From positions 30,063 to 94,062 of the forward strand of contig CAMNIN010000008.1 of the NCBI GenBank assembly GCA_946540735.1: a DNA stretch of 64,000 nucleotides. Reading direction: 5' to 3'. Both the position numbers and the translations under genes were made by a program. Every line of letters starts with the position of its first letter. Positions within the stretch are counted from its first letter, which is position 1. This document shows positions 1-64,000 of this stretch, piece after piece. The stretch is from an uncultured Prevotellaceae bacterium. Its GTDB lineage: Bacteria > Bacteroidota > Bacteroidia > Bacteroidales > Bacteroidaceae. Below the pieces are notes generated by a model, which was not told the DNA's origin, searched no databases, and was given only the letters and a program-made list of their open reading frames with translations.

Positions 1-282
1 CTTCTTGTTGCGTGTGCGGTCGTCAGAGGCCACGGTGTTGTTGCTCACGGCACCGAGTCCCTCCTCTTTCGACAGGCGCTCATATTTCTTTCTCACGCGC
101 CGTATCTGGTTGATATCCACGCCGCGCTGCATCAGTTGCACCACGATCTGCTGTTGCGATGTGCCGCTCTCATGCTCTTTGAGAATAAACCTGAACACCT
201 GTTCGTCGGTCATCGACGACTGTGCCGCGGCGCCGATCGGCATCAGCACCGCCACCAACAGCAAAAGCAAGTATTTCCTCAT
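1..282 (-). CDS. Polysaccharide export protein, N-terminal part (SLBB/Wza-type), truncated by window edge
   Basis: Reverse-strand reading from ATG at 282: MRKYLLLLLLVAVLMPIGAAAQSSMTDEQVFRFILKEHESGTSQQQIVVQLMQRGVDINQIRRVRKKYERL; signal peptide, then the N-terminal motif typical of long Bacteroidales capsule export proteins. Adjacent to a sugar transferase. Confidence 0.6.
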   Translation of the reverse strand, partial: MRKYLLLLLVAVLMPIGAAAQSSMTDEQVFRFILKEHESGTSQQQIVVQLMQRGVDINQIRRVRKKYERLSKEEGLGAVSNNTVASDDRTRNKK

Positions 283-332
283 ACCTTAATTATATATAAT
301 AAATTAACGGCCAAAGGCCCCCAGCCTTCGGC

Positions 333-980
333 CTAAAACTTCTTCCCGCTCAGCATTCCATACACCGTACTCAGTATGATCTTCGTGTCGAGCCCCAGCG
401 ACCGGTTGTTCAGATACCGCAGGTCCATGTCGAGGCGCTTCAGCATCTTCTCCATCGTGTCGGTGTAGCCGTTGTAGAGCGTCGCTTCGGAGGTCAGCCC
501 CGGCCGCATCTCGTAGATCAGCATGTAGTCGTGGTTGTGCTGCATGATCTTGTCGATATAGTATTTCCGCTCGGGTCGCGGTCCCACGAGCGACATGTCG
601 CCGATGAGCACGTTCCAGAGCTGAGGCAGCTCGTCCAGATGATGCTCGCGGAGGAAGCGCTCGAAGCGGGTGGATTTCACGCTGTCGCTCTTGGCGATCA
701 GCTGCGGTCCCTCGTCTTCCACCACTGTGCTCAGTGTGCGGAACTTATAGATGGTGAAGGGCTTGCCGCCATAGCCGATGCGCTTTTGTGAGAAGATCAC
801 CGGACCGTTTTTCTGGAATTTCATGACGATGGCGATGGCGAGGAAGACAGGTGAGAGCACTACAATGCCGAAAAGGGCACAGACAAAGTCTGTCACCCGC
901 TTCACGCAACGCTGCCAAGGCCGCATCGCATCGTGACTATAGGTCAGGCACACCGCCTGCTCATCGTATATTCTGGCCAA
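333..980 (-). CDS. Sugar transferase (undecaprenyl-phosphate glycosyl-1-phosphate transferase type)
   Basis: KRVTDFVCALFGIVVLSPVFLAIAIVMKFQKNGPVIFSQKRIGYGGKPFTIYKFRTL...DELPQLWNVLIGDMSLVGPRPE is the bacterial sugar transferase signature. Confidence 0.93.
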   Translation of the reverse strand: MARIYDEQAVCLTYSHDAMRPWQRCVKRVTDFVCALFGIVVLSPVFLAIAIVMKFQKNGPVIFSQKRIGYGGKPFTIYKFRTLSTVVEDEGPQLIAKSDSVKSTRFERFLREHHLDELPQLWNVLIGDMSLVGPRPERKYYIDKIMQHNHDYMLIYEMRPGLTSEATLYNGYTDTMEKMLKRLDMDLRYLNNRSLGLDTKIILSTVYGMLSGKKF

Positions 981-1152
981 AACAAGGTTTTTTCTTCGGA
1001 GGATTCATAGGTCTTCCAACTATAATAACCGCATTTTCACCAAAATATTGCAAAGAAACGCAAAACTTCTTCATTTTCTCCTCATTTTGCGGAGCCGTCA
1101 GGTGCCCCGGCCGTTCGCCGTGCTTCCCATCAGTACCCGAAAAAGTGGTATC

Positions 1153-1192
1153 TCGGGCGAAATCTACCTGTTTTTACATCGATTTCGCCCGA
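1153..1192. repeat. Hairpin repeat copy 1 (12-bp arms TCGGGCGAAATC/GATTTCGCCCGA)
   Basis: Direct reading: tcgggcgaaatc-tacctgtttttacatc-gatttcgcccga. Confidence 0.85.
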
Positions 1193-1204
1193 AAGGGAGG
1201 TCTC

Positions 1205-1244
1205 TCGGGCGAAATCCCCCCGTTTTTGCATCGATTTCGCCCGA
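1205..1244. repeat. Hairpin repeat copy 2 (same arms, 16-nt loop)
   Basis: Direct reading: tcgggcgaaatc-cccccgtttttgcatc-gatttcgcccga, 52 bp downstream of copy 1. Confidence 0.85.
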
Positions 1245-1272
1245 ATGATTTGTTTTTTTGCTTTCTTTTTTG

Positions 1273-1280
1273 TAGTTTTG
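1273..1280 (+). promoter_or_regulatory. Bacteroidetes-type -7 element TAgtTTTG
   Basis: Matches TAnnTTTG; 43 bp upstream of the 1323 ORF. Confidence 0.45.
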
Positions 1281-1322
1281 TGCCAACAACAGTAATGGCT
1301 AACCGTTAATCACTGATGAATC

Positions 1323-2747
1323 ATGGAAAAATTGATAGGTAGAAAAACAGAGATCAAGAAGTTGAACGAGATCGTACAAAATTCTCGTGCTGAGTTCTTG
1401 GCTTTATATGGACGGCGACGTGTTGGCAAGACCTTTCTTGTCAATACGGTTTTTGGCGACCAGTTCACGTTCAAGATGACAGGTGTTATCGAAGGCTCAC
1501 TTCAAGACCAGTTCACTGCATTCATGGATGCCATGGATGAATATGGTCTTCAAGCCCCCAGTCGTCCTGCTGATTGGATGTCGGCATTCATCATGCTTAA
1601 GAATGCTCTCCGCAAATCCACGGTGACGAACCGACGCTGTGTCATATTCATTGACGAACTGCCTGCTATGGATGCCGAAAACTCCCATGTGGCCAGTGCC
1701 GTGGGGTATTTTTGGAATCATTGGGCGAGTTTGCAGGAGAATATGCTGCTGATCATTTGCGGAAGTGCTACCAGTTGGATGATATCCAACGTTATTGACA
1801 GTAAAGGCGGACTTCACGACCGGCTGACTTATGAAATGCCTATCCATCCATTTACACTTGGCGAGACAGAACAGTATTTCAGCGAGCACCATTTCCTATG
1901 GAACCGGCAAATGATCCTTCAGGCGTACATGGTTTTCGGCGGCATTCCCTATTATCTCAGTCTGTTGGACAAAGATGGCAGCCTTGTGCAGAATGTCGAC
2001 CGCCTGTTCTTCTCCCGTGACATGAGTATGCGCCGGGAATTCCGAAGGCTGTTCTCTACACTGTACAAGAATCCCAACTCTTACATCGATATCATTCAGG
2101 CCTTGGGCAAAAGCCGGGGGGGTATGACACGTGAGCAGCTCTCTTCTGTCTTGAAATGCGCCAACAATGGGCATTTGGGCAACAAACTTGAAGACTTGGT
2201 ATGCTGCGACTTGGTCAGAAAGAATGTCGTGCGTGAGAAGAACATTAAGAAGAAGGATGCGATCTACCAGCTTTGTGACTTTTTCTGCCTTTTCTATCTT
2301 GCTTTCGTAGATAGGGCAGAAAGAGAATTGGCGTATTGGTCGCATCACATCAACACGCCTGAAGTAAATGCATGGATGGGGTTGGCTTATGAGCGCATTT
2401 GCATGGCTCATATCTCTCAAATCAAGCAGGCCCTTCGTATCGATGGCATTTCTACGATCTGCTATTCTTGGAGGAGCAAAACCTCTGTGCCAGCAGCCCA
2501 GATCGATATCATCATCGAACGTGCTGACCAGATTGTCAATATCTGTGAGGTGAAGTATTGCCAAGGACTTTATACGCTCAGCAAAGATGAATATGACAGG
2601 ATAATCCACCGTTGCAGGGCATTTGTCGATGAAACCCGGCTCAACCACACGCCCTGGATCACCGTCATCACCACAGAGGGAATGACGAAAGGCCAATACA
2701 CCGATATGATACAGAGTCAAGTCACCCTCGACGACCTCTTCCGATGA
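1323..2747 (+). CDS. AAA ATPase with C-terminal PD-(D/E)XK-like domain (archaeal ATPase/DUF234 type)
   Basis: N-terminal LIGRKTEIKKLNEI..ALYGRRRVGKTFLV Walker A; C-terminal AAQIDIIIERADQIVNICEVKY resembles a PD-(D/E)XK core. Confidence 0.85.
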   Translation: MEKLIGRKTEIKKLNEIVQNSRAEFLALYGRRRVGKTFLVNTVFGDQFTFKMTGVIEGSLQDQFTAFMDAMDEYGLQAPSRPADWMSAFIMLKNALRKSTVTNRRCVIFIDELPAMDAENSHVASAVGYFWNHWASLQENMLLIICGSATSWMISNVIDSKGGLHDRLTYEMPIHPFTLGETEQYFSEHHFLWNRQMILQAYMVFGGIPYYLSLLDKDGSLVQNVDRLFFSRDMSMRREFRRLFSTLYKNPNSYIDIIQALGKSRGGMTREQLSSVLKCANNGHLGNKLEDLVCCDLVRKNVVREKNIKKKDAIYQLCDFFCLFYLAFVDRAERELAYWSHHINTPEVNAWMGLAYERICMAHISQIKQALRIDGISTICYSWRSKTSVPAAQIDIIIERADQIVNICEVKYCQGLYTLSKDEYDRIIHRCRAFVDETRLNHTPWITVITTEGMTKGQYTDMIQSQVTLDDLFR

Positions 2748-2816
2748 ACAGACCTCCAAATTTAGATGAAGTGACATTGATTCCACTTCAAAACGTCGGA
2801 TGAATTGCATAAAAAA

Positions 2817-2842
2817 GTAGAGACGTCGCATCGAGGCGTCTC
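2817..2842. repeat. Dispersed palindromic repeat copy (GTAGAGACGTCGCATCGAGGCGTCTC)
   Basis: Sequence match to the family described in findings. Confidence 0.75.
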
Positions 2843-2967
2843 CAGTAGATATTCAAGATTTTTGTCTGAAAAAGAAAAATACTTATCCCAAACGTGACAC
2901 TGAAACGTTTACGTAACAAATTCTTTATTTTTTGATAAAAAAACTTGCAGGTTAGTGAAAAAAAAAC

Positions 2968-2975
2968 TATCTTTG
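2968..2975 (+). promoter_or_regulatory. -7 element TAtcTTTG with long leader to the 3498 gene
   Basis: TAnnTTTG match; leader about 520 nt. Confidence 0.5.
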
Positions 2976-3334
2976 TCGCAAAATTGTATAGTGATTATTG
3001 TAACTATGCGCAAACAATTGTGGTCCCGAGCCAACGTGAAGGCTCTATAAACCGCTGATAGTAAATCGATTATGTCATTGATTTTTCTTATTTAATAACA
3101 TATAATTACTAAAAGACTTATAAAAAACAGAAGAGAAAAAGGAAAGATTTAAATTCAACAAACCGGAACGCTGACGGCAGTTCAGAACTGTCATGTCGCT
3201 GATTAGCATTGAATCTCACGGCAAGTCCCTGCGTAAATCTTTACCACCCGACTTCGTCAATATCTCTCAAACAGAACTCTGCATGAAGCCATCTCAGATG
3301 GCAAAAGCTGTCCAATCAAGCAGCCCCAAAAACT

Positions 3335-3355
3335 GCATGTTGGCGGCCAACATGC
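3335..3355. promoter_or_regulatory. Perfect 21-bp palindrome GCATGTTGGC-G-GCCAACATGC in leader of BspA-like gene
   Basis: 10-bp perfect arms with a single central base; a counterpart with compensatory change lies at 22620-22636. Confidence 0.7.
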
Positions 3356-3497
3356 AAGAAGCCGCCTTTCAAGACAAATACCTGAATGAGGAGGGTGACA
3401 GTCAAGCGCCAGAGAAGTTCAGTGCGGTTTGTTCAAAAGGCAAAAATACAAAATTATTGGAATAATCTGATAAATAAATAATTATTAATTTAAATCA

Positions 3498-6400
3498 ATG
3501 ATGAAAAAACTATTTACATCAATCCTGATGCTGAGCGTGGCTCTCTGCAGCTGGGGTGTCTCTGTCAAAAGTTTTTCTGGCGGAGTTCTTACCCTTGAAT
3601 CTAATGGTGTCAGCTTCAGCAATTTCGTCGGTTCTCAAGACGATCTTTCGAATTCAACTTGGAAAGGCCAAGTGAATAGGCTCGTACTTATTGGGGATGA
3701 CTTCACTAATGCTGACTTCAATGGCGGCAAGATGGGTGAATTCATCCAAAAATGCGCCGGTACCGACGCCGGTACCTACAAAACCCTCTATCTTGATCTG
3801 ACCAATGCATCTGGACTTGTTTCTCAGGTGACATATACCTCTACAGACAAAAATCCTGTCGCAAATCCTCAGTATGTTTATTCTACTGAGAAGGAGAGAA
3901 AAGATCTCATTAAAAAGGAATCATACTATCTGCCAGATGGGAATCCTGTTCCATCGTATGCTATTGACCAAAATATGCTTAAAACTGACGGCAATGGGAA
4001 TTGGTGGTTAGAGGGTTATCAAGGACAATCCCATGTAGATGTTACTGCAATAACAGAATATGGTTATTACAGTGAATATTGGAATTATCCCGATAATCCA
4101 AACCCAAATTCTTGGGTTGCCGTAAATAACCCTCAAACAGATGATAACGGACAGACATATTATGCTGAAATAGCCAAGGATGGCACTCCTTTCGCCTTCG
4201 GTATCATTGATCAAAATGGCAAAGTTCAGCAGAATTACTGTGGACAATACATTAATGGTATTACCTTCCCCAAAGGCGATAATTTTACCGCTATTCCCGA
4301 CAAACTGTGCTGTACAGCTTTGTGCCCAAAGCTGGAAACTGTCGTTTGGGGCGACCAACTTGAATGGATTGGTGCGGATGCTTTCAGAGGTGGTGTAAAA
4401 GGATATGATGGCGATGATAGTCATTATTCTCCCGCTTCCGAACTGAAGAATATCGGCACCATGAATGCCCAAGGAACCGTTACCTTCCCTACAATCCAAT
4501 TGCCTAATGAAGGAGGGACGTTGACGGATGTAAACCAAGGTGTGGTGAAATTCCCGAGCACCCTTAAAGTCATCGGAATGGACGCTTTCTATGAGTGCAC
4601 CGATTTCAGATATGTAAACCTCGACCTCGACGAACTCGTGAAGGTGGACGCAGCTGCTTTCAATATGAGACTAGACGATCAAAACCATCTTGACTCCGTC
4701 CAAATGCCAAGCAAGACCAATACGTCTCTGAAGTTCTGGGGCAACCAGGTGTTCTCCTCTTCCCACGTCAAGACACTCGACTTCAGATATTGCGAAGGCA
4801 TCAAACATTTTGCTTACGATGGAACTTCATCCATGGGTGAGATGGATCATAATCCAATCACTGGTGGCGTGGGAACCAATACATTCTACTGGCATCCATA
4901 TCTTACCAAACTTGTTCTTCCTCCAAATCTGGAATATCTCGCTGGTGGTACTTCTACTGCCAGTATTGTACATGAATGTAAGAATCTTGAGACTGTTGAG
5001 TTCACAGGAAGAGGTGTATACGGCGATAACTGCAATCTGACAAATGGTCTTATAATTCCGGATTATGCTTTTGCATTTTCCACTAATGAAAGCGACCCGA
5101 ACGGAGCATGTAATATTACGGTAACAAATCAGAACGGAGGATCATCGACGTTAAGAAAATTGAAAAATGTTATTCTTTCTGACAGAATTTCCCAGATAAA
5201 TGAATATGCTTTCAATAAGACTTATATTGAAACTATTCATATTCCGGCTTCTGTAAGTCGCATTAAGCAGCACGCATTTAACGAATGCCGCAATTTGAAG
5301 GTTGTTGTGTTCGACGATGTCCAAACACCTAATACTTGTTCAGCACAAACCGTGGTTGAAGGTGGCTCTGGTAGTGGCGCATTCTACAACTGCGCAGGCA
5401 TTACCGATGTGTATGTCAATAATTTGACAGAGGAATTGATATGTGATAACTATGCTTTCGATTATGGTGTCACATGGGGACACGCCAATCCAGGAGCTCC
5501 TTTCGCAACCCTTCATTTCCCGAAGGATTTCATCGACCACTATGTCAACCTTAAGCACCCTCTCACCGATCAAATTGCTAGCGATCCGGCAAAATTCCAC
5601 CTGTGGTTGCACAAGCATATCCAACTTGCTGGTGTGCCTCATAAGAATGGATGGTATGAGTTTATCAATGCTGGCCCTGTGAGCACTACTATTGAGGAAG
5701 AGCCTGTTTATAATCAGGGTATTGTCCTCCGCACGTTCAGTGACTATTTCTATTCATATCTTGTGCCTGATGGTCTGAGAGCATACGTGGTGAACGGTAT
5801 TGAAAAGAACGGTGACAATTATGAGGTTTCGCTCCAACGCATTCTGGTTATCCCCGCCAAGACGGGTGTGATTCTTTACGGTCATCCTAACAGCAAGAAC
5901 CTGAACGGTGAGCCTATTCTGTCGATGACACCGATAGAGTTTGCTGAAGAAGGTGATAAGCTTGATGATGGATCAACCGCAGGTTACGACCATGGACAGC
6001 CACTTTGCCGTGCTAACTGGGATCCTGACAATGCAAATCAAATCAAGAACTTTCTCGAACCGACATCCACTCCTACGGCAGCTGATGTTGTGAGAATCAC
6101 AGCCAGGATTGCTAAGCTCCAAGCTCAATATGACCAGGAAACAGATGAGACAAAAAAGAATCAGATTAAGGACGACTTGGATGATGAACGTGCTTTGTTG
6201 ACTGAGGTTACAACACTTATTCAGCAGCATGCTAACGACTGGAAGAATGGCGGAAAGTACCTCAAGCCTTTTGAAAATAAGGTAAATGATGATCCCATGG
6301 TGGTTAATACTTCCACAGGTAATGATGATGTTGGTTTCCGTAACTTTACTCTTGGTCGCTATAATGGCACTCTGCACCTGCACAACAAAAATAAATTGGA

Positions 6401-6950
6401 AGATGATGACAAACAAGACTATGCCGCATTCTTCCGTGTAGATCCAGGATTCTTCAGCACAGGTAAGGCCTACTTGCGTCTCTCTGATACTGAGTATCAT
6501 CAGCCAACCGGAGCGGAAATTCTTGTAAAAGAAGACAAGGGTGCTGTGCCTTACTATTATGAATATGATAAGAACTCTAACGAGGGTGCTACAATTAACT
6601 ACAGATCTGATGAATATCGTACTGAGGCTAAAAATCCCAAGCACTGGTGGGATGACCAATGGGGATTTGACTGGGGAATTACCGACAAGTACTTTACCTA
6701 CACTGTAGGTGGAGAGCAACGTACGGTATCACGTATGAACTGGGGCGTTCGTCCTATCACTTTGCCTTCCAACCCACAATTAGGTGCTCTTCAGTATCTT
6801 GGAGAGGTCGGCGGAGATGTAGACGGTATAATGAAAGTTGTGATTCCTGCCACCGCCGTTGACGACTATTATACCCTGCAAGGCGTGAAAGTGAAGAATC
6901 CTGGTAAGGGAGTTTATATCCGCGATGGCAAGAAGGTAATCATCAAATAA
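3498..6950 (+). CDS. BspA-like leucine-rich repeat (LRR_5) surface protein
   Basis: Signal peptide MMKKLFTSILMLSVALCSWG; repeated LRR_5-type segments; C-terminal YYTLQGVKVKNPGKGVYIRDGKKVIIK typical of Prevotella/Bacteroides secreted proteins. Paralogous to 19651-22566. Confidence 0.87.
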   Translation: MMKKLFTSILMLSVALCSWGVSVKSFSGGVLTLESNGVSFSNFVGSQDDLSNSTWKGQVNRLVLIGDDFTNADFNGGKMGEFIQKCAGTDAGTYKTLYLDLTNASGLVSQVTYTSTDKNPVANPQYVYSTEKERKDLIKKESYYLPDGNPVPSYAIDQNMLKTDGNGNWWLEGYQGQSHVDVTAITEYGYYSEYWNYPDNPNPNSWVAVNNPQTDDNGQTYYAEIAKDGTPFAFGIIDQNGKVQQNYCGQYINGITFPKGDNFTAIPDKLCCTALCPKLETVVWGDQLEWIGADAFRGGVKGYDGDDSHYSPASELKNIGTMNAQGTVTFPTIQLPNEGGTLTDVNQGVVKFPSTLKVIGMDAFYECTDFRYVNLDLDELVKVDAAAFNMRLDDQNHLDSVQMPSKTNTSLKFWGNQVFSSSHVKTLDFRYCEGIKHFAYDGTSSMGEMDHNPITGGVGTNTFYWHPYLTKLVLPPNLEYLAGGTSTASIVHECKNLETVEFTGRGVYGDNCNLTNGLIIPDYAFAFSTNESDPNGACNITVTNQNGGSSTLRKLKNVILSDRISQINEYAFNKTYIETIHIPASVSRIKQHAFNECRNLKVVVFDDVQTPNTCSAQTVVEGGSGSGAFYNCAGITDVYVNNLTEELICDNYAFDYGVTWGHANPGAPFATLHFPKDFIDHYVNLKHPLTDQIASDPAKFHLWLHKHIQLAGVPHKNGWYEFINAGPVSTTIEEEPVYNQGIVLRTFSDYFYSYLVPDGLRAYVVNGIEKNGDNYEVSLQRILVIPAKTGVILYGHPNSKNLNGEPILSMTPIEFAEEGDKLDDGSTAGYDHGQPLCRANWDPDNANQIKNFLEPTSTPTAADVVRITARIAKLQAQYDQETDETKKNQIKDDLDDERALLTEVTTLIQQHANDWKNGGKYLKPFENKVNDDPMVVNTSTGNDDVGFRNFTLGRYNGTLHLHNKNKLEDDDKQDYAAFFRVDPGFFSTGKAYLRLSDTEYHQPTGAEILVKEDKGAVPYYYEYDKNSNEGATINYRSDEYRTEAKNPKHWWDDQWGFDWGITDKYFTYTVGGEQRTVSRMNWGVRPITLPSNPQLGALQYLGEVGGDVDGIMKVVIPATAVDDYYTLQGVKVKNPGKGVYIRDGKKVIIK

Positions 6951-6972
6951 TCTCAATGTAAAATACTATAGT

Positions 6973-7152
6973 ATGAAAAGAATTTATCAAGTACCAGAGA
7001 TTGATATCGTTTTTTCTTCATCAAGATATTCCATCATGGATCCTAGTGGAGGAGAGAACAACGATGACAATACGTTGTCGAATGAGAGCAAGTCTTTTGA
7101 AGAAGGCGAACTCTCCACAGATATGTCCAAGTCAGGTCTCTGGGATGATTAA
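6973..7152 (+). CDS. 59-aa small protein MKRIYQVPEIDIVFSSSRYSIMDPSGGENNDDNTLSNESKSFEEGELSTDMSKSGLWDD
   Basis: ORF missing from the supplied track (below length cutoff); same length, ends and synteny as the small ORF at 19451-19630. Confidence 0.8.
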   Translation: MKRIYQVPEIDIVFSSSRYSIMDPSGGENNDDNTLSNESKSFEEGELSTDMSKSGLWDD

Positions 7153-7201
7153 ACTGTCCATCAAGGACTAAGGATATCCGTGATATCCACAAAGAATGAA
7201 G

Positions 7202-7241
7202 AAAGCCTATAGGCAGGAGTCTATAGGCTTTTCTTCTTTTT
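7202..7241 (+). terminator. Intrinsic terminator between small ORF and DUF285 gene
   Basis: AAGCCTATAG-gcaggagt-CTATAGGCTT followed by TTCTTCTTTTT. Confidence 0.75.
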
Positions 7242-7257
7242 AAGAATACTATTTACT

Positions 7258-8934
7258 TTGAAATATAAAGCAATGAGAAAGACTCTTTTCCTCATCTTTT
7301 TTGTTTTCACATCTTTCTGTTTACAAGCAGCCAACATGTATTGTGTTCTTTCCGGCAGCACATTGACGTTTTATTATGATGATGAGATTTCAGCGCGAAC
7401 GGGGACGAAATATGACTTGGTTTACAGTAACGGTTATCCAAAATGGAACGGAAAGGCTTCGTCGGTGAAAAATGTGGTCTTTGACTCTTCATTCGCCAAT
7501 GCACGTCCGACTGATGGTTCTTTTTGGTTTCACAACATGACTAACTTGACTAGCATCAATGGGATGTCTTTCCTTAACACTTCTGAGATGACCACAATGG
7601 CTGGCATGTTTTACTCCTGTACAAGTCTGGCAACTATCGACCTCAGCCATTTTGACACGAGAAATGTGGAAGATATGGCGGCAATGTTCCAAAATTGCTT
7701 GAAAGTCACACAACTTAACGTGGGAGAATTCGAAACAGGAAAAGTTGTTCGAATGAACAGCATGTTCAGAAATTGCGTGAATTTGACCACAGTGGATGTA
7801 GAAGATTGGAATGTGTCGGCAGTGGGAAACATGAACTCCATGTTTCACAGTTGCATCAACCTTATATCGATTGATGTAAGCAAATGGCAAACAAGTGCTT
7901 TGGTCAATATCGGATATATTTTCTACCGTTGTCTTAAATTACAGGAGATAGATGCTTCGGGGTGGGATGTGTCAAAGGTGACAAATAGTCACTATGCATT
8001 CTACTATTGTGAACATGCAAAGACTATAGATGTAAGCAATTGGTCCACTAGTCATTTTGTTGATACTTCCTATATGTTTTACAGTTGCAATAGTCTGACA
8101 TCTCTGGATTTAAGCCAATGGGATATGTCTTCGGTTGTTACAGCGGAGAAGATGTTCCCTTATTGCTCTAATCTTGCATCTTTGGACATCAGTGGTTGGC
8201 AAACAGACAATCTGACTAACTTATCAGAGATGTTTAATGGATGTTCCAATTTGAAAACACTCGATGTGAGCAAATTCAAAACTTCCCGAGTAAGCACAAT
8301 GGCTTCTCTTTTCAATGGTTGTTCAAGCCTTGAGATCCTGGATGTCAGCGATTGGGATGTATCCCATGTCTCTAATATGGGATATATGTTCAATAATTGT
8401 AGTAGTCTGAAGTCTATTGATGTCAGCAAATGGAATACTTGGAATGTTACAAGCATGATGAATCTATTCAGCAATTGCTCTTCCTTGGAAAAACTTGATT
8501 TAAGCCAATGGGACACCAAAAAGGTGGATTATAGTCACAACATGCTGCTAAACTGTACTGGTCTCTCAAAAATAAGCGTTTCCCCCACAATGGAGAAACT
8601 TAATTCCTCTGCCTGCTCTGGCGTAGGCACCGCCGAGAACCCCTGTCTGCTCGTAGCACCCGACGGATTTGACTTCGGAGAGGATGTTGACCCGTATACC
8701 CCGCCGTTCCTCTGGTGCAAGGGTTATTTCACCCTTGGCATCACGGGCAGGATGGGCGACGTGAACGTCGACGGCAAAATCAACGTGACCGACATCATGC
8801 TCACCGTGGGCTATATCCTGGGCCAGGAGAATCCTGCCTTCCACATCCAGTACGCCGACATGAACAGCGATGAGAACATCACCGTCACCGACGTGATGCG
8901 GATCGTGAACATCATCTTATCGATTGAAAATTGA
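7258..8934 (+). CDS. DUF285-type BspA-family LRR surface protein with C-terminal dockerin-like module
   Basis: Signal peptide (likely start M at 7273); ~22-aa repeats of type MFxxCxxLxxIDVSxWxTSxVxxM; tail GDVNVDGKINVTDIMLTVGYIL...DMNSDENITVTDVMRIVNIIL shows two Ca-binding dockerin-like loops. Confidence 0.87.
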   Translation: MKYKAMRKTLFLIFFVFTSFCLQAANMYCVLSGSTLTFYYDDEISARTGTKYDLVYSNGYPKWNGKASSVKNVVFDSSFANARPTDGSFWFHNMTNLTSINGMSFLNTSEMTTMAGMFYSCTSLATIDLSHFDTRNVEDMAAMFQNCLKVTQLNVGEFETGKVVRMNSMFRNCVNLTTVDVEDWNVSAVGNMNSMFHSCINLISIDVSKWQTSALVNIGYIFYRCLKLQEIDASGWDVSKVTNSHYAFYYCEHAKTIDVSNWSTSHFVDTSYMFYSCNSLTSLDLSQWDMSSVVTAEKMFPYCSNLASLDISGWQTDNLTNLSEMFNGCSNLKTLDVSKFKTSRVSTMASLFNGCSSLEILDVSDWDVSHVSNMGYMFNNCSSLKSIDVSKWNTWNVTSMMNLFSNCSSLEKLDLSQWDTKKVDYSHNMLLNCTGLSKISVSPTMEKLNSSACSGVGTAENPCLLVAPDGFDFGEDVDPYTPPFLWCKGYFTLGITGRMGDVNVDGKINVTDIMLTVGYILGQENPAFHIQYADMNSDENITVTDVMRIVNIILSIEN

Positions 8935-8955
8935 AGATTGAAAATTGATTTCGGC

Positions 8956-9017
8956 AGAATAAATCATCATAATAAAAGCAGGGATCTGTCCCTGCTTTTA
9001 TTATGATGATTTATTCT
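8956..9017. terminator. Perfect 29-bp inverted repeat with 4-nt loop (probable bidirectional terminator)
   Basis: AGAATAAATCATCATAATAAAAGCAGGGA-TCTG-TCCCTGCTTTTATTATGATGATTTATTCT between convergent genes. Confidence 0.85.
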
Positions 9018-9052
9018 AAGACAATTCAAAATGAACTGATACATTTCTCATC

Positions 9053-10621
9053 TCACAACTGTTCTATCCGGCAATCGTGGGTCTTGTGCTCACGGTCGTA
9101 GTTGATGCCCACGAGCAGGAGGTTGCCGGCATACTGCGCCACTTTGTCGGGATACTGGCGGCGGTGGATCTGGGCGATGGCCGAGTCGGTGTCGCGGTTG
9201 TATTTCAGTTCCACCACTATCGCGGGCGAATCAACATTCTTGCGGGGGATAAACACCAGATCGGCGAAGCCTTTGCCCGTAGGCAGTTCACGGTGGATGA
9301 CGTAGTCATTCCGGGCGGAGTAATAGGCGAGGCTCAGCACGCAGGCCAGCGAGTTCTCGTTGTTGTCGCTGAGGATACTCGTGTTTTCATCGTGTGCCGC
9401 ATCGATGAAACGTGCCACGGCCTCCTCGTCGCGGTCGAGCGTGGCTTGAAGGAGTTGTTTCGACTGTTGTATGGCCTCCACCACGGGCTGCCAGTTGTTT
9501 GCTTTCACGGCGTTCACCATCTCTCCTGCCACCTCACGGTTGGGGATGTAGCACTCGCTTTCTTTCCAATCGTAAGACAGGTAACCTAAATGGATAAGCA
9601 CTGTCAGAACATCGTCGAGACTGTGGATGACCGACATGTCGTTCTGAAAGCCTGTGGGGTCAACAGAACTGTGGTCACCTGCCAGCATGCGGATGATGTC
9701 ATCTTTTAAACCCTCATAGTTCATCTGAATGTAATCGGTTACGGCATCGAAGGCCCCCGTTCTTCCCCAATAACTTTTGCAACGTCGGCGACTTACAGCC
9801 TGCATCACGGAATTAGGATTGAACATCGATGGCTCATCGCCAATCTGATACCCGTCATACCATTTTACCAGTTCGTCGAAGTCCATGCCATATTTCTCAG
9901 CCAAAGTCCTCACCTCATCCTTTGTGAAGCCGAAAAAATGAGCCATATTTCCAGGTTCCACCATCGAGTACTCGATGAAATTGTTGAGTGCCGACTCCGT
10001 CTTGTATTTCTTGATGGGCAGGATGCCTGTCATATAGACGCCGGCAAATACACGGCTTGCATTTACCTCCTTGAACATCCGGCGCAGCCAGTTGACGTAG
10101 CGGTCCATGGCCGATGTGCCTTGCTTGAACTCACGGCAGATGGCGTCCCACTCGTCGATGATGAAAAAGAAACGGTCGCCGGTCTTCTCCGTGATGCGTA
10201 TCAGACAACCCATCAGGTCATCGTCGGGCCTGATTTCAACATCAGCATACAACCTGAGCACATCGGCTCTCAACTCCGCATCAATCTTCTCAACAATACT
10301 GTCATCATGGAAACGGGTGACGAAAGCGGTCATGTCGAGGTAGATGACGGGGTATTTGTTGAGGTGTTTCTCAAAGGAAGGGTCTTGGGCGGCCTGCAGG
10401 TCAGCAAACAAACTGCGGGAGTCGCAGGAGCGGTCGTAATAGGCACACAGCATCTTAGCCGCCATCGACTTGCCGAAACGGCGGCAGCGGGAGACACAAC
10501 TGAAACATTGCTCCGTGAAAAGCGTTTTGTTGACCACGGGTATCAGCCCTGATTTGTCAACATATTCGCTGTTGCGGATTACTTGAAATCCCACGTTCCC
10601 GATATTGATGTAAGTTCCCAT
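9053..10621 (-). CDS. AAA-ATPase-like / PD-(D/E)XK nuclease superfamily protein
   Basis: GTYINIGNVGFQVIRNSEYVDKSGLIPVVN..RRFGKSMAAKML, FIIDEWDAI, C-terminal KGFADLVFIPRKNVDSPAIVVELKYN (PD-(D/E)XK-like). Start M20 of the supplied 10678 ORF preferred. Confidence 0.87.
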   Translation of the reverse strand: MGTYINIGNVGFQVIRNSEYVDKSGLIPVVNKTLFTEQCFSCVSRCRRFGKSMAAKMLCAYYDRSCDSRSLFADLQAAQDPSFEKHLNKYPVIYLDMTAFVTRFHDDSIVEKIDAELRADVLRLYADVEIRPDDDLMGCLIRITEKTGDRFFFIIDEWDAICREFKQGTSAMDRYVNWLRRMFKEVNASRVFAGVYMTGILPIKKYKTESALNNFIEYSMVEPGNMAHFFGFTKDEVRTLAEKYGMDFDELVKWYDGYQIGDEPSMFNPNSVMQAVSRRRCKSYWGRTGAFDAVTDYIQMNYEGLKDDIIRMLAGDHSSVDPTGFQNDMSVIHSLDDVLTVLIHLGYLSYDWKESECYIPNREVAGEMVNAVKANNWQPVVEAIQQSKQLLQATLDRDEEAVARFIDAAHDENTSILSDNNENSLACVLSLAYYSARNDYVIHRELPTGKGFADLVFIPRKNVDSPAIVVELKYNRDTDSAIAQIHRRQYPDKVAQYAGNLLLVGINYDREHKTHDCRIEQL

Positions 10622-10740
10622 GATGGTAATATCCTTTTTTTGATGAGTCACTGCAAATATAACAAAAGCCGGAGACAATTCAAAATGAAATCATTCATTT
10701 TTATTGTGATGTCCAACATTCACCTCATATTCCACATGAT

Positions 10741-10768
10741 AAGACGCCGCAATGCGACGTCTCTACAT
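10741..10768. repeat. Dispersed palindromic repeat copy
   Basis: agacgccgcaatgcgacgtctctaca. Confidence 0.75.
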
Positions 10769-10974
10769 CCCTCCCCAATTATCCCTCTCTCTTGGGGAGA
10801 GGCCAGGTGAGGGGGAGAAGTCAGCGTATTTACAGAATTGGATTCCATGAAAAATTGCAATAATTTTTGGAATGTCATCGTAAATTGCTTATATTTGTAG
10901 GAAATTTGCTGAATCCAGTCATTTTCGACACAGCATAGCAGTAATATCCAATTGCAAGAAAGGAGGCTTTCAAC

Positions 10975-11310
10975 ATGGGAAAATATATCAACCCCTACAC
11001 CGATTTCGGCTTTAAGAAGCTCCTCGAGCAAGCCGAGATTGCTCGCCTGACAGATGACGAGCGCCGCGATTACGAGGAGAGTGTGAAAGTCTATCGCGAT
11101 CTCTTCGGAGTGATGAGCACCACCGAGCGGAAAGGAGTGGAGAAAGGACTGGAGCAAGGCAGAGCAGAAGGCAGAGCGGAAGGCAGAGTGGAAGGCCGCA
11201 CGGAAGAGAAGAAGGATATAGCTCGCAAGATGAAAACGATGGGCGTAGATATCAAAGTAATCTCCCAAGCAACCGGCCTGACACCTGAAGAAATAGAAAA
11301 TTTGGAATGA
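10975..11310 (+). CDS. Rpn-family protein with internal in-frame deletion of the catalytic core (mini-Rpn)
   Basis: MGKYINPYTDFGFKK joined directly to LLEQAEIARLTDDERRDYEESVKVYRDLF...GRAEGRAEGRVEGRTEEKKDIARKMK; both parts align with the ends of the full-length Rpn ORFs at 13259 and 14370. Confidence 0.75.
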   Translation: MGKYINPYTDFGFKKLLEQAEIARLTDDERRDYEESVKVYRDLFGVMSTTERKGVEKGLEQGRAEGRAEGRVEGRTEEKKDIARKMKTMGVDIKVISQATGLTPEEIENLE

Positions 11311-11342
11311 TAAAAGCAGGGATTCGTCCCTGCTTTTATCAT
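11307..11342 (+). terminator. Terminator hairpin with TTCG loop overlapping the mini-Rpn stop codon
   Basis: ATGATAAAAGCAGGGA-TTCG-TCCCTGCTTTTATCAT, 16-bp perfect stem. Confidence 0.75.
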
Positions 11343-11409
11343 GATGATTTCCGAAAAGACATTTTACTATTCTGGAAAATGATCATCATGTAACCTTTTA
11401 TTTGTGACT

Positions 11410-12071
11410 TTACACAGTTTGAACGATTTGGAACAGTTCTGTCATGCTTTTAGCTATATCTTCAGGTAAAGGTATGGGACGATAAGCAAGTTGGCTGAGT
11501 TCTCTTACGTAATTAGTACGCAATTCTGTCCAAATCTTTGGAAAAAACTTTAGCAAGGGAGCATCGTAAATTTCCTTTCCTTGCCAGTCTTTTGGGGTGT
11601 CAAATAGAGATTGGTCATGTCGCCAGAGATCATGCAAGTCTGACAAAAAGTTCTTACTGAGATATTCTTGGCATTTTGTGTCGCTCAACAGAGCATGAAG
11701 GTCGTAAAAGTGGCGTATTTTCTTGTTCAAGCCCTCCAACGGTTGAGGTGTGAAAGAAAAACGTAGCAACGATACTAACTTTTCACAGAATGTCTGTCGC
11801 ATGTCGAGGACATTCAATTCAAAGGGAGCCATATCCCACTCCTCCAGAAGTTGTTCATTCCCTGTTTCATTAAGAAACTGCGTGATGAAGCTTTCTATCT
11901 CCATCTTGACATATGGATACGGATTTGTTTCGCCAGTGGTGTTCTAGAGAGCTGTTGGAGGATTTTGGTTATCCAGTAATCTTTCTCTATATAAACGGGG
12001 GTGATGTCAAGGTGCTCAGAAGCAGCACGTATGACATCAGAGAACTGTTGTGCATTGTTGTCGAGTGTCAT
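11410..12071 (-). pseudogene. AbiEii/AbiGii-type nucleotidyltransferase toxin, disrupted by internal deletion and frameshift
   Basis: N-terminal fragment from ATG 12071: MTLDNNAQQFSDVIRAASEHLDITPVYIEKDYWITKILQQLSRTPLA, then in another frame NPYPYVKMEIESFITQFLNETGNEQLLEEWDMAPFELNVLDMRQTFCEKLVSLLRFS...IRHFYDLHALL. No GGTxLS/DxD nucleotidyltransferase core is present between them. Confidence 0.75.
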
Positions 12072-12802
12072 ACGATTCTAAAAATTTTAGTGTTTAATAC
12101 CTTTTTTGTTAAACCAACCTTATATATGGTAATAGGGTTGAGTGAGTCTCTCAACGTCAGTGCTTTCTCTTCACCATAAAGGTCTTCCATGATTGCTCCT
12201 AAGATAGCTCTCGTCATAGGAGTGTATTTCATAGAAAGCTTGATAATTAGGTCAATACTTTTCTCATCAAGTGATTTAACGATAGATTTGATTCTATTGT
12301 ATGAGATGTCTGGGGTTGAGTCTGGGATATGCTTTATTTTTTTGATAGAATCAAGCAGTTGGAGCAAAGGTATGTTGCTTTTATTTATTATATTAGCCTG
12401 TTGTACAAATCGAATTGTAAAAACGCCCCTGCGGGTATTATTCTTTTTCCCATTCACACCAATCTCAATGATGTTGGATATTTGCGTGGTTAATCCTAAC
12501 TGCCCAAAAATGGAAATGCCAGTTAGGTAGCCTACGACCTGCCCTTCTTTCTCCAATAAATCCTTCACGATTTCTTCTTGAGTGGGTTTTAGGTCGCCGA
12601 ACATTGTTCGTTTTGGCTTATAGAAACGTCCTTTGGAAAGTCGCTTGATGACACCACTTTTTGCCATACGGTTCAGTTTGCGTATAACATTACCACTGGA
12701 CTCTGGAGGCAATCCCAAGTCGCGATACGTGAACACATAGTCGGTGCGAAATAAACTCACAGCCTCCTCTACCTCTTTTGACTGTAACATATAATCTGTC
12801 AA
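12068..12802 (-). CDS. AbiEi-type antitoxin (DUF6088-like)
   Basis: N-terminal winged-helix-like region FTYRDLGLPPESSGNVIRKLNRMAKSGVIKRLSKGRFYKP; ATGA overlap with the AbiEii start. Confidence 0.75.
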   Translation of the reverse strand: MTDYMLQSKEVEEAVSLFRTDYVFTYRDLGLPPESSGNVIRKLNRMAKSGVIKRLSKGRFYKPKRTMFGDLKPTQEEIVKDLLEKEGQVVGYLTGISIFGQLGLTTQISNIIEIGVNGKKNNTRRGVFTIRFVQQANIINKSNIPLLQLLDSIKKIKHIPDSTPDISYNRIKSIVKSLDEKSIDLIIKLSMKYTPMTRAILGAIMEDLYGEEKALTLRDSLNPITIYKVGLTKKVLNTKIFRIV

Positions 12803-12927
12803 TTTTGTAATTTATCACAAAGATATAAAATTTGTCTTGTTTTGTGTCTTAAAAACAAGACAAAAATTTCGAGGCATAACATTTTTAAATATTTTATAAA
12901 AATTATCTGAGACGAGTTACTTTTCAC

Positions 12928-13044
12928 ATGGGGTGGAGTTCCACCAAGTTCCACGGCAAATATGCTGGCAAGGACAGTGACAACAACATCACCGTCACCG
13001 ACATCATGCGTATTGTGAACATTATCTTAGCGATTGAAAATTGA
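12928..13044 (+). pseudogene. Orphan dockerin-tail fragment of a DUF285/dockerin protein
   Basis: MGWSSTKFHGKYAGKDSDNNITVTDIMRIVNIILAIEN*; matches the last ~24 aa of the 7258 and 17567 genes. The following DNA (13045-13191) matches the 3' flank of the 17567 gene. Confidence 0.8.
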
Positions 13045-13164
13045 TCCCGGCCGGTGGCCGATTGAATATGAAGTCCGGCTTCGCCGATTTGAAATCCTTG
13101 CTTAGGCAAGCGTTCCTTCGGGCCGAGCGGAAAATACAAGCGCCCCTCCGGTCCGATAAAAAAT

Positions 13165-14274
13165 GTAGAGACGTCACATTGGGGCGTCTCCTGCCATATA
13201 GGATATAAAGAGCGAGCTGGCCGAGAATGAACAAGCAGGGACATGATTCCTGCTTGTTTCATTCAATTCCCTCGATGTCTTCCGCCGTCAAGCCAGTAGC
13301 CTGGGCGATCAGATCCACGCCCATGCCCATGCTCTTCATCTTTCGGGCAATATCCATTTTCTCCTCAGCACGGCCTTCTACCAATCCTTCCGCACGGCCC
13401 TCTTCCCGGCCTTTGCGCTCGGCTGTGTTGACGACGTTGAAGAGGTCGCGGTACACCTTCACACTTTCCTCGTAGTCAAGCAACTCCTGCGGATTGAGCT
13501 TGGCGATCTCAGCCTGTTCAAAGAGCCGGGTGAAAATCCTTTCCTGCAACGCCTTCGGACGCTCCATCAGCCGGGTGAGATTGCGCAGGGCGAAGAGCCA
13601 CTTATCGAACATGGTCTCCAGTTCCTCCTCCGTCTTGCGAAACTTCGGCATCTCCAGATACACAAACGTGAGCTTGTCGTAGAAGACGTGCCTGTCGACC
13701 GTGTCCATCAGCTTGATCTCATGGTGCATGCAGTCGTCCGGGTATTCGTCGTCGGGGAACACGAAGTTGAGGATGCCCACAGTATAGACTCCCTTGAGCT
13801 GGTAGTCCCACTCGCCCCGCTTCGCCTGTTCGCGGATGGGGAACGTGGAGTAGTAGACGCTGCGGTCTTTGAAATAGTCCTGCTCGGCCTTCTGCATCTC
13901 GACGATGAAATACTCGCCCTCGGTGTTCTGGCAGTAGACGTCAAAGACGGCCTTGCGGTCGGTCACGCCGCTGCCCAGCTGCTCACAGTTCTTATAAGTG
14001 ATGTCGGTGATCACCTCATGACCGGAGAAAAGGGCGTTGAGGAAACTGATGAGCAGATCCTTGTTCATCTCGGTGCCGAAGAGCCGCTTGAAACCGAAAT
14101 CGGTGTAGGGGTTGATGTATCTCTCTCTGCTGTCGACCATGGTCACATGATTTTTCTGCGAAGATAGGTGATTTCCCGGTGATTTGCAAATAATTCGGCG
14201 GTATTTTTGAGAAAAAAACCTCCCCCAGCCTCTCCGTGAGAGGGGATGACTTCGCTAATACAGTTGATGAAAAT
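13165..14274. repeat. Tandem duplication unit 1 carrying Rpn gene
   Basis: Near-identical to the next ~1.1 kb; unit starts at a GTAGAGACGTCAC palindromic repeat. Confidence 0.85.
13259..14146 (-). CDS. Rpn family recombination-promoting nuclease / PD-(D/E)XK putative transposase, copy 1
   Basis: RYINPYTDFGFKRLFGTEMNKDLLISFLNALF...RKAVFDVYCQNTEGEYFIVEMQ is the Rpn/PDDEXK_2 signature. Confidence 0.92.
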   Translation of the reverse strand: MTMVDSRERYINPYTDFGFKRLFGTEMNKDLLISFLNALFSGHEVITDITYKNCEQLGSGVTDRKAVFDVYCQNTEGEYFIVEMQKAEQDYFKDRSVYYSTFPIREQAKRGEWDYQLKGVYTVGILNFVFPDDEYPDDCMHHEIKLMDTVDRHVFYDKLTFVYLEMPKFRKTEEELETMFDKWLFALRNLTRLMERPKALQERIFTRLFEQAEIAKLNPQELLDYEESVKVYRDLFNVVNTAERKGREEGRAEGLVEGRAEEKMDIARKMKSMGMGVDLIAQATGLTAEDIEGIE

Positions 14275-15361
14275 GTAGAGACGTCACATTGGGGCGTCTC
14301 CTGACATAGGGGGTATAAAGAGTTGAGCTGGCCGTGAATGAACAAGCAGGGACATGATTCCTGCTTGTTTCATTCGATTCCCCCAATGTCTTCCGCCGTC
14401 AAACCAGTAGCCTGGGCGATCAGATCCACGTCCATGCCCATGTTCTTCATCTTGCGGGCAATATCCATTTTCTCCTCTGCCCGGCCTTCTTCCCGACCTT
14501 TGCGCTCGGCTGTGTTGACGACGTTGAAGAGGTCGCGGTAGACCTTCACGCTTTCCTCGTAGTCAAGCAACTCCTGCGGATTGAGCTTGGCGATCTCCGC
14601 CTGTTCGAAGAGCCGGGTGAAAATCCTTTCCTGCAACGCCTTCGGACGCTCCATCAGCCGGGTGAGATTGCGCAGGGCGAAGAGCCACTTATCGAACATG
14701 GTCTCCAGTTCCTCCTCCGTCTTGCGAAACTTCGGCATCTCCAGATACACAAACGTGAGCTTGTCGTAGAAGACGTGCCTGTCGACCGTGTCCATCAGCT
14801 TGATCTCATGGTGCATGCAGTCGTCCGGGTATTCGTCGTCGGGGAACACGAAGTTGAGGATGCCCACAGTATAGACTCCCTTGAGCTGGTAGTCCCACTC
14901 GCCCCGCTTCGCCTGTTCGCGGATGGGGAACGTGGAGTAGTAGACGCTGCGGTCTTTGAAATAGTCCTGCTCGGCCTTCTGCATCTCGACGATGAAATAC
15001 TCGCCCTCGGTGTTCTGGCAGTAGACGTCAAAGACGGCCTTGCGGTCGGTCACGCCGCTGCCCAGCTGCTCACAGTTCTTATAAGTGATGTCGGTGATCA
15101 CCTCATGACCGGAGAAAAGGGCGTTGAGGAAACTGATGAGCAGATCCTTGTTCATCTCGGTGCCGAAGAGCCGCTTGAAACCGAAATCGGTGTAGGGGTT
15201 GATGTATCTCTCTCTGCTGTCGACCATGGTCACATGATTTTTCTGCGAAGATAGGTGATTTCCCGGTGATTTGCAAATAATTCGGCGGTATTTTTGAGAA
15301 AAAAACCTCCCCCAGCCTCTCCGTGAGAGGGGATGACTTCGCTAATACAGTTGACGAAAAT
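14275..15361. repeat. Tandem duplication unit 2 carrying Rpn gene
   Basis: Near-identical to 13165-14274, shorter mainly through a 24-nt in-frame difference in the GRAEG repeat region. Confidence 0.85.
14370..15233 (-). CDS. Rpn family recombination-promoting nuclease / PD-(D/E)XK putative transposase, copy 2
   Basis: Almost identical to the 13259 gene; lacks GLVEGRAE. Confidence 0.92.
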   Translation of the reverse strand: MTMVDSRERYINPYTDFGFKRLFGTEMNKDLLISFLNALFSGHEVITDITYKNCEQLGSGVTDRKAVFDVYCQNTEGEYFIVEMQKAEQDYFKDRSVYYSTFPIREQAKRGEWDYQLKGVYTVGILNFVFPDDEYPDDCMHHEIKLMDTVDRHVFYDKLTFVYLEMPKFRKTEEELETMFDKWLFALRNLTRLMERPKALQERIFTRLFEQAEIAKLNPQELLDYEESVKVYRDLFNVVNTAERKGREEGRAEEKMDIARKMKNMGMDVDLIAQATGLTAEDIGGIE

Positions 15362-15403
15362 GTAGAGACGTCACATTCTCGGATATCACAAAATCAATTA
15401 AAT

Positions 15404-15429
15404 GTAGAGACGTCACATTGGGGCGTCTC
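15404..15429. repeat. Dispersed palindromic repeat copy (half copy also at 15362-15380)
   Basis: gtagagacgtcacattggggcgtctc. Confidence 0.8.
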
Positions 15430-15546
15430 TCCTTAGTAAAAGAGGAGAGTTTGAGGGATAGCTGCTGCCCTATGCGAAACAAGTAGGGATAATGTCTCAG
15501 CTTGCTCATTCTCGGCCTGCCCTGCATTTTATATTCCCTATGGCGG

Positions 15547-15572
15547 GAGACGCCCCAATGTGACGTCTCTAC
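15547..15572. repeat. Dispersed palindromic repeat copy next to the stop codon of the 15575 gene
   Basis: gagacgccccaatgtgacgtctctac. Confidence 0.8.
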
Positions 15573-15574
15573 AT

Positions 15575-17182
15575 TTATTCTTCAATAATATACCCCGTCA
15601 TGGCCCGCTTCTCGACGGAGAAGCCGATGCCGGCCTTCACGATGCGGCGGCCGTCGGTGGCGTAGCGCAGGGCATAGCCCCTGTCGTTGATCTGGTCGAG
15701 GGCGTCCTGCGCCGTGCCGTTGATCTTGAGCTCCATCACGTAGATCGTGTCGGGCATGAAGACCACCATGTCGGCCTTGCCCCGTGCGCACTTGACCTGC
15801 GTCTGCACGTAGACGTTGAGCATGGAGAAGATGAGGTAGAACGACCACTCGTAGAAACCCTCCGCGGTGGAGACCTCCTCGAGCTTCTTCTTGAATCCCT
15901 CGACGTAGGGCAGCTCCTCCAGGTAGGCCTGCAGCTCACGCAGGGCCAGGTCGGTGTCGTCGGCGCGCAGGGCCTTCCAGAAGCGGGCGGCGAAGCCCAT
16001 CTGCACGTCGCTGCCCTCAATGCCCGATATGATGGGCAGAAGGCCCTCGGTGAACCCCACGCGCACCTCCTTGTTGGGGATGCCAAGAGTGAATATCTCC
16101 CCTAGTGGGTCATAATCCTTGATGGTCATGTACCCGCTCTGATAGAGCAGGGGCAGTGCGTCGAACATGTTCTCCGTGGGCTGGTCGAAGGCCGAGGCCG
16201 GGGCCTCGAGGCCGTCGAGCCTGGTGATGTCGGTGCGGAACCGGCGCATCTGGCGGATGAGGTAGGACGGCGTGCCGCTCTCAAACCAGAAATTACGCAG
16301 TTCGCACTCGTTGAAAGCCTTCATCAGGCTGAAGGGGTTGTAGATGTCGGGCGACTTGCGTGAGAAGCGGTAGCCGTCGTAGGTCTCGCGGAGCATCTCG
16401 CGCATCTCCCGGGAAGACACCTCATACTCCTTGGCCAACCGCTCCACGTCGGGCTGCATCTGGGTGTCGATCTCCTCGCCTGTGATGCCGCAGATGGTGG
16501 CGAACTGCGGGTCGAGCGAGATGTTGGTGATGTTGTTGAAGCATGAGAAGGCACTGGGTTGAGGAAACTTGGTGATGCCTGTGATGAAGCAGAACCGGAT
16601 CATGGCCTCATAGGCCTTGAGGCACTGGTAGAACTCCTGCATCACGCGGCGGTATCCGTCGAGCCGCTCGTCCTCATGGAGCACCTCGAGCAGCGGTGCG
16701 TCGTACTCGTCGATGACGACGACCACCTGCGAGCCGGTCTTCTCGAAGGCTCGGCGGATGAGGCCGCTGAACACCTTTCCCGGAGTCGTTTCCGAGGGAT
16801 CTTCGCCATAATTCCTGATGTATGGCTTCAACTGCAGCATCAACGCTCCGCGTAGCTCATTCTCGTTTTCCTGCGCCTTTGCCATGCTCACGTCGATGTG
16901 GAGCACGGGATAGAGTTTCCACTCCTTCTCGAGCTCCATCACTCTGAGTCCCTCGAAGAGGTCGCGCCGCCCCTCGAAGAAGGAGCAGAGCGTGGTGGTG
17001 AGCAGCGACTTGCCGAACCGCCTCGGGCGGCTTAGGAAGACAAAGGGACTCATGCGGGTCATCCGCCACATCAGGTCGGTCTTGTCAATATATACGTAGC
17101 CTTCCTCCCTCAAACGGGAGAAGGTCTGTATGCCGACGGGGTAGCGCCGTTCGTCGGGATAGGGGTTGTTCAGATGGCTCAT
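15575..17182 (-). CDS. AAA-ATPase-like / PD-(D/E)XK nuclease superfamily protein
   Basis: RRYPVGIQTFSRLREEGYVYIDKTDLMWRM..FLSRPRRFGKSLL; VVVIDEYDAPLLE; C-terminal GKADMVVFMPDTIYVMELKIN. Start M10 of the supplied ORF preferred. Confidence 0.92.
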   Translation of the reverse strand: MSHLNNPYPDERRYPVGIQTFSRLREEGYVYIDKTDLMWRMTRMSPFVFLSRPRRFGKSLLTTTLCSFFEGRRDLFEGLRVMELEKEWKLYPVLHIDVSMAKAQENENELRGALMLQLKPYIRNYGEDPSETTPGKVFSGLIRRAFEKTGSQVVVVIDEYDAPLLEVLHEDERLDGYRRVMQEFYQCLKAYEAMIRFCFITGITKFPQPSAFSCFNNITNISLDPQFATICGITGEEIDTQMQPDVERLAKEYEVSSREMREMLRETYDGYRFSRKSPDIYNPFSLMKAFNECELRNFWFESGTPSYLIRQMRRFRTDITRLDGLEAPASAFDQPTENMFDALPLLYQSGYMTIKDYDPLGEIFTLGIPNKEVRVGFTEGLLPIISGIEGSDVQMGFAARFWKALRADDTDLALRELQAYLEELPYVEGFKKKLEEVSTAEGFYEWSFYLIFSMLNVYVQTQVKCARGKADMVVFMPDTIYVMELKINGTAQDALDQINDRGYALRYATDGRRIVKAGIGFSVEKRAMTGYIIEE

Positions 17183-17362
17183 GGTCACTCCTTGATTTTG
17201 TCTGTTCACGATATCCTCTTATCACCGGGAGTCGATGGATCCCGGCCCATTTCCGCCGCTAAGATAGTGAAAAATATCGTTCTCTCAAAGAAATAATCGA
17301 TTTTTGTGATACCCGACAATGCGATGTCTCCACATTTATTTGATTATGTGATATCCGAGAAT

Positions 17363-17446
17363 GTAGAGACGTCGCATTGAGGCGTCTCCGCCATAATGCT
17401 TTGGGATGAAATAACAACGAGAGACGCCCCAATGTGACGTCTCTAC
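17363..17446. repeat. Two oppositely oriented copies of the dispersed palindromic repeat
   Basis: gtagagacgtcgcattgaggcgtctcc (17363-17389) and gagacgccccaatgtgacgtctctac (17421-17446). Confidence 0.8.
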
Positions 17447-17566
17447 ATTTTTTATCGGACCGGAGGGGCGCTTGTATTTTTCGCTCGCCCCGAATGGACG
17501 CTTGCCTAAGCAAGATTTTTCAATCGTCGCAGCCGAACTTCATTTTCAATCGGCCACCGGCCGGGA

Positions 17567-19306
17567 TCAATTTTCAATCTCTAAGATGATGTTCACAATC
17601 CGCATCACGTCGGTGACGGTGATGTTCTCGTCGTTGTTCAGGTCGGCGAACTGGATGTGGAAGGCAGGATTCTCCTGGCCCAGGATATAGCCCACGGTGA
17701 GCATGATGTCGGTCACGTTGATTTTGCCGTCGACGTTCACGTCGCCCATCCTGCCGGTGATGCCGAGGGTGAAGTAGCCGCTGCACCAGAGGAACGGCGG
17801 GGTATACGGGTCGACATCCTCTCCGAAGTCAAATCCGTCGGGTGCTACGAGCAAGCAGGGTTTCTCGGCGGTGCCCACGCCTGGGCAGGCCTTTATGTCA
17901 AGTAACTCCATCGACCTCCCGACGGAAAGTTGTGTCAAGCTGGAGCAGTTTTGGAGCATATAATGGCTATAAGTCACAGCATTCATATTGAAATGGCTGA
18001 GGTCGAGCGACGTTAGTCCTGTGCAATCACTCATCATATACATCACATCTGTTACTCGCCACGTGTTCCATTTTGTCATGTCAAGGGATGTAAGACCCTT
18101 GCAGCCATTGAACATATAGCCCATGTCGGTGACGTGAGACACGTCCCATTTACTTACATCAATGGTGGTGAGTTGACTACAGTTGTTGAACATGCCGTAC
18201 ATGCTACCAACTCCTGAAACGTCCCAGTCGCTTACATTAAGGTCTGTGAGGCTCCTACACCCACTGAACATGCTGGTCATATCTGTCATTGAGTTAGTTT
18301 TCCACGTCTTCACGTCGAGTGTCCTGACTTTGTAGCAGTTGGAAAACATCGCTTTGGCGTTAGTCACGGCAGACACGTCCCATCCGCTCACATCAAGTTC
18401 GGTTACAGATCGGCAATCCGCAAACATGTTGGTGGTGCTGGTGAACAAGTCAGTTTTCCAATTACTCACGTCAAGAGACCTGACGCTGCGGCAGTTGTTG
18501 AAAGCATCATTGGCCACGCTGATATGTGACGTTTCCCAGTTGCTCACATCAATAGTTGGAAGACTGGTGCACGACCAGAACATATAGCCAATGTTCACTA
18601 AGGTGTTGGTCCTCCATTTGCTCACATCAATAGAGGCAAGTAGCTTGCAGTTGTAGAACATCATTGACATCGTGCCGACTTGCGAGACATCCCACTGGCT
18701 CACATCCACCGTGGTGAGGGCACTGCATCCAAAGAACATGCCTGTGAGATACTGCACCTTGCCAGTATTGAAATTACCGATGGCGGCATTTTCGAGACCT
18801 GTGCAGAGATAAAACATATAGGACATGTCATCCACATTGCTGGTGTCGAAATGGTTGAGATTGATAGAGGTAATCCCGGTACAGTTGTAGAACATGCCCC
18901 TCATGGTGACTGCCTTGCTGGTGTTGAGATGGCTGACATCGATATCGGTGAGCAGTTTGCATTTGCTGAACATGTAGGCCATCGAGTCCATCTCCGAAGT
19001 GTTGAAATGGCCCATGCCTGTGATGGAGGTGAGCTTGGTCATGCTGTCAAACCAGTAGTTGCCGTTTGTCGGTCTTGCTTCAGCGAAAGAGGAATCAAAG
19101 ACCACTTTTCTCACCGAAGAAGCCTTAGCGTGCCACTTGGGATACTCATCCGTTCGGTCAAGAGAGTATTTGGTACCAGTGTGTGACGCTTGACTGTCGT
19201 CACAATAGAAGGTGAGTGTGCCATTGGATAACACGGCATATGGAGTGCCTGCATGTGCGCCAAGAAAGACGGTGAGCAAGATTGTCAAAAGTATGTTTTT
19301 GTACAT
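17567..19306 (-). CDS. DUF285-type BspA-family LRR surface protein with C-terminal dockerin-like module (paralogue of 7258)
   Basis: MYKNILLTILLTVFLGAHAG signal peptide; tandem MFxxCxxLxxIDVSxWxTS repeats; tail nearly identical to the 7258 gene. Confidence 0.87.
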   Translation of the reverse strand: MYKNILLTILLTVFLGAHAGTPYAVLSNGTLTFYCDDSQASHTGTKYSLDRTDEYPKWHAKASSVRKVVFDSSFAEARPTNGNYWFDSMTKLTSITGMGHFNTSEMDSMAYMFSKCKLLTDIDVSHLNTSKAVTMRGMFYNCTGITSINLNHFDTSNVDDMSYMFYLCTGLENAAIGNFNTGKVQYLTGMFFGCSALTTVDVSQWDVSQVGTMSMMFYNCKLLASIDVSKWRTNTLVNIGYMFWSCTSLPTIDVSNWETSHISVANDAFNNCRSVRSLDVSNWKTDLFTSTTNMFADCRSVTELDVSGWDVSAVTNAKAMFSNCYKVRTLDVKTWKTNSMTDMTSMFSGCRSLTDLNVSDWDVSGVGSMYGMFNNCSQLTTIDVSKWDVSHVTDMGYMFNGCKGLTSLDMTKWNTWRVTDVMYMMSDCTGLTSLDLSHFNMNAVTYSHYMLQNCSSLTQLSVGRSMELLDIKACPGVGTAEKPCLLVAPDGFDFGEDVDPYTPPFLWCSGYFTLGITGRMGDVNVDGKINVTDIMLTVGYILGQENPAFHIQFADLNNDENITVTDVMRIVNIILEIEN

Positions 19307-19364
19307 ATCAATATAGTTGTGGTCTTTATGGTTCTTTCGGTTTATAGAAGGAGTGGGCATAATG

Positions 19365-19401
19365 TGGGGCGCACCTTGACCCTCAGGTCCGATGCGCCCC
19401 A
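19365..19401. terminator. Hairpin between small ORF and DUF285 gene
   Basis: TGGGGCGCA...TGCGCCCCA 9-bp arms with an inner GACC/GGTC stem; no clear T-tract. Confidence 0.5.
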
Positions 19402-19450
19402 GACAATATGAAAGGATATCATTTATCCTATCTATGCCATTAAGAGTTGT

Positions 19451-19630
19451 TTAGTCATCCCAGAGACTGGTTGGGGTTTCCGTGACAGGTTCATTCTCAT
19501 CGAACAACTTGTTTTCGTTGCCCATAGGGGTTACCTCTCCATTATTGTCCGATGGTCCCTCAACGATGGTCTGGCAGAACTTCTCAGTGAAGACCACCTC
19601 CACCTCTGGTGCTTGATACATCTTTTTCAT
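19451..19630 (-). CDS. 59-aa small protein MKKMYQAPEVEVVFTEKFCQTIVEGPSDNNGEVTPMGNENKLFDENEPVTETPTSLWDD
   Basis: Read by hand on the minus strand; same length, N-terminal MKxxYQxPE and C-terminal LWDD as 6973-7152, same neighbours. Confidence 0.8.
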   Translation of the reverse strand: MKKMYQAPEVEVVFTEKFCQTIVEGPSDNNGEVTPMGNENKLFDENEPVTETPTSLWDD

Positions 19631-19650
19631 TGTCTATACTTTCTTTTCAA

Positions 19651-22566
19651 TTATTTGATGATCACTTTCTTTCCGTTCTGGATGTAGATGCCCTTTGTGG
19701 GGTTGGTCACCTTCATACCAGAGAGGCTGAAGATATCATCCACTTTGTTCTCAGGAACCACAAGTTTCACGATACCATCGGTATCCTCAAGTTCGCCAAG
19801 ATAGCTGATAGCACCCGGTGTGTTGAACTTGTCAGCGCGGGTTCCCCATCCGTCGGCCATGTTGTTCCAAGTATTGGGATTATCCCACCATCCATGGACG
19901 CCGCCACGGGGATCATAAAGGTCGCCTGATGACTTATACTCCTTGTAATAGTCAGGATCTTCCTTCACGATGCACTCTGCGCCTTGGGCGGCATCAAACT
20001 CACTGGCAGAGAGATGAAGATAGGCATAGCCCTCAGTGTAGGTACCAGGAAGGATGCGGAAGAATCCGGCATAGTTCTCGACAGCGGCATCGAATTCGAA
20101 CTTCTTATGCAGGTTGGTGGTTTCAGACATTCGGCTAAGACCGAAGTTACGCCATTTCACAGGGCTGCTCTTATAAGGCTCATAAGGATAGACAGTCAGC
20201 AGGTTAGTCGTTTTGAAAGTCTGATTACCACCCTCTTCCACGGTGCGGATGCTGGCTTTCTCAATAATCGGCATGAGATAGTTCTTGAACTCATCCTGGT
20301 CGTTCTCGGAAAGCATATCCCAGTAGTCGCGGCGCAGAGGCTGTCCCTGTCCGGGAGCGAAGGCTGTGGTAGACATACTGACAACATACTTGCCATCAGC
20401 GGTCTTGGAGTTGGGCTGTCCGAAGAGGATCACACCGGTCTGAGCGGGAATCACGAGGAGGCGCTTGAGGGTCAGCTCATAGTTGGTGCCTTTTTTCTCT
20501 ACTTTGTTGACGATGTATGCACGGAGTCCGTCGGGCACGATATGTGCGTAGTCAGCATCGCTGTAGGTGCGGAGGATCAGCGGGAGCTCATCAGGATCCT
20601 CGGTCTCGTAAGTGGGATCGGGATCTTTGGGGTCAGTGCTGGTGGCTCCGGTGTTGACGAACTCATACCAGCCATAGCCGGATTCATGGTTCTGTGCATT
20701 CTGGTAGTGTTCGGTCAGCCATTTCTGGAACAATCCCGGGTCTCCTGCAATCTCGTTGGTCAGATAGTGGTCGAGGTTGGTGTAGTGTCTCTCATGTCCC
20801 TCGGGGAAGTGGAGGGTAGCTCCTTTTCGGTCAGGATTACCTTGAGAGAACGTGATGTTGTGGTCGAAAGCCCAGTTCTCACACATGATATCAGTCGTGG
20901 TATTCACGTAAACATCGGTAAGGACGGTCTGGTGGTTGAATGCCTCGGTCTTGACGACGGTGGCGGCATGGTTGCAGTCAGGATATTTGGTCTTGTCAAT
21001 CTCCTCGAAGACCACTTTCTGGATGGTGCCGGGGTCAGAGCAGGCGAAGGCCTGTTTTCCAACTTCCTCGATAGAAGCGGGCAGCACAACTTCTGTCAGC
21101 TGGGCATCCATGAATGCCTGCTCACCAATCTTGGTCACATTGTTGGAGAATGTGACGGATTTCAAATTTGAATATAACGAACCATTTACAGGATCAATCT
21201 TGAATGCTTTCTCGCCGATGGTCAGCGGGTTGGTGAGATTGCAGTCATCATCGTAAACGGCCTCGCCGGTGAAGATGGCCTCCTCGAGGGCATAGCAATT
21301 GAAGAAGCACTCGTCACCTACATGGCGCAGGTTTGGAGGCAGGGTGATCTTTTTCAGGTCAACAAGCCAGGTGAAGGTGCGGTTGGTGTTGGAGATGCCA
21401 TCGGGCACGGTCTCGCCGAAGTGCGCCTCACCATCGTATGCGAAGTGATCAATACCATAGAAATAGCCGAAGTCGAGTTCTGTGATATGGGAAGAGGCGA
21501 ACACCTGATTGGCGAAGAATTTCAGCGTATTGTTTTTGCCATCGGCTTCACGTAAAGGAAGATAGACGGTATTGAGGCTGTTATTTTTCACATTATCCAT
21601 GTTGAATGCAGCAGCGTCCACCTTGACGAGGTCGCGGATGCGCAGGTCTACCACGGTGAATTTTTGGCATCCGTGGAATGCATCAAGTCCAATCACCTTT
21701 ACTGTCTGCGGGAAGGTAACATTGTTCAATTTGTTGCAACCTTTGAAGGCTTTGTTGCCAACCCACTCCAGCTCGTCACCGAATGTCACATTCTCCAAAG
21801 CAGTAAAGCCCTCGCAGATTCCCGCAGGAATAGCGGTGAACGTGGAATTATTGGGGAATGAAAGGCCGTTAATCTTTTCCATGAATTTGTCAAGATTGAA
21901 GGGCGTAGTGTCAGGAGTATAGGTGTAGCTATAGGAATAGGTGTTGTTACCATTGTCTGTCACAGTAGCGTTGCTGGGAAGCTCCTTGCCATTCTCGTCG
22001 AGATAAACAGAGGAAACAACAAGTTTGTTCCAAGAAGCGACTCCTCCATTGCCATCATCAGCATAAAAGTCATCACCGACCTGATGAACAGTTCCTGTGT
22101 ATTCACCGCCCCAGGAATTTTCGTATTTTGTAGACCCTGTTGCAGTACCCGTCACAGTCACCTGTTCAGGATTGTTGGGGTCTGGCAGATAGATGAAATT
22201 GGTGCTTGTCCAGTCGGTATTACCCTCACCAGTGTACTTGACATAGGACATCATCTTGTCGCAACCGCTCAGGTCGAGGTAGACCTTCTTTTCTTCTGTG
22301 ACGCATATTTCAAAAATTTTGTCAACCGCCTTGCCTGCTTCCAGGTCTTTGTTGGACCAGTCGCCATCGAGCACAATCTTCGTTGCCTCACGCATGTTAG
22401 TCGTGATTAGCTCATTCCAGTTCTGATTCTGGTCATTGGCATTACCATCATCCTCATACCTGACAGTGAGGGTTTTTGTACCCGAATCATAATTAGCTGT
22501 GTAGGAAGCCCATCCACATAGGGCCACCCCCAGCAATAATAGTGATGTAAATAGTTTTTTCATCAT
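19651..22566 (-). CDS. BspA-like leucine-rich repeat (LRR_5) surface protein (paralogue of 3498)
   Basis: MMKKLFTSLLLLGVALCGWA; VKVDAAAFNM, FANQVFASSHITELDF, LTIGEKAF; C-terminal FSLSGMKVTNPTKGIYIQNGKKVIIK. Confidence 0.87.
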   Translation of the reverse strand: MMKKLFTSLLLLGVALCGWASYTANYDSGTKTLTVRYEDDGNANDQNQNWNELITTNMREATKIVLDGDWSNKDLEAGKAVDKIFEICVTEEKKVYLDLSGCDKMMSYVKYTGEGNTDWTSTNFIYLPDPNNPEQVTVTGTATGSTKYENSWGGEYTGTVHQVGDDFYADDGNGGVASWNKLVVSSVYLDENGKELPSNATVTDNGNNTYSYSYTYTPDTTPFNLDKFMEKINGLSFPNNSTFTAIPAGICEGFTALENVTFGDELEWVGNKAFKGCNKLNNVTFPQTVKVIGLDAFHGCQKFTVVDLRIRDLVKVDAAAFNMDNVKNNSLNTVYLPLREADGKNNTLKFFANQVFASSHITELDFGYFYGIDHFAYDGEAHFGETVPDGISNTNRTFTWLVDLKKITLPPNLRHVGDECFFNCYALEEAIFTGEAVYDDDCNLTNPLTIGEKAFKIDPVNGSLYSNLKSVTFSNNVTKIGEQAFMDAQLTEVVLPASIEEVGKQAFACSDPGTIQKVVFEEIDKTKYPDCNHAATVVKTEAFNHQTVLTDVYVNTTTDIMCENWAFDHNITFSQGNPDRKGATLHFPEGHERHYTNLDHYLTNEIAGDPGLFQKWLTEHYQNAQNHESGYGWYEFVNTGATSTDPKDPDPTYETEDPDELPLILRTYSDADYAHIVPDGLRAYIVNKVEKKGTNYELTLKRLLVIPAQTGVILFGQPNSKTADGKYVVSMSTTAFAPGQGQPLRRDYWDMLSENDQDEFKNYLMPIIEKASIRTVEEGGNQTFKTTNLLTVYPYEPYKSSPVKWRNFGLSRMSETTNLHKKFEFDAAVENYAGFFRILPGTYTEGYAYLHLSASEFDAAQGAECIVKEDPDYYKEYKSSGDLYDPRGGVHGWWDNPNTWNNMADGWGTRADKFNTPGAISYLGELEDTDGIVKLVVPENKVDDIFSLSGMKVTNPTKGIYIQNGKKVIIK

Positions 22567-22619
22567 TGATTTGAATTAATTTTATTGTACTTATTAGAAT
22601 TATCCAATAATAATTATTG

Positions 22620-22636
22620 ATATTGGCCGCCAATAT
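22620..22636. promoter_or_regulatory. Palindrome ATATTGGC-C-GCCAATAT in leader of the 19651 gene
   Basis: Counterpart of 3335-3355; G-C pair replaced by A-T pair symmetrically. Confidence 0.65.
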
Positions 22637-22779
22637 GCAGAAAAATGAAAGATTCCTGTATAAATATTCATAACGGTCAGTGCTTCAATTCTTTACTGCC
22701 GCATCCTGTGATTTCTTGAATTTGGCGGGAGAAATAGAATGTTCTTTACGACGTCATGAATTTTTTGAATAATTGTACC

Positions 22780-22791
22780 ATAAATGGCACC
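22780..22791 (+). repeat. 12-bp direct repeat ATAAATGGCACC, left of integrase
   Basis: Identical 12-mer at 24283-24294. Confidence 0.65.
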
Positions 22792-22862
22792 GCCATTCGG
22801 AGATTTGTGGTATTTTTGTCCCGCCAACCAACAAAAATTATACAATTATTTAACTACGAGTA

Positions 22863-24269
22863 TTGATGATGAAAGTTCAAAGCGCTGTTATCAGATTGGT
22901 CTTGCGGACAAACAAGACGCTGGCCAATGGAATGCACCCTATCATGCTGAGGGTGAGTTTCGGTTATATGAAAGAACGGTCGACTGGCTACTGCTGCAGT
23001 GCCAGTGACTGGGACAAGAAAGCTGAACTGGTGAAAGCCGGGTTCCCACATGCCGTGGAGATCAACAAGATCATCACGGACTTCAAAAACAAAATCATCG
23101 CACGGAGGTTTCAGTTTGAACTGATGGGGAAGAAGTACACCCCGGAGATGCTGCTCGATGACAACCGCCTGGAATTCAGTGCGCAGTCGCATGTCTACAA
23201 GGACATCATGGAGCGGATGATCAGCGAGAAGCAGCTCGACAAAAGCACTATCGCACACTACAACTACTCCTACAACAGGCTGGCGGTTTTTCTGGGTACG
23301 GAGCACTTCCTGGTCAATGACCTGACGGAGCACCGCATGCTGCGCTTCATCAAAGGGATGCTGGAGGAGGTGAGCGAGGGAACGGTGCACACCACCTGCG
23401 CCAAAATCGCCGCCGTGTGCAACTATGCCGTGTCGTTAGGACTGTTGCCGGCAGAGGACTATTGCTTCAACAAACTGAAATACGCCAAACTGGCCAAGAA
23501 GGCCAACCGGAAAGCGTATGTGGACAAGGACAACATGCTGCGTATCAGGGATTACTACCTCAGGCTGATGACCACTGGCGACGAGGAGCACTGGACTTTC
23601 CGGCCAGGGGCAGAGAAGCGGCTGCTCAACCGGCACTCCCTGGAGTTCGCTGTCTGCTTCTGGCTCGCGATGTTCAAACTCAATGGGAGCGCCCCCATCG
23701 ACGTGGCACTGCTCAAGGAGGAGAACCTGGAAATCAGGCATTTCACCGATGCCAACGGACACAGCGACAGGTACTATTGCTTCGATTTCAAAAGAGCGAA
23801 GACGGGGATCGACGTAAGGCCAAGGATTGTCTGCGACCGGCTGGCAAGGGCTATCTTCGAGCCTTTCCTGCAGACTTGCCACCTGCGCGACGGGTATATC
23901 TTCCCGATCATCCAGAACAACAAGCACTCGCTGCGCCACCAGCCCACCTACGAGGGACAGAAGAGGGCCGTGCAGCACATCGCACACGCCACATCGGTGA
24001 AAATGAAGCAGGTGTGCGGGGAAATCAACAGCGTGACAGAGGATTACAACCGGCGGACAGGGCAGCACCTGCCGCTCATCGACGTGGCGAGTCTCTCCTG
24101 CTACAACATGAGACACTCGTTTGCGATGGCATACCTGTCATCGCCGGGAGCCAACGTCAATTCGCTGGCCAGTCTGATGGCAAGGAGTCCCAACAGCATC
24201 GGGGTCTACATCACCCAGCTCAACAAAGACCACGACCTCATCGAGTCGGTGGCCAGAATCGGCATTTGA
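22863..24269 (+). CDS. Tyrosine recombinase / site-specific integrase (divergent)
   Basis: N-terminal Arm-like domain; SAM-like middle; C-terminal YNMRHSFAMAYLSSPGANVNSLASLMARSPNSIGVYI corresponds to the HxxR...Y region, with several canonical residues substituted. Confidence 0.82.
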   Translation: MMMKVQSAVIRLVLRTNKTLANGMHPIMLRVSFGYMKERSTGYCCSASDWDKKAELVKAGFPHAVEINKIITDFKNKIIARRFQFELMGKKYTPEMLLDDNRLEFSAQSHVYKDIMERMISEKQLDKSTIAHYNYSYNRLAVFLGTEHFLVNDLTEHRMLRFIKGMLEEVSEGTVHTTCAKIAAVCNYAVSLGLLPAEDYCFNKLKYAKLAKKANRKAYVDKDNMLRIRDYYLRLMTTGDEEHWTFRPGAEKRLLNRHSLEFAVCFWLAMFKLNGSAPIDVALLKEENLEIRHFTDANGHSDRYYCFDFKRAKTGIDVRPRIVCDRLARAIFEPFLQTCHLRDGYIFPIIQNNKHSLRHQPTYEGQKRAVQHIAHATSVKMKQVCGEINSVTEDYNRRTGQHLPLIDVASLSCYNMRHSFAMAYLSSPGANVNSLASLMARSPNSIGVYITQLNKDHDLIESVARIGI

Positions 24270-24282
24270 ATCCCCCAAAGTG

Positions 24283-24294
24283 ATAAATGGCACC
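24283..24294 (+). repeat. 12-bp direct repeat ATAAATGGCACC, right of integrase
   Basis: Identical to 22780-22791. Confidence 0.65.
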
Positions 24295-24488
24295 ATCAGT
24301 GGCACCAGCCGGATCCTGACTTCCTCGCCAGAATCACCCACCCGGGTGGCGCCGCCTCATAGCAGGAACCCCAAATCCATTTGCGGAAATCCACACGGAA
24401 TAAGGCTTTTTCCGTGGTGAATCACCGGCAGTAAGGGGTTTTAACATAAATTAAGGCTCCGGCGGCTTTGTTTTATGCCTTTTCTCCT

Positions 24489-24496
24489 TATTTTTG
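24489..24496 (+). promoter_or_regulatory. -7 element TAttTTTG
   Basis: TAnnTTTG match upstream of 24555. Confidence 0.45.
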
Positions 24497-24554
24497 CACT
24501 ATGTTCCAATCAGAGGAATTGTTTACTTTTTTATTCACTTAAAACGTTAATCAA

Positions 24555-25091
24555 ATGAGAAAACTGATTTTTGTGGCCTGCTCATTCGTTTGCGCAGCCT
24601 TGATGTTCTCCTGCACCGATAAAGGTCCGGCGATGGCTGGCAAATGGGTGTCGGACAGTAAGAATTTCGGCAATGACAGCACGGCAACCATGGTGTTCAC
24701 CATGCAGCTCAATGAGGACAGCACCCTCGCTCTCGATGTCGACGCTGTGATGGATTCGCAGGAGTCGGAGGCCAAGATCCACATGCCGTTCAACTTCGGA
24801 TTCAAGGGCACCTGGAGCCTCAATGAAGACAAGCTCACCTGGCATCCCACGGATTCCACGTCGTACGCCAAGCTGAATGTGGACAGCATGAAGATCACTT
24901 TCGAGAAAGAAGAAATGCAGATGTTTGCCGATAAGATCACCAAGTCGATGAAGGAGAATTTCGACAAGGAGATCGGCAAGGAGATGCTGGGCAAGGTGGC
25001 CAAGGAGGAGACGATGAAATATGTGCTCGACGGTGACAACCTGACGCTCTTCATCGATACCGACACGCTGCTGCTGCACCGGTCGAAATAA
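24555..25091 (+). CDS. Hypothetical lipoprotein
   Basis: MRKLIFVACSFVCAALMFSC lipobox. Confidence 0.8.
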   Translation: MRKLIFVACSFVCAALMFSCTDKGPAMAGKWVSDSKNFGNDSTATMVFTMQLNEDSTLALDVDAVMDSQESEAKIHMPFNFGFKGTWSLNEDKLTWHPTDSTSYAKLNVDSMKITFEKEEMQMFADKITKSMKENFDKEIGKEMLGKVAKEETMKYVLDGDNLTLFIDTDTLLLHRSK

Positions 25092-25109
25092 GCATACACT
25101 TGAAATCCT

Positions 25110-25736
25110 TTGCCGATGAGGTCAATACGATATGGGCTGCTGGTGGCTGTCGTCGCATGTCTGACGGGATGTGCGTCGCACCGTGATGCCGTGCCGGAGA
25201 ATTTCTCCTTCAAGTTCGCCGACAACAACCCGCATCAGCTCAGCGCGGCAGGGAAATACGGGATAGAGCCGCTGGAGGACCGCTCGCAACTGCGTAAGGC
25301 GGTGCGCAAGAACAGGCTCAGGCATATCGAGGATTGCCGTTACTATGCGGTGGACCCGCTGACGCATTCCGTACCGTATCTCACCAAGGACGCCGCCAAG
25401 TTGCTCAAGGACATCGGCAAAGGATTTCAGAAATCGATGCGCAAGCACAAGATGGGAGAGTATAAGATCATCGTCACCTCGGTCTTGCGCACCAAAGCGG
25501 ATGTGAGGAGCCTGATGAAGGTGAACAGCAATGCGGTGCCCAATTCGGCACATTGCCATGCCACCACCTTCGACATCACCTACCGCCGCTATGAATACGT
25601 GGACGGGAAGAAAGCCAACGCCAACCAGATGAAATACTTGCTCGGCGAGGTGGTAGACCGTCTCAGAAGCAAAGGCAGGTGCCTCGTGAGGTATGAGACC
25701 CAGCAGACGTGCCTGCATATCACGGTCACTAAATAA
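25110..25736 (+). CDS. DUF5715-like lipoprotein (possible M15-type peptidase fold)
   Basis: Lipobox LTGC; SVLRTKADVRSL...NSAHCHATTFDITYRRY resembles an M15-like HxxxxxxD site. Confidence 0.65.
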   Translation: MPMRSIRYGLLVAVVACLTGCASHRDAVPENFSFKFADNNPHQLSAAGKYGIEPLEDRSQLRKAVRKNRLRHIEDCRYYAVDPLTHSVPYLTKDAAKLLKDIGKGFQKSMRKHKMGEYKIIVTSVLRTKADVRSLMKVNSNAVPNSAHCHATTFDITYRRYEYVDGKKANANQMKYLLGEVVDRLRSKGRCLVRYETQQTCLHITVTK

Positions 25737-25739
25737 ATT

Positions 25740-26891
25740 TTGAAGAAGATGTTGAGAAAATGGCCTGTGGCGGCTATTCTGGCCTTGATCTTGTCCTGGC
25801 CTTGTGCGGCCTCCGCACAGTTGTCGGAACCGACAATGAAGTACAAAGTGGATTACGTGAATGAAAGCCGGCTGTTCAGAAACGGCAAGCACATCACGTT
25901 GCTCCATATCAATCTGGAGTGGCCGTCGATCCTGGGCTATTCCAGACTCCCTGCTTTGCAGGCGTTTCTCTCCAAAACGATTTTCGGTGCTGAGGCACCC
26001 ACGCTCAGGAGCGGGATGGAGGCATACTTCAAGACGCTGGGCAAGGAAATCCATGTCATGCCCGAAGAAGAAGGCCTGGAGGTGGAATACCGCACAATGG
26101 TGGTCAGGGAACTGGCCTGGGAGAAAGACCGTTTCGTGTCGCTGGTCGTGGCCAAGCAGCGCCGCATGAGCGACGAGGTGGAAGCTGACATAAGGAAGAA
26201 TATCCTCCTGACCTACGACATCGCCAAAGACAAAATCATGCGTACACCGGATATCATCAGGCGAAACTACCAGGCAGGCCGCGTCTACAGTGAAGCCCTC
26301 ATCGACCGGATCTGGACGTATATGCCCAAACAGGGTATCGAGGTGAGGGCCATCGACCTGCCTGATGAGTGCTGCCTGTTGCAAGGCAAAGTGGGTGTGG
26401 CCTTCAACATGAAGGGTAATTCCGACGGCGATATCATCGAGCACCTGGTGGTGGTGCCCTATACAGCCATGGATGGGATTTTGACGAACAAGGCTTACAA
26501 CGTGAGGAATGCCAACAACAAATTCACGCCACCGGTGAGTCCACAGCCGGAAGAGACCGTCGACGACTCACTGAAAGTGTATCTGATGGCCGATGAGATG
26601 CCCCAGTTCCAAGGTGGGGAAAAGGCTCTTGCCCAGTTTGTCTCAGGACAACTGAATTTTCCGGCCTATGAGCAGTTGATCGGTGTGGAGGGGAAGACCA
26701 TCGTGTCGTTCGTGATCGACCGCGACGGGCAGGTGACAGAACCCTCAGTGATCAGTCCTGTGTCGCCGGGTATCGACCGTGAGGCTGTCAGGGTGATCAA
26801 TGCCATGCCGAAATGGACTCCCGGCATGGACAATGGGAAGCCAGTGAGAGTGAAGGTCACGATGCCCTTGATTTTCAAGTTGGAGAGATAA
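25740..26891 (+). CDS. TonB C-terminal-domain protein (energy transducer-like)
   Basis: MPQFQGGEKALAQFVSGQLNFPAYEQLIGVEGKTIVSFVIDRDGQVTEPSV...AVRVINAMPKWTPGMDNGKPVRVKVTMPLIFKL. Confidence 0.85.
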   Translation: MKKMLRKWPVAAILALILSWPCAASAQLSEPTMKYKVDYVNESRLFRNGKHITLLHINLEWPSILGYSRLPALQAFLSKTIFGAEAPTLRSGMEAYFKTLGKEIHVMPEEEGLEVEYRTMVVRELAWEKDRFVSLVVAKQRRMSDEVEADIRKNILLTYDIAKDKIMRTPDIIRRNYQAGRVYSEALIDRIWTYMPKQGIEVRAIDLPDECCLLQGKVGVAFNMKGNSDGDIIEHLVVVPYTAMDGILTNKAYNVRNANNKFTPPVSPQPEETVDDSLKVYLMADEMPQFQGGEKALAQFVSGQLNFPAYEQLIGVEGKTIVSFVIDRDGQVTEPSVISPVSPGIDREAVRVINAMPKWTPGMDNGKPVRVKVTMPLIFKLER

Positions 26892-26905
26892 GAGGGGGGA
26901 AAGCG

Positions 26906-27937
26906 ATGCTGGTGATCGTCAGAAACCATAAGGAATATGGTCCTTACGACGAGGACAAGGTGCTGGAATATGTCAGCAACGGTACGGTGGTGATGCACGA
27001 CGTGGCCCGTGACACTCTCACGGGTGAAGTGGCCACGGTGGGCACCTTTCTCAAGCGATTCGGCGTGAAACCGAAAGTGGCCCACGAGGGGAGCCTGGTG
27101 AGTCAACTGGGCAAGATCGGCAGCGACCTTATTTTCCCCAAGGAGAGTTTCGCACAGAAGGAGTGGCTCAAGGACAAGAGGCTGCTGGTGCTCTTCGTCG
27201 TCGGACTGTTTCCCACGGTGATGCTGCTCATGCCCATGCCTGAGATCGGCGTGTTTTATTTCATGGCACTCTATTTCTCCTGCATCTGGGGACTTTTCTT
27301 CTATTATTTCTTCAAGACTCCGCAGGTGACGCTGCGCACCACGGTGACGGTATTCTTCATCACCCAGCTCTTCGTCTTCATCGTATGGGATATCTTCGGG
27401 CTGGTGAGGTTTAATCCCTTCTATGCGCTGACGCAGGCCCCGTTCCCGATAGACCTGCTCGGTTTTGTCTTCGGCGTGGGTGTCACCGAGGAACTGGGCA
27501 AGATGGTGCCCCTGCTCATCATCTGCCACCGGGCCAAGGAACCGATACTCCCGCGTACCTTAGTTTATTACGGACTGATGGCGGGTATCGCTTTCGGCGT
27601 GTTCGAAGGGGTGCAATACCAGGTCACGGTCAATGCCCAGCTGGATTACACCTCGGCGTTCTACAGCAATATCGCGCGGCTCACCAGCTTGCCTTTCCTC
27701 CATGCGATATGGTGTGCCATAGCTGGTTATTTCGTGGCTTACGCCAATCTTTACCCACGCTATCGCAGGTCGCTCTATTTCCTGGCCCTGGCCATCCCTG
27801 CCACGCTGCATGGTCTTTACGACACCTTCTGCCAGAGTTCGATCATCCTGGCCGTGGCGCTCTCCTTCATCGGTGTCATCTTGCTCATGGCTTACCTCAA
27901 GCGCAGCACCGACTACCGCACGCGCCTGAAAAAATAG
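26906..27937 (+). CDS. PrsW-family intramembrane protease with N-terminal GYF_2-like domain
   Basis: MLVIVRNHKEYGPYDEDKVLEYVSNGTV; GVTEELGKMVPLL, GIAFGVFEGVQYQ, FLHAIWCAIAGYF. Start at internal Met preferred. Confidence 0.82.
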   Translation: MLVIVRNHKEYGPYDEDKVLEYVSNGTVVMHDVARDTLTGEVATVGTFLKRFGVKPKVAHEGSLVSQLGKIGSDLIFPKESFAQKEWLKDKRLLVLFVVGLFPTVMLLMPMPEIGVFYFMALYFSCIWGLFFYYFFKTPQVTLRTTVTVFFITQLFVFIVWDIFGLVRFNPFYALTQAPFPIDLLGFVFGVGVTEELGKMVPLLIICHRAKEPILPRTLVYYGLMAGIAFGVFEGVQYQVTVNAQLDYTSAFYSNIARLTSLPFLHAIWCAIAGYFVAYANLYPRYRRSLYFLALAIPATLHGLYDTFCQSSIILAVALSFIGVILLMAYLKRSTDYRTRLKK

Positions 27938-27959
27938 CCTGCAGAATGAGCCGTTCGCC

Positions 27960-27989
27960 AAAAAAAGAGACGCCACAGCGTGGCGTCTC
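27960..27989 (-). terminator. Perfect-palindrome intrinsic terminator for the minus-strand gene at 28020
   Basis: Minus strand: GAGACGCCAC-GCT-GTGGCGTCTC followed by TTTTTTT; 10-bp stem. Confidence 0.85.
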
Positions 27990-28019
27990 CCTGTCGAGTG
28001 ATCCGTATTCAGTGTGACG

Positions 28020-28394
28020 TCAAAGAGCCTCGCCAAACTGCACGATAAGGTTGCGGTATCGCTTGGCAAACTCCTGCTTCGTGATCTCATTGCCACTCTC
28101 GTCAAAGAGTTTGATCTCCTCGGCCTTGTCCTTCGTGGCATAGGTGCGCTCAGCGGCCACCTGTCCGTTCTCATGTGTGAGGATGATCTTCATCTTACGG
28201 CCGTCTTTCATCTCCACACACTGGCGATGGGCTTCATCCCAGATCTCGCCCGTAAAAGTGCTGTCGTCGTTGACAATCAGTTCGTGGCCGTTTTTCTCCA
28301 GCACTTCGTCTTTCTCGAATGTGGCCTGTTTCTTACAGGATACGCACAGCATCACGCCAGCGCATGTCATCAAATAAACTATCTTTCTCATCAT
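28020..28394 (-). CDS. Hypothetical lipoprotein
   Basis: MMRKIVYLMTCAGVMLCVSC lipobox. Confidence 0.75.
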   Translation of the reverse strand: MMRKIVYLMTCAGVMLCVSCKKQATFEKDEVLEKNGHELIVNDDSTFTGEIWDEAHRQCVEMKDGRKMKIILTHENGQVAAERTYATKDKAEEIKLFDESGNEITKQEFAKRYRNLIVQFGEAL

Positions 28395-28413
28395 ATTGTT
28401 TTTTTTCGATATG

Positions 28414-29163
28414 TCATTTTATTTCCAGTTCTACCGGACAGTGGTCGGAACCGAGGATGCCCGTATGGATCTTGGCATCGACGATCTGAGGGGCGAGCCG
28501 CTGCGACACCAGGAAATAGTCGATGCGCCAGCCGGCGTTCTTCTCGCGAGCCTTGAAGCGGTATGACCACCACGAATAAGTCACTTGGTCGGGGTAGAGG
28601 CTGCGGAACGTGTCGGTGAAGCCGGATTGGAGCAAAAGGCTGAATTTCGCACGCTCCTCATCGGTGAAGCCAGCGTTGCGGCGGTTGGTCTTGGGGTTTT
28701 TGAGGTCGATCTCCTCATGGGCCACGTTGAGGTCGCCGCACACGACGACGGGTTTCTTGGAGTCGAGCTGCAGCAAGTATGCGCGGAAATCGTCCTCCCA
28801 CTTCATGCGGTAGTCGAGGCGGCGCAGGCCGTCCTGGGAGTTGGGCACATAGACCGTCACCAGATAGAAATCCGCCATCTCGAGGGTGATTACCCGGCCC
28901 TCGTGGTCGTGCTCCTCGATCCCCATGCCATAGGTCACGCTCAGCGGTGTGTGGCGGGTGTAGATGGCCGTACCGGAGTAGCCTTTCTTCTCTGCGTAGT
29001 TCCAGTATGATGTGTATCCCTCGAAGTCCAGGTCGAGCTGTCCTTCCTGCATCTTGGTCTCCTGCAAGCAGAAGAAATCGGCGTCAAGGGCTTTGAAGGA
29101 ATCCTCAAAGCCCTTTGACGCACAGGCGCGTAGCCCATTCACGTTCCATGAAATGAATTTCAT
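28414..29163 (-). CDS. xth: Exodeoxyribonuclease III
   Basis: [62 protein letters not shown]. Confidence 0.96.
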
Positions 29164-29204
29164 ACTTATTGTTTTCGCGGGGGATGGATGTCGTCCCTCG
29201 TCGG

Positions 29205-29861
29205 TTATGCTTTCTCGCCTTTGAGGAAGAAGACGCGGTTCACGTAGTACTTGCTTCCGTCGCAGGTGATGTTTTTCACCAGGAAGTAGGCCACCATCTG
29301 TCTGTTGTAGTACTCTCCTGTGGAATAATAAGTCATCGAGGCGTAATAGAATGACAAGGCGACGGTCATCTGGTAGTCGTATTCGATGTCGATCTCATGG
29401 GAGGTGTCGCCGAAATTGACGGTGAAATGCGACTTGTATTCTTTCGGGAGTACCCAGAAGGTGTAGTAGTTCTGGCTGTTGCTCTCGTTGACAAAGGGTT
29501 TCACGTCGGCGGTGATGCTCTGCGTGTCGGTGCTCTTGAGCAGCTGCTGCTTCAGTTCGGTGTTAGGCAGGCCGTGGGCAAGCACTTTCATTGGTAAGTT
29601 CCTCAGGGTCAGGGTAGAGTCGGATGCGAGGACGCTCCAGTCGATACCGCTGATGGAGTCGATGAGTTGGGTGGAGTCATTGGTGAAGAACACCTTTCCT
29701 GAGTAGATGGATTGCATGTCGGCGAGCTGTGCCAGCCTCTGCTGGGGTGTCAGGGGAGTGATGGTCTTCTTGTCGTTGTCGTCGTCGTCGTTGAGACATG
29801 AGGTGAACAGGAGGCCTGCTGTCAGGCAGAGCACAAACGTGAAAAGTTTTCTTGGTTTCAT
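29205..29861 (-). CDS. DUF4840-like lipoprotein
   Basis: Lipobox FTSC; overall resemblance to Bacteroidales DUF4840 proteins. Confidence 0.65.
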
Positions 29862-29998
29862 TTCTTTCGATTTGGTTGATGTTTTTGATGGGGGAGTGCG
29901 CCGGCATCGTTGTCCCGCACTCTATCATCTTAAATGTGGCTGGTGTCGGAATCTTGCATCGCACCTGCCACTTTTTTTCGTTTTTCTTTCGAAAAAAC

Positions 29999-30577
29999 TC
30001 ACTCCCGGAGCAGGTTCATGAACTCCTCGCGGGTTTTGGCTTGGTTGAACGCACCGCTGAACGCACTTGTCGTGGTGATAGAGTTCTGTTTCTCCACCCC
30101 CCTCATTTGCATGCACATGTGGCGGGCTTCCACCACCACCATCACGCCCATCGGATGGAGTGTCGACTGGATGCAGTCCATGATCTGCTGCGTGAGGCGT
30201 TCCTGCACCTGCAGGCGGTGGCTGTAGATGTCGACCACGCGGGCTATCTTGCTCAGGCCGGTGATATGCCCCTTGGGGATGTAAGCCACGTGGGCTTTGC
30301 CGTAGAAAGGCAGCATGTGGTGCTCACACATCGAGAAGAAATCGATGTCCTTGACGATCACCATTTGGTTGTAGGGTTCCTCGAAAAGGGCGTCGGTCAG
30401 CACTTTGTGCGGATCCTGGGTGTATCCCCGTGTCAGCACCTGCATGGCCTTGGCCACCCGGAGCGGGGTTTTCTGGAGTCCTTCGCGCCCGGGATCTTCT
30501 CCCAGGAGGCGGAGGATGTCATGATAGTGTTGAGAGAGTTCTTCGAGCCCCTCTCGGTATTCTGGTTCTGTATTCAT
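29999..30577 (-). CDS. folE: GTP cyclohydrolase I
   Basis: [48 protein letters not shown]. Confidence 0.96.
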
Positions 30578-30593
30578 GCGGATGGAAGGTCGG

Positions 30594-31292
30594 TTATCTG
30601 TTGACGGTGATGAAAGTCTTGATCACACTGGCGTTCTTATAGCCCAGTTTCTTGACTTTCTTGAGGGTGTTGTTGGCATCTTCCTGTCGGCGGAAATTGC
30701 CGAAGCGGCAGCACCAGCGGGGTGAATAGAAGTGGACGTATACCGGTTGGCCGGGCATGTCGACCTTGATCTTGGCGCCGAACTCCTTGGCTTTGGCGCG
30801 GTCGTCGCGGGTGTTGCCGCCGGCGAACACCTGGATGCGGTAGCCCGACACCTTCTTGCTGTTGCTCATCACTTTCAGCTGTGTGCCGCTCAGGGTGGGA
30901 TTCTCCTCGAACTCCTTCATCTTCTGCTCGCGGAACGCCTGGCGCTTCTTGCGCTCCCGCTCGCGGCGGGCCTTGTCGCGCTCCTCGTCCTCACGAGAAC
31001 TGACGTTGTCGCGCTGGCTCCGTGACTCGGAGCGGTTTTCGGTGCGGGATGACTCTTGCCGGGCGGCCGACTTGGTATCTTGTCTTGACTTGTCTTCACG
31101 GTTGGATTTGCCCGTCTCTTCCTTCTGTTTGCCGGAGCCGTTGACGAGCTTGCTGATGTCATCGCTCTGTTTCACGGAGACAGAGCCTTTGCCCTTCTCG
31201 CCGTTCTGCAGGTGGTCCAGGAACGACTGGGCTTGGATGGGGGCTGCCATACATACTGCCGCAGCCAGGGCGGTGATGATTCTTCTCATCAT
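30594..31292 (-). CDS. SPOR domain-containing protein
   Basis: Signal peptide, charged linker, C-terminal [26 protein letters not shown]...[34 protein letters not shown]. Confidence 0.87.
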
Positions 31293-31363
31293 GATGTGGG
31301 GTTTGATGTTGGGTGAAAAACCGCCGTGCGGACGCCTTGAGTCCGCACGGCAGGGGATGCGGC

Positions 31364-32122
31364 TTATTTCCAGGCGTCGATGATGCCTTTGAAGTCGGCT
31401 GCCTTCAGGGAGGCTCCACCGATCAGGCCACCGTCGATGTCGGGTTTGGCAAACAGTTCGCGGGCATTGCCGGGCTTGCAGCTGCCACCATAGAGGATGG
31501 AGGTGGCGTCGGCCACTTCTGCACCGTATTTGTCGGCCACCACGCTGCGGATGAAGGCGTGGATTTCCTCTGCCTGCTCGGCAGTGGCGGTCTTGCCGGT
31601 TCCGATGGCCCAGATGGGCTCGTAGGCGATGACGATATTGGCGAACTCCTCAGCTGTGAGGTTGAAGACGCTGCCCTCGAGTTCTGCCTTCACCACCTCG
31701 TTCTGCTTGTTGGCCTCGCGCTCCTCCAGGCTCTCACCGATGCAGAAGATCACTTTCAGACCGTTCTTCAGGGCGAGTTTCACTTTCTCTTTGAGGATCT
31801 CCGGAGTCTCGGCATAGTACTCGCGGCGCTCGGAGTGGCCCAGGATCACGTATTGTGCGCCTGTGCTCTTTACCATCTCTGCGGACACCTCGCCCGTGTA
31901 AGCTCCTTTCTCCTTGTCGGCGCAGTTCTCTGCTCCGAGGCCGATGATGTCCTGGTTGAGGAACTGTGCGATGCTGGCCAAGTGGATGAATGGTGTGCAG
32001 ATCACCACGCCACAGTTGGGCTTCTCAGCAGTGAGGGTCTCGTTGAGCTCTTTTGCCAGAGCGATACCGTCTTGCAGGTTCATGTTCATTTTCCAGTTGC
32101 CTGCTACAATTTTCTTTCTCAT
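31364..32122 (-). CDS. tpiA: Triosephosphate isomerase
   Basis: [43 protein letters not shown]. Confidence 0.98.
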
Positions 32123-32194
32123 TTTTTACTTTTTTTATTTGATGTGTTAAAAATAACTGTTTTCTTTCTCTTGGGGACGCTATTATTTTTGTCC

Positions 32195-32687
32195 GGGAGA
32201 CGCCCCGGTGTGACGTCTCTACTTTTTTTGTTGTTTTTGGGAGACGCCCCGATGTGACGTCTCTACTTTTGTGGTTTTGGGAGACGTGCCAGTGTGACGT
32301 CTCTACTTTTTTTGTTGTTTTTGGGAGACGCCCCGATGTGACGTCTCTACTCTTGTGTTGTTTTTGGGAGACGCCCCAGTGTGACGTCTCTACTATTTTT
32401 GTTTTTGGGAGACGCCCCGATGTGACGTCTCTACTTTTGTTGTTTTTTGGGAGACGTGCCGGTGTGACGTCTCTACTTTTTTTGTTTTGGGAGACGCCCC
32501 AGTGTGACGTCTCTACTCTTGTGTTGTTTTTGGGAGACGCCCCAGTGTGACGTCTCTACTATTTTTGTTTTTGGGAGACGCCCCGATGTGACGTCTCTAC
32601 TTTTTTTGTTTTTTGGGGGAGACGCCCCGATGTGACGTCTCTACTCTTGTGTTGTTTTTGGGAGACGTGCCGGTGTGACGTCTCTAC
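32195..32687. repeat. 12-copy tandem array of the 28-bp palindromic repeat GGGAGACGCCCCGATGTGACGTCTCTAC with T-rich spacers
   Basis: Twelve copies counted by eye, period ~40-44 bp; three copies (3, 7, 12) carry the GAGACGTGCC variant. Confidence 0.93.
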
Positions 32688-33970
32688 TTTTGTGGTGCGC
32701 GGCTCTTCGGGGCCGTGAACCTTTTGTAGACGGCCCATAGGCGGTCGACGAGGGTCAGGGCGAACAGCGGAAGCACAAACCACAACAGGATCTTGATGAT
32801 CTTGCTGGCGGTCTCGTCGGGCGGCATCTGTCCTATCTCGATCTGCTCCAGACGTCCGGTGAGCTGACTGGCGTCGGGCAGGAAGTTGTGGCTCCATTTG
32901 CGGTAGACCACACCGTCGTGCAGCAGCAGCAGTCCAGGATTGCTTCGGATTATGGTCTTCAGGGTGGTGGCATCGGTCGTGCAGAAGGGGTATTCTGCTC
33001 CTGTGAGGTCGCTCCACCGCTCAATGCCTTTCTCGCCACTGGCTGTGAGGCAATAGAATCGGTAGTCGTTATCCTGGCAGTATTCGAAGATTTGATCGAT
33101 GTTGCCGAAGCCACTGTCGTCGGCGTGCTCCAAATAGGGTGAGATCAGCAGGAAGGTATAGCCGGAATCGCCTATCACGTCGTCGGTGATGTCGTCGCCC
33201 TCCGAGGTCTCTATCGAGAAATCATGGATGGGGGGTACATAGCCCTCGCTTGTCTGCACCGTGCGGCTGTCGACGAACGTCCAGGTGGAGTCGGGGTAGT
33301 CGGCGAGGGTGAACTCGCGCTGCACTCCGTCTTTCTCCAGGATGAAAGTGGTCTCAAACTGCGGTTGGGCGGCAGAGTCGGGGATCTCCATCCCTTTCCT
33401 CAGATCGCTGCCCACATGGTAGGGCCGGAAGTCGAACAGCGGCAGGTCGTAGAGGCAATAGACGCTGGAGAGGATCACAAACAGCAAGGTGTAGTTGATC
33501 ACTATCCATTGGTTGGTCTTCGAGACAAACCTCACCATGGCCAGCGGGCGCCAGCACAGCACGATGGATGCGGCCAGCAGGACGACGTTCTTGGCGAACG
33601 TCTGTGCGTTGGTCAGCACGATGGCATCGCCAAAACAGCCACAATCGCTGATCGGATTGAATATCCAAAGCCAGGCGGAGATGACCGTCATCACCATCAT
33701 CAGCGCCAACACCAGTTTGGTCACTGTGCGGCGGTGGATGGCAAACAGCAGAAACAAGCCCAGGCTGAACTCGATGGCCGACAGTACCACGGAAGCCCCT
33801 AGCGTCGTCCAGTCGGGAAAGATGCCGTCCATCGAGAGCGCCGTGAGGTAGTCCTGTATCTTATACTGCGTGCCCAGCGGGTCGATGGCTTTCACATACC
33901 CCGAAAGGATCAGGGTCGGTGCTACCACGAAGCGGCACAGATTGACGATGATGCGGGATAGCTTACTCAC
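32684..33970 (-). CDS. DoxX-like / BT_3928-family membrane protein
   Basis: RFVVAPTLILSGYVKAIDPLGTQYKIQDYLTAL; multiple TM segments; Bacteroidales order next to DUF1599 and tpiA. Confidence 0.82.
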   Translation of the reverse strand: MSKLSRIIVNLCRFVVAPTLILSGYVKAIDPLGTQYKIQDYLTALSMDGIFPDWTTLGASVVLSAIEFSLGLFLLFAIHRRTVTKLVLALMMVMTVISAWLWIFNPISDCGCFGDAIVLTNAQTFAKNVVLLAASIVLCWRPLAMVRFVSKTNQWIVINYTLLFVILSSVYCLYDLPLFDFRPYHVGSDLRKGMEIPDSAAQPQFETTFILEKDGVQREFTLADYPDSTWTFVDSRTVQTSEGYVPPIHDFSIETSEGDDITDDVIGDSGYTFLLISPYLEHADDSGFGNIDQIFEYCQDNDYRFYCLTASGEKGIERWSDLTGAEYPFCTTDATTLKTIIRSNPGLLLLHDGVVYRKWSHNFLPDASQLTGRLEQIEIGQMPPDETASKIIKILLWFVLPLFALTLVDRLWAVYKRFTAPKSRAPQK

Positions 33971-34511
33971 TGAGTTTGATGATGCCGAAGATGGCGTAGT
34001 TGATAATGTCCATATAATTGGCGTCGATACCTTCTGAGACGAGGGTCTCGCCTTCCAGGTCCTCGATCTCCTTCACACGCTGGATTTTGGTGAGGATGAA
34101 ATCAGTGTAACTGCTCACACGCATGCCGCGCCAAGCCTCTCCATAGTCGTGGTTCTTGCGAAGCATCAGTTGCAACGACTCGTCGGCATACTGGTCGTAG
34201 AGTGCCATGGCCTCCTCAGAACTGATGTCGGTGGTGTCGCTGTAGCCCTTGGCGATCTGGATCAGGCCCACCAGACCATAGTTGACCAGGGCGATGAACT
34301 CAGGGCGGATGCCTTCGCCTACCAGCGATGTGTGCTTCACCTCCAGGGAGCGGATCCGCATGGCTTTGATGAACAACTGGTCGGTGAGAGAGGATGGGCG
34401 GAGTATGCGCCATGAGGCACCATAGTCGTGAAGTTTCTTCTCAAACAAGGTCCTGCACTCGGCAAGGGCTTCGCGGAATTGCTTCTCTGTCTTGTTGGCT
34501 TGCTGTGACAT
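33963..34511 (-). CDS. DUF1599-like protein
   Basis: Duplicated KLHDYGASWRILR / KNHDYGEAWRGMRVSS motif; overlaps the DoxX-like gene start. Confidence 0.82.
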   Translation of the reverse strand: MSQQANKTEKQFREALAECRTLFEKKLHDYGASWRILRPSSLTDQLFIKAMRIRSLEVKHTSLVGEGIRPEFIALVNYGLVGLIQIAKGYSDTTDISSEEAMALYDQYADESLQLMLRKNHDYGEAWRGMRVSSYTDFILTKIQRVKEIEDLEGETLVSEGIDANYMDIINYAIFGIIKLSE

Positions 34512-34688
34512 GTCTCGGTTTCTTGATGTGCTGTTTTCGCTTTACACGGTGCAAAAGTACGCATTTTTGATGAATCATACAAAAATCAAACATTAATATG
34601 TGTTATAATATAGGTCTGACGCTATCGCGTCGAAGTTACTGCCTCTCGGAAAAGGCCAAATAAATTTGGCTTTTCGCTCGCTTATTCG

Positions 34689-34696
34689 TAACTTTG
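34689..34696 (+). promoter_or_regulatory. -7 element TAacTTTG
   Basis: TAnnTTTG match, 26 bp upstream of 34722. Confidence 0.5.
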
Positions 34697-34721
34697 CAGG
34701 TCCAAAAAGAAAAGCGGAATT

Positions 34722-36143
34722 ATGAAAGAACTCTCGGACACCGAACTGGCGCAACTCCTCGACAAAGATATTTTCCACCTGATTTCACAGACTGCTGACG
34801 AACTCGGTGTGGAGTGCTACGTCGTGGGAGGTTATGTGCGTGACCTCTTCCTCGAAAGGCCATCCAACGACATCGATGTGGTGGTCGTGGGCAGCGGCAT
34901 TGAGGTGGCTAAGGCCTTGAAGGAAAAGTTGGGCAAAAAGGCGCATCTATCTGTGTTCCGCAACTTTGGCACCGCACAGGTGAAGTATAGGGACACTGAA
35001 GTGGAGTTCGTGGGAGCACGGAAAGAGAGTTACCGGCACGATAGCCGGAAACCCATCGTCGAAGACGGTACTTTGGAGGATGACCAGAACCGAAGGGATT
35101 TCACCATCAATGCCATGGCCGTCTGCCTCAATGAGGGGCGATTCGGAGAACTGGTAGACCCTTTTGATGGCATCGGAGACCTGCTCTATGGATGTATACG
35201 CACGCCCCTCGATCCGAATGTCACCTTTTCCGATGACCCGTTGAGGATGATGAGGTGCATCCGTTTCGCCACCCAACTCAATTTCTACATCGACGAGGAT
35301 ACTTTCGAGGCCCTTGAGCGCAATGCGGAGCGCATCCGTATCATCAGTGGTGAGAGAATCGCTGATGAACTGAACAAAATCATGATGACCGCCACGCCCA
35401 GCAAGGGATTCGTCGATTTGCAGCGTTGCGGATTGCTCCAACTGATCATGCCTGAAATCGAACTCCTCGACGTGGTGGACACACGAAACGGAAGGGCTCA
35501 TAAAAACAATTTCTACCATACGCTGGAGGTGCTTGACAATATTTGTAAAAGAACGGACAATTTGTGGCTGAGATGGGCGGCTTTGCTGCATGATGTCGGC
35601 AAACCGAAGAGCAAGCGTTGGGATCCGGCCGTAGGATGGACTTTCCATAACCATAACATCATCGGAGCCAAGATGGTGCCAGAGATGTTCAGAAGGCTGA
35701 AGTTGCCCATGGACACGAAAATGAAGTATGTGCAGAAACTTGTGGAACTCCACATGAGACCTATCGTGATAGCCGACGAGGAGGTGACAGACAGCGCAGT
35801 GAGACGCCTGCTCAACGATGCCGGAGATGATATCGATGACCTCATGATGCTTTGCGAGGCCGATATTACCAGCAAGAACCAGATCCGTAAACAGCATTTC
35901 CTCGATAATTTCACTATTGTGAGAGAGAAACTGGAAGTGCTGAAACTCAAGGACTTCAAGCGCCTTTTTCAACCCTGTATCGATGGTACGGAAATCATGC
36001 AGATGTTCGGACTCCAACAGGGGCCGGAGGTGGGTGTCCTCAAGAAATACATCAAGGATGCCGTGCTTGATGGAAAAGTGGAGAATAACCCCGAAACCCT
36101 ACGGCAACTTCTTATTGAAAAATACCAACAAATGCAGGCTTGA
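34722..36143 (+). CDS. cca: CCA tRNA nucleotidyltransferase with HD domain
   Basis: YVVGGYVRDLFLERPSNDIDVVVVG, RRDFTINAMA, DPLRMMRCIRFATQL, LLHDVGKPKSK. Confidence 0.92.
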   Translation: MKELSDTELAQLLDKDIFHLISQTADELGVECYVVGGYVRDLFLERPSNDIDVVVVGSGIEVAKALKEKLGKKAHLSVFRNFGTAQVKYRDTEVEFVGARKESYRHDSRKPIVEDGTLEDDQNRRDFTINAMAVCLNEGRFGELVDPFDGIGDLLYGCIRTPLDPNVTFSDDPLRMMRCIRFATQLNFYIDEDTFEALERNAERIRIISGERIADELNKIMMTATPSKGFVDLQRCGLLQLIMPEIELLDVVDTRNGRAHKNNFYHTLEVLDNICKRTDNLWLRWAALLHDVGKPKSKRWDPAVGWTFHNHNIIGAKMVPEMFRRLKLPMDTKMKYVQKLVELHMRPIVIADEEVTDSAVRRLLNDAGDDIDDLMMLCEADITSKNQIRKQHFLDNFTIVREKLEVLKLKDFKRLFQPCIDGTEIMQMFGLQQGPEVGVLKKYIKDAVLDGKVENNPETLRQLLIEKYQQMQA

Positions 36144-36162
36144 ATTAAGCTGTTTTTCGGGG

Positions 36163-36302
36163 TTGTCGGAGTTATCGGAGTAATCGGAGGTTATCGGAGT
36201 AATCGGAATTATCGGAGTAATCGGAGGTTATCGGAATTATCGGAGTTATCGGAGTTATCGGAGTAATCGGAATAATCGGAGGATATCTGAGGTTATCGGA
36301 AT
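36163..36302. repeat. 9-bp tandem repeat (consensus TTATCGGAG/TAATCGGAG, ~15 units)
   Basis: Direct reading immediately downstream of the cca stop codon. Confidence 0.92.
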
Positions 36303-36430
36303 TACATTGGGTCATCGGGATTTGTAATCCGAAAAGCGCATTGCAAATGATTTTATTCTATGTGGTTGACTCCTTGGACAGAACAAGCGTCACCCCTTTT
36401 TGGGTGACGAGTTGCAAAATCCCACGGGAT

Positions 36431-36455
36431 GGAGATGCCACAATGTGACGTCTCT
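36431..36455. repeat. Degenerate copy of dispersed palindromic repeat
   Basis: ggagatgccacaatgtgacgtctct. Confidence 0.6.
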
Positions 36456-36532
36456 GCCTCTTGAGTGTCGGTAGGGTGGTGAATAATTGTTAAATATACA
36501 ATAAACACACATTATAACTAAAGAATTATATG

Positions 36533-36540
36533 TAATTTTG
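36533..36540 (+). promoter_or_regulatory. -7 element TAatTTTG of RND operon
   Basis: TAnnTTTG match upstream of 36611. Confidence 0.5.
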
Positions 36541-36610
36541 CATTCGGAAAAACCCAAATGGGCTTTTCAAGTTTTCTTTATTGATCATGATCAATCATTT
36601 ATTAATAGGT

Positions 36611-37855
36611 ATGAAAAGACTTAATTTCTTTCTGCTTGTAGCAGCTGCTGCATGCTTGGTGGCATGTGGTGGAAAAAGTGGTGGAGGTATGAATTTCGGA
36701 GATAACGAATTCCCCGTGCAGACAGTAGGCGCGCAAAGTGCAGCCATGCAAGTCACTTACCCCGCGACCATCAAAGGTGTTCAGGATGTGGAAATCAGAC
36801 CGAAAACTTCAGGATTCATCACTCGCATCAATGTGCATGAAGGCCAGTCGGTCGGTGCCGGTCAAATCCTCTTTGTCATCGACAATGAGACTTATCAGGC
36901 ACAGGTGAGGCAGACACAGGCTGCTGTCAATCAGGCGCAGGCCGCCATCAACACCGCTGAAGCCCAACTGAATACGGCAAAATTGCAGTATGATAACAGT
37001 GTGCAGTTGCATGCCAATGGCGTGATTGGAGACTTTGAGCTCCAGTCGTCCAAAAACGCCTATACCAGTGCCCAGGCACAAGTCAATCAGGCCAAAGCAG
37101 CCCTCGCTCAGTCTCAGGCAGCCCTCGCCTCGGCCAAGGAAGCCCTCAGTTTCTGCTATGTCAAGAGCCCTGCGAGCGGTGTGGTTGGCAGTCTTCCCTA
37201 CAAGGTGGGAGCTCTGGTGAGCGCTTCGAGCCAGCCAGCCCTCACGACAGTGTCTAACATCAGTGCCATGGAGGTGTTCTTCTCCATGACAGAGAAAGAT
37301 GTGCTGGAAATGACGAAAAGTGCCGGTGGACTCAATGCCGCTGTCAACAATTATCCCCCTGTGAAACTCAAACTGGCCGACGGCTCCATGTATCCCTATG
37401 ATGGCAAGGTGGTGAAGGTGAGCGGCGTGATCGAAGCCTCCACAGGTACGGTGTCGATGATCGCCCGTTTCCCCAATCCGGAGCATCTTCTCAAGAGCGG
37501 TGGTTCCGGCTCCATCGTCGTGCATCGTGAGAACAATTCTGTGATTCTCGTGCCACAATCTTGCGTCCTCGAGGTGCAGGACAAGAAGTTTGTCTTCGTC
37601 CTGGGTGCTGACAACAAGGTGAAATATACGGAAATCACCGTCGACCCGCAGAACGACGGCTCCAACTATATCGTGACCGGTGGCCTGAAGATGGGTGACA
37701 AATATGTGACCAACGGCCTTACCAAGCTCACCGACGGCATGGAGATCGTCCCCATCACGCAAGAGCAGTACAAGAAGAAGATCGACGAGTCGAGCAAGAT
37801 CGGAACAGATGGCTCAGCCAAAGGCTTTGTCGATGCCATGACAGGTAAGAAATAA
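36611..37855 (+). CDS. RND efflux periplasmic adaptor subunit (lipoprotein)
   Basis: Lipobox LVAC; VEIRPKTSGFITRINVHEGQSVGAGQILFVID; membrane-fusion fold. Start at internal Met of the supplied ORF preferred. Confidence 0.93.
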   Translation: MKRLNFFLLVAAAACLVACGGKSGGGMNFGDNEFPVQTVGAQSAAMQVTYPATIKGVQDVEIRPKTSGFITRINVHEGQSVGAGQILFVIDNETYQAQVRQTQAAVNQAQAAINTAEAQLNTAKLQYDNSVQLHANGVIGDFELQSSKNAYTSAQAQVNQAKAALAQSQAALASAKEALSFCYVKSPASGVVGSLPYKVGALVSASSQPALTTVSNISAMEVFFSMTEKDVLEMTKSAGGLNAAVNNYPPVKLKLADGSMYPYDGKVVKVSGVIEASTGTVSMIARFPNPEHLLKSGGSGSIVVHRENNSVILVPQSCVLEVQDKKFVFVLGADNKVKYTEITVDPQNDGSNYIVTGGLKMGDKYVTNGLTKLTDGMEIVPITQEQYKKKIDESSKIGTDGSAKGFVDAMTGKK

Positions 37856-37885
37856 TAACGACACTTTCTAATCCATCAGGAAATT

Positions 37886-40800
37886 ATGACATTTACAACA
37901 TTCATAAAACGCCCGGTACTCTCGACGGTGATCTCCATCCTCATCGTCCTGCTGGGTGTCATCGGACTGGCTACGCTTCCTATCGAGCAGTATCCAGATA
38001 TCGCACCGCCTACGGTGGTGGTGTTCACAAGCTACCCTGGTGCTGACGCCGAGACAGTGAAAAACTCCGTGCTGGTGCCGCTTGAGGAGAGTATCAACGG
38101 TGTGGAAGGTATGGACTACATCAGCTCTTCGGCTTCTTCTGGTTCCGCCAGCCTCTCGATCCTTTTCAGGCAGGGCATGAACGCCGATATGTGTGCCGTG
38201 AACGTGCAGAACCGAGTGCAGCAGGCCCAGTCGTTGCTGCCGGCCGAGGTGACTCAGATCGGTGTGACCGTCATGAAGCGCCAGACCTCGCAGGTGATGA
38301 TGTTCACCCTCACCAGTGACGGCCGTTATGATGACGAGTTCCTCACCAACTACAATAACATCAACATCATCCCAGCCATCAAGCGTATCGAGGGCGTGGG
38401 CGACGTTCAGTCGCCGGGTATGAAGAATTACTCCATGCGTATCTGGCTCAATCCGGAGGTGATGAAGCAGCATGGACTCATGCCAAGCGATATCACGGCA
38501 GTGCTCAGCGAGCAGAACATCGAGGCCGCCCCAGGACAGTTTGGTGAGCAGTCGGATGTGCAGTATGAGTATGCCATGCGCTATACAGGCCGCTTGAAGA
38601 GCGAGCAGGAATTCGGCAACATCATCATCTCAAGCGATGCCAATGGCAATACCTTGAAGCTGAAGGATGTGGCCAAGATCGAACTTGGCGGTCTGCAGTA
38701 CTCCGTGTCGATGAAGAACAACAACATCCCGTCGGTGATGGGTATGGTGCAGCAGATCGCTGGCTCCAACGCCAATGAGATCGCCAAGAACGTGAAGAAA
38801 GAGTTGGAGGAGCAGGCGAAGCTCTTCCCTCCGGGCATGATGTACAAGATCAACTATGATGTGACGGAGTTCTTGTATGCCAGTATCGAGGAGGTGGTGT
38901 TCACCCTCGTGATGACCCTCATCCTGGTGCTTCTCGTGGTGTATGTGTTCTTGCAGGACATGCGCTCGACGCTGATCCCGATGATAGCCGTGCCGGTGTC
39001 GCTGATCGGTACGTTCTTCTTCCTGAAGGTTTTCGGCTTTTCCATCAACTTGCTTACGCTGTCGGCTTTGCTTCTGGCAATCGCCATCGTGGTGGACGAC
39101 GCCATCGTGGTGGTAGAGGCCGTCCACGCCAAGTTGGATATGGGCTACAAGAGTTCTCTGACAGCCTCCATCGATGCCATGAACGAGATTTCTGGAGCCA
39201 TCATCTCCATCACTCTGGTGATGGCCTCGGTGTTCATCCCCGTGTCGTTCATCGGTGGAACCTCGGGTACATTCTACCGAGAGTTTGGTATCACGATGGC
39301 CGTGTCGATTTTCATTTCGGCCATCAACGCCCTGACGCTGTCCCCGGCCCTTTGCGCCATCTTCCTCAAGCCCCATGACAAAGACGGGAAACCCGTGAAG
39401 ATGTCGAGGGTGGATCGTTTCCATGCTGCTTTCAACGCATCTTATGACAAGATGCTTGACAAATACAAGACCCGGGTGGAGAAAATCGTGCGCAAGCCCT
39501 TGGCTATCGGTGCCATCGTCTTGATCGGCATTGTGGTGCTGGCCGTGACGATGAAGACCACCAAGACCGGACTTGTGCCCAGTGAGGATACCGGAACACT
39601 CTTCTGCACCATTTCCATGCCTCCGGCAACATCTGTGGCACGCACACGCCAGGTCATCAATGAGGTAGACTCCATCCTGGCTGCCAACCCGGCTATCCAG
39701 AGCCGGGAGCAGATCCAGGGTTACAACTTCATCGCCGGTGCAGGCAGCGACCAGGCCACCTTCATCATCAAGCTCAAGCCTTTCGATGAGCGACAGAAGG
39801 GATTCTGGTGGAAATTGTCGGGATTTTGGCAGGGCGACAGCTTCTACCGCTTCCTCGTCAATCCGTATGATGCCAACTCCGTGCTGGGTATGATTTACAA
39901 GCAGACGGCATCGATCAAGGACGCACAGATCCTGGCTTTCTCGCCTCCTATGATTCCTGGCTTCTCAGCCAACAGTGGTGTGTCGCTTGTCATGCAGGAC
40001 CGCACAGGCGGTGACTTGAATACCTTCTTCGGTATCGTGAAGTCCTATCTGGAAGAGCTCAACAAACGGCCCGAGATCCAGACCGCCCAGACCTCCTACA
40101 ACCCCAACTATCCGCAATACATGATCCACATGGATGTGGCCAAGTGCAAGCAGGCAGGTATCTCGCCAAGATTGGTGCTCTCCACCCTCCAGGGCTATTA
40201 CGGTGGCTTGTATGCATCGAACTTCAATGCTTACGGAAAACTGTTCCGTGTGATGGTGCAGGCTTCGCCAGAAACGCGTATGACCCCGGAGAGTCTGTCC
40301 AACGTCTTCGTGCGCACTCCGAGCGGCATGTCGCCCGTGACCGAGTTCTGCAAGATGGAGCGTGTGTACGGACCGTCAAACATCAACCGTTTCAACCTGT
40401 TCACCGCCATCAATGTCACGGCCACCGTGGCCGATGGCTATTCGACAGGTGAGGCCATCAAGGCCGTGCAGGAAGTCGCCGAAGACAATCTGCCCACGGG
40501 CTACACCTACGACTATTCCGGTCTGACTCGTCAGGAGGCGAACTCGAGCAACTCCACGGCCATCATCTTCGTGCTGTGCTTCATCTTCATCTATCTGATC
40601 TTGTCGGCTCAGTATGAGAGCTATATCCTTCCGCTGGCCGTTATCCTGTCCGTACCGTTCGGACTGGCAGGCGCCTTCCTCTTCACGATGCTCTTCGGGC
40701 ATTCCAACGACATCTATATGCAGATCTCGCTTATCATGCTGATCGGTCTGCTTGCCAAGAACGCTATCCTCATCGTGCAGTTCGCCCTGGAGCGCCGTGA

Positions 40801-41140
40801 GATCGGTATGGCCATCTCCTGGTCGGCCGTGCTGGGTGCCGCCGCCCGTCTGCGTCCTATCTTGATGACCTCGCTGGCCATGGTTATCGGTCTGCTGCCT
40901 ATGATGTTCGCTTCGGGTGTGGGCAAGAACGGCAACCAGACCCTCGGTGCCGCAGCTGTCGGTGGTATGCTCATCGGTACGCTGCTCCAGATCTTCGTGG
41001 TGCCGACCCTTTTCGTGATTTTCCAGTCGCTGCAGGAGAGATTCAGGCCGATGAAGTTTGAGGACCTCGGCAATGATGCTGTCGCAGCCGAATTGGAGCA
41101 GTACGTCAATCATGCTAACAACTACACCGTGGAGGAATAA
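37886..41140 (+). CDS. RND efflux permease (hydrophobe/amphiphile efflux, AcrB-like)
   Basis: FIKRPVLSTVISILIVLLGVIGLATLPIEQYPDIAPPTVVV; AIAIVVDDAIVVVEAV; C-terminal RLRPILMTSLAMVIGLLPMM. Confidence 0.97.
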   Translation: MTFTTFIKRPVLSTVISILIVLLGVIGLATLPIEQYPDIAPPTVVVFTSYPGADAETVKNSVLVPLEESINGVEGMDYISSSASSGSASLSILFRQGMNADMCAVNVQNRVQQAQSLLPAEVTQIGVTVMKRQTSQVMMFTLTSDGRYDDEFLTNYNNINIIPAIKRIEGVGDVQSPGMKNYSMRIWLNPEVMKQHGLMPSDITAVLSEQNIEAAPGQFGEQSDVQYEYAMRYTGRLKSEQEFGNIIISSDANGNTLKLKDVAKIELGGLQYSVSMKNNNIPSVMGMVQQIAGSNANEIAKNVKKELEEQAKLFPPGMMYKINYDVTEFLYASIEEVVFTLVMTLILVLLVVYVFLQDMRSTLIPMIAVPVSLIGTFFFLKVFGFSINLLTLSALLLAIAIVVDDAIVVVEAVHAKLDMGYKSSLTASIDAMNEISGAIISITLVMASVFIPVSFIGGTSGTFYREFGITMAVSIFISAINALTLSPALCAIFLKPHDKDGKPVKMSRVDRFHAAFNASYDKMLDKYKTRVEKIVRKPLAIGAIVLIGIVVLAVTMKTTKTGLVPSEDTGTLFCTISMPPATSVARTRQVINEVDSILAANPAIQSREQIQGYNFIAGAGSDQATFIIKLKPFDERQKGFWWKLSGFWQGDSFYRFLVNPYDANSVLGMIYKQTASIKDAQILAFSPPMIPGFSANSGVSLVMQDRTGGDLNTFFGIVKSYLEELNKRPEIQTAQTSYNPNYPQYMIHMDVAKCKQAGISPRLVLSTLQGYYGGLYASNFNAYGKLFRVMVQASPETRMTPESLSNVFVRTPSGMSPVTEFCKMERVYGPSNINRFNLFTAINVTATVADGYSTGEAIKAVQEVAEDNLPTGYTYDYSGLTRQEANSSNSTAIIFVLCFIFIYLILSAQYESYILPLAVILSVPFGLAGAFLFTMLFGHSNDIYMQISLIMLIGLLAKNAILIVQFALERREIGMAISWSAVLGAAARLRPILMTSLAMVIGLLPMMFASGVGKNGNQTLGAAAVGGMLIGTLLQIFVVPTLFVIFQSLQERFRPMKFEDLGNDAVAAELEQYVNHANNYTVEE

Positions 41141-41143
41141 AAG

Positions 41144-42529
41144 ATGAAGAAACTGAATATTTTGACCATGACGATAGCGACCGCACTCCTTACCGGGTGC
41201 GGGGCGCTCCATCACTATGAGAGACCCGAGGTCAACACGACAGGCCTCATCCGCGACAACTTGTCGCTCACCGACACCTTGGTGGCCAATGCCGACTCGC
41301 TCAATTTCGGCAACCTGCCTTGGCGAAGTGTCTTTACTGATCCGCAGTTGCAGACCCTGATCCAGCAGGCCCTCGATAACAATGTCGACATGCTTAATGC
41401 CGCACTCAACGTGCGGATGGCGGAGACGCAGCTCAAACTGGCTCGCCTGGCTTTCCTGCCCCAGTTCACCTTCTCGCCACAGGGCACCATCGCCTCTTGG
41501 GACGGCAATGCCGCCACCAAGACCTATCAGCTGCCCGTGGCAGCCAGTTGGAGCACCGACCTCTACGGAAACCTGTTCGCTCAGAAGAAAAGCGCTCAGG
41601 TGCAGCTCCTGGGGATGAAAGACTATCAGGTGATGGTGCAGACCGGTGTCGTGGCAGGTGTGGCCAACATGTACTACACGCTCCTCATGCTCGACAAGCA
41701 GATGGAGATCCTCACCGATATGATCGGACTCACCAAGGACACCTGGGACATGATGAAACTCCAGATGGATCTGGGCAGGGCACGCTCGACCAGCGTGCAG
41801 AGCGCCGAGGCCAATTACTACTCGGTGAAGGCACAGGCCGTGGACATGCAGCGCCAGATCAGGGAAGTGGAGAATTCCCTCTCACTGGTGCTTGGACAGC
41901 CGGCACAGACCATCGCCAGGGGAAAGCTCGAGAATCAGAACCTGCCCTCAGAGTTCAGCACAGGCATCGGACTGCAGCTGCTGGCCAACAGGGCTGACGT
42001 GCACTATGCCGAGATGAACCTGGCCAAATGCTTCTATGACGTGGAGACAGCCAAGAGCCGTTTCTATCCCAACCTGACCATCACGCCATCGGCCACGTTC
42101 ACCAACAACGCCGGAGCCATCGTCAATCCGGGGAAATGGCTGCTCTCCGCAGTGGGAAGCCTCACTCAGCCCATCTTCATGAAGGGACAGCTCACCGCCG
42201 GACTCCGTGTGGCAGAGGCCCAGTATGAGCAGGCCTACAACACATGGCAGAACGTCGTGCTCAAGGCAGGCAACGAGGTCAGTGATGCCCTGGTGCTCTA
42301 CAATTCCTCGGATGAGAAAGGAAAACTGGAAGCCAAGAGGGTGGAGACCTTGCAGAAAAATGTGGAGCACACCAAGATGCTCTTCAAGAATTCCGGTAGT
42401 TCATATCTCGAGGTGATCACAGCCCAGCAGTCATTGCTCAATGCGCAGCTGACGAAAGTCTCTGATGACTTCTACAAGATGCAGGCTGTGGTGAACCTTT
42501 ACAATGCCCTTGGCGGCGGAGGTAAGTAA
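41144..42529 (+). CDS. Outer membrane efflux protein (TolC/OprM-like)
   Basis: Lipobox LTGC; two OEP repeats; ends VVNLYNALGGG. Confidence 0.95.
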   Translation: MKKLNILTMTIATALLTGCGALHHYERPEVNTTGLIRDNLSLTDTLVANADSLNFGNLPWRSVFTDPQLQTLIQQALDNNVDMLNAALNVRMAETQLKLARLAFLPQFTFSPQGTIASWDGNAATKTYQLPVAASWSTDLYGNLFAQKKSAQVQLLGMKDYQVMVQTGVVAGVANMYYTLLMLDKQMEILTDMIGLTKDTWDMMKLQMDLGRARSTSVQSAEANYYSVKAQAVDMQRQIREVENSLSLVLGQPAQTIARGKLENQNLPSEFSTGIGLQLLANRADVHYAEMNLAKCFYDVETAKSRFYPNLTITPSATFTNNAGAIVNPGKWLLSAVGSLTQPIFMKGQLTAGLRVAEAQYEQAYNTWQNVVLKAGNEVSDALVLYNSSDEKGKLEAKRVETLQKNVEHTKMLFKNSGSSYLEVITAQQSLLNAQLTKVSDDFYKMQAVVNLYNALGGGGK

Positions 42530-42550
42530 TCCTTAAAAAACATTGACATT

Positions 42551-43333
42551 ATGGCAAGTGATATCAGTCCAAGAGCAGAAATCGACCCAAGAGCGAAAAT
42601 TGGCGACAACTGCAAAATATTTCCTTTCGTCTATATCGAGGGTGATGTGGAGATCGGCGACAACTGCGTGATCTTCCCGTTCACCAGCATCCTCAACGGT
42701 TCCAGAATCGGAAAGTGCAACAAGATCCACCAAGGGGCGGTCATCGCAGCCTTGCCCCAGGATTTCGAGTTCACCGGCGAGAAGAGCGAATGCGTCATCG
42801 GCGACAACAACATCATCCGTGAGAATGTGGTCATCAACAGGGCTACGCACCGTGGAGCGAAGACCGTGATCGGCAACAACAACTTCCTCATGGAAGGTGT
42901 GCATATCTCACACGACGCCAAAGTGGCAGACAATTGCGTTTTCGGTTATGGTACTAAGGTCGCCGGAGACTGCATCATCGAGGATCATGTGGTGCTATCG
43001 ACAAGTGTCATCGCCAATGCCGGTACACGTGTGGGCAGTTATGCGATGGTCAAGGCCGGCACAACCTACTCGAAAGACGTGCCACCTTATATTATAGCAG
43101 GTTCCAGTCCTGTGAGATACGGAGGTGTCAACACTGTGATGCTTTCGAAGGACGGCGTGTCGGAGAAGGTGCAGAAGCACATCGCCAACGCTTACCGCCT
43201 GGTCTTCCATGGCCAGACAAGCGTCTTCGATGCCATCAACCAGATCAAGCAGCAGGTGCCCGACAGCGTGGAGATCCAGCATATCGTGAAATTCCTCAGT
43301 GAAACGCAGCGCGGCATCATCAGCAAGCTGTGA
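42551..43333 (+). CDS. lpxA: Acyl-ACP--UDP-N-acetylglucosamine O-acyltransferase
   Basis: Hexapeptide repeats; IHQGAVIAALPQDFEFTGEKS, IRENVVINRAT, C-terminal helices. Confidence 0.93.
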   Translation: MASDISPRAEIDPRAKIGDNCKIFPFVYIEGDVEIGDNCVIFPFTSILNGSRIGKCNKIHQGAVIAALPQDFEFTGEKSECVIGDNNIIRENVVINRATHRGAKTVIGNNNFLMEGVHISHDAKVADNCVFGYGTKVAGDCIIEDHVVLSTSVIANAGTRVGSYAMVKAGTTYSKDVPPYIIAGSSPVRYGGVNTVMLSKDGVSEKVQKHIANAYRLVFHGQTSVFDAINQIKQQVPDSVEIQHIVKFLSETQRGIISKL

Positions 43334-43350
43334 GCGATGATTACCCAAAA

Positions 43351-43387
43351 AGAAAGCGGGCGGGGTTTTGTTCCCCGCCCGCTTTCT
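43351..43387. terminator. Strong bidirectional terminator
   Basis: AGAAAGCGGGCGGGG-ttttgtt-CCCCGCCCGCTTTCT between convergent genes. Confidence 0.87.
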
Positions 43388-43402
43388 TGTGGGTATGACT
43401 TA

Positions 43403-46400
43403 TCATTTTCCTTTCTCTGCGATCGTCACCGTGCCATCGCTGACAGTGATTTGCTGATGGTCGACCAGGTAATCCAGCACCCATTCGATGATTTGGTCGA
43501 GTCTGGATGTGCGACGGGCATAGCCAAGCAAGTTGGTGATCTGTTTCAGCAGTTCCAACTTTGGCACGGAAATCTGCTGTGTCATGGCCTGCATGATTGC
43601 ATTCTTGACCTCGACATAGGGGATGTCTTCGGTTTCACGATAAGGAGCCTCACGGTATTTGTCATAGCCTTCGGCGGCCTGAGCATTGCTCCAGTAGACG
43701 GGGTTGTCGGGTTGTGACAAGGGGTCGCGGTAGGCGATGCTCTCAATGATTTTTTCGATGGGTTCCAGTATACGGTCGAAAGCACGTACTATTCCGTAGG
43801 CGATGACGATCTTCTTCACGATGGCACCGAGGGCCACCGGCTGTTCGACGGATATGATATGCTTGATGTCGGCTTCTATCGTTCGTCTTCTGAGGGTAAG
43901 GATTTTAGGCGAGGAATAGTTGAATCGTTTTTCGAGCTTCACAAAATTGTAGGGCAGTCTCTTGTCGTTGGATGTCGTCTTGAGGATCTCATCCTCGCTC
44001 ACCTCGAAAGGGATGGAGGTGGCAAGACCGCTCTTGAGTGGAGTATTGGATGGTTGAGGCGAGGCCCCCTGCTTGACCTTATCTTTCGCCTTCTCCTCGG
44101 TTGGCGGGGTTTCGGCAGTAGCAGGCGTCTCGCGCTGTTTCTTGATCATGCTGAGTTCCCGGATGATGCGGTCGATCACTTTCTCCGGGTTGAGGAACCA
44201 GTCGACGGTCCATACGCGCATGAGATTCCAGCCGAGCCCTTTGAGAACGCCGGGCTGGCAGATCTCACGGTCGCGCTCCGTACTGGTGTTGTGGTAGTTG
44301 GCTCCATCGCAGATGATACCCATGAGGTAGTCGTCGGGGGCGGAGGGGTCGATCACGCCCATGTCGATCTTGAAGCGTGAGCGTCCTACGAGAGTGTCCA
44401 CTTCATAGCCATGGCGGCAGATCTCGGCGGCGATGGCATCAATGATCGTGGTGTCGGCTTTCTCTTCCAGTTGTGATGAGATGACCGGCATGCGTCCACT
44501 GCGTGCGAACTCCAGGAACCGCTTCAGACCTTCCACGCCGCGGGCGCGGCTGCGGTTGAGGTCGATTTGCTCGGGTTGCAGGGTGGAGAAGACCATCATC
44601 TCGTTGCGCGCACGGCTGACAGCGACGTTGAGGCGCCGTTCTCCTCCAGCATTGTTGAGCGGACCGAAGTTCATCGACACGTGGCCGTTTTTGTCAGGGC
44701 CGTATCCCACAGAGAAGAGGATGACGTCACGCTCGTCGCCTTGCACATTCTCCAGGTTTTTGACGAAGATCGGTTCCTCGCACTCATAAGCCAACCGTTC
44801 GAGATTGGTGTCCTTGCTGAGCTCATCCACGAGGATATCCTCTATGAGGTCTTGCTGTACTTTGCTGAACGACACGATGCCGATGCTGTTTTTCGACAGT
44901 TGGCTGTCGCGCAACCGCCGTACCACTTCAGCCACGATAGCTTCCGCCTCAGACCTGTTGCAACGCGTCTTGCCCATGTCGTAGGTGCCTTCGATAGGAA
45001 CGAACGTGACTTTCGACTTGCGGTCGTCCACCGAAGGGAAGGTGTAGAGCTTGCCATCGTAGTATTGGCTGTTGCTGAAAGCTATCAGACTCTCGTGGCG
45101 GCTGCGGTAGTGCCAGGTGAGGTAGTGGTCGGGGAACGACAGTGTGATGCAGTCGTCGAGAATGCTCTCCATGTCGTCGTTGTCGGCTTCAGCCTCGTCG
45201 ATGGAGGTGGTCATGAAGAAGCTGGTGGGAGGCATCTGCTTGGGGTCGCCCACCACGATGAGTGCCTTGCCACGAGCGATGGCACCCACCGCCTCGCTTG
45301 TCGGCATCTGCGATGCCTCGTCGAAGACCACAATGTCGAATTTCTCCTGGTTGAGGTCGATGAATTGAGCCACGGAGATGGGGCTCATCAGCATACACGG
45401 ACAGAGTTTGGGCAGCAGGGTAGGAATCTGGTCGATGATCTGCCGGATGGTGGTGCCACGGCCATTCGACTTGATGAGGCGCTTCAGAGTGCCGATTTCC
45501 GATCCTTTCGCAGCCTCGATGGTCAGCGAGGGGATGCGGGAAGCAAGTTTGCAGTAAAGGGCTTTTTTCGTGAGTTCCTGGAATTGCTTGGCCATGTCGC
45601 GGTAGCGCTGGATGGTGTCTTCGAAGATCAGGCCATTAAATACCTGGAGTTCCTGCGTGTGGTCGATGATGTCCATGGCGAGTCGTTTGTAGAGGCCGCG
45701 GAGCATCGCCTGGCAGGCAGATTCGTGATCATTGCCCTTCTCGATGTAGATGGCGACGCCACCCAGGCGCTGCGACATGAGTTGGGCACGGCGTGTGCAC
45801 CATTGCGACCAGTCTCTCGACTTGTCGATGTGAAGCAGCCATTGAGGGGTCTTCTGTATGATCTCATCAAGCGTCATCCTTCCGTCAATATGGCAAGCGG
45901 TGGTCGATTTCCAAAGGGCATTGAGCTGCCGGAGCGCACTGATATCGACGCTCAGAGTGCTTTCTTTGTTGACGGTAGGTATGAAGGCCGAAGGCATGTT
46001 GATGCCTCGCAGCAGGGTGAGGATGGTAGAGGCTTGCCGGATGCTTTCTGCGATGTTGTCCCATTCCATTTTGCCCGAACCTGTCAGACTGCCGAAGATG
46101 CGGTTGAGGTCTCCCTGATGGGGAGAAAGCTCCTGTTGTAGTCGGTGGTATTCCTCGAGTTGCGAGATCAGCGGCTCGATATGTTCTTCGGAAATATCGC
46201 GGCGGTAGCCTTTCAGCTGCTTGAGGAAACTCTTCTTGGAGAAGTATTTGGCCAGTGCCCATTTGTCGCAGGCATTAGCCCAGTCGGTTTTCAGCGTCAT
46301 GAGGTTGAGCTGAAGCACCTGTGGGTCGTAGCTGTTGAGGAGAGAGGCCTTGACTTGGTCAAGCCGTTTGCCAGTCTCCATGACGTGCTCCCATGTCTTC

Positions 46401-49192
46401 TGAAGTGTGGGATCTGTGGAGATACGCAGGATGTCGGCATTGACAGCCGGTGTCTTGGCGACAGCGTCCACAAACTGCTCTGCAAGTTCCATGCCCATCG
46501 GATCTTCAGGGAAGGTGATGCTGTTGATGCGTGAGAGTTCTTTGATGGCGGCACGGGCATTGGGAGCCAATTTGCCATTCTGCTCTATGAAGGCGGCCGA
46601 CTTTTGCTGTGCCTCATACGACGGGTCAAGAATCAACAGTCCGAAGAGAGGATGCTTATGGGGCTGACCTGTAATGCTGAACACTGCTCCCAATTCCTGG
46701 ATGAGGTTCACCGTGCTGGTGATGCGTTGCGCGTCGATACCCTCCAGGAATTTCTCAGTCGGAGTGATGGCATCACCAGTTCCGAGTGCCGTATAGCGTG
46801 AGATATAGTCGTAGAGTGACAGACCGGAGGATTGCTTCTCATGCAACAGCGTCACATAGCGGATCAGTTTTTGTCGCTGGCCGAAGAGTTCGTCAGACTC
46901 CCGCTCATATTCTTCCGGAGTCTTGATCCGGGTGATGTCGAGAGCACTCTGCAACTGCGTCAGAAGATGCGACTTCGTCATTTTATTGGAATGCATTTCC
47001 AGGCAGAATGGGTCGAGGCCGATTTTCTTCAGACGTTTCTGCACCACCTCCAGGGCAGCCATCTTCTCAGCCACGAAGAGCACGCGCCGTCCATGGTAGA
47101 GAGCATTGGAAATCATATTGGTGATGGTCTGGCTCTTGCCGGTACCCGGAGGTCCGTAGAGGATGAAGCTGCGGCCTTCGCCCGATTCGATCACGGCTTC
47201 CAACTGCGAGGAGTCTACATCCACGGGTATGGCGTAGTTGCCTGGCTTCACCTCTTTGTCTACTTGCCGTGTGTTGGTGGTCGAAGGCTCAGGTATGTTG
47301 ACCAGCCGTTTCTGGATAAGGCTCTCCACCACGGGGTTCTCACGTAGTTTGTCAGCATTGTTATGGATGTCGTTCCACATCACGAATTTGCTGAACGAGA
47401 AGAGTCCGAGGAGACTCTCCTCCACCACATCCCAGTGGGCGTGATTCTTGATGCAGGCCCTCACAATGGAGAACACCTGCCGCACGTCGGCACCTGAGTC
47501 GTCGAGAGGCAGTGTCGATGCTGCGCTCAAGTTGACATCATATTGCTGGATCATCATTTCCACAAGCGTGGTGTTGAAGGTGATGTCTTCCTCCCTCATG
47601 CGCAAGATGTAGTTGTTGCCACTTTTCTTCACGATGTCGACGGGTTCCAGCAGCAGGGGGGCATAGCGGGGCTTGATGCTCTTGTCGGTCTCATACCACT
47701 TCAGAAGGCCGAGCACGAGGAAGAGGGTGTTGGCTCCGTTCTCCTCAAGGGCGGTGCGTGAGGACCTGTAAAGTACTTTCAGGGCAGTGCCCAGTTCGTC
47801 TTCCGGACAGAAGGAGTAAATCTGGTTGTGCTTGATACCTTCCACCACCAATTTCTCCATCTGCTCGCGGTAGGCCCTGGAATTGTAGATGCCCGTCTCG
47901 TCGGGTGTGGCTTTGGCGTCGAGGGGGTAGGGGAGAATCTTGAAGTCTTTCTTGGCTTGGAGAAGGTCTTCGAGTTCATCGAGACTGAACGACACGAAGG
48001 GGACGACCCGCTTGCCCAACCGCATGTTGAGCAGGTTGTTGCGAAGCGAGAAATCGAGCAGTTTCCGTTCCCATATCTGCATGCGCGTCAGGTGGCGGTC
48101 CTCCAAGGAGTTGAGGTCGTATTGATGAAGCTCACGCACATTCTTGGTAGCATGGTCGAGTTCGAGTCCTTGCAGATTGGTGGTGCCATCGGTCTCGACG
48201 GGCAGTGGGCGGATGTTGTAGGCACGGCATCGCTTGATGTCGATGGCCATGATGAATAGCTCAGGATGAAGGTGTATGAGGTCTTCGGCCTTGGTCACGG
48301 CTTCCTCAAACGACACCTTCTTTTGTGTGATCTGTGTGGTCTCCACCACCACCAGTTCGTTGATGCCGTCGGCAGTGGCTTTGGAGAGGAAACTCACGTC
48401 GTCGCAGATCAGTTGGGGATAGTAGTGGTCTTCCAGCCAGCATCCCACGAAGGCATGCCCTCTGAAGATGATGATCATGGTATTCAGGCCGATGCTCTCC
48501 AGGCACGAGGCAAAGGCCAGCGACAGGTCGAAGCAGGTGCCTTGTTTCTCGGCAAGCACCTGGTCGGTCAGGCGGATGCGCTGACCATTCTCCTCAAAAC
48601 TCGGGGGTGGGGTGATGTAGACGATACCTTGCTCACGGAAAGCCTCGTAGACAGCAGCCACCTGAGCACGCACGCGATTGGGGTCCTGGGTCTGGTATTC
48701 GTCGAGTGCGGAGTCTTTTGTGAGTCTTTCGAGTTGGCGGGCCACTTCGAGTCTCACCTCTGCCAGGCCAGAGGCGTTGGGCGTGACGAAGCAGGCTGTG
48801 ATCTCGGGCATCAGATTCGCGCCGGCCCACTGGTCAAAGGGCATGATGTGGAGAGGGTAGGACTGGCTGAGCACCTCTTGCTCGCCGATCTGCACCTTCA
48901 GGGTGAACTCGGTATCCACGCCTTCCGTCACTTTGCGGAGCTTTTCGATATCCGGTTGGATGGAAAGGTCGCTCAATGCGACCATCTGCCCATGAGGAAT
49001 CAGGTCGATACGGCACTCTGAATTGGAGAGAAACTCTCCACTGAGGCTGACCTTGACGCCACGCCAGTCTTCTTCATCGTCATTGGTGAGCTCACAGGTG
49101 TTGAGAAGCTTCTCGCCACAGGTAGTGATGGCATAGTTGACGCTCGGAAGATATTCGATGCGGATATTCTCCGGCCCGAGATGTTCTTTCAT
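43403..49192 (-). CDS. DUF4011 / SF1 helicase / Vsr-like endonuclease / DUF3320 protein with N-terminal transglutaminase-like domain
   Basis: [35 protein letters not shown] (transglutaminase-like); [22 protein letters not shown] (DUF4011); [17 protein letters not shown] and VFDEASQM (Walker A/B); [50 protein letters not shown] (Vsr-like). Confidence 0.87.
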   Translation of the reverse strand: [1929 protein letters not shown]

Positions 49193-49231
49193 AAATTAGG
49201 ATGTGTTTTGACGATTTTCTTCTTTGCCTTC

Positions 49232-50011
49232 TTAATAAGAAGCAGAGCAGGGAATGCCAGCTTCTTGCACCATCTTGCAGATGCGGTCAAGATCCTCATG
49301 GCTGGCTTTGAGCAGGCGTGGGTCGGGGGTCTCACGGTCCACGGTGTAGATCATCACTTCGCGCGGGCGAATCCGCTGGAGCGCCTTTATCCAAGGCAGC
49401 ACGTAGCGGTCGCTGGTGTTGTCGGTGTCGCCGGCATCGATGATGCCTTTCAGAAACATGGTCTGCACAACCACATGTCCGTTGAACTTCTCCATGTCTT
49501 GCACGATGTCGTCCACGTTGTAGCGGCTGCTCGCGGGGCGGTCGACCATACGGATGTAGTCGATGTCGACAGTGTCGAGTTTCAGGATATTGTTGTCCAC
49601 ACGCATCAGAGCCGCCCGCACTTCCGGTCGGTGGATGAACGTGGAATTGCTCAGCACCGACACCTTGGCCGAGGGAGCGTATTCGTCACGCAGCCGGATT
49701 GTGTCGTCGATGATGCCGGGGAAGTCGGGGTGAGCGGTAGGCTCTCCGTTTCCGGCAAATGTCAGCACGTCAGGCTGTTGTCCGGATTCTCTCATCTCCG
49801 AGAGTTTCTCACGCAATCGCAGGGCCACTTCCTCGCGGCTCGGTCGCCGCTGTTGAGGACGATGGTCTGCATTGAAGCCGCATTCACAGTAGATGCAGTC
49901 GAAGCTGCATAATTTCCCGTCTCCTGGCTGGAGGTTGATGCCAAGAGAGATGCCCAGGCGGCGGCTGTGCACCGGGCCGAAAATGGGTGATGGATAGATG
50001 ATGGTGCTCAT
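49232..50011 (-). CDS. Radical SAM protein
   Basis: CSFDCIYCECG cluster motif; FAGNGEPTAHPDF. Confidence 0.92.
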   Translation of the reverse strand: MSTIIYPSPIFGPVHSRRLGISLGINLQPGDGKLCSFDCIYCECGFNADHRPQQRRPSREEVALRLREKLSEMRESGQQPDVLTFAGNGEPTAHPDFPGIIDDTIRLRDEYAPSAKVSVLSNSTFIHRPEVRAALMRVDNNILKLDTVDIDYIRMVDRPASSRYNVDDIVQDMEKFNGHVVVQTMFLKGIIDAGDTDNTSDRYVLPWIKALQRIRPREVMIYTVDRETPDPRLLKASHEDLDRICKMVQEAGIPCSASY

Positions 50012-50089
50012 TCATCGCAAAGGTAGTCATTTTTTTTACTATATTGCGTTAATAGTCGTTAAAGTGTTGCCGTGACACGGAAATTTTAG

Positions 50090-50097
50090 TAATTTTG
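50090..50097 (+). promoter_or_regulatory. -7 element TAatTTTG upstream of ftsX
   Basis: TAnnTTTG match. Confidence 0.5.
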
Positions 50098-50127
50098 CAC
50101 CAAATTTGGTGTATTATAGCCTAAAGA

Positions 50128-51006
50128 ATGGGAAATAAGAAGAATAAAAGCCGCGGCCGCCAAGGTTTGCAGGTCTTTACTTTGTGTGTGAGCACCTCAA
50201 TGGTGCTGATTTTATTGGGAATGGTTGTTTTCACGGTATTCACCGCGAGAAATCTGTCGGCTCATATGAAGGAGAACTTGACGGTCACGATGCTCCTCGG
50301 CGAGGATATCACTGACCCTGAAGCCCAGCAGTTGTGCGACAATCTCGCCACCAAGCCGTATATTTACTCCATGGAGTATATCAGCAAGGAGCAGGTGCTC
50401 GAAGAGCAGAAGAAGGAGCTGGGCACAGACCCCTCTGAGTTTGCGGGCATGAATCCTTTCGTCTCCTCGGTGGAGTTTCAGTTGAATGCCGACTATGCCA
50501 ACAATGACTCTTTGAAATGGATCTCAGAGGAACTGACCAAACTGCCCAACGTGACGGAGATCAGGTATCCTGAAGACCTGATCGAGAGCATCAACAAGAC
50601 GTTGCAGAAGATCAGCCTCGTGCTCCTTGTCCTGGCCGCCTTGCTGCTGGTGGTGTCGTTCGTCCTCATCAACAATACGGTGAAACTGGGCATCTATGCC
50701 CGGAGGTTCAATATCCACACCATGAAGTTGGTGGGTGCCTCTTGGGGATTCATCCGCAAGCCGTTTCTCAGGCAGGCCATCACCCTCGGACTCGTCGCTG
50801 GTATCCTGGCGAATATCGTCCTTGCTGTCGGCGTCTACCTGCTTTATCAGTATCAGCCTGATGTGATGGAAGTCATCACATGGGAAGTGATGGTCATCAC
50901 CGGGCTCACCGTCCTGCTGTTCGGCATCATCATCACCACCTTCTGCTCCTGGCTTTCGGTCAATGACTTCCTGAAGATGAAGGCAGGCGAACTGTATAAG
51001 ATTTAA
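50128..51006 (+). CDS. ftsX: Cell division protein FtsX
   Basis: Four TM architecture; LTVTMLLGEDITDPEAQQL, YISKEQVLEE; gene order with DUF3098, uppP, truB. Confidence 0.92.
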   Translation: MGNKKNKSRGRQGLQVFTLCVSTSMVLILLGMVVFTVFTARNLSAHMKENLTVTMLLGEDITDPEAQQLCDNLATKPYIYSMEYISKEQVLEEQKKELGTDPSEFAGMNPFVSSVEFQLNADYANNDSLKWISEELTKLPNVTEIRYPEDLIESINKTLQKISLVLLVLAALLLVVSFVLINNTVKLGIYARRFNIHTMKLVGASWGFIRKPFLRQAITLGLVAGILANIVLAVGVYLLYQYQPDVMEVITWEVMVITGLTVLLFGIIITTFCSWLSVNDFLKMKAGELYKI

Positions 51007-51035
51007 TTATAAATTTTCTTTACAAATTCTTTTTT

Positions 51036-51281
51036 ATGGATAAGAGAAATCTGGCGTTTGGTCGTGCTAATTTCATTTTGCTGTCGATCGGTATGTTTGT
51101 GGTCGTGTTGGGTTTTATCCTCATGAGCGGCCCCGGCTCCGACGAGACGGCTTTCAATCCCGATATTTTCAGTGCAATGAGGATCAAGGTGGCCCCCGTG
51201 GTCTGTTTCATCGGTTTTGTGTCGATGATCTACGCCATCATCTATCGTGCTAAGGACAAGGAGGGAGAGAACGAGAAATGA
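51036..51281 (+). CDS. DUF3098-like membrane protein
   Basis: AFGRANFILLSIGMFVVVLGFILMSGPGSDETAFNPDIFSAMRIKVAPVVC. Confidence 0.92.
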   Translation: MDKRNLAFGRANFILLSIGMFVVVLGFILMSGPGSDETAFNPDIFSAMRIKVAPVVCFIGFVSMIYAIIYRAKDKEGENEK

Positions 51282-52135
51282 CCTGGCTGGAAACAATTAT
51301 CATCTCCGTGGTGGAGGGTCTGACGGAGTTTCTCCCGGTCTCTTCCACGGGTCACATGATCATCACTCAGAATTTACTGGGCATCCCTCAGGGCGACCCT
51401 TTTGTCCATGCCTTCACTTTCATCATCCAGTTTGGTGCCATCCTCTCGGTTGTGTGCCTCTATTGGAAGCGGTTTTTCCAGCTTAATCACGCACCGGCAC
51501 CTGCCGGGAGCAATGCTTTCCAGAAGTTCATTCATCGGTTCCGGTTCTACTGGCTCCTGTTCATCGGTGTGCTGCCGGCCGTGATAATCGGTCTTCTGGC
51601 CAAGAAATCGGGCTTGCTCGACTGGTTGCTCGACAGTGTGGAGGTGGTGGCAGCCATGCTTGTGCTTGGTGGCATTTTCATGCTTTACTGCGACAAGTGG
51701 TTCAACAAAGGCGATGACCGCACGGAGATTGATGAGCCGAAGGCATTCAAGATCGGTCTCTACCAGTGCATTTCGGTCATCCCCGGTGTTTCGCGCTCTA
51801 TGGCCACCATCGTGGGTGGTATGACCCAGCATCTCTCCCGCAAGAAAGCCGCTGAGTTCTCTTTCTTCCTGGCAGTACCCACGATGGCGGGTGCCACCCT
51901 GCTCGATTTGCTCGACCTGTTTAAAGAGGAGACCTCATGGGCCACCTCCCACAATATAGCCATGCTCATCTTGGGATGTGTGGTGGCTTTTATCGTGGCC
52001 TTGCTGGCCATGAAGTGGTTTGTGGCCTTCCTCACCAAATATGGTTTCAAGGCATTTGGCGTTTATCGGATCATCGTGGGCGGCATCATCATCGTCTTGC
52101 TGCTCACAGGTCATTCTCTCGCAATGGTGGATTGA
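51278..52135 (+). CDS. uppP: Undecaprenyl-diphosphatase
   Basis: VVEGLTEFLPVSSTGHMII; SVIPGVSRSMATI. Confidence 0.97.
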   Translation: MTWLETIIISVVEGLTEFLPVSSTGHMIITQNLLGIPQGDPFVHAFTFIIQFGAILSVVCLYWKRFFQLNHAPAPAGSNAFQKFIHRFRFYWLLFIGVLPAVIIGLLAKKSGLLDWLLDSVEVVAAMLVLGGIFMLYCDKWFNKGDDRTEIDEPKAFKIGLYQCISVIPGVSRSMATIVGGMTQHLSRKKAAEFSFFLAVPTMAGATLLDLLDLFKEETSWATSHNIAMLILGCVVAFIVALLAMKWFVAFLTKYGFKAFGVYRIIVGGIIIVLLLTGHSLAMVD

Positions 52136-52851
52136 TGGAACAGGGGCTCAAATTGGATCTATTCAAAGAAGGGGTGGTTATCCCCATCGACAAACCCTAT
52201 CGGATGTCGAGTTTCGGTGCCCTGGCTCACGTCAGATACCTGATCTCACGCCGGCTCGGTGTGAAGCGGGTGAAGATAGGGCATGCAGGCACGCTCGACC
52301 CGTTGGCAACGGGTGTGTTGCTGCTTTGCACAGGCAAGGCTACCAAGAACATCGACCAGTTGCAGGCCTCGACGAAGGAGTATGTGGCCGGACTGCAGCT
52401 CGGGGCGACGACTGCCAGCTTCGACCGTGAGCACACCGTGAATTTCACCTATCCCACCAAACACATCGACCGTCAGCTGATCTTCGACACGCTCAAGCAG
52501 TTTGTAGGTGATATCATGCAGGTGCCGCCTGAGTTCTCGGCCTGTAAGGTGGATGGCAAGAGAGCATATCTCCTCATGCGAAAGGGTAAGGATGTGCAGC
52601 TGAAAGCCAAACCGCTCCATATCGACGAGATCCAACTGCTCGATTTCTGCCCTGAGCAGATGACGCTCTCCATCCGCGTGGTATGCGGGAAAGGCACTTA
52701 TATCAGGGCTTTGGCCCGTGATATCGGTGAGGCTCTTGGAAGTGGCGCCTTCCTTACCTCGCTGCGCCGCACCAGGGTGGGAGAGTATCGTGTCGAGGAT
52801 GCAGTCGCTTTTGATGATTTTCCCCGATGGCTCGATGAGTTCATGGGATGA
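52135..52851 (+). CDS. truB: tRNA pseudouridine(55) synthase
   Basis: IPIDKPYRMSSFGALAHVR..KIGHAGTLDPLATGVLLLCTGKATK; start overlaps uppP stop (TGATG). Confidence 0.95.
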   Translation: MEQGLKLDLFKEGVVIPIDKPYRMSSFGALAHVRYLISRRLGVKRVKIGHAGTLDPLATGVLLLCTGKATKNIDQLQASTKEYVAGLQLGATTASFDREHTVNFTYPTKHIDRQLIFDTLKQFVGDIMQVPPEFSACKVDGKRAYLLMRKGKDVQLKAKPLHIDEIQLLDFCPEQMTLSIRVVCGKGTYIRALARDIGEALGSGAFLTSLRRTRVGEYRVEDAVAFDDFPRWLDEFMG

Positions 52852-52885
52852 TATAAAGAGGTTTTATAATAAGGAGTCAATATAG

Positions 52886-54070
52886 ATGAAACTATCTCAA
52901 TTCAAATTCAAACTCCCCGAGGAGCAAATCGCATTGTATCCGTCGTACAACCGCGACGATTGCCGGATGATGGTCGTTCACAGGAAGTCCAACCGCATCG
53001 ATATGTACAGGACGGATGAGAATGGTGAACCGCTCAAAAATGAGGACGGGACACCGCAGTTCATCGAGTTCCGGCATCTGATAGAGTATTTCGACGAGGG
53101 TGATGTCTTTGTGTTCAACGACACAAAGGTGTTTCCTGCCCGTTTGTATGGCACCAAGGAGAAGACGGATGCCAAGATCGAGGTTTTTCTCTTGCGTGAG
53201 CTCAACGAGAATCTCCGCCTGTGGGATGTGCTTGTCGAACCGGCAAGGAAAATACGCATCGGCAACAAACTGTTTTTCGACGACAGCAGCACGATGGTGG
53301 CCGAGGTCATCGACAATACGACCAGCCGCGGGCGTACGCTGAGATTCCTCTACGACTGTCCTCACGACAAATTCAAGAAAGAGCTTTTCGCCCTTGGGTC
53401 GGCTCCACTGCCCCGGTATATCATCGACCATGAGTCGGAACAAGAAGTGCCCGACGAGAAGAATCCCGGAGCCACCAAGATGGTACGTGTCAAGGACCGT
53501 CCTGTGAGACCAGAGGATATGGAGGATTTCCAGTGTATCTATGCCAAGAACGAGGGGGCTGTCACGGCACCCGCCTCAGGACTCCATTTCAGTCGTGAGC
53601 TGATGAAGAGGATGGAGATCAAGGGCATCGATTTCGCCTTCATCACCCTCCATTGCGCCCTGGGTTGCTTCCACAATATCGAGGTGGAGGACCTGACCAA
53701 GCATAAGATGGACTCCGAGCAGATGTTTGTCGAGAAGGAAGCTTGCGATACGGTGAACAAAGCCAAGGTCATGGGCAAGCATATCTGTGCAGTGGGCACC
53801 AGTGTCATCAAGGCCACTGAGACCGCCGTGGGCACCGACGGACAACTTAAGGAGTATGAAGGTTGGACCAACAAGTTCATCTTCCCACCTTATGAGTTTG
53901 GCCTGGCCGACTCCATGGTCTGCAATTTCTATCACCCCTTGTCTACTTTGCTCATGTCGGCATGCGCCTTTGGCGGTTACGACTTGGTGATGCAAGCCTA
54001 CCAGATGGCACTCGACAATGGATACCGTTTCGGATGTTTCGGTGATGCCATGCTGATTCTCGATGACTGA
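52886..54070 (+). CDS. queA: S-adenosylmethionine:tRNA ribosyltransferase-isomerase-like protein
   Basis: MKLSQFKFKLPEEQIALYP, VFVFNDTKVFPARLYG, GAVTAPASGLHF, FIFPPYEF. Confidence 0.9.
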   Translation: MKLSQFKFKLPEEQIALYPSYNRDDCRMMVVHRKSNRIDMYRTDENGEPLKNEDGTPQFIEFRHLIEYFDEGDVFVFNDTKVFPARLYGTKEKTDAKIEVFLLRELNENLRLWDVLVEPARKIRIGNKLFFDDSSTMVAEVIDNTTSRGRTLRFLYDCPHDKFKKELFALGSAPLPRYIIDHESEQEVPDEKNPGATKMVRVKDRPVRPEDMEDFQCIYAKNEGAVTAPASGLHFSRELMKRMEIKGIDFAFITLHCALGCFHNIEVEDLTKHKMDSEQMFVEKEACDTVNKAKVMGKHICAVGTSVIKATETAVGTDGQLKEYEGWTNKFIFPPYEFGLADSMVCNFYHPLSTLLMSACAFGGYDLVMQAYQMALDNGYRFGCFGDAMLILDD

Positions 54071-54479
54071 TTCACACCTTGTGTATCTGGCTCTCGGATC
54101 CAATCTGGGCGACAGCGCAGGACATATCCGTGAGGCCATACGTAAAATCAATGAGCTGATTGGCGACGTCGTGCGCCAGTCAGCTCTTCTGGTGTCTGAT
54201 CCCTGGGGATTTGAGTCAGAGCACCGCTTCGTCAATGCGGTGGTGGCGTGCCGCACCACCTTGTCGCCGATGCGGTTGCTGCATGCCACCCAAGGGATAG
54301 AAAAAGAGATGGGCCGCACGGAGAAGACCGTCGGCCGGCAGTATCACGACCGCATCATCGATATCGACATCCTCCTCTATGATGATCTCCATATCGATTA
54401 TCCCGGTCTCAAGATTCCCCATCCGCTGATGCAGCAGCGCGACTTTGTCATGATCCCCCTCCGTGAGGTAATGGAGTGA
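54063..54479 (+). CDS. folK: 2-amino-4-hydroxy-6-hydroxymethyldihydropteridine diphosphokinase
   Basis: YLALGSNLGDSAGHI, DPWGFESEHRFVNAVV, RQYHDRIIDIDILLYDD, PHPLMQQRDFVMIPL. Confidence 0.93.
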   Translation: MTDSHLVYLALGSNLGDSAGHIREAIRKINELIGDVVRQSALLVSDPWGFESEHRFVNAVVACRTTLSPMRLLHATQGIEKEMGRTEKTVGRQYHDRIIDIDILLYDDLHIDYPGLKIPHPLMQQRDFVMIPLREVME

Positions 54480-54495
54480 CGTGAATTTGTGCAAC

Positions 54496-54531
54496 AAAAA
54501 ACTCCACACGGCACATCGTGCCAGTGTGGAG
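54496..54531 (-). terminator. Intrinsic terminator of rpsO
   Basis: Minus strand: CTCCACAC-T-GGCAC-GAT-GTGCC-GTGTGGAG then TTTTTTG. Confidence 0.8.
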
Positions 54532-54556
54532 CCAAGATCTTTTGCTCTGCAGGTGA

Positions 54557-54826
54557 TTATCTGCGCAGGCCCAGTGCCTTCACGATGGCACGGTAGCGCT
54601 CGATGTCGCGGTCGTACAGATAATTGAGCAGGGCACGGCGTTTTCCTACCAACTGGGTCAGTGACCGTGCGGTAGTATAATCTTTACGGTTCTTCTTCAA
54701 ATGTTCCGTCAAATGGGATATACGGTATGAGAACAATGCTATCTGGCTCTCAGCGGAACCAGTATCAGAGTTAGACTTTCCGTATTTTCCAAAGATCTCT
54801 GCTTTTTTTGCCTTGTCTAAATACAT
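54557..54826 (-). CDS. rpsO: 30S ribosomal protein S15
   Basis: [51 protein letters not shown]; 89 aa from internal Met. Confidence 0.98.
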
Positions 54827-54991
54827 CTTGTTTGGGTTAAATTGAAATAAAAAATCATGTTGCATCGAAATGCGGGTGCAAAATTACTAATTTTCTGGGA
54901 TATGGCAAATTTTTTTTGCCTTTTTTGCCGTAACTTTTTCAAGGTCAATGAAAATCTCCGCCATTTCTTTCGTCACGTCTATTATTATTCG

Positions 54992-54999
54992 TACCTTTG
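54992..54999 (+). promoter_or_regulatory. -7 element TAccTTTG upstream of typA
   Basis: TAnnTTTG match. Confidence 0.55.
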
Positions 55000-55073
55000 C
55001 AGCTGAAAATAAGCAGGACGCCTTGATCAGCCTGCTTTGAGGTAATGAAGTATTTTTTTAAGGTAAAATAGCA

Positions 55074-56876
55074 ATGCAAGACATTAGGAATATCGCCATC
55101 ATCGCCCATGTCGACCATGGAAAGACCACACTTGTCGACAAGATGATGCTTGCGGGCAATCTTTTCCGTGAGGGAAAAGAAATCGGCAATCAAGTGCTCG
55201 ACAGCAACGACCTGGAGAGAGAGCGTGGCATCACCATTCTCTCCAAAAACGTTTCCATCAACTACAAAGGCACCAAAATCAATATCATCGACACTCCGGG
55301 ACACTCTGACTTCGGAGGAGAGGTGGAACGCGTGCTCAATATGGCCGACGGTTGTCTGCTGCTCGTCGATGCTTTCGAGGGACCGATGCCCCAGACCCGT
55401 TTCGTCTTGCAGAAAGCCCTTGAGATTGGCCTTAAACCCATTGTGGTGGTCAATAAAGTAGACAAGCCCAACTGCCGCCCTGAAGAGGTGTATGAGATGG
55501 TGTTCGACCTTATGTTTGCCCTTAACGCCACAGAGGACCAGCTCGACTTCCCCGTGGTGTATGGAAGTGCCAAAAACGGTTGGATGGGTGAGGACTACAA
55601 CACCCCGACGGGAGACATCACCTATCTGCTCGACAAGATCATCGAGGTCATACCGGCTCCAGAGGTCATTGAGGGCACTCCGCAGATGCTGATCACCTCG
55701 CTGGATTACTCCAACTACACAGGCCGCATAGCCGTGGGTCGTGTGCACCGTGGCACCCTCACCGAGGGCATGAACATCACTGTGGCTCACCGGGACGGCT
55801 CTTTGGAGAAGACCAAGATCAAGGAGCTCCACACCTTTGAGGGGATGGGCCATGTGCGCACCCATGAGGTAGGCAGTGGAGATATCTGTGCCATCATCGG
55901 ACTGGAGCATTTCGAGATCGGCGACACCATCTGTGATTTTGAGAATCCCGAGCCATTGCCCCCGATCACCATCGACGAACCGACGATGAGCATGCTTTTC
56001 ACCATCAACGACTCGCCTTTCTTCGGTAAGGAGGGAAAATGGTGCACTTCAAGGCATATCAATGAGAGGCTCCAGAAGGAGCTGGAGAAAAACCTCGCGC
56101 TCAAGGTCGAGGAGTTGGAAGGATACACCGACCGCTGGATTGTGAGCGGGCGCGGTGTGCTTCATCTCTCCGTGCTCATCGAGACCATGCGCCGCGAGGG
56201 GTATGAGTTGCAGGTAGGCCAGCCGCAGGTCATCTACAAGGAGATTAATGGCGTGAAGTGTGAGCCGATAGAGGAGTTGACCATCAACGTGCCCGAGGAG
56301 TTTGCCAGCAAGATGATCGATATGGTGACCCGTCGTAAAGGCGAGGTGACATCCATGGAGACGCAGGGTGACCGCACCAACATCGAGTTCGACATCCCCT
56401 CACGCGGCATTATCGGTCTGCGTACCAATGTGCTCACGGCCAGTCAGGGAGAGGCCATCATGGCTCACCGTTACAAGGAGTACCAACCCTTCAAAGGTGA
56501 AATCTCGCGTCGCGTCAACGGATCAATGATAGCCATGGAGACGGGCACGGCCTTTGCTTATTCCATCGACAAGTTGCAGGACCGCGGCAAGTTCTTCATC
56601 GACCCGGGTGAGGAGGTTTATGCCGGTCAGGTGGTGGGAGAGCATGTGCACGACAACGACCTTGTGATCAATGTCACCAAAGCCAAGCAGCTCACCAATG
56701 TCAGGGCCAGCGGCAGTGACGAGAAAGCCAGGATCATCCCCAAAGTGGTCATGAGCCTTGAGGAATGCCTGGAGTATATCAAAGGCGACGAACTGGTGGA
56801 GGTCACTCCCAAGAGCATGCGCATGCGCAAGACGATTCTCGACCACAACGACCGTAAGCGCAGCCAGAAGGAGTAG
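55074..56876 (+). CDS. typA: Translational GTPase TypA/BipA
   Basis: [48 protein letters not shown]. Confidence 0.97.
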
Positions 56877-56911
56877 GGGCGGGATAAGCCCCGCTGAGGT
56901 TAAGCAGTGGA

Positions 56912-58249
56912 ATGGATGAAGAAAAAGCCTATAGAGTGGTATCTATGTCTGAAAAAGATAACGTGTTCCCTCAAAAGTGTTGTTGGCTTTTCATCATGAT
57001 TCTGATGTCATTGGCTGCTTGTGAAAGGCATCTAGGGCGTGACAAATTTTTTGTCATGGCAGATTCATTGATGGATTCACGTCCCGATTCAGCCCTTCTT
57101 CTTCTTGAGGCTATGGGTGTCGATTCCTCCTCATTCGACAAGAAAGAATCTATGCGTTGGTCATTGCTGAAAGCGAAGGCGCAGAACAAGGCATTCGCTC
57201 CAATGCCTTCCGATAGTGTGTTCCTTGATGTGGTGAGATATTATGATCGCTGCGGATACAACAATGACCGTGTCCTCGCACACTATTTGTTCGGATGCAT
57301 CGCGCGTGACCGCAACGATGCTCCACAAGCTTTGGAGCGCTATATGGAAGCCGCAGCCATTGCCGATACCACGGAGGCGGATTGTGATTATGCTACACTA
57401 CTTGGAATATATGGTCAGATGGCAGACATATACTATCGCCAAAACCTTCCCAAAGAAGAAATTTGGGCATTGTCCATGGCAGGTGAATATTCTCTTAAGG
57501 CAGGTAATGTGCGCAACTACATCAAATGTATCGAACTGTTGGTAAGACCTTATTACGAGCTGGATGATACAGCAGGTATCTTCGAAGCGACATTTCACGC
57601 ACATGACCTTTATTTGAAAAACGGTTTCATTTGAGAGGCCTCTTCTGTTTATCCTACTGCTATTTTCATTTATCTCAAGCAAGGCAGGTACGAAGAAGCC
57701 CGGGTGCTAATGAATGATTTCGAGCAGAACTCAGGTCTTTTCAGGGATGGAGAAATAGCCACAAGGCAAAGAAAATACGAGTATTTTCGTGGAATGTATT
57801 ATGAAGGAGTCCAAAAACTGGACTCGGCAGAGTACCACTACAGGAAAGTGCTCAGATACGGATATTCTTTCGAGGGTTACAAAGGTCTTCTCTCCGTCTA
57901 CAGCACGAGAGGATTAGTTGACTCCGTGCGGAAATACGCACCGCTGTATTTGCAAAGCGTTGATGAGGCCAATGCCAAGTTACGGACAGATGCCGTGTTG
58001 AATATATGTTCTCTCTATCTTCCTGATTTCTATCTGGAGATACGGGATGCTTATGGGTTATCACCATTGGAACTGCAGACGACACTTTTGTTGTGCCTTG
58101 GCATTTCCAATGCAGATATGCTATACATTCTCGGCAAGAGCAGTCAGCATATCACCAACACCAAGAAAAGTGCTAATCAAAAAATCTTCAACGACGGAAA
58201 GGCAAGTTCTTTGCGCCGGAATTTGATGCAAAAACTCGGCTGCTTTTAA
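56912..58249 (+). pseudogene. TPR-containing regulator-like lipoprotein interrupted by an in-frame TGA
   Basis: ORFs 56912-57634 and 57704-58249 are in the same frame; read-through gives ...LKNGFI*EASSVYPTAIFIYLKQGRYEEARVLMNDF. Helical/TPR-like 5' part, HTH-like 3' end (LSPLELQTTLLLCLGISNADMLYILGKSSQHITNTKKSANQKIF). Confidence 0.72.
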
Positions 58250-58515
58250 ATAGACAACGATTCTCATCGGTTGTTGACATATAGATCATCATACTATAGA
58301 ATAATATCTTCAAATATCTAAACAAGGTGTGAAGGTCTTCTTTTTCATCATTTGTGTAATTATTGTGTAATAATAATACAAGAGACTGTAAAACAGGAAG
58401 ATATGGTCAGGTAAACAGCCATTTTGGGTGGAATTTATTCTTGTTTGACTTAAAAAAAACAGAAAAACCGTCCAAGATTCCTACAATAGTCACTATCTTT
58501 GTCGGCAATTATTCG

Positions 58516-58523
58516 TATCTTTG
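58516..58523 (+). promoter_or_regulatory. -7 element TAtcTTTG, duplicated at 58494-58501
   Basis: TATCTTTGTCG occurs twice, 22 bp apart. Confidence 0.5.
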
Positions 58524-58569
58524 TCGCACCCAAGAAAGGACGACGGTGAAACTTTACGCTGTTGTCAAA

Positions 58570-58602
58570 GAAATGGCCGGGGCATCGAGCCCCGCCCATT
58601 TC
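58570..58602. other. Stable hairpin in putative leader of the 58753 gene
   Basis: GAAATGG-C-CGGGGC-atcga-GCCCCG-C-CCATTTC. Confidence 0.7.
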
Positions 58603-58752
58603 TACCCAAGAAAGGACTCTGGCTCACATTGTCTGTTGTCTGCCTGGCGGGTCTGAAGGGTTGCGGCTATTGCCTTAGCAACATAGGGTCACTGGTCTGA
58701 GATTGGGGAGTACTATACTACATTTACATATGGTTTTATTCTGACAAACAAA

Positions 58753-59529
58753 ATGAAACGTTTATTTATCGCTCTAATAATGCCATTTGTGGCATTCCTT
58801 GCAAATGCACAGTCTTGTCCTGACGACGACCACCCGCATTTGATCGACCTTGGACTGCCTTCTGGAACGAAATGGTCATGCTGTAATATCGGAGCTGCCA
58901 AGCCCGAGGAATTTGGTGACTACTATGCGTGGGGTGAGACCAACGATAAGATGATTTATGATTGGAGCACCTACATGTATTGTGACGGCAGCGAAGACAC
59001 CTGCCATGATCTCGGCAGCGATATAGCCGGTACTGATTACGATGTCGCCCACGTGAAATGGGGTGGCAGTTGGGTGATGCCGTCTATCGACCAAATCCTG
59101 GAACTGCTCACCGACTGTTCATACATCAACACATCAGTGAATGGTGTCAATGGTGGAATGATTACTGGTCCTAGTGGCGGAACTATATTCTTTCCTTTTG
59201 CGGGACAGCGTCATTCAGATGTTTACAGCATCGGTGACTTCTGCCAATACTGGGCGTCCACGCTACTGCCGTATAATTCTCGTTACGCATACGTCCTGTT
59301 TTTATCGAACAATTACATTTTAGGCCAAGACGATCGTTGTTGCGGTCATACAGTCCGCCCCGTTATGAGTGATCCCAGCAACATCAATCTCCCAGAATCA
59401 TCTTCAGGCAAATTCAACCATGCTGTCTACAATATTTATGGCATAAAGGTGGCTGACGCCGCCGATAACATACCCTCCCTGCATCCCGGTATCTACATCA
59501 TCAATGGCAAAAAGATGGTCTTAGAATAA
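58753..59529 (+). CDS. Secreted protein with FISUMP/DUF1566-like domain and C-terminal sorting-like segment
   Basis: DLGLPSGTKWSCCNIGAAKPEEFGDYYAWGET...WGGSWVMPSIDQI; C-terminal VYNIYGIKVADAADNIPSLHPGIYIINGKKMVLE. Confidence 0.75.
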   Translation: MKRLFIALIMPFVAFLANAQSCPDDDHPHLIDLGLPSGTKWSCCNIGAAKPEEFGDYYAWGETNDKMIYDWSTYMYCDGSEDTCHDLGSDIAGTDYDVAHVKWGGSWVMPSIDQILELLTDCSYINTSVNGVNGGMITGPSGGTIFFPFAGQRHSDVYSIGDFCQYWASTLLPYNSRYAYVLFLSNNYILGQDDRCCGHTVRPVMSDPSNINLPESSSGKFNHAVYNIYGIKVADAADNIPSLHPGIYIINGKKMVLE

Positions 59530-59766
59530 ATGGGTTGGTCGACTCTCTCCGTGGCGACCGCCTGGCCCGACGGCGGTACGGCCTGCACTTTGACGGCCTA
59601 CGAAGCCCTGGGAAGGGCTGTCCGCCAGTACGTCCCTGTACCCGGCTTCGGGCTTGCTAAATAACTGAAATATTCAGGCTAAAGCCATTTCCATTTTGGC
59701 TTTCAGAGAATAGTTATATAGAAGAATAGGGAATTTAAATAATATTTGTTGAGATAATCTTCAATT

Positions 59767-59901
59767 ATGGCAAGAAAGAAAAGAAGGCACCTGAACTCTT
59801 GGCGGATATACTTCACCGACGGCAGAGTGACGAAGTACGTCTATAGTGCTGCTGGCGAGACACCCTCTGCCCGGGTGTCGCATGTCACAAGGATTCGATG
59901 A
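59767..59901 (+). CDS. Small basic ORF, 44 aa, uncertain
   Basis: MARKKRRHLNSWRIYFTDGRVTKYVYSAAGETPSARVSHVTRIR*; overlaps the 3' end of mtnN by 17 bp. Confidence 0.3.
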   Translation: MARKKRRHLNSWRIYFTDGRVTKYVYSAAGETPSARVSHVTRIR

Positions 59902-60568
59902 ATGTCCGTGTCACTTCAAAGGAGCCATTGGCCAGCCGGTTCCAGAAATCAAAATATTGGGAGGCCTTGTCATCGCTCAGTGGTACGTCGCTGATGACGC
60001 GGAAGGAGAGGAAGGGCACTCCGCGCAGATGGCAGACCTGGGCGATGGCGCAACTCTCCATGTCGACAGCTATGGCCTGCGGGAAATTCTTCAAAATGCC
60101 ACGCATCTTCTCCTGGCTGTCGACAAACCAGTCGCCGCTCACCATCAGTCCGCCATGCACAGGCGTTTCGCAAGAGAGATGGAGAGCCTTGTCGATGAGT
60201 TCGGCGGGAGCTGTATAAAAGGCGGGCATGCCGACCAATTGGCCGTATTCCACCTCACTGCCGCAATACACGTCGTGGTAGCGGTATTCCGTGCCCACCA
60301 CCACATCGGTGACATGAAGATGGGAGGCGGCACCGCCTGCACAGCCAGTAGAGATGATGATGCCGGGGTGGTAGTGGTCGATCATCTCCACAGCTCCAAC
60401 GGCAGCGTTCACTTTGCCGATGCCGCATTTCTGCATCACGATGGTCTTGTCGCTTATCTTTCCGATGGTGAACGATTTTCCAGCATACTGCTCCGTCTTG
60501 GCCTCGGTGAGCAGACCGCATAATTGGACGAATTCCTTGTCCATGGCCACAATGATTCCTATAGTCAT
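59885..60568 (-). CDS. mtnN: 5'-methylthioadenosine/S-adenosylhomocysteine nucleosidase
   Basis: IGIIVAMDKEFVQL, KCGIGKVNAAVGA, ISTGCAGG, AVDMESCAIAQVCH, RVISDVPLSDD. Confidence 0.92.
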   Translation of the reverse strand: MTIGIIVAMDKEFVQLCGLLTEAKTEQYAGKSFTIGKISDKTIVMQKCGIGKVNAAVGAVEMIDHYHPGIIISTGCAGGAASHLHVTDVVVGTEYRYHDVYCGSEVEYGQLVGMPAFYTAPAELIDKALHLSCETPVHGGLMVSGDWFVDSQEKMRGILKNFPQAIAVDMESCAIAQVCHLRGVPFLSFRVISDVPLSDDKASQYFDFWNRLANGSFEVTRTFIESL

Positions 60569-60644
60569 GATTTCTATTGTTTGGGTTTGAATGCAAAAAT
60601 ACGAATTATTTTCCTTAAACTTTCATTCTTTGCAAATAATTCCT

Positions 60645-60652
60645 TACCTTTG
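60645..60652 (+). promoter_or_regulatory. -7 element TAccTTTG upstream of ilvE
   Basis: TAnnTTTG match, 40 bp upstream of start. Confidence 0.55.
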
Positions 60653-60691
60653 CATAAAAAGTAACAGGAAAAACTAAATATACTGTCAATT

Positions 60692-61714
60692 ATGAAAAAT
60701 CTGGATTGGGGAAGTTTGTCGTTTGGCTATATGCCGACGGATTACAACGTGCGGTGCTACTACCGCGATGGAAAATGGGGCGAGATAGAAGTCTGTTCCG
60801 ACGAGTTCCTGAAAATTCACATGGCGGCTACGTGCCTGCACTATGGGCAGGAGGCTTTCGAGGGACTGAAAGCCTATAGGTGCCCGGATGGCAAAGTGCG
60901 GGTGTTCAGGGTGGACGAGAATGCCGCCCGTCTGCAGAGCACTTGCCGGGGAATCATGATGCCAGAGGTGCCAACCGAGCTTTTCGAGGAAATGGTGGCC
61001 AAGGTGGTCAGACTCAATCAGGAGTATATCCCGACCTATGAGAGTGGTGCTACACTGTATATCAGACCACTGCTCATCGGTACTTCAGCTCAGGTGGGTG
61101 TGCACCCCGCAAAAGAATACCTCTTCCTGATTTTCGTCACTCCCGTGGGGCCTTATTTCAAGGGCGGATTCGCTGCTAACCCCTACGTCATCATACGTGA
61201 CTACGACCGCTCGGCTCCGCTCGGCACGGGCAAGTACAAAGTAGGTGGCAACTACGCTGCCTCGCTTTTTGCCAATAACCTGGCTCATGAGAAAGGCTAT
61301 GCCTGTGAGTTCTATCTCGACGCCAAAGAGAAGAAATACATGGATGAGTGCGGCGCTGCCAATTTCTTCGGTATCAAGGAGAATACTTACGTCACCCCGA
61401 AATCGACGTCTATCCTGCCTTCGATCACCAACAAGAGCCTCATGCAAGTGGCTGAGGACCTTGGCATGAAGGTGGAGCGCAGACCCATTCCGGAAGAGGA
61501 ACTGGCCACCTTCGAAGAGGCTGGAGCTTGTGGTACGGCTGCTGTCATCAGTCCGATTTCCTATATCGACGACCTCGATACCGGTGAGCGTTTCACCTTC
61601 AGCAAGGACGGACAACCAGGACCGGTTTCCCGCAAGCTGTATGACACGCTCAGAGGCATCCAGTATGGCACCATCGAGGACAAGCACGGATGGACTAAAG
61701 TGATCATTGGATGA
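60692..61714 (+). CDS. ilvE: Branched-chain amino acid aminotransferase
   Basis: [79 protein letters not shown]. Confidence 0.96.
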
Positions 61715-62481
61715 GCAAAGGGAAATTGGCGAAATTCGCCGATATGCAACGATACGAGAACGTGTTCCAGTACCCTTATTCGGTAGTGGAACACGTTCCA
61801 TTCGATATGCAAGGTCACTGGCGAGAACAGTATTTCCATAACGACCATCCCATCGTGCTCGAACTGGGATGTGGAAAGGGGGAGTATACTGTCGGATTGG
61901 CTCGTATCTTTCCCGATATCAATTTCATCGGAGTGGATATCAAGGGAGCACGTATGTGGACAGGTGCGACGCAGGCATTGAATGAGCATTTGCCCAATGT
62001 GGCTTTCCTCCGTACCAACATTGAGATCATCGACCGCTTTTTCGGCCCGGATGAGGTGCAGGAGATCTGGCTCACTTTCAGCGACCCGCAGATGAAAAAC
62101 CCCCGGAAGAGGCTCACCAGTACCTTTTTCATGGAGCGCTATCGCAAGTTCCTGGTCGACGGGGGACTGATCCATCTCAAGACCGACTCCAATTTCCTCT
62201 TCACTTACACCACCTTCATGGTGGAGAAAAACCATTTGCCATTGCTGCTCCGCACTGAGGACCTCTATCATACGGAGGGTATCGATGAGGCCACACAGCA
62301 GATCCTCTCCATCCACACCTATTATGAGAATATGTGGATCGAGCGGGGACTCAATATCCGATACCTGAAATTCCGCTTGCCACACGGCGGCGACTTGCAA
62401 GAACCCGACGTGGAAATCCCCCTCGACGAGTATCGCAGTTACAGGCGTGACAAGCGATCCTCGCTGACCAGTGCCAAATAG
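61711..62481 (+). CDS. trmB: tRNA (guanine-N7-)-methyltransferase
   Basis: [58 protein letters not shown] overlap with ilvE. Confidence 0.95.
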
Positions 62482-62492
62482 TGACAAATAAG

Positions 62493-62517
62493 CAATCCCC
62501 TCAACGAGAGGGGATTG
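62493..62517. terminator. Hairpin terminator between convergent trmB and esterase genes
   Basis: CAATCCCCTC-aacga-GAGGGGATTG, 10-bp perfect stem. Confidence 0.65.
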
Positions 62518-62548
62518 TACGTTTTCAGGAAGTTGGATTAGCAGAGTC

Positions 62549-63838
62549 TTATTTCAACCGTGACTTGATCCATTCCATCTGTTTTTTGTTGGTGGCATCA
62601 GAGGTCCAATGCTCATTGATGGGGGTGATCAGACTCTCTTTCTCGCACGGCAAGGTGTTCCATACCGCATACGACGTGGTGGGTGGACAGGTGTTGTCAT
62701 TGAAGCCCCAGGTGAGGAATGACGGACAGGTGACATATCGGGCGAAATTCACTACGTCGTAGTAGGCCATTGTGCGCAGGTTGGCCTCTGTATACCACTC
62801 ATCCTTGAAATGCGGATAGCCGCTTGTGAGACCGGCACTGCCTGCTGCCATGTCGCTCAATGCGGGATGGTTGGCCACGCAGAGGGTCACACGCTTGTCG
62901 AGAGCGGCAGTGATGATCGATAAAGCTCCGCCTTGGCTGCCACCCATCACAGCCACGTTCTTGCCGTCCCATTCGGGCAGTGAGGTGAGGAAATCGATGC
63001 AGCGCACCAATCCCAGATAGACATGACGCATGTAGTAGTGGTCGGGGGAGTCGAGACCCATCTCCAGGTATTCGCTGAACGCAGAGCGGATATCATTGAA
63101 GTCGCTCTCGTTCATGGTGGGCCGCATGCCATGGATCTCGGTCACGAAGCGGATCATGTTGTTTTCTTGATAGTAGGGCCTGGAAGTCACTTCCTTGATG
63201 GTCTTCACACCTGCCCCCGGGGGTGTGAATACCACCGGACAACTGCGCTCCTTGGCATTTTTCGGATAGAGCAGATAACCGTAGAGCCTATGGCGGCGGT
63301 CCACCTGCAATTTCACCAGATAGACATCCTCCACGTCGTCGCACATTTCTTTCACCTTTTCAATCTCGTATTTCAAAGGTAGAGTAGCGTTCTCTGCCAC
63401 CGCATTTTTCCAATAGTCCATGAAATCGCGAGGCTCCTGGGTGAAGGGCTTGATCTGTTCGGGAGAGAATCCCACCTTCACATGGTGCTGGTAGGTGACG
63501 CCATCGACGGTGGCCTTCAAGCGCAGGTCGCGGAACCCGGGTTTCTTGCTGGTACCGATGTTGATCACCGCCCTGCCATTCTTGAGCGTTGTCTTGCCCT
63601 CTTTGTCGCTTTTGAGCAGGTCGGTTCCGATGCTGTATTCCACCACGGCATCGCAGGGTATGCCGTATTTGTAGAACTGCACCTCGATCTTGGCATTTTC
63701 GCCAGTTTTGTAGATCCAGTCGGCATGATCGGGGACGGTCACCCACAGGTAGTCGCTGCGGTAGGGGTAATTCTCCGCATACAAGGCCAGACTGCAAAAT
63801 AAGCTGACCCAAAGAATCAGTAGTGATTTGTTTTTCAT
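62549..63838 (-). CDS. Acetylxylan esterase / cephalosporin-C deacetylase (AXE1-type)
   Basis: PFTQEPRDFMDYWKNAVAEN; GGSQGGALSIITAALDKRVTLCVANHPALSD nucleophile elbow. Start at internal Met (MKNKSLLILWVSLFCSLALYAE) preferred. Confidence 0.9.
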   Translation of the reverse strand: MKNKSLLILWVSLFCSLALYAENYPYRSDYLWVTVPDHADWIYKTGENAKIEVQFYKYGIPCDAVVEYSIGTDLLKSDKEGKTTLKNGRAVINIGTSKKPGFRDLRLKATVDGVTYQHHVKVGFSPEQIKPFTQEPRDFMDYWKNAVAENATLPLKYEIEKVKEMCDDVEDVYLVKLQVDRRHRLYGYLLYPKNAKERSCPVVFTPPGAGVKTIKEVTSRPYYQENNMIRFVTEIHGMRPTMNESDFNDIRSAFSEYLEMGLDSPDHYYMRHVYLGLVRCIDFLTSLPEWDGKNVAVMGGSQGGALSIITAALDKRVTLCVANHPALSDMAAGSAGLTSGYPHFKDEWYTEANLRTMAYYDVVNFARYVTCPSFLTWGFNDNTCPPTTSYAVWNTLPCEKESLITPINEHWTSDATNKKQMEWIKSRLK

Positions 63839-63865
63839 ATCCGTAGCTTGTTTGTTTCCTTGTTG

Positions 63866-63873
63866 CAAAGGTA
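63866..63873 (-). promoter_or_regulatory. -7 element TAccTTTG upstream of esterase
   Basis: TAnnTTTG match on minus strand. Confidence 0.55.
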
Positions 63874-64000
63874 CGAATAAGTGAGAGAAGTGCCAAATAT
63901 ATTTGAGCAATTCCGAACGGGAGTGCTTTCGGCGAAGCCTCAAATAGTAATTACTCAGCACCTAAGTAAGCATAGCCATTCGGGTGGATTTGCATTTGTT

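Follow-up and report, generated by a model that had tools for sequence, protein, structure and literature searches.

Small acidic YxxP peptides encoded behind T9SS cargo genes in Prevotella-type bacteria, and a candidate kinase–peptidase–RRE operon for their modification

The window analyzed here, a stretch of 64,000 nucleotides from an uncultured Prevotellaceae bacterium (assembly GCA_946540735.1, contig CAMNIN010000008.1, positions 30,063 to 94,062), carries two small open reading frames (ORFs) of exactly 59 aa each, at 6973–7152 on the plus strand (copy 1; MKRIYQVPEIDIVF...SGLWDD) and at 19451–19630 on the minus strand (copy 2; MKKMYQAPEVEVVF...TSLWDD), as a preliminary description of this DNA had reported. 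Each follows a gene for a secreted LRR_5 protein, namely a BspA-type protein of 1150 aa upstream of copy 1 (3498–6950, plus strand) and a protein of 971 aa upstream of copy 2 (19651–22566, minus strand), both of which carry a short T9SS C-terminal signal (YYTLQGVKVKNPGKGVYIRDGKKVIIK and IFSLSGMKVTNPTKGIYIQNGKKVIIK, respectively). The distance from the LRR_5 stop to the small ORF measures 22 nt for copy 1 and 20 nt for copy 2, in agreement with the roughly 20 nt given earlier, and inspection by eye likewise revealed no signal peptide in either small protein. At both loci the small ORF precedes a DUF285/dockerin gene (7273–8934, plus strand; 17567–19306, minus strand), again as described. In copy 1, a terminator-like hairpin with a 14-pair stem and a T-rich tail (7201–7232, plus strand) directly follows the small ORF. 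Since this hairpin stands between the two genes, transcription of the DUF285 gene is probably separate, at least in copy 1, and the gene probably lies outside the LRR–peptide unit; the same scan found no terminator on the coding strand of copy 2.

The two small proteins are approximately 40% identical by alignment. Querying with either 59-mer recovered the other copy (E ~4e-7), and the twin was the sole own-genome match of the one 59-mer searched. The two loci lie in opposite orientation, and their LRR proteins are 34% identical and their DUF285/dockerin proteins 56%. The LRR_5–small protein–DUF285/dockerin unit is a diverged duplication, with the copies inverted relative to each other. Over their last ~100 residues the DUF285/dockerin proteins hardly differ, compared with 56% identity overall, hinting at gene conversion or a strong constraint on the tail. 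Elsewhere in the window (13259–15276), ORF lengths recur with a period of ~1.09 kb, which suggests a tandem duplication; ORFs of 159, 78, and 62 aa, for example, each occur twice.

Neither 59-aa ORF matched Pfam or NCBIfam, even at an E-value of 5, and a single-sequence scan of a collection of genome contigs found no relative. The back-translated pattern MKKxYxxP, in turn, gave 12 matches in the own genome and none in the reversed control, and the pattern is therefore beyond chance; 11 of the 12 matches encode peptides of 43–76 aa, mostly acidic and with a C-terminal Trp. Enrichment over control was also observed in related genomes. Matches to MKKRY[LF]xPS were removed, as they look like an antisense reading of a conserved gene. 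Among close pairs, dN/dS was mostly 0.07–0.35; a single pair was higher (0.54), and another, of very recent origin, was uninformative. On the basis of these values and of the strong terminator-like hairpin after copy 1, the 59-aa ORFs are established as real genes, and they are established members of a wide family of 43–86 aa acidic proteins in presumably Prevotella-type bacteria. The suspicion in the preliminary description that these ORFs form a genuine gene family, with ends under constraint and a core that varies, is thus borne out by motif enrichment and by purifying selection in relatives, the latter having been proposed there as a check.

The anatomy of the peptides was derived from 89 non-redundant cargo-linked members, picked irrespective of the scored features; YxxP doubles as the search motif, and the Ser was not used in selection. 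Counting from the Tyr of this motif, positions Y+5, Y+7/8, and Y+10 are mostly hydrophobic, and Y+16 is hydrophobic in 82 of the 89 members. A Ser is found at Y+19 or Y+20 in 60 of the 89, compared with 14.3 ± 3.4 in shuffled sequences (maximum 27 in 2000 shuffles), and 66 have a Trp among their 10 C-terminal residues (shuffles, 20 ± 3.7). The part past the Ser varies in sequence and is acidic and rich in Gly, and the mean peptide charge is −6.9. The family plan accordingly reads MKKxYxxP, alternating hydrophobic residues, a hydrophobic residue and then a Ser ~19–20 residues after the Tyr, a variable acidic core, and a C-terminal Trp. In copy 1 the Ser is Ser25 (Y+20) and in copy 2 Ser27 (Y+22), both in a common I[MV][DE](G)PS; the layout is otherwise the same, with a candidate leader of residues 1 to ~22, an acidic core, and a C-terminal LWDD. 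We infer that the first ~22 residues constitute a RiPP-type leader. An AlphaFold model, built from two sequences only, was uninformative (mean pLDDT 61).

Upstream of the family members, the cargo gene product ends in [YF]xLxGxxVxxPxKG[IV]YIxNGKKxIxK. The LRR proteins of the window carry the C-terminal signal GxxhxxxxKG[IV]YI...K reaching the protein end, and are predicted T9SS cargo on this basis. The own genome contains 21 genes with a KGhYIxxGKK tail, 10 of which are followed by a family member at −4 to ~+90 nt, and it encodes SprA (2563 bits, 2570-aa frame). In loci fetched from many genomes, at least 96 of 130 distinct candidate ORFs, as counted with a strict regular expression, lie directly behind a gene with such a C-terminal signal (CTD), most of the remaining ORFs being contig-edge, chance, or near-miss cases. 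Across 151 family genomes, the mean number of MKKxYxxP matches per genome was 4.1 (control 0.55) in the 111 that are SprA-positive and 1.8 (control 1.05) in the 40 that are SprA-negative. We regard the pairing of T9SS cargo with a small peptide as near certain, and in most members the peptide is probably co-transcribed with the cargo gene. In the open-access literature searched, we found no account of small peptides dedicated to, and encoded behind, roughly half of the short-CTD cargo genes in a genome.

These surveys also bear on the earlier proposal that the small proteins serve the LRR/DUF285 locus, for which homologues unlinked to LRR genes had been named as the refuting observation. The upstream partners proved to be varied, including LRR_5 proteins, C10 proteases, several proteins without a Pfam domain, and others, and because most homologues follow non-LRR genes, the LRR link falls. 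What the upstream proteins actually have in common is their T9SS C-terminal signal. Among the roles suggested for the LRR locus (secretion partner, regulator, or precursor-like peptide), the precursor-like one is best supported once detached from that locus.

Three RRE (PqqD) loci were identified in the own genome (G000). At ~64.5–66.3 kb of its contig C5, genes for an HprK-like kinase, an SpI-like (archaeal-type signal) peptidase, and an RRE of 95 aa lie in a row. Of 29 loci fetched from relatives, 26 contain this HprK–SpI–RRE operon in complete form (in L244 the RRE is split over two frames) and three in partial form, L223 and L236 having no detected RRE and L241 being cut by the contig end; of 20 additional SpI loci, most of them weaker matches from other genera, about half also contain it. 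The RRE profile matched structurally characterized lasso RREs (TfuB1, E 2.4e-5; TbiB1, E 0.045), and by our reading of the alignment an invariant Asp occupies the place of D70 in LppB, the RRE of the linear polyphosphorylated peptides (LPPs) discussed below. The SpI retains Ser59, His97, and Asp112, the counterparts of the catalytic residues of LppS. The kinase possesses a P-loop and weak matches to HprK-related kinase A, and its assignment as HprK from these sequence features is weak. No precursor gene lies beside the C5 operon, nor beside the other HprK–SpI–RRE operons examined, apart from a separate convergent cargo–peptide unit in G129.

Elsewhere in the own genome, an HprK-like ATPase, a radical SAM protein, PqqD, and NTP_transf_5 are encoded in a row on the minus strand at ~118.7–122.6 kb of contig C1 (L042:7729–11576), adjoining capsule-export-like genes. 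An SpI–RRE fusion whose N-terminus resembles that of a lipoprotein lies, with an ATP-grasp gene nearby, at 95.5–98.5 kb of contig C5 (L044:9507–12440) and at L274:2256–3026. Close to the own-genome fusion, a pair of 43-aa YxxP peptides that barely differ from each other is encoded in opposite orientations, and a related fusion with a peptide is found in G073. In the SprA-negative genus g53, an ABC transporter-like gene, SpI, an HprK-like gene, and an RRE lie together (L256:1268–4633; L258:591–4239, with a second RRE in L258), which by sequence would represent an LPP-like cluster outside Bacillota. In G018 (L272:5619–10170), a T9SS cargo–peptide unit adjoins genes for a radical SAM protein, an RRE, and what may be a PP-loop protein whose C-terminus resembles an RRE.

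We propose that the stand-alone lasso/LPP-type RRE (PqqD family) would bind the leader YxxP and present the peptide to the HprK-like kinase, which would act on the conserved Ser, and would also hand it to the archaeal-type signal-peptidase-like leader peptidase; the freed acidic core may then act together with the secreted protein made from the same unit, or in parallel to it. Whether the family peptides are indeed dispersed, cargo-coupled substrates of the HprK–SpI–RRE operon is, on the present sequence comparisons, an evenly poised question. The wider proposal for T9SS-bearing Bacteroidaceae, that one central kinase–peptidase–RRE operon modifies many scattered precursors, each co-expressed with its own T9SS surface protein, and so couples secretion output to a matching modified peptide, we hold tentatively, as falling somewhat short of an even chance. 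In support of the enzyme link, nearly every genus with a clear peptide excess has SpI. In G126, moreover, the operon is present and SprA was undetected, and YxxP...AAGS peptides lie 35–38 nt upstream of a lipoprotein gene each (L220:524–6339), an arrangement more readily explained by the enzyme link than by a link to T9SS. Physical proximity was also considered: the cargo–peptide unit of G129 lies 260 nt from the HprK–SpI–RRE operon, that of G018 adjoins the radical SAM–RRE pair, and the 43-aa peptides of G000 and G073 lie ~0.5–2 kb from the SpI–RRE fusion. Clustering was, however, rejected as proof of the enzyme link, since these 3–4 cases compare with about one expected by chance in a rough estimate, slightly above chance and just suggestive. 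Against the link, the operon also occurs in genera in which the peptide pattern does not rise above background (g46, g51, g53, and g65), and SpI was undetected in some peptide-rich drafts, namely G238 (20 matches, 86%-complete), G166, and G143. Against the LPP reading, the Ser at Y+19/20 departs from the Y+18 of LPPs and is not universal, copy 2 has it at Y+22, and YxxP is a short motif. Furthermore, peptides, operon, and T9SS all follow one clade, so that shared ancestry could yield their co-occurrence.

The main rival explanation, which we consider unlikely, is that of a cytosolic escort, in which the acidic peptide, made next to its cargo, would bind the basic tail of that cargo (GKKVIIK) or the preprotein before it folds, maintaining its competence for export until uptake by Sec. 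The tight placement of the peptide genes directly behind cargo genes and the opposite charges of peptide (mean −6.9) and cargo tail would agree with such a role, as would a weak within-genome correlation between peptide similarity and cargo-tail similarity (pooled permutation p 0.03), although a single genome, G181, accounts for most of this correlation. Escort would, however, leave the conserved YxxP and Ser pattern unexplained; about half of the short-CTD genes lack such a peptide, and in G126 the related peptides sit beside lipoprotein genes with SprA undetected. The position in the cargo operon and the cytosolic nature of the peptides could also reflect an unprocessed regulatory or feedback protein that senses blocked secretion or acts on cargo mRNA or translation. 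This is improbable, as no DNA- or RNA-binding family was matched and the peptides are highly acidic, and the low-confidence AlphaFold model, itself limited to two sequences, also counts against it.

A precursor role might also be served by another RRE-guided pathway, with the peptides being substrates of the radical SAM–RRE or SpI–RRE fusion loci and not of the HprK–SpI–RRE operon. The G018 unit beside a radical SAM–RRE pair, the peptides near the fusions of G000 and G073, and the radical SAM–RRE locus on C1 of the own genome are all in line with this alternative, but such loci were seen in few genomes, compared with an HprK–SpI–RRE operon present in nearly all of the relatives examined, and we assign it a low probability, on a par with that of the regulator. 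A partner specific to the LRR/DUF285 locus is highly improbable: both window copies do lie within LRR loci, but the LRR arrangement here represents one duplicated unit, and the neighborhood survey, with its mostly non-LRR cargo, contradicts it.

T9SS cargo of Prevotella-type bacteria includes surface adhesins and enzymes, and such bacteria are abundant in the gut and mouth. Should the peptides prove to be substrates of the HprK–SpI–RRE operon, a conserved orphan enzyme set would gain its substrates, LPP-type chemistry would reach Bacteroidota, and a RiPP system with scattered precursors tied to secretion would emerge.

Among known systems, the short CTDs of Prevotella intermedia function as T9SS signals, with their cleavage and glycosylation at the C-terminus demonstrated (PMC11969387). 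The upstream proteins described here similarly carry the Gly of motif B, the GxY-Ile of motif D, and the basic motif E, whereas the small proteins are not themselves T9SS cargo. A word search of that paper found neither "operon" nor "downstream", and the small partner genes therefore appear undescribed in it. Lasso peptides (paeninodin type and others) share with our family the [Y/W]xxPx[LIV] leader motif and a PqqD-type stand-alone RRE, and some of their clusters contain HprK-like kinases. They differ in that the cores described here show no fixed position for a ring Asp/Glu. At the three own-genome RRE loci, no lasso cyclase (Asn-synthase-like) or B2 peptidase was seen.

LPPs are a RiPP class of Bacillota described in 2026, with precursors of 35–200 aa that combine a conserved N-terminal YxxPxVLxHQxIxFETxxS with a variable C-terminus (PMC13381572). 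Their RRE, LppB, binds the leader Tyr and Pro, with D70 holding the Tyr; the leader Tyr is Tyr-16, the SpI-like LppS cuts after T-1, and the kinase LppK phosphorylates S3, corresponding to Y+18 (PMC13381572). Apart from the difference in phylum, the precursors described here are dispersed behind T9SS cargo and not contained within the gene cluster, and their Ser lies at Y+19/20, compared with Y+18. The full LPP consensus is not matched, as the family leader is without the HQxIxFET part and only the Tyr, the Pro, the hydrophobic positions, and the Ser are common. The own operon also lacks the NTP transferase and the MsbA-like transporter, although NTP_transf_5 is found at C1 and an ABC transporter-like gene in the g53 version. 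Shared with LPPs, in turn, are precursors with a YxxP leader, a Ser ~18–20 residues on, and a variable C-terminus, together with an SpI-like peptidase, a stand-alone RRE, and an HprK-like kinase encoded in one cluster.

What the first reader, a model, noticed from the sequence alone, without database searches (positions are those of the whole stretch)
10975..11310. Catalytically gutted Rpn gene (mini-Rpn) formed by an exact in-frame internal deletion
The 111-aa ORF joins the first ~15 residues of an Rpn nuclease (YINPYTDFGFKK) to its C-terminal region (LLEQAEIARL...GRAEGRAEGR...), skipping the PD-(D/E)XK core. In the full-length neighbours the same two points carry an 8-bp direct repeat (CGGCTCTT, at 14079-14086 and 13521-13528 in copy 1) exactly 558 bp (186 codons) apart, so recombination between them removes the core and keeps the frame. 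E. coli Rpn genes are reported to encode internal small C-terminal products that block the full-length toxic nuclease. A free-standing C-terminal version here could act as such an inhibitor.
Basis: partly seen in the sequence, partly recalled or inferred. Interest (0 to 1): 0.72.

Follow-up and report, generated by a model that had tools for sequence, protein, structure and literature searches.

The report
Core-less Rpn gene, probable standalone inhibitor
A gut bacterium keeps a small working-looking gene that is a DNA-cutting toxin with its cutting part deleted, and the same kind of stripped-down gene has arisen many times in its relatives, most likely as an inhibitor of the full toxin.

Summary
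ORF 10975-11310 (111 aa) joins the first 15 residues of an Rpn (PDDEXK_2) nuclease in frame to its C-terminal oligomerisation domain. It has its own conserved promoter, ribosome-binding site and terminator. The C-terminal part matches E. coli RpnA-S (PDB 7TH0, the proven antitoxin form) by profile and by fold. It is not a one-off. In about 400 congeneric genomes I found roughly 20 core-less Rpn genes; they are polyphyletic (one origin rejected, p about 1e-6), and most sit next to a different full-length Rpn in the tree. The commonest breakpoint is a [KR]-L-F motif encoded in register at both edges of the nuclease core. The window copy is under purifying selection: against its sister-genome orthologue it shows 11 synonymous and 3 nonsynonymous codon changes, P=0.0002. 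Free-standing RpnS genes are already known in E. coli (Zhong 2023), so this is a new variant of a known kind. The proposal that it blocks the two neighbouring Rpn proteins is only weakly supported: repeat-helix lengths differ (31 vs 23 and 15 residues), and the sister genome keeps the small gene with no full-length Rpn detected. My preferred reading is a standalone RpnS-like inhibitor whose target need not be the neighbours.

The parts
10866..10896 (+). Bacteroidota-type promoter of the small gene, TTG-N20-TATATTTG
   Evidence: present in G000 and conserved in G377; the pattern occurs 11 times on both strands of the 64-kb window. Consensus match only, not tested.
10959..10966 (+). Shine-Dalgarno AAAGGAGG, 8 nt before the ATG
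   Evidence: identical in G377.
10975..11310 (+). Core-less Rpn gene (111 aa)
   Evidence: (TIGR01784 positions 193-272, E 2e-11, below cut-off).
10975..11019 (+). Rpn N-terminal remnant MGKYINPYTDFGFKK
   Evidence: 86% complementary to the N-terminal codons of both full-length copies.
11014..11025 (+). Deletion junction (AAGAAGCTCCTC), the [KR]-L-F/L twin site
   Evidence: same site used in several relatives.
11137..11208 (+). Four-residue repeats (VEKG LEQG RAEG RAEG RVEG RTEE); three fewer in the sister genome
11185..11307 (+). RpnS-like end: end of long helix plus short helices
   Evidence: profile match to 7TH0 RpnA, E 6e-4; Foldseek rank 1 = 7TH0, probability 0.98, rmsd 0.9.
11307..11350 (.). 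Terminator-like hairpin at the gene end
   Evidence: -27.9 kcal/mol, z -6.5; near-identical in G377; a similar hairpin at 8956-9017.
9053..10678 (-). Divergent AAA-ATPase_like/PDDEXK_9 gene, held together with the small gene in G377
   Evidence: 33 synonymous, 11 nonsynonymous codon changes.
13259..14146 (-). Full-length Rpn copy 1 (295 aa)
14370..15233 (-). Full-length Rpn copy 2 (287 aa), tandem duplicate of copy 1
   Evidence: 273 of 287 aligned codons identical.
14079..14086 (-). CGGCTCTT, N-terminal edge of the core in copy 1
13521..13528 (-). CGGCTCTT, C-terminal edge of the core in copy 1, 558 bp away

Best explanation
The gene is a functional small gene made by an old in-frame deletion of the nuclease core from an Rpn gene, and it makes a free-standing RpnS-like protein. 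The protein keeps the long repeat-bearing dimerisation helix and the C-terminal helices, and lacks every catalytic residue. By analogy with E. coli RpnA-S it would pair through the repeat helix with a full-length Rpn of matching helix length and hold its nuclease inactive, as a separately expressed antitoxin or dominant-negative partner. Shown: deletion structure, complete transcription unit by sequence, RpnS-domain match, purifying selection, repeated independent origin of the class. Inferred: expression, binding, inhibition, and which Rpn is the target.
For: In-frame join of Rpn N-terminus to C-terminal domain. Promoter, Shine-Dalgarno and terminator conserved in G377. Purifying selection: 11 synonymous vs 3 nonsynonymous of 99 codons, neutral expectation 9.9 nonsynonymous, P=0.0002, in line with the intact neighbour gene, 33 vs 11; a second orthologous pair, G038/G275, gives 4 vs 1, P=0.022. 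Profile match to RpnA-S 7TH0, E 6e-4, and 7TH0 is the top fold match. About 20 core-less Rpn genes keep start region and C-terminal domain in frame; they are polyphyletic and most are nearest a different full-length Rpn, so the form arises repeatedly. Repeat number varies by whole 4-residue units between G000 and G377, the hallmark of RpnS (PMC10327210).
Against: G377 (93% complete) keeps the gene but no full-length Rpn was found with two family models. Helix length differs from both neighbours (31 vs 23 and 15) and from the recognisable partner in every same-genome pair I could compare (G178, G291, G387; G100 measured against its near-twin G023). No expression data. The Foldseek E-value (0.72) is weak and the model is of moderate confidence (pLDDT 69). 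In-frame joining at the [KR]-L-F site follows from the repeats being in register, so it is not itself evidence of selection.
Confidence: 0.5

Rival explanations
1. Neutral remnant. Rpn is toxic, cells often lose its core by deletion at short repeats, and the leftover short ORF has no function.
For: Recurrent, scattered origin and visibly decaying examples: G611a, G032, G195. The adjacent AbiEii is a core-deleted, out-of-frame remnant. In-register repeats give in-frame products without selection.
Against: Purifying selection in two orthologous pairs, and conserved promoter, Shine-Dalgarno and terminator. Junctions without in-register repeats are also in frame and no out-of-frame deletion of the whole core was met, but the numbers are small.
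Confidence: 0.2
2. Orphan immunity. The small protein protects the host against Rpn nucleases brought in by plasmids, phages or neighbouring strains rather than pairing with a resident toxin.
For: G377 has the gene and no full-length Rpn; helix lengths do not match resident copies; rpn genes are horizontally mobile (PMC10327210).
Against: No incoming Rpn with a matching C-terminus was found in phage, viral or plasmid collections (the plasmid and one viral search used a relative's small protein as query).
Confidence: 0.17
3. DNA-binding regulator. The C-terminal helix-turn-helix-like end binds DNA and controls the divergent AAA/PDDEXK_9 gene or rpn genes.
For: Resolvase-type HTH_7 matches in 2 of 16 members; TrpR-like proteins among weak fold matches; conserved divergent pairing with the AAA/PDDEXK_9 gene in G377.
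Against: Other small Rpn genes have unrelated neighbours; the best structural match is RpnA-S itself.
Confidence: 0.08

Closest known systems
RpnS antitoxins of E. coli (RpnA-S, PDB 7TH0), translated from inside rpn genes (PMC10327210)
   Same: Same C-terminal domain by profile and fold; variable 4-residue repeats in the long helix; no nuclease core.
   Different: Here a separate gene with its own promoter that keeps the Rpn start and the first 15 residues; no internal start codon is conserved at one position in the full-length genes of this genus. Inhibition not tested.
Free-standing rpnS genes such as ypaA/rpnES next to rpnE in E. coli (PMC10327210)
   Same: Separate gene encoding only the C-terminal part of an Rpn; arose several times independently.
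   Different: Those are described as downstream copies of the C-terminal part, some annotated DUF4351. Here the gene is an internally deleted Rpn with N-terminus kept, usually away from its full-length relative, and no DUF4351 match.
Full-length Rpn / PDDEXK_2 (PF12784, TIGR01784) proteins
   Same: N-terminal 15 residues and C-terminal about 95 residues are homologous.
   Different: About 186 residues including the whole PD-(D/E)XK core are missing.

Membership tests
Rpn nuclease (PF12784/TIGR01784) | PD-(D/E)XK catalytic core | tested here: not met
   The core is deleted; Pfam PDDEXK_2 aligns only to profile positions 191-222, and TIGR01784 from position 193 on at 44 bits, below the 52.1 cut-off.
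RpnS antitoxin | Homology to the RpnS C-terminal helical domain | tested here: met
   Profile hit to 7TH0, E 6e-4, over 40 of 49 residues; Foldseek rank 1, probability 0.98, rmsd 0.9 over 38 columns.
RpnS antitoxin | Variable number of 4-residue repeats in the long helix | tested here: met
   Three units fewer in the G377 orthologue; variable in relatives.
RpnS antitoxin | Repeat number matches the Rpn it inhibits | tested here: not met
   31 residues vs 23 and 15 in the two neighbours. No other full-length Rpn was found in this genome. This counts against these two targets, not against an unknown one.
RpnS antitoxin | Binds and inhibits RpnL | not testable with these tools
   Needs co-expression or pull-down.
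RpnS antitoxin (intragenic type) | Translated from an internal start of a full-length gene | tested here: not met
   Separate transcription unit by sequence at 10866-11350.

The most novel reading that the evidence does not exclude
Rpn genes carry an in-register repeat (F-K-[KR]-L-F at one edge of the core, [KR]-L-F at the other) that makes core excision a recurrent, frame-preserving one-step conversion of a toxin gene into a stand-alone inhibitor gene. Some converted genes then persist without any resident toxin, as immunity against incoming Rpn systems.
Probability: 0.2. Interest if true: 0.75.

Novelty: new variant of a known kind. Interest (0 to 1): 0.5.

Why it matters
If right, a toxin gene can turn into its own antitoxin gene by one short-repeat deletion, and has done so repeatedly in one bacterial group. 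That gives a simple route for how separate antitoxin genes arise from gene-within-gene systems. The paired small and full-length genes in G178, G291, G387 and G023/G100, with repeat numbers that do not match, allow a direct test of the claim that repeat number sets specificity.

Tried and rejected
Derivation from the adjacent full-length copies: rejected, 67-69% C-terminal identity and different upstream DNA. A single ancient small-Rpn gene: rejected by the AU test (p 9e-7), also for the same-junction subset (p 8e-8) (few columns, many open forks). A conserved internal RpnS start in full-length Rpn of this genus: no single position is always a start codon, and the best candidate column is GTC in the window copies. 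DNA-level selection for the twin repeat: only marginal against synonymous shuffles (P=0.03). Phage carriage: the one junction-spanning phage hit (MT835698) lies in what looks like bacterial DNA filed as phage (fumarase, ABC transporter) and is a 44-aa broken ORF; two viral-contig scans found nothing. Rfam: no match. The Pfam hit DUF6243 is weak and rejected as a helix artefact.

Full report
Observation. The 111-aa ORF at 10975-11310 is present as described. Residues 1-15 match the N-terminus of the two full-length Rpn proteins nearby, and residues 16-111 match their C-terminal region (67-69% identity). The full-length neighbours are intact PDDEXK_2 proteins. The 8-bp repeat and the 558-bp distance are exact. 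The small gene has a complete transcription unit by sequence: a Bacteroidota-type promoter match TTG-N20-TATATTTG at 10866-10896, AAAGGAGG at 10959-10966, and a strong hairpin at the 3' end (z -6.5), all kept in the sister genome G377.

Origin. The window gene was not made from the two copies beside it: the junction codons, the C-terminal sequence and the upstream DNA differ. In the C-terminal tree they are nonetheless its nearest full-length relatives in my sample (97/86 support), so the deletion is probably old. For other genomes the parent is clear. The G100 small gene is 98% identical to the full-length gene of its near-twin genome G023 over 148 nt that include 75 nt upstream of the start, and its C-terminal part then maps to the same gene; G178, G291, G243, G387 and G347 behave likewise with lower identity. 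The two alignments overlap at the breakpoint by 16 nt (G100, G178, G291), 9 (G243), 4 (G387) and 2 (G347), as expected of deletion between short, sometimes imperfect, direct repeats. The repeat encodes F-K-[KR]-L-F before the core and [KR]-L-F after it, in register, so the product is in frame by construction. Across 36 full-length genes the exact run at this twin site is 2-16 nt, only slightly more than synonymous shuffles give (P=0.03). The predisposition therefore lies mostly in the protein motif, with no clear selection on the DNA.

How common. Among about 400 congeneric genomes, and further genera of the family, I found roughly 20 core-less Rpn genes that keep a start region and a C-terminal domain. 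Junctions include FGFKK|LFEQAE or close to it (G243, G291, G178, G067, G023/G100, G611), FGFK|LFDAAA (G387), YTDF|ERAE (G145), YINP|QAE (G032), INPYT|VAKF (G151), GFKK|SKAL (G207), FLNA|QELRD (G356), MATIE|DKVF (G347) and LDEI|HNLSR (G038/G275). A Phocaeicola massiliensis plasmid (OY726017) has an Rpn truncated at the repeats followed by a core-less one. A few listed cases (G112, G087, G320, G385) have N-termini too short to assign. Small genes are spread over the tree of C-terminal domains: at least 11 label changes on well-supported branches, and one origin rejected (p 9e-7; 72 columns for 55 rows, so individual forks are weak).

Selection. Between G000 and G377 the gene shows 11 synonymous and 3 nonsynonymous codon changes of 99; a neutral simulation expects 9.9 nonsynonymous (P=0.0002). 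The intact divergent AAA/PDDEXK_9 gene beside it shows 33 and 11. Both genomes share the same junction, so this change happened after the deletion. G038 and G275, which share another junction and the same neighbours, give 4 and 1 (P=0.022). Both pairs also differ by in-frame changes in the repeat region (three whole units in G000/G377, one in G038/G275).

What it does. The profile of 16 core-less proteins finds E. coli RpnA-S (7TH0), E 6e-4. The predicted structure (pLDDT 69) is one long helix with a small helical end, and its top PDB match is 7TH0 (probability 0.98, rmsd 0.9 over 38 columns, weak E 0.72). RpnS proteins bind and inhibit their full-length Rpn, with specificity that follows repeat number, and may be separate genes in E. 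coli (PMC10327210). The most likely function is therefore a stand-alone RpnS-like inhibitor. The target is open. The repeat helix is 31 residues against 23 and 15 in the neighbours, and differs from the recognisable partner in each pair I could compare. G377 keeps the gene with no full-length Rpn detected by two family models, though it is a 93%-complete assembly.

Verdict. Real, functional-looking, and a recurrent type: a new variant of the known free-standing RpnS. The mechanism is inferred, not shown. Frame preservation at the twin site must not be read as evidence of selection; the codon statistics and conserved signals carry that point.

Noticed in passing
window 11410-12071 (-): The AbiEii toxin next to the small Rpn gene is also core-deleted: about 57 N-terminal residues (12071-11895) are followed in another frame by the C-terminal part (PADLOC AbiEii model positions 140-280 of 283). 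The AbiEi partner 12068-12802 looks intact.
   Followed up: partly
window 8956-11350: A block of about 2.4 kb (AAA/PDDEXK_9 gene plus small Rpn, bounded by similar hairpins) is about 96% identical to G377, whereas neighbouring stretches match less well and in different arrangement; it may move as a cassette.
   Followed up: partly
window 10738-10773, 13160-13212, 14270-14322, 15357-15451, 15544-15579, 17305-17453: Dispersed short repeats GTAGAGACGTCACATTGGGGCGTCTC, often as inverted pairs, between genes of this region.
   Followed up: no
L173 1929-3321 (Phocaeicola massiliensis plasmid OY726017): An Rpn ending at the first repeat (242 aa) followed by a core-less Rpn that carries repeats and tail: a possible two-gene split of one Rpn.
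   Followed up: partly
phage record MT835698 (L171): Record filed as a phage carries fumarase, ABC transporter and peptidase-like genes and looks like bacterial chromosome.
   Followed up: partly
window 10975-11307: The protein matches PADLOC candidate family C3a178 'putative invertase' (90-position model, E 1.5e-7), which may itself be a set of small RpnS-like proteins.
   Followed up: no
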